Assembly (NCBI GenBank): GCA_020433785.1
Contig: JAGRCC010000238.1
Location: 1-6,724 of the forward strand
Source of the DNA: Anaerolineae bacterium
Lineage (GTDB): Bacteria; Chloroflexota; Anaerolineae; 4572-78; J111
Direction of reading: 5' to 3'
Length of the DNA stretch: 6,724 nt
Shown here: piece by piece, positions 1 through 6,724 of the stretch
Layout of the letters: every line of letters begins with the position of its first letter
How positions within the stretch are numbered: position 1 is the stretch's first letter
Notes under the pieces: generated by a model
What the model was told of the DNA's origin: nothing
Databases searched by the model: none
What the model saw: only the letters and a program-made list of their open reading frames with translations
Translations under genes and position numbers: made by a program

Positions 1-1078
1 CGGGATCGGTGTAGAAGCCGCAGGGACACGGGTTCATCGAGCCGATTAGGGTGAAGTTAGCTGGGTAGGTTAGCGATCCCGCCGAGCGGCTGATTGATAC
101 AACTTTATCCTCCAACGGTTGGCGCAGCATCTCTAACATTCGTGAGCCAAATTCCGGTAATTCATCCAAAAATAGCACCCCCCGATGAGCTAGACTAATC
201 TCGCCGGGTTTGGGCCAACGCCCACCGCCGATAAGGCCAGCATAACTAACCGTGTGATGCGGCGCTCTAAACGGGCGGTGGCGAATGAGCGGTTCGTTGG
301 CCGAGAGTTGGTCAGCAACAGAATAGATGCGGGTCACGTCCAAGGCTTCTTCAATGGTTAATCGGGGGAGGATGCCAACGACTGCCCGAGCCAGGAGTGT
401 TTTGCCCGATCCGGGGGGACCGCTAAGCAATACATTGTGATTTCCTGCGGCGGCCACTTCCAAGGCTCTCTTAACATGTTCTTGTCCTTTTACCTCCTGA
501 AAATCTGTTGTACAAGAAAGAACTGCTTCATCATCTAAATTGTAGTCAACTTGATATGGAGTCAGTTGTCGATGACCACTCAGGTGGTCAATCACGTGCA
601 GTAAGGACTCGACAGGGTAAACCGTCAGTCCATCAATTAGCGATGCTTCAGGGGCATCCTCTGCCGGAATGAAGAGGATAGTATATCCTTCTTGCCTCGC
701 CAGACTTGCCATAGACAGTACACCACTAACGTGACGAACTCCACCATCTAATGATAGTTCACCCATAATGATAGATTTCTCAACATTAGTGATAATCTGT
801 TCAGAGGCGATAAGTGTACCGATGGCAATTGGCAGGTCGTAGGCTGGCCCTGCCTTGCGGATATCGGCTGGGGCAAGATTAACGGTGAGCCGCTGCGACG
901 GAAATGGAAGTCCGGTATTCTTAATTGCTGAACGGACTCGCTCGCGACTTTCTTGGACGGCAGCGTCAGGTAACCCGACAATCGTCATCGACGGTAAGCC
1001 GCGCGAGATATCAACTTCAACCTCGATGAGCACTCCATCTAAACCCACAACGGCACAACTTGTGACTTTAGCCAGCAT
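1..1078 (-). CDS. comM: ComM/YifB family AAA+ ATPase (Mg-chelatase-like), C-terminus beyond window
   Basis: Reading the minus strand from the ATG at 1076-1078 gives 359 uninterrupted codons that run off the left edge. The start [15 protein letters not shown] is typical of ComM/YifB. The N-terminal domain spans roughly residues 1-180. The AAA+ core follows, with Walker A GPPGSGKT at residues 220-227, Walker [10 protein letters not shown] with D305/E306, and the MNPCPCG signature at residues 348-354. The family is about 500 residues long, so about 140 C-terminal residues are missing here. An AAGGA Shine-Dalgarno at 1086-1090 lies 7 nt before the start and fixes it. In naturally competent bacteria ComM is a hexameric helicase that promotes branch migration of incoming DNA during transformation. 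The gene is also widespread in bacteria where competence is unproven. Family assignment is very secure; the role in this organism is inferred. Confidence 0.96.
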
Positions 1079-1085
1079 CTGGTAA

Positions 1086-1090
1086 TCCTT
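1086..1090 (-). promoter_or_regulatory. Shine-Dalgarno of comM
   Basis: AAGGA on the minus strand, 7 nt upstream of the comM ATG. It is one of only three clear ribosome binding sites here, the others preceding the starts at 6007 and 6682. The genes starting at 3288, 4854 and 4935 lack one. Confidence 0.75.
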
Positions 1091-1138
1091 ATGAGATATC
1101 ACTCCAATTTGGGATAGCGTGGTTCTAATCAAGCAGAG

Positions 1139-1162
1139 TATGTTGTCCAAGCTGACAACATA
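1139..1162. repeat. perfect inverted repeat upstream of comM
   Basis: TATGTTGTC (1139-1147) and GACAACATA (1154-1162) are perfect 9-bp arms around a 6-nt centre, about 60 bp upstream of the comM start. The position fits an operator, or a hairpin near the promoter. I see only weak -35/-10 candidates here (TTGGAC, 17 nt, TAGAAC on the minus strand). A regulator cannot be named. Confidence 0.45.
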
Positions 1163-1300
1163 AAATGACCATTTTATTTGATTATATCAAACCGGAATGG
1201 AGGCTTATAGAGCCAAAAGTACTTAATTTAGTTCTCGCTTAATGTACCATAGTACCTTTTCCAACTTTCCCGAAAGTACCTTGGAGCAACTAAATACTCA
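1163..1300. other. non-coding gap with repeated GTAC motifs
   Basis: No supportable ORF. The stretch has four GTAC-centred words (for example AAAGTACTT, ATGTACCAT, TAGTACCTT, AAAGTACCT) and a small palindrome ACTTTCCCGAAAGT at 1264-1277. These could be regulator sites for comM or remnants of the flank into which the adjacent hairpin-rich element inserted. No function can be assigned. Confidence 0.35.
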
Positions 1301-1301
1301 C

Positions 1302-1612
1302 ACCCTCCCCTCCCCTATTTAGCCCTGCGGGCTAAGGGGGACGATACGGGGAGCCCTTCCCTTCACCTCCAGGTCTAGCTCGCCGAGTTCTCCTGGGCGA
1401 CGCTTCGCGTCGGAATTTTCAAAATTCCAAGCATTGAATTTCAAAAATTACGAAGCGTCGTTCTTCGCCCGAGGTGCCTTAGACCATCTCCCGATGGCTT
1501 ACCTCGCAATAATGCGAGGAGCAGTTAACCCGTATGAGTGAGCCCGTCGTTTCGGTCGGGCCGGTGTCCTTCTTCCGCAATAGCGGAACCCCTACACCGG
1601 CAGGGGCCTAAG
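1302..1612 (-). ncRNA. multi-hairpin structured RNA, HEARO/omega-RNA-like, without a nuclease gene
   Basis: Read on the minus strand, about 310 nt fold into an ordered series of stems. They are: (1) GCCGGTGT/ACACCGGC arms (1594-1601 with 1560-1567) enclosing TTCCGC-TATT-GCGGAA; (2) a short CCCG/CGGG hairpin at 1543-1560; (3) CCTCGC-ATTATT-GCGAGG at 1502-1519; (4) GCCATC-GGGA-GATGG near 1484-1498, whose loop is a GNRA tetraloop only on this strand; (5) a 10-bp long-range stem CGAAGCGTCG/CGACGCTTCG (1451-1460 with 1398-1407); (6) a terminal TTAGCCC-GCA-GGGCTAA hairpin at 1319-1335. The conserved-looking joining segments (GGGTTAACTGCTCC, GGTAAGCC, GGTCTAAGGCACC) remind me of HEARO, the RNA now known as the omega-RNA of IscB/IsrB nucleases. 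That match is from memory and unverified. No HNH or RuvC ORF lies downstream; comM follows. The fold is well supported, the family only moderately. Confidence 0.55.
1312..1340. repeat. subterminal hairpin, possible IS200/IS605-like right end
   Basis: TTAGCCC (1319-1325) and GGGCTAA (1329-1335) form a perfect 7-bp hairpin with a 3-nt loop. CCCC and GGGG runs extend it across a small bulge. IS200/IS605-family elements, which mobilise IscB/TnpB-type genes, carry such imperfect hairpins near their ends and lack terminal inverted repeats. On the minus strand the next bases beyond the C/T-rich tract include GTGA (1298-1301). I recall GTGA and ATGA as flank sequences of HEARO insertions. The link to transposition is inference. 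Confidence 0.4.
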
Positions 1613-1685
1613 AGATACACAAGTAATAAAAATTCTGTGTTGTGGTTAGAGGTAATTTGATCCATTTTTCTATGTTTTGAGCAAC

Positions 1686-1710
1686 AAAAAACCCACCAAA
1701 CTAGGTGGGT
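1686..1710 (-). terminator. intrinsic terminator, minus strand
   Basis: ACCCACC (1691-1697) pairs with GGTGGGT (1704-1710) around a 6-nt loop. On the minus strand the stem is followed by six T residues (1686-1691). It is correctly oriented to end transcripts of the ATPase/ribbon-helix-helix pair, whose last stop codon is about 310 nt upstream. It also insulates the next minus-strand element from that operon. Confidence 0.7.
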
Positions 1711-1717
1711 CCAAGGG

Positions 1718-1747
1718 TTGACTTATGACTGAAGGGTCAGCTATAAT
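1718..1747 (+). promoter_or_regulatory. sigma70-type promoter for a small RNA
   Basis: TTGACT (1718-1723) and a perfect TATAAT (1742-1747) are separated by 18 nt, predicting a start near A1754. It is among the best promoter matches in the window and no ORF follows it. The intrinsic terminator 50-80 nt downstream instead defines a short non-coding transcript. Confidence 0.65.
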
Positions 1748-1753
1748 CTTCTT

Positions 1754-1829
1754 AGATATTGAAGCTAGGTTGTCTTGGATAGCGCACCTAGTGAAAACGC
1801 AAAGCTCTTGTTGACGCAAGAGCTTTTTT
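1754..1829 (+). ncRNA. putative small RNA of about 76 nt
   Basis: The transcript predicted from the TATAAT at 1742-1747 would start near 1754 and end in the T-tract of the terminator at 1824-1829. Its 5' half contains CTAGGT and ACCTAG, able to form a 6-bp stem with a loop of about 14 nt. A single-stranded A-rich linker and the terminator hairpin follow. There is no ATG or ribosome binding site, so a peptide is unlikely. I do not recognise the family. It could be a trans-acting regulator, or an antisense RNA to minus-strand read-through from the ATPase operon. The promoter, fold and terminator agree in orientation, which is the main support. Confidence 0.5.
1801..1829 (+). terminator. intrinsic terminator, plus strand
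   Basis: AAAGCTCTTG (1801-1810) pairs perfectly with CAAGAGCTTT (1817-1826) over 10 bp. The loop is TTGACG, and six T residues follow at 1824-1829. This is a strong Rho-independent terminator on the plus strand. On the minus strand the tail is only GCGTTTTC, so it would be weaker there. Confidence 0.8.
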
Positions 1830-1851
1830 ATTGGGTTGTTAATTGAGCAGG

Positions 1852-1875
1852 GACAATTATGATTACATAATTGTC
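1852..1875. repeat. 24-bp perfect inverted repeat
   Basis: GACAATTATG (1852-1861) and CATAATTGTC (1866-1875) are exact 10-bp arms around ATTA. There is no T-tract, so it is not a typical terminator. The symmetry and A/T richness fit a dimeric regulator site. The stretch 1876-1940 beside it holds nothing I can assign. Confidence 0.45.
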
Positions 1876-2000
1876 ATAACGTTTATTTGACAGTACCAAG
1901 TGGCTGGGTAAAAAGCAAGATGTAATCAAAGAATAGCCCTAACTAGCGGGATGTACATGCTTACACGGGTGCATAAATGCGTGAGTACTGGCGTGGGTAT

Positions 2001-2014
2001 ATGCACGCACGCAT
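2001..2014 (+). repeat. 14-mer repeat, copy 1
   Basis: Exact ATGCACGCACGCAT, 7 nt beyond the stop codon of the ribbon-helix-helix gene. It sits in an alternating purine-pyrimidine run (1997-2014). Degenerate relatives lie just left of it around 1951-1990. See copies at 2254, 2346 and 3556. Confidence 0.75.
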
Positions 2015-2021
2015 CCAGTCG

Positions 2022-2477
2022 TTAGCCGATTATTTTGGCCAGCATACTGCTTTCTTTCTGCTCCTCAAAATCAAGTAACAGCCAATTTAACCCCAGCCGA
2101 ACAATATCGTTTTTGCTAATTTTTTGGCCCGTATATTTTTCAAGCTCGGATTCGATAAATCGATCAATGGCGTCCAACTCCTCTGTTTTGAACCTAAATG
2201 TATAGCTGGTCAGCCTTTTCTTGTTTAGGATGGTCTCCTTCAGCCGGTTTTCTATGCGTGCGTGCATGCGTGCATTAACGCTCTTGTTGTCGATAGTCTC
2301 AGGCTGGGGTGAAGGTTCTTCTTGGTTGGATGAATTTGCGTGTTGATGCGTGCGTGCATCCATGGATGCACGCTTATCTGCATCCAGTTTATTGTCCAGT
2401 GGAGTGACGACAGCCGTGGAGGGCTGCGGTTCTTGCTGTTTCTTGGCCAGACGGAGAAAAATGTCGCTGTCACTCAT
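2022..2477 (-). CDS. ribbon-helix-helix DNA-binding protein partnered with the ATPase
   Basis: This is a 151-residue protein if translation starts at the ATG at 2475-2477, which overlaps the ATPase stop as ATGAGTGA. That arrangement implies translational coupling. An upstream ATG at 2546 is possible but would bury 77 nt inside the ATPase gene. Residues 1-85 are polar and low-complexity (many Q, P, S, N), probably disordered. Residues 87-151 fit a ribbon-helix-helix fold: strand TSYTFRF, helix A from TEELDAIDRF, helix B from SKNDIVRLGLNWLL. RHH proteins bind DNA as dimers through the strand and commonly act in partition, plasmid control or autoregulation. The peptides DARTH and ARMHARI in the disordered part are encoded by two copies of the 14-mer repeat. 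The DNA sequence there may therefore matter more than the protein. I cannot name a specific family. Confidence 0.8.
   Translation of the reverse strand: MSDSDIFLRLAKKQQEPQPSTAVVTPLDNKLDADKRASMDARTHQHANSSNQEEPSPQPETIDNKSVNARMHARIENRLKETILNKKRLTSYTFRFKTEELDAIDRFIESELEKYTGQKISKNDIVRLGLNWLLLDFEEQKESSMLAKIIG
2254..2267 (-). repeat. 14-mer repeat, copy 2 (inside the RHH gene)
   Basis: The minus strand reads exactly ATGCACGCACGCAT, within a 23-nt alternating purine-pyrimidine run (2253-2275). It encodes part of the peptide ARMHARI, in the low-complexity N-terminal half of the RHH protein and just before its DNA-binding domain. Confidence 0.75.
2346..2359 (-). repeat. 14-mer repeat, copy 3 (inside the RHH gene)
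   Basis: The minus strand reads exactly ATGCACGCACGCAT. It abuts and overlaps a 22-bp perfect palindrome (2352-2373), which brings in an inverted partial copy, GGATGCACGC, at 2364-2373. It encodes part of DARTHQH. Confidence 0.75.
2352..2373. repeat. 22-bp perfect palindrome in the RHH coding region
   Basis: The arms GCGTGCATCCA (2352-2362) and TGGATGCACGC (2363-2373) are exact reverse complements with no spacer. The palindrome is built from two inverted partial 14-mer repeats around CCATGG. It is a natural dimer-binding geometry. Confidence 0.7.
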
Positions 2478-3288
2478 GGTCAATATCTTCTTGTTGTCGA
2501 GCTTGTTCAACAAACTCGGGAATAACCTCCATTTGTTCGGCTGCATAAGTCGCTAACAAGGCAAGATCGGTTAACCGACAGATATTGCGAGGAATACCGC
2601 GTGAACTCTTGTAAATCAAATCGACCGCTTCAGCAGAAAAGGGGAAAGGGTTACTCTTACTCTGGGAAGCGATGGCCCAGCGATGCTTCATCATGTTTTC
2701 GGTTTCTTCGCGGGAGAGCGAGGAGACCGCCGCCGGGAACATCCGGGACAAAAGCTCTTTCATTTTCTTGATATTAGTAGCCAGATCCTCTTGACCGCAT
2801 AGGACGACCATTAAATAGATATCTTCATCGGTGGTGTAGGCTAACAAATAGTGGATCAGTTTCAAGCATTCCCGGTTCAAGTTTTCCGCTTCATCGACCA
2901 GCAAAACCGGGAAGAGACCTTGCTCCAGTGAGCCTTTCAGGAAGTCTACAAAATTTTTGACCGAGCCGTCAAAGCTGCGCTCGGTCTTGACGCCAAATTC
3001 CTCGTTAATCCGTCTAATGAAAGCGTTGCCGGTTTTGAGTTTGGGGACAATGACCCACTTGACCAGATTGTGTTCATCCTGGGCCAACTGTTCACCCACG
3101 ATTTTGAGCAGAGTGGTTTTACCCGAACCAATGGGGCCGAAGATAAAAATATGGCCACCTCGGTCTTTGACAAAGTAATCGATTTTCAATCTAACCTGAG
3201 AATATTGGGGCGCTTGATAGAAGAAACGCGGATTGCTGGTGATGGCGTGAAAGGGCTTCTCTAGCAGATTGAAGTGTTCCAGATACAT
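2470..3288 (-). CDS. ExeA-like AAA ATPase
   Basis: This is a 272-residue protein from the ATG at 3286-3288. The N-terminus MYLEHFNLLEKPF is the hallmark of ExeA/TniB-like ATPases, whereas an in-frame TTG at 3330 would lie next to the -35 box. Walker A GPIGSGKT is at residues 51-58, and Walker B VLLVDEAEN at 128-136 with D132/E133. The sensor-1-like LCGQ is at 163-166, a conserved arginine region (SRMF) near 181-184, and the sensor-2 motif GIPRNICRL at 231-239. Relatives work as DNA-transposition or target-site regulators, or in type II secretion assembly with peptidoglycan-binding domains. This one has no peptidoglycan-binding or membrane segment and no transposase neighbour. It instead precedes an RHH protein with an 8-nt overlap. 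Its partner is therefore probably that DNA-binding protein. ATPase identity is secure; the process it powers is unknown. Confidence 0.9.
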   Translation of the reverse strand: MYLEHFNLLEKPFHAITSNPRFFYQAPQYSQVRLKIDYFVKDRGGHIFIFGPIGSGKTTLLKIVGEQLAQDEHNLVKWVIVPKLKTGNAFIRRINEEFGVKTERSFDGSVKNFVDFLKGSLEQGLFPVLLVDEAENLNRECLKLIHYLLAYTTDEDIYLMVVLCGQEDLATNIKKMKELLSRMFPAAVSSLSREETENMMKHRWAIASQSKSNPFPFSAEAVDLIYKSSRGIPRNICRLTDLALLATYAAEQMEVIPEFVEQARQQEDIDHE

Positions 3289-3297
3289 GTTAAAGAC

Positions 3298-3327
3298 ATC
3301 ATAGTCATAATGGGTCGACTTTGTCAA
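3298..3327 (-). promoter_or_regulatory. promoter of the ATPase/RHH operon, near-leaderless
   Basis: On the minus strand, a perfect TTGACA (3322-3327) and TATGAT (3298-3303) are separated by 18 nt. The predicted start is near 3291, only about 3 nt before the ATG at 3288. No Shine-Dalgarno is visible, so a leaderless mRNA is likely. Confidence 0.65.
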
Positions 3328-3345
3328 CAAGTATCATTAGTTGAC
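3323..3345. promoter_or_regulatory. possible operator over the ATPase -35 box
   Basis: GTCAAC (3323-3328) and GTTGAC (3340-3345) are inverted repeats with 11 bp between them. The left arm lies inside the -35 element. Two copies of ACTTTTGG, 30 bp apart (3350-3357, 3380-3387), lie just upstream. Occupancy of this site would block the operon promoter. Which protein binds is not known; the RHH product is one candidate. Confidence 0.4.
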
Positions 3346-3407
3346 CACAACTTTTGGGGGTGTCCTTAAAGTTGCTATCACTTTTGGTATGAGGCCCTTC
3401 GATTGAT

Positions 3408-3430
3408 TACGTGTGTGCGTACATACACGC
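3408..3430. repeat. 23-nt alternating purine-pyrimidine tract
   Basis: Unbroken purine-pyrimidine alternation upstream of the ATPase promoter, related to but not containing the exact 14-mer. A further related cluster, with GACGCATC and GATGCATGC, follows at 3439-3458. The rest of 3346-3537 has no supportable gene. Confidence 0.55.
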
Positions 3431-3537
3431 TTTCATTGACGCATCGATAGATGCATGCCCAGATTCGTCGTCAATTGTAGTTTGGTGGCGGAAGGTATTC
3501 AGTCTGCCTAATGAACAGTAATCCAATTTTTGGTAGG

Positions 3538-3569
3538 GTATACGCGTATGCATGTATGCACGCACGCAT
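3538..3569. repeat. 32-nt alternating tract with 14-mer copy 4
   Basis: Positions 3538-3569 alternate purine and pyrimidine without a break. The last 14 nt (3556-3569) are the exact plus-strand ATGCACGCACGCAT. It lies about 270 bp upstream of the ATPase start. With copy 1 at 2001 it brackets the ATPase/RHH pair, both outer copies pointing the same way. Confidence 0.75.
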
Positions 3570-3665
3570 TTATGTTGACAAGCGTACGTCCGTATAAATA
3601 TTTATGTTTCAAATTTGATACGATAACGGTTAGTAATCTCAAGAAGGAGAGGGTTAGCTATCGTA

Positions 3666-3734
3666 TTGACTGTGCTATTGGCTATGGGATTGCTTCTGTT
3701 TTTGGTTCTGCTTTTTGAAAAGCAGAGTCAATAG
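3666..3734 (+). CDS. possible very small single-pass membrane peptide
   Basis: From the TTG at 3666 the frame gives 22 residues. They include a core such as LLAMGLLLFLVLLF followed by the polar tail EKQSQ and a TAG stop. That is the profile of a one-helix membrane peptide, like type I toxins or small regulatory peptides. An AAGGAG-like sequence at 3644-3649 is a good Shine-Dalgarno but lies about 16 nt from the TTG, farther than usual. A TTGACA at 3575-3580 could belong to a promoter, though its -10 is poor. The 3' part overlaps nested inverted repeats. Chance hydrophobic frames occur in T-rich DNA, so this is tentative. Confidence 0.25.
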   Translation: MTVLLAMGLLLFLVLLFEKQSQ

Positions 3735-3736
3735 CA
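3673..3736. repeat. nested inverted repeats
   Basis: Outer arms TGCTATTG (3673-3680) and CAATAGCA (3729-3736) enclose inner arms CTGCTTTT (3708-3715) and AAAAGCAG (3718-3725). The set lies at the boundary between the A/T-rich gap and the GC-rich block. It could fold the end of a plus-strand transcript or a read-through from the minus-strand terminator at 3762-3801. Confidence 0.5.
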
Positions 3737-3761
3737 GACCTGCTCAGGACTTTGCGCGCAG

Positions 3762-3801
3762 AAAAAAGCCAGCAGCGGGGCATCGAACCCCGCTCCTGGC
3801 T
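3762..3801 (-). terminator. long intrinsic terminator with a T-loop-like loop
   Basis: On the minus strand, AGCCAGGAGCGGGG pairs with CCCCGCTGCTGGCT. The stem is 14 bp with one mismatch and the loop is TTCGATG. Six T residues follow (3762-3767). The loop and its closing pairs match the GGTTCRANNCC form of a tRNA T-arm, but no other tRNA arms are present. It marks the 3' end of the structured minus-strand RNA. Confidence 0.8.
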
Positions 3802-4231
3802 CCGAGAAGGAAACCATCCCCGCTCGGGCACCCCCATTTATGCCCTGCTTTAGCCCAGAACCGCCCTATTTTGGGCCAAAATCCCGCTTCTGACCGGCAG
3901 GGCACCAGGGGGCACCACTCGACGGGGCTGCGCGCCGGTCGGCCTTCTGCTCTTCCCGTTGGTCGTTTGAAGCCCGACTGCCCCCGCCTGCTTTGACGCC
4001 ACAGCCTCCGTTCCGTTTCACTCCACTCCGGCCGCGTCGCCAAAGCATCCCACGGCTGCGGTAACAGCGTTGGGGTTACCGCAGCCGGGGACAGGGGCGG
4101 GGGCAGTCGGCCTTACAGGCCGACCGGCGCGCGGGTGCACTGGCGTGACGCCCTTTTGCGGGGGCCGGGCATTCCTTCTCGGGCTCTTCCTTCCCGGCCC
4201 CCGCCTGGCCGGCACTCTTCGTGCCAGCCAG
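3768..4231 (-). ncRNA. large structured non-coding RNA of unknown class
   Basis: A GC-rich block holds exact long complements that nest. GCGCGCCGGTCGGCC (3930-3944) pairs with 4118-4132 over 15 bp. Inside it CCGACTGCCCCCGCC (3974-3988) pairs with 4096-4110 over 15 bp. Inside that, GGCTGCGGTAAC (4054-4065) pairs with 4075-4086 over 12 bp. A GACGC/GCGTC stem with flanking CTTT/AAAG (about 3992-4047) makes a multi-branch junction. Upstream on the minus strand are a 12-bp stem (4158-4169 with 4193-4204) and an 11-bp hairpin (4205-4215 with 4221-4231). The latter's single mismatch is a G-U wobble only on the minus strand. The terminator at 3762-3801 is also minus-strand. ORFs across it have unlikely composition and conflict between frames. 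I do not recognise RNase P, tmRNA, SRP RNA, 6S or a group II intron. The 5' end is uncertain and could lie nearer 4340. Confidence 0.55.
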
Positions 4232-4347
4232 TCCTGACGAAACGGCTGGTGATTGTCCCCAAATCCCGTACATTATCCTACCTTCGGATAGTTCATTGCT
4301 TATATTCCACCCTGTCGTCCTCAGTCTCAACCATACCCAAACATTTC
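4232..4347. other. gap between the structured RNA and the 168-residue gene
   Basis: No ORF. On the minus strand there are A/T-richer words (ATATAAG near 4300, GGATAATG near 4275) that could serve as -10 elements for the structured RNA, but no convincing -35. The RNA may therefore have its own weak promoter here or be the 3' part of the transcript of the gene ending at 4348. Confidence 0.3.
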
Positions 4348-4854
4348 CTAGACCCGTAGGTTTTGCCTCCACTCGTCGAGGCGCTGCCGATCATACTCCG
4401 CGACCTCTTCCGGCCAGGTGGTTATCATATATTCGCAAGCCGCTACATAAGCCCGCGTCATGGCCAGGCCCATCGGCACCAGTCCAAAGGCGAGATGATG
4501 GGTGTCGGGTGGCTCCGTCTTGAGCCTGTGGTAGACCGCCTCAACCGGCCAATGCCGGCCGGGGAAGTAGGCGACCTCATACCTCCCACAGTCGGCATAG
4601 TCGATGTCGATAACCTGGTCATGCTGAGTGACCCAACCGTGAGCCGCGACCCGATGATAGGGGAGGGGAGCCGCCTCGTGGTGGTAGACGGTAAAGCCTT
4701 CGGTGTAGACCGGCCGGTGTGAGGGGGCCAGGCGGTTGAGGCGAAACAAGGCGCGGAGGGCGTTGAAGAAGCATTGGCCAAAATCCTCATCGCCGGGATC
4801 AACATACATCCGTTTGGCCAGATGATCCGTTAGTGCCTTATCAATTCGTAGCAT
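4348..4854 (-). CDS. hypothetical protein with a cysteine-hydrolase-like Cys/Glu/His/Asp pattern
   Basis: The protein has 168 residues, with no signal peptide or membrane segment. Motifs in order are QCFFNAL with C28 near the start of a helix, YTEGF with E52, AAHGWV with H72, and VIDIDYADC with D83/D85. This C...NA...EG...H(G/A)W...D order recurs in small phage and accessory-genome proteins thought to have a papain- or transglutaminase-like fold. That would make C28, H72 and D83 or D85 a catalytic set. The assignment is by pattern only. The start is the ATG at 4852-4854, just behind an extended -10, so the mRNA is probably leaderless. It is divergent from the toxin-antitoxin operon and points toward the large structured RNA. 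Substrate and role are unknown. Confidence 0.7.
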   Translation of the reverse strand: MLRIDKALTDHLAKRMYVDPGDEDFGQCFFNALRALFRLNRLAPSHRPVYTEGFTVYHHEAAPLPYHRVAAHGWVTQHDQVIDIDYADCGRYEVAYFPGRHWPVEAVYHRLKTEPPDTHHLAFGLVPMGLAMTRAYVAACEYMITTWPEEVAEYDRQRLDEWRQNLRV

Positions 4855-4862
4855 CGATGTTC

Positions 4863-4871
4863 ATCATACCA
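4863..4871 (-). promoter_or_regulatory. extended -10 promoter of the 168-residue gene
   Basis: The minus strand reads TGG-TATGAT with no clear -35, the pattern of an extended -10 promoter. TATGAT ends 8 nt before the ATG at 4854, predicting a leaderless or nearly leaderless transcript. Confidence 0.5.
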
Positions 4872-4898
4872 TCAACTTGCTCAGAAGTGAGTTAACCA

Positions 4899-4927
4899 TT
4901 GCATCCGGTTTTCGGAAATGTCATAAT
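4899..4927 (+). promoter_or_regulatory. promoter of the toxin-antitoxin operon, leaderless
   Basis: TTGCAT (4899-4904) and CATAAT (4922-4927) are 17 nt apart. The predicted start is at about 4934, next to the ATG at 4935. Toxin-antitoxin promoters are usually repressed by the antitoxin or the complex. The 80-bp divergent interval 4855-4934 is the natural operator region and would also affect the opposite gene. Confidence 0.55.
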
Positions 4928-4934
4928 AGCCTTA

Positions 4935-5267
4935 ATGATTACAACTACCACCTATGTCGGCGTCAATGAAGCTCGCAGTCGGTTTTCTGACCTGGTCAAC
5001 CAGGTGTGTTATGGCGGAAAACAGGTGGTGGTCACCTCACGGGGGCGTCCCAAAGTAGCGATTGTCACCTTAAGGGCTGCTCAAGACCGCCGCTTATCCG
5101 CAGAAACTACGCCATTGAGACATAAGCGACAGGCGGCTCTCAAGAAACTCGATCAAAACTATCAGGCTCTTCAGCAGGAAACACACGGTCAATTACCTGA
5201 CCCGGTAGAAATCCTGCATCAGCTACGCCATGAACGGACCCAACAACTCCTCGGTCATCTGCGTTGA
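4935..5267 (+). CDS. Phd/YefM-type antitoxin of a type II toxin-antitoxin pair
   Basis: The protein is 110 residues from the ATG at 4935. An in-frame TTG at 4899 overlaps the promoter -35 and is less likely. The N-terminal domain VGVNEARSRFSDLVNQV...GKQVVVTSRGRPKVAIVTL (residues 8-46) is the classic Phd/YefM DNA-binding and dimerisation fold. The charged C-terminal half (residues 55-110, rich in Q, K, R, L) would wrap and neutralise the toxin. Its gene overlaps the toxin gene by 38 nt, so the two are translationally coupled. It is expected to repress its own promoter. The C-terminal tail is rather long for the family, which often ends near 80-90 residues. Confidence 0.88.
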   Translation: MITTTTYVGVNEARSRFSDLVNQVCYGGKQVVVTSRGRPKVAIVTLRAAQDRRLSAETTPLRHKRQAALKKLDQNYQALQQETHGQLPDPVEILHQLRHERTQQLLGHLR

Positions 5268-5685
5268 TGCCAGTTTAGTTTTACGCATGGCGTTAGGCGG
5301 ACCTTATCGATCTGCCGTACGGGAACTGTGGTCGCAGTGGGTAGAGCAGGGGAGCGCCTTCATTGCGCCGCCCTTGTTTGCTTTTGAAGTGACCTCAACT
5401 CTCTGGCAAAACGTTTATCATCACCGGATTTCCTTGGAGCGCGGGCAAGCTATCTTTGAGAATATCTTCGAGCAGGGGATTACCCTCGAATATCCTCCCG
5501 ATTTACACCGGCACGCCTGGCAGATTGCCCAGCAATTCAACCTTCACGCCGCGTATGATGCCCATTATGTGGCCCTGGCTCAGCAATTCAAGTGTGAGTT
5601 CTGGACGATGGATGTGCGTTGCTATCAAGCCTTGCATAAAAAACTACCGTGGGTGAAGACGGTAGCCGATCCTACCAACAAGTAG
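5230..5685 (+). CDS. vapC: PIN-domain toxin (VapC-like RNase)
   Basis: This 151-residue protein has the four acidic residues of a PIN nuclease active site in the usual order. They are D13 in VICVDASL, E53 in AFEVTST, D110 in AAYDAHYVALA and D128 in WTMDVR. VapC-type toxins use a Mg or Mn ion bound by these residues to cut specific RNAs, often tRNA or rRNA, and stop growth when the antitoxin is lost. The ATG at 5230 lies within the antitoxin gene, and no later start precedes D13. All catalytic residues are intact, so it is probably active. A hairpin at the end of the gene (CTACCG/CGGTAG near 5644-5665) lacks a T-tract, so the operon has no clear terminator. The target RNA cannot be inferred. 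Confidence 0.9.
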   Translation: MNGPNNSSVICVDASLVLRMALGGPYRSAVRELWSQWVEQGSAFIAPPLFAFEVTSTLWQNVYHHRISLERGQAIFENIFEQGITLEYPPDLHRHAWQIAQQFNLHAAYDAHYVALAQQFKCEFWTMDVRCYQALHKKLPWVKTVADPTNK

Positions 5686-5898
5686 AGTACTTCAGAAACA
5701 TCCTCCTCAGCCCTTGTCAGATTCCCGATATCGAAGTTTTTGACGTCATCCTAGCTCCTCTCCTGTTGGGAAAAGTAAGGGTTCCATATCGGTCGCCAAT
5801 TTGCCATAGTGGAAACACTTTGGCTCTTTGACAATTTGGTTTGGTTTTATGAGGTGTGTTTGGACTGAGGTTGAAAATAAAATATCGGAGTTAGTTGC
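5686..5898. other. non-coding gap downstream of the toxin gene
   Basis: I see no supportable gene on either strand. A minus-strand ORF crossing this gap starts inside the antisense of the gene at 6007 and has no ribosome binding site. A TTGACA at 5828-5833 is followed by TATGAG after only 14 nt, a weak promoter candidate for the structured leader at 5899-5990. Confidence 0.4.
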
Positions 5899-5990
5899 GA
5901 GCACAGCGTTGTGTTCGTCTGACTGACTCAAGACAGCTGAATAGCAAAATTCTATTCCCCTAAGTCCCGGCCCTCGGTCGGGACTTTTGT
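5899..5990 (+). ncRNA. three-hairpin leader or small RNA ending in a terminator
   Basis: Three consecutive hairpins lie just before the 223-residue gene. They are GAGCACA/TGTGTTC (5899-5905 with 5910-5916, one G-U), GAATAG/CTATTC (5939-5944 with 5952-5957), and an 11-bp stem with a G-U pair and loop CTC (5962-5972 with 5976-5986) followed by TTTT. The G-U pairs fit plus-strand RNA. Either it is a free-standing small RNA that ends here, or an attenuator or riboswitch-like leader controlling the gene at 6007. I do not recognise a known riboswitch. Confidence 0.45.
5962..5988 (+). terminator. intrinsic terminator 19 nt before a start codon
   Basis: AAGTCCCGGCC pairs with GGTCGGGACTT and is followed by a short T-run (5985-5988). 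Transcripts from the toxin operon would stop here. The gene at 6007 therefore needs read-through, antitermination or a promoter hidden in the hairpin itself. Confidence 0.6.
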
Positions 5991-6006
5991 ATTTCCGGAG
6001 GTTGAT

Positions 6007-6678
6007 ATGTTTCACACCATTGAATTCGGCCGTCTGTCCGCCATGCTGGTGGACTTCATCGACCATGCGGACGGCTTGTGGTTTCTGCGCTGGGTCGGTC
6101 CGGAGCCAACGGTCAACGCCATTTGGGCGCGGCTGTCGGCCCGAGAATACCGGGGCCAGAAATGGAAGACGGGAGTAATAATTCCCATTCCCGGTCGGAG
6201 CTACCCGGAGCGGGTGGGGCTGGCCAAACAGATCACCTATCGCACCCTGCGCCAGCGATTGCCTTCAGGGATGATTGACCTGGCGTTAGTGCATCCTGGT
6301 CTGACGGTCAGCGAGGACAAGCCGGAAGGCTTTTATTTACTGACCTACGAAGCTGGCCGGCCGACCGGTTTTTACGACCGGCTTAATGCGTGCCTGACGA
6401 TCCCACTCAAACCGGATTGGGCCGCGTGGCTCTGGACTCAAGGGCAAAGACCCTTTACCAGGTCTGTCAGCAACGCCAGTGAGTCGGGGGAGAGGGCAGC
6501 AGCGGTCGAAGATGAATCTTCGGCCGAACTCATCGTCACCCCCATTGTTGAAATCACCGGGTTAGGCTTGGTGACCTGCTATCAGGTCAAAACCGGGGAT
6601 AGCTACAAAGAGGCCTGGTTATCGGTGATTCGAGACCAACTGGGGTGGGGTCACGCTGGTTGTGACAGCAAGGAGTGA
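6007..6678 (+). CDS. hypothetical protein, 223 residues
   Basis: The ATG at 6007 follows a strong GGAGG (5997-6001) with 5-nt spacing, so the start is well supported. I recognise no family. The protein is soluble, with no signal peptide or membrane helix. It is rich in aromatic residues (LWFLRWVG near 24-31, WAAWLWTQ near 138-145). A positively charged middle part includes REYRGQKWKTG and RQRLPSG. An acidic, Ser/Ala-rich linker at about residues 153-174 separates a short C-terminal segment, ending LGWGHAGCDSKE. This suggests two modules. The stop overlaps the Shine-Dalgarno of the next gene, so the two form an operon. Small uncharacterised proteins of this style are common in plasmid and integrative-element cargo. 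The function is unknown. Confidence 0.75.
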   Translation: MFHTIEFGRLSAMLVDFIDHADGLWFLRWVGPEPTVNAIWARLSAREYRGQKWKTGVIIPIPGRSYPERVGLAKQITYRTLRQRLPSGMIDLALVHPGLTVSEDKPEGFYLLTYEAGRPTGFYDRLNACLTIPLKPDWAAWLWTQGQRPFTRSVSNASESGERAAAVEDESSAELIVTPIVEITGLGLVTCYQVKTGDSYKEAWLSVIRDQLGWGHAGCDSKE

Positions 6679-6681
6679 CCG

Positions 6682-6724
6682 GTGTCGGCTGACAATAAAG
6701 CTACATTGGGTGCTCATCAGCACC
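6682..6724 (+). CDS. start of a downstream gene, cut by window edge
   Basis: AAGGAG (6670-6675) lies 6 nt before a GTG at 6682-6684 and overlaps the preceding stop codon. The 14 visible codons (reading MSADNKATLGAHQH) are open to the end. Too little is visible to assign a product. The spacing supports translational coupling with the 223-residue gene. Confidence 0.55.
   Translation, partial: MSADNKATLGAHQH

What the first reader, a model, noticed from the sequence alone, without database searches (positions are those of the whole stretch)
3768..4231. Large, previously unassigned structured RNA
Three nested perfect stems (15, 15 and 12 bp), two further stems of 11-12 bp and a multi-branch junction lie within about 465 nt. 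They end at a strong minus-strand terminator. The single mismatch in the 4205-4231 hairpin is a G-U pair only on the minus strand, matching the terminator's strand. The stretch is far more GC-rich than its flanks. I could not match it to RNase P, tmRNA, SRP RNA, 6S or group II introns. Its size and complexity resemble large bacterial RNAs such as GOLLD, ROOL or OLE, though I see no specific match.
Basis: partly seen in the sequence, partly recalled or inferred. Interest (0 to 1): 0.78.

Follow-up and report, generated by a model that had tools for sequence, protein, structure and literature searches.

The report
New large structured RNA, plasmid-like element
A roughly 500-nucleotide folded RNA, unmatched in the public library of RNA families, sits beside partition-like genes of plasmid-like elements in Chloroflexota bacteria, and a distant relative keeps its shape while changing its letters; what it does is unproven.

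Summary
The minus strand at about 4265-3762 encodes a ~500-nt structured RNA: shuffle z -9.7, terminator hairpin with six U, no credible Rfam match. Two relatives were accepted: L001 (Anaerolineae MAG, 72% identity, colinear) and L036 (genome G154, core only). Pairs predicted from the window alone are kept in L001 beyond shuffled partners (127 of 156 against 114 expected; 11 double changes against 3.2; 0 of 2000 shuffles), unlike two coding controls. No codon periodicity. New details: an 11-bp loop-linker pseudoknot with one compensatory change, and a near-invariant core whose strands can pair in two exclusive ways. All three copies lie beside partition-like genes. I favour a role in element maintenance or replication; this is inferred, and related HTH/iteron modules occur without an accepted RNA. 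It is rare: accepted in 2 of 396 class genomes; no blastn match in plasmids or phages (window RNA only), no exact pattern match in viral contigs.

The parts
3762..4265 (-). whole structured RNA (5' end near 4265 inferred from a -10-like GATAAT at 4277-4272; 3' end at the poly-U)
   Evidence: 5' end inferred
4205..4231 (-). H0 hairpin; one double and one one-sided change against L001 in the 9 pairs compared
4158..4204 (-). H1 hairpin (12 bp) with a conserved purine-rich 23-nt apical loop
4172..4182 (-). pseudoknot strand 1 in the H1 loop (CCGAGAAGGAA)
3802..3812 (-). pseudoknot strand 2 in the linker before the terminator hairpin (UUCCUUCUCGG); 11 of 11 pairs, one compensatory C-G to U-A in L001, 10 pairs invariant
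4117..4132 (-). P1 5' strand (pairs with 3945-3930); 3 of the 12 pairs compared in three homologues change on both sides, the inner 8 are invariant
3930..3945 (-). P1 3' strand
4106..4124 (-). HP1: GUCGGCCU-GUA-AGGCCGAC, the same in 3 of 3 homologues but for one loop base; alternative partner of the P1 and S2 strands
4096..4114 (-). S2/P3 5' strand (pairs with 3988-3970); invariant in the 12 pairs compared, one of them a G.G mismatch
3970..3988 (-). S2/P3 3' strand
3938..3978 (-). P4 hairpin (3978-3969 with 3947-3938): two double changes in L036, one G.G mismatch kept in three homologues
4047..4092 (-). H3 inner hairpin (one double change against L001)
3990..4046 (-). H4 inner hairpin (two double changes against L001, one A.G mismatch in both)
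3813..3928 (-). H5 3' rod-like domain
3762..3801 (-). H6 terminator hairpin with the 7-nt loop UUCGAUG (T-loop-like, from recall) kept while 4 of 13 compared stem pairs change on both sides; followed by six U
4348..4854 (-). 168-aa gene of unknown function directly upstream on the same strand; a relative is upstream of the RNA in L001
2470..3330 (-). AAA ATPase (AAA_22) gene downstream of the RNA
2022..2546 (-). 174-aa gene with a ribbon-helix-helix-like C-terminus (by eye; no Pfam hit)

Best explanation
Shown: a structured element of ~500 nt, unmatched in Rfam, best read as RNA on the minus strand. Its anatomy is H0, H1 (loop pseudoknotted to the 3' linker), a junction core (P1, HP1, S2/P3, P4, H3, H4), a 3' rod (H5) and a terminator hairpin (H6). 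Inferred: it is transcribed and acts as RNA in the maintenance of its element, most likely on replication, partition or copy control, because in 3 of 3 loci it lies next to a partition-like module, and in 2 of 3 its 3' end points into an AT-rich stretch with iteron-like repeats. Inferred too: the core can switch between two long helices and two local hairpins around a near-invariant four-strand sequence, which could give an on/off state, while the pseudoknot ties the 5' domain to the terminator.
For: Covariation between independently folded homologues, absent from two coding controls; an RNAalifold consensus in which 13 pairs differ on both sides and stay paired, 3 of them in the poorly aligned 5' end; one P1 pair with three pair types in three homologues; no coding signal; pseudoknot shuffle p 0.0025 (window) and 0.006 (L001) with a compensatory pair; states A and B differ by 9.4, 8.0 and 8.0 kcal/mol in the three cores; RNA-strand consensus more stable than the opposite strand (-204.0 against -175.6). 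Context: ParA, an RHH-like protein (by eye) and an HTH_36 protein in L036, with relatives in L001; an AAA ATPase and an RHH-like protein in the window; three 22-bp direct repeats at 22-bp spacing between RNA and HTH gene in both L001 and L036. An HTH relative lies near AAA-ATPase and ParB genes of a complete Chloroflexota plasmid. Precedent: regions next to parABS that express a noncoding RNA are needed for stable lysogeny of two mycobacteriophages (PMC7157519, section 10).
Against: Three homologues only, and L036 shares only the core, with a model score (25.3 bits) hardly above a rejected hit in a coding gene (24.6). In one search, 29 of 156 and 26 of 157 scored pairs break, and the opposite strand passes the test as well. 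Stretches of 9-15 kb around HTH genes of G038, G018 and G048 gave no accepted R1 match (best: 53 nt, 13.7 bits, E 0.008, in L044, shorter and weaker than a spurious 54-nt hit of 14.6 bits inside the window RNA), though repeats like iterons are there in 3 of 4 loci, so the RNA is not an obligatory part of such a module. The region after the HTH gene of the Chlorohelix plasmid shows no iteron array. The window has no HTH gene and no matching 22-bp repeats. No expression data; the promoter scan listed no minus-strand site. L001 lacks the U-run after H6.
Confidence: 0.58

Rival explanations
1. A trans-acting architectural RNA carried as cargo (as GOLLD or ROOL are by phages), self-assembling or binding host proteins, with no role in replication.
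For: Size and complexity, loop-linker pseudoknot, element-borne, no accepted match in some related replicons; GOLLD and ROOL are encoded in phages and prophages and form homo-oligomers (PMC12286853, passages seen).
Against: No Rfam match to GOLLD, ROOL or OLE, no tRNA genes in the window or in the stretches of L001's and L036's contigs examined, and a repeated position beside partition-like modules that cargo would not need.
Confidence: 0.22
2. A single-stranded DNA structure (transfer origin, single-strand origin or recombination site) rather than a transcript.
For: Covariation is seen when either strand is folded; GTCGGCCT/AGGCCGAC is a DNA palindrome; the G154 element carries serine recombinase, ArdC and RadC domains.
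Against: G-U pairs and stability favour one strand, clearly in window and L001, hardly in L036; a terminator with poly-U in the window; a 500-nt multi-domain fold would be unusual for such sites (recalled).
Confidence: 0.12
3. A structured 3' untranslated region or attenuator of the upstream small gene.
For: An upstream reading frame on the same strand close before the RNA in 3 of 3 loci: about 70 nt before H0 in L001 and about 28 nt before P1 in L036.
Against: In L036 the upstream frame is a 189-aa ORF without a Pfam hit that by eye is unlike the 168-aa protein, while the RNA core is kept.
Confidence: 0.07
4. Chance or decayed inverted repeats without function.
For: Only three copies known.
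Against: z -9.7 and covariation with 0 of 2000 shuffles reaching it.
Confidence: 0.02

Closest known systems
GOLLD / ROOL / OLE large ornate RNAs
   Same: Size class, several domains, pseudoknot; GOLLD and ROOL are borne by phages and prophages, functions poorly understood (PMC12286853, passages seen)
   Different: No covariance-model match, no tRNA genes nearby, next to partition-like genes
parABS-adjacent RNA origins of extrachromosomal mycobacteriophage prophages; ColE1 RNA II
   Same: Noncoding RNA region of similar size next to partition genes (PMC7157519: abstract, passages and section 10 seen)
   Different: No sequence match of the window RNA in the phage collection; an HTH/iteron-like module is present in two of our loci; replication role untested here
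Iteron plasmid origins (initiator plus direct repeats)
   Same: HTH_36 protein and 22-bp direct repeats next to the RNA in L001 and L036
   Different: Such origins do not normally include a 500-nt structured RNA (recalled); related modules here have no accepted copy

Membership tests
GOLLD / ROOL / OLE (Rfam) | match to the Rfam covariance model | tested here: not met
   window cmscan at E up to 1 with permissive filters: only mir-737 at 0.41; L002 (the L001 copy) and L037 (its HTH-centred locus in G154): none
GOLLD / ROOL | encoded in phages or prophages, often near tRNA islands | tested here: not met
   no tRNA gene in the window, L047, L048 or L036; no match in phages and no exact pattern match in viral contigs
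GOLLD / ROOL / OLE | homo-oligomeric assembly | not testable with these tools
   needs cryo-EM or native gels
RNA-based replication origin (ColE1 RNA II / mycobacteriophage ori RNA) | structured noncoding region next to partition-like genes | tested here: met
   3 of 3 loci by position; that the window's AAA-RHH pair is a partition system is inferred
RNA-based replication origin | the region is transcribed and needed for autonomous replication | not testable with these tools
   needs RNA-seq and minireplicon assays
RNA-based replication origin | sequence homology to known members | tested here: not met
   window RNA: no blastn match in phages or plasmids; L001 and L036 RNA: none in plasmids, not run against phages
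Protein-coding gene | codon periodicity and a conserved frame | tested here: not met

The most novel reading that the evidence does not exclude
A new class of mobile-element RNA whose core is a branch-migrating four-strand switch: strands built on GUCGGCC/GGCCGAC pair either as two long helices or as two local hairpins, and the choice, locked by a loop-linker pseudoknot at the terminator, controls replication or copy number of integrative plasmid-like elements in Chloroflexota.
Probability: 0.15. Interest if true: 0.85.

Novelty: new variant of a known kind. Interest (0 to 1): 0.62.

Why it matters
Few bacterial RNAs of this size and complexity are known and several of them have no settled function (PMC12286853, passages). 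This one comes with covariation support, a precise pair list and a consistent genomic address beside partition-like modules, so its role is directly testable: delete or mutate the named stems in a minireplicon and measure copy number and stability.

Tried and rejected
One search gave blastn hits in 29 of 396 class genomes; I accept G001 and G154 and reject the other 27. I read the sequence around 12 of the loci by eye: L006 (the G154 locus) is a core homologue, the other 11 I judged not to be; the remaining loci I saw only as short blastn alignments. Pattern hits L033 and L034 lie in protein-like frames. R1 gave matches at E <= 1 in 12 of 396 genomes; I accept two. L051-L053 lie in long open frames with scattered mispairing; of the other seven I looked at L058 only. 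Of the hits to the L036 query (6 of 366 genomes), L062 and L064 are G154 and G001 themselves; L063 and L065-L068 were read and rejected by eye. A GC-rich stretch after the HTH gene of G038 was considered and rejected: z -0.9, no R1 match there. R1 on 14 viral loci around HTH relatives gave five weak short rows (best E 0.043, 76 nt), rejected; motif strings were found only in isolation. Coding frames were rejected. mir-737 was rejected as chance. One row (H5 outer) compares columns that I offset by hand and is not used. The block at 1295-1573 gave no consistent covariation signal (p 0.04 to 0.97, eight values from four folds). Alignment A2 misaligned the 3' end of L036, so the three-way counts come from hand-named strands, which leans towards the structure. 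The G-U strand argument (24 against 10) is partly circular, since each count is made on the fold of its own strand. Searches by genome: 396 of the class (apparently the same draw), 366, 25 and 7 in two orders, 400 of the phylum by exact pattern only.

Full report
Observation. The stems described are present and far more than chance: the minus strand of 3740-4245 folds at -310.7 kcal/mol, z -9.68, and 0 of 100 dinucleotide shuffles are as stable; the other strand (3760-4245) gives -263.1, z -7.02. A second set of 40 shuffles each gave z -12.2 and -6.8 for the two strands of the window RNA, -11.3 and -8.4 for L001, -6.0 and -5.8 for L036, so strand preference is clear in two of three. The hairpin 3801-3767 is followed by six U. 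A 504-nt transcript from about 4265 to 3762 fits; its 5' end rests on a -10-like GATAAT seen by eye, which the promoter scan did not list.

Relatives. No blastn match in plasmids or, for the window RNA, in phages, and no Rfam family. A scan of genome contigs with the neighbouring 168-aa protein gave one locus, L001, in an Anaerolineae MAG. It holds the RNA (blastn 71.7% over 540 columns, window 3701-4213, E 8e-70) in the same order as the window: 223-aa gene, 168-aa gene, RNA, partition-like module, second conserved block. A search of 396 genomes of the class gave 29 with some blastn hit at E <= 0.01; I accept two, G001 (L001's own genome) and G154 (L036). L036 keeps the core (P1, HP1, S2/P3, P4) and a stable inner domain of similar length but other sequence. 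The covariance model R1, built from two sequences, scored L036 at 25.3 bits, hardly above a rejected hit in a coding gene (24.6), so L036 rests on the match of the four core strands and on its setting rather than on that score. R1 and exact patterns gave no further copy that I accept.

Covariation. I folded each sequence alone and asked whether the other keeps the pairs. Window to L001: of 173 pairs 17 had gaps and were set aside; 127 of 156 are canonical against 114.2 expected, 11 double changes against 3.16, 29 broken; 0 of 2000 shuffles reach either value. L001 to window: 131 of 157 against 121.1, 10 double against 2.97, 26 broken, 8 set aside; 0 of 2000. Two coding genes in both directions show no excess (p 0.18 to 0.97). 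The opposite strand of the RNA also passes, as expected for Watson-Crick exchanges, so this test shows structure but not strand. The RNAalifold consensus has 130 pairs; 13 differ on both sides and stay paired, 3 of them in the poorly aligned 5' end; on the opposite strand the consensus is weaker (-204.0 against -175.6). RNAalifold chooses pairs that fit both rows, so one search is the stronger test.

Details beyond the finding. (1) The H1 apical loop pairs over 11 of 11 bases with the linker before the terminator in both window and L001, with one C-G to U-A exchange; shuffled loop and linker reach 11 pairs in 0.25% and 0.6% of 20000 cases. No counterpart was established in L036. (2) H6 keeps its 7-nt loop UUCGAUG while 4 of 13 compared stem pairs change on both sides; the loop fits the T-loop consensus as I recall it. 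L001 has no U-run after H6. (3) The core: GUCGGCCU-GNA-AGGCCGAC is identical in three homologues but for N, while 3 of 12 P1 pairs change on both sides (one with three pair types) and 2 of 10 P4 pairs do. The strands can form long P1 plus S2, or HP1 plus P4; forced into the second state the three cores cost 9.4, 8.0 and 8.0 kcal/mol. Mutually exclusive pairing would explain the invariance, but a G.G mismatch kept in S2 and P4 shows that pairing is not the only constraint; protein recognition would do as well.

Coding. Substitutions fall evenly on the three positions (27, 22, 26%) against 28/31/61% and 33/27/52% in the neighbouring genes, and 7 of 9 indels are not multiples of three. The longest frame on the RNA strand of L001 has no homologue at E <= 0.01 in the protein collection.

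Setting. In L036 the RNA is convergent with genes for ParA, an RHH-like protein (by eye) and an HTH_36 protein; L001 has relatives in the same order. Between RNA and HTH gene both have three 22-bp direct repeats at 22-bp spacing, and two shorter repeats (16 nt in L001, 12 nt in L036) at 16-bp spacing that share sequence. HTH relatives were found in 5 of 396 class genomes; in G038, G018 and one of two G048 loci, 23-24-bp spaced repeats follow the gene, the other G048 locus shows no clear array, and 9-15 kb around them gave no accepted R1 match. A weaker HTH relative stands third after a ParB gene, itself after an AAA ATPase gene, on a complete Chloroflexota plasmid; no iteron array was found behind it. 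In the window the same place is taken by an AAA ATPase and an RHH-like gene in the other orientation. In G154 a serine recombinase gene begins where the yifB frame loses likeness after about 32 codons, which suggests an element integrated in yifB; the rest of that yifB was not sought. The window also has yifB near one end, unbroken at that point.

Function. Position beside partition-like modules of two types, in 3 of 3 loci, makes a maintenance or replication role the most likely reading; mycobacteriophage prophages give a precedent, where regions next to parA that express a noncoding RNA are needed for stable lysogeny (PMC7157519, section 10). It is an inference: HTH/iteron-like modules without an accepted copy show that the RNA is not an obligatory origin part. 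A cargo RNA of GOLLD/ROOL style is the main rival.

Literature. Searches for GOLLD/ROOL, for Chloroflexi or Anaerolineae structured RNAs, and for structured noncoding RNA near plasmid partition genes listed no paper that, by title and start of abstract, describes this RNA; the lists were cut at 10 of 1,276 and 10 of 130 papers, and the listed surveys were not read.

Noticed in passing
window 1295-1573 (minus), L001 8184-8441: A second conserved noncoding block (71% identity) flanks the partition-like module on its other side; in one hairpin three pairs change on both sides, but the whole-block test is not consistent. Found in 1 of 5 genomes searched (G001), not in plasmids.
   Followed up: partly
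window 1953-2014, 2254-2275, 2346-2372, 3403-3443, 3540-3576: ATGCACGCACGCAT-like direct and inverted repeats around, and inside, the RHH-like gene: possible binding sites of a partition protein.
   Followed up: no
L001 6236-6407; L036 10512-10645: Iteron-like arrays: 3 x 22 bp at 22-bp spacing, and two shorter repeats at 16-bp spacing whose sequence (CTGAGTATTTTT) is shared by the two elements.
   Followed up: partly
L048 3992-6128: A large serine recombinase gene begins where the yifB frame loses likeness after about codon 32: possible integration site.
   Followed up: partly
window 2022-3330 against L001 6418-8060: Partition-like modules of different type and orientation (AAA-RHH; ParA-RHH-HTH) lie between the same conserved flanks.
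   Followed up: partly
window 4899-5685: Phd/YefM antitoxin and PIN-domain toxin pair.
   Followed up: no
window 6007-6678: 223-aa protein of no Pfam family, conserved in L001 (283 aa), with a weakly conserved block at 5799-5852 upstream (73%, E 0.017).
   Followed up: no
window 3693-3740: AT-rich hairpin just downstream of the RNA, partly inside the stretch aligned to L001; it matched mir-737 by chance.
   Followed up: no
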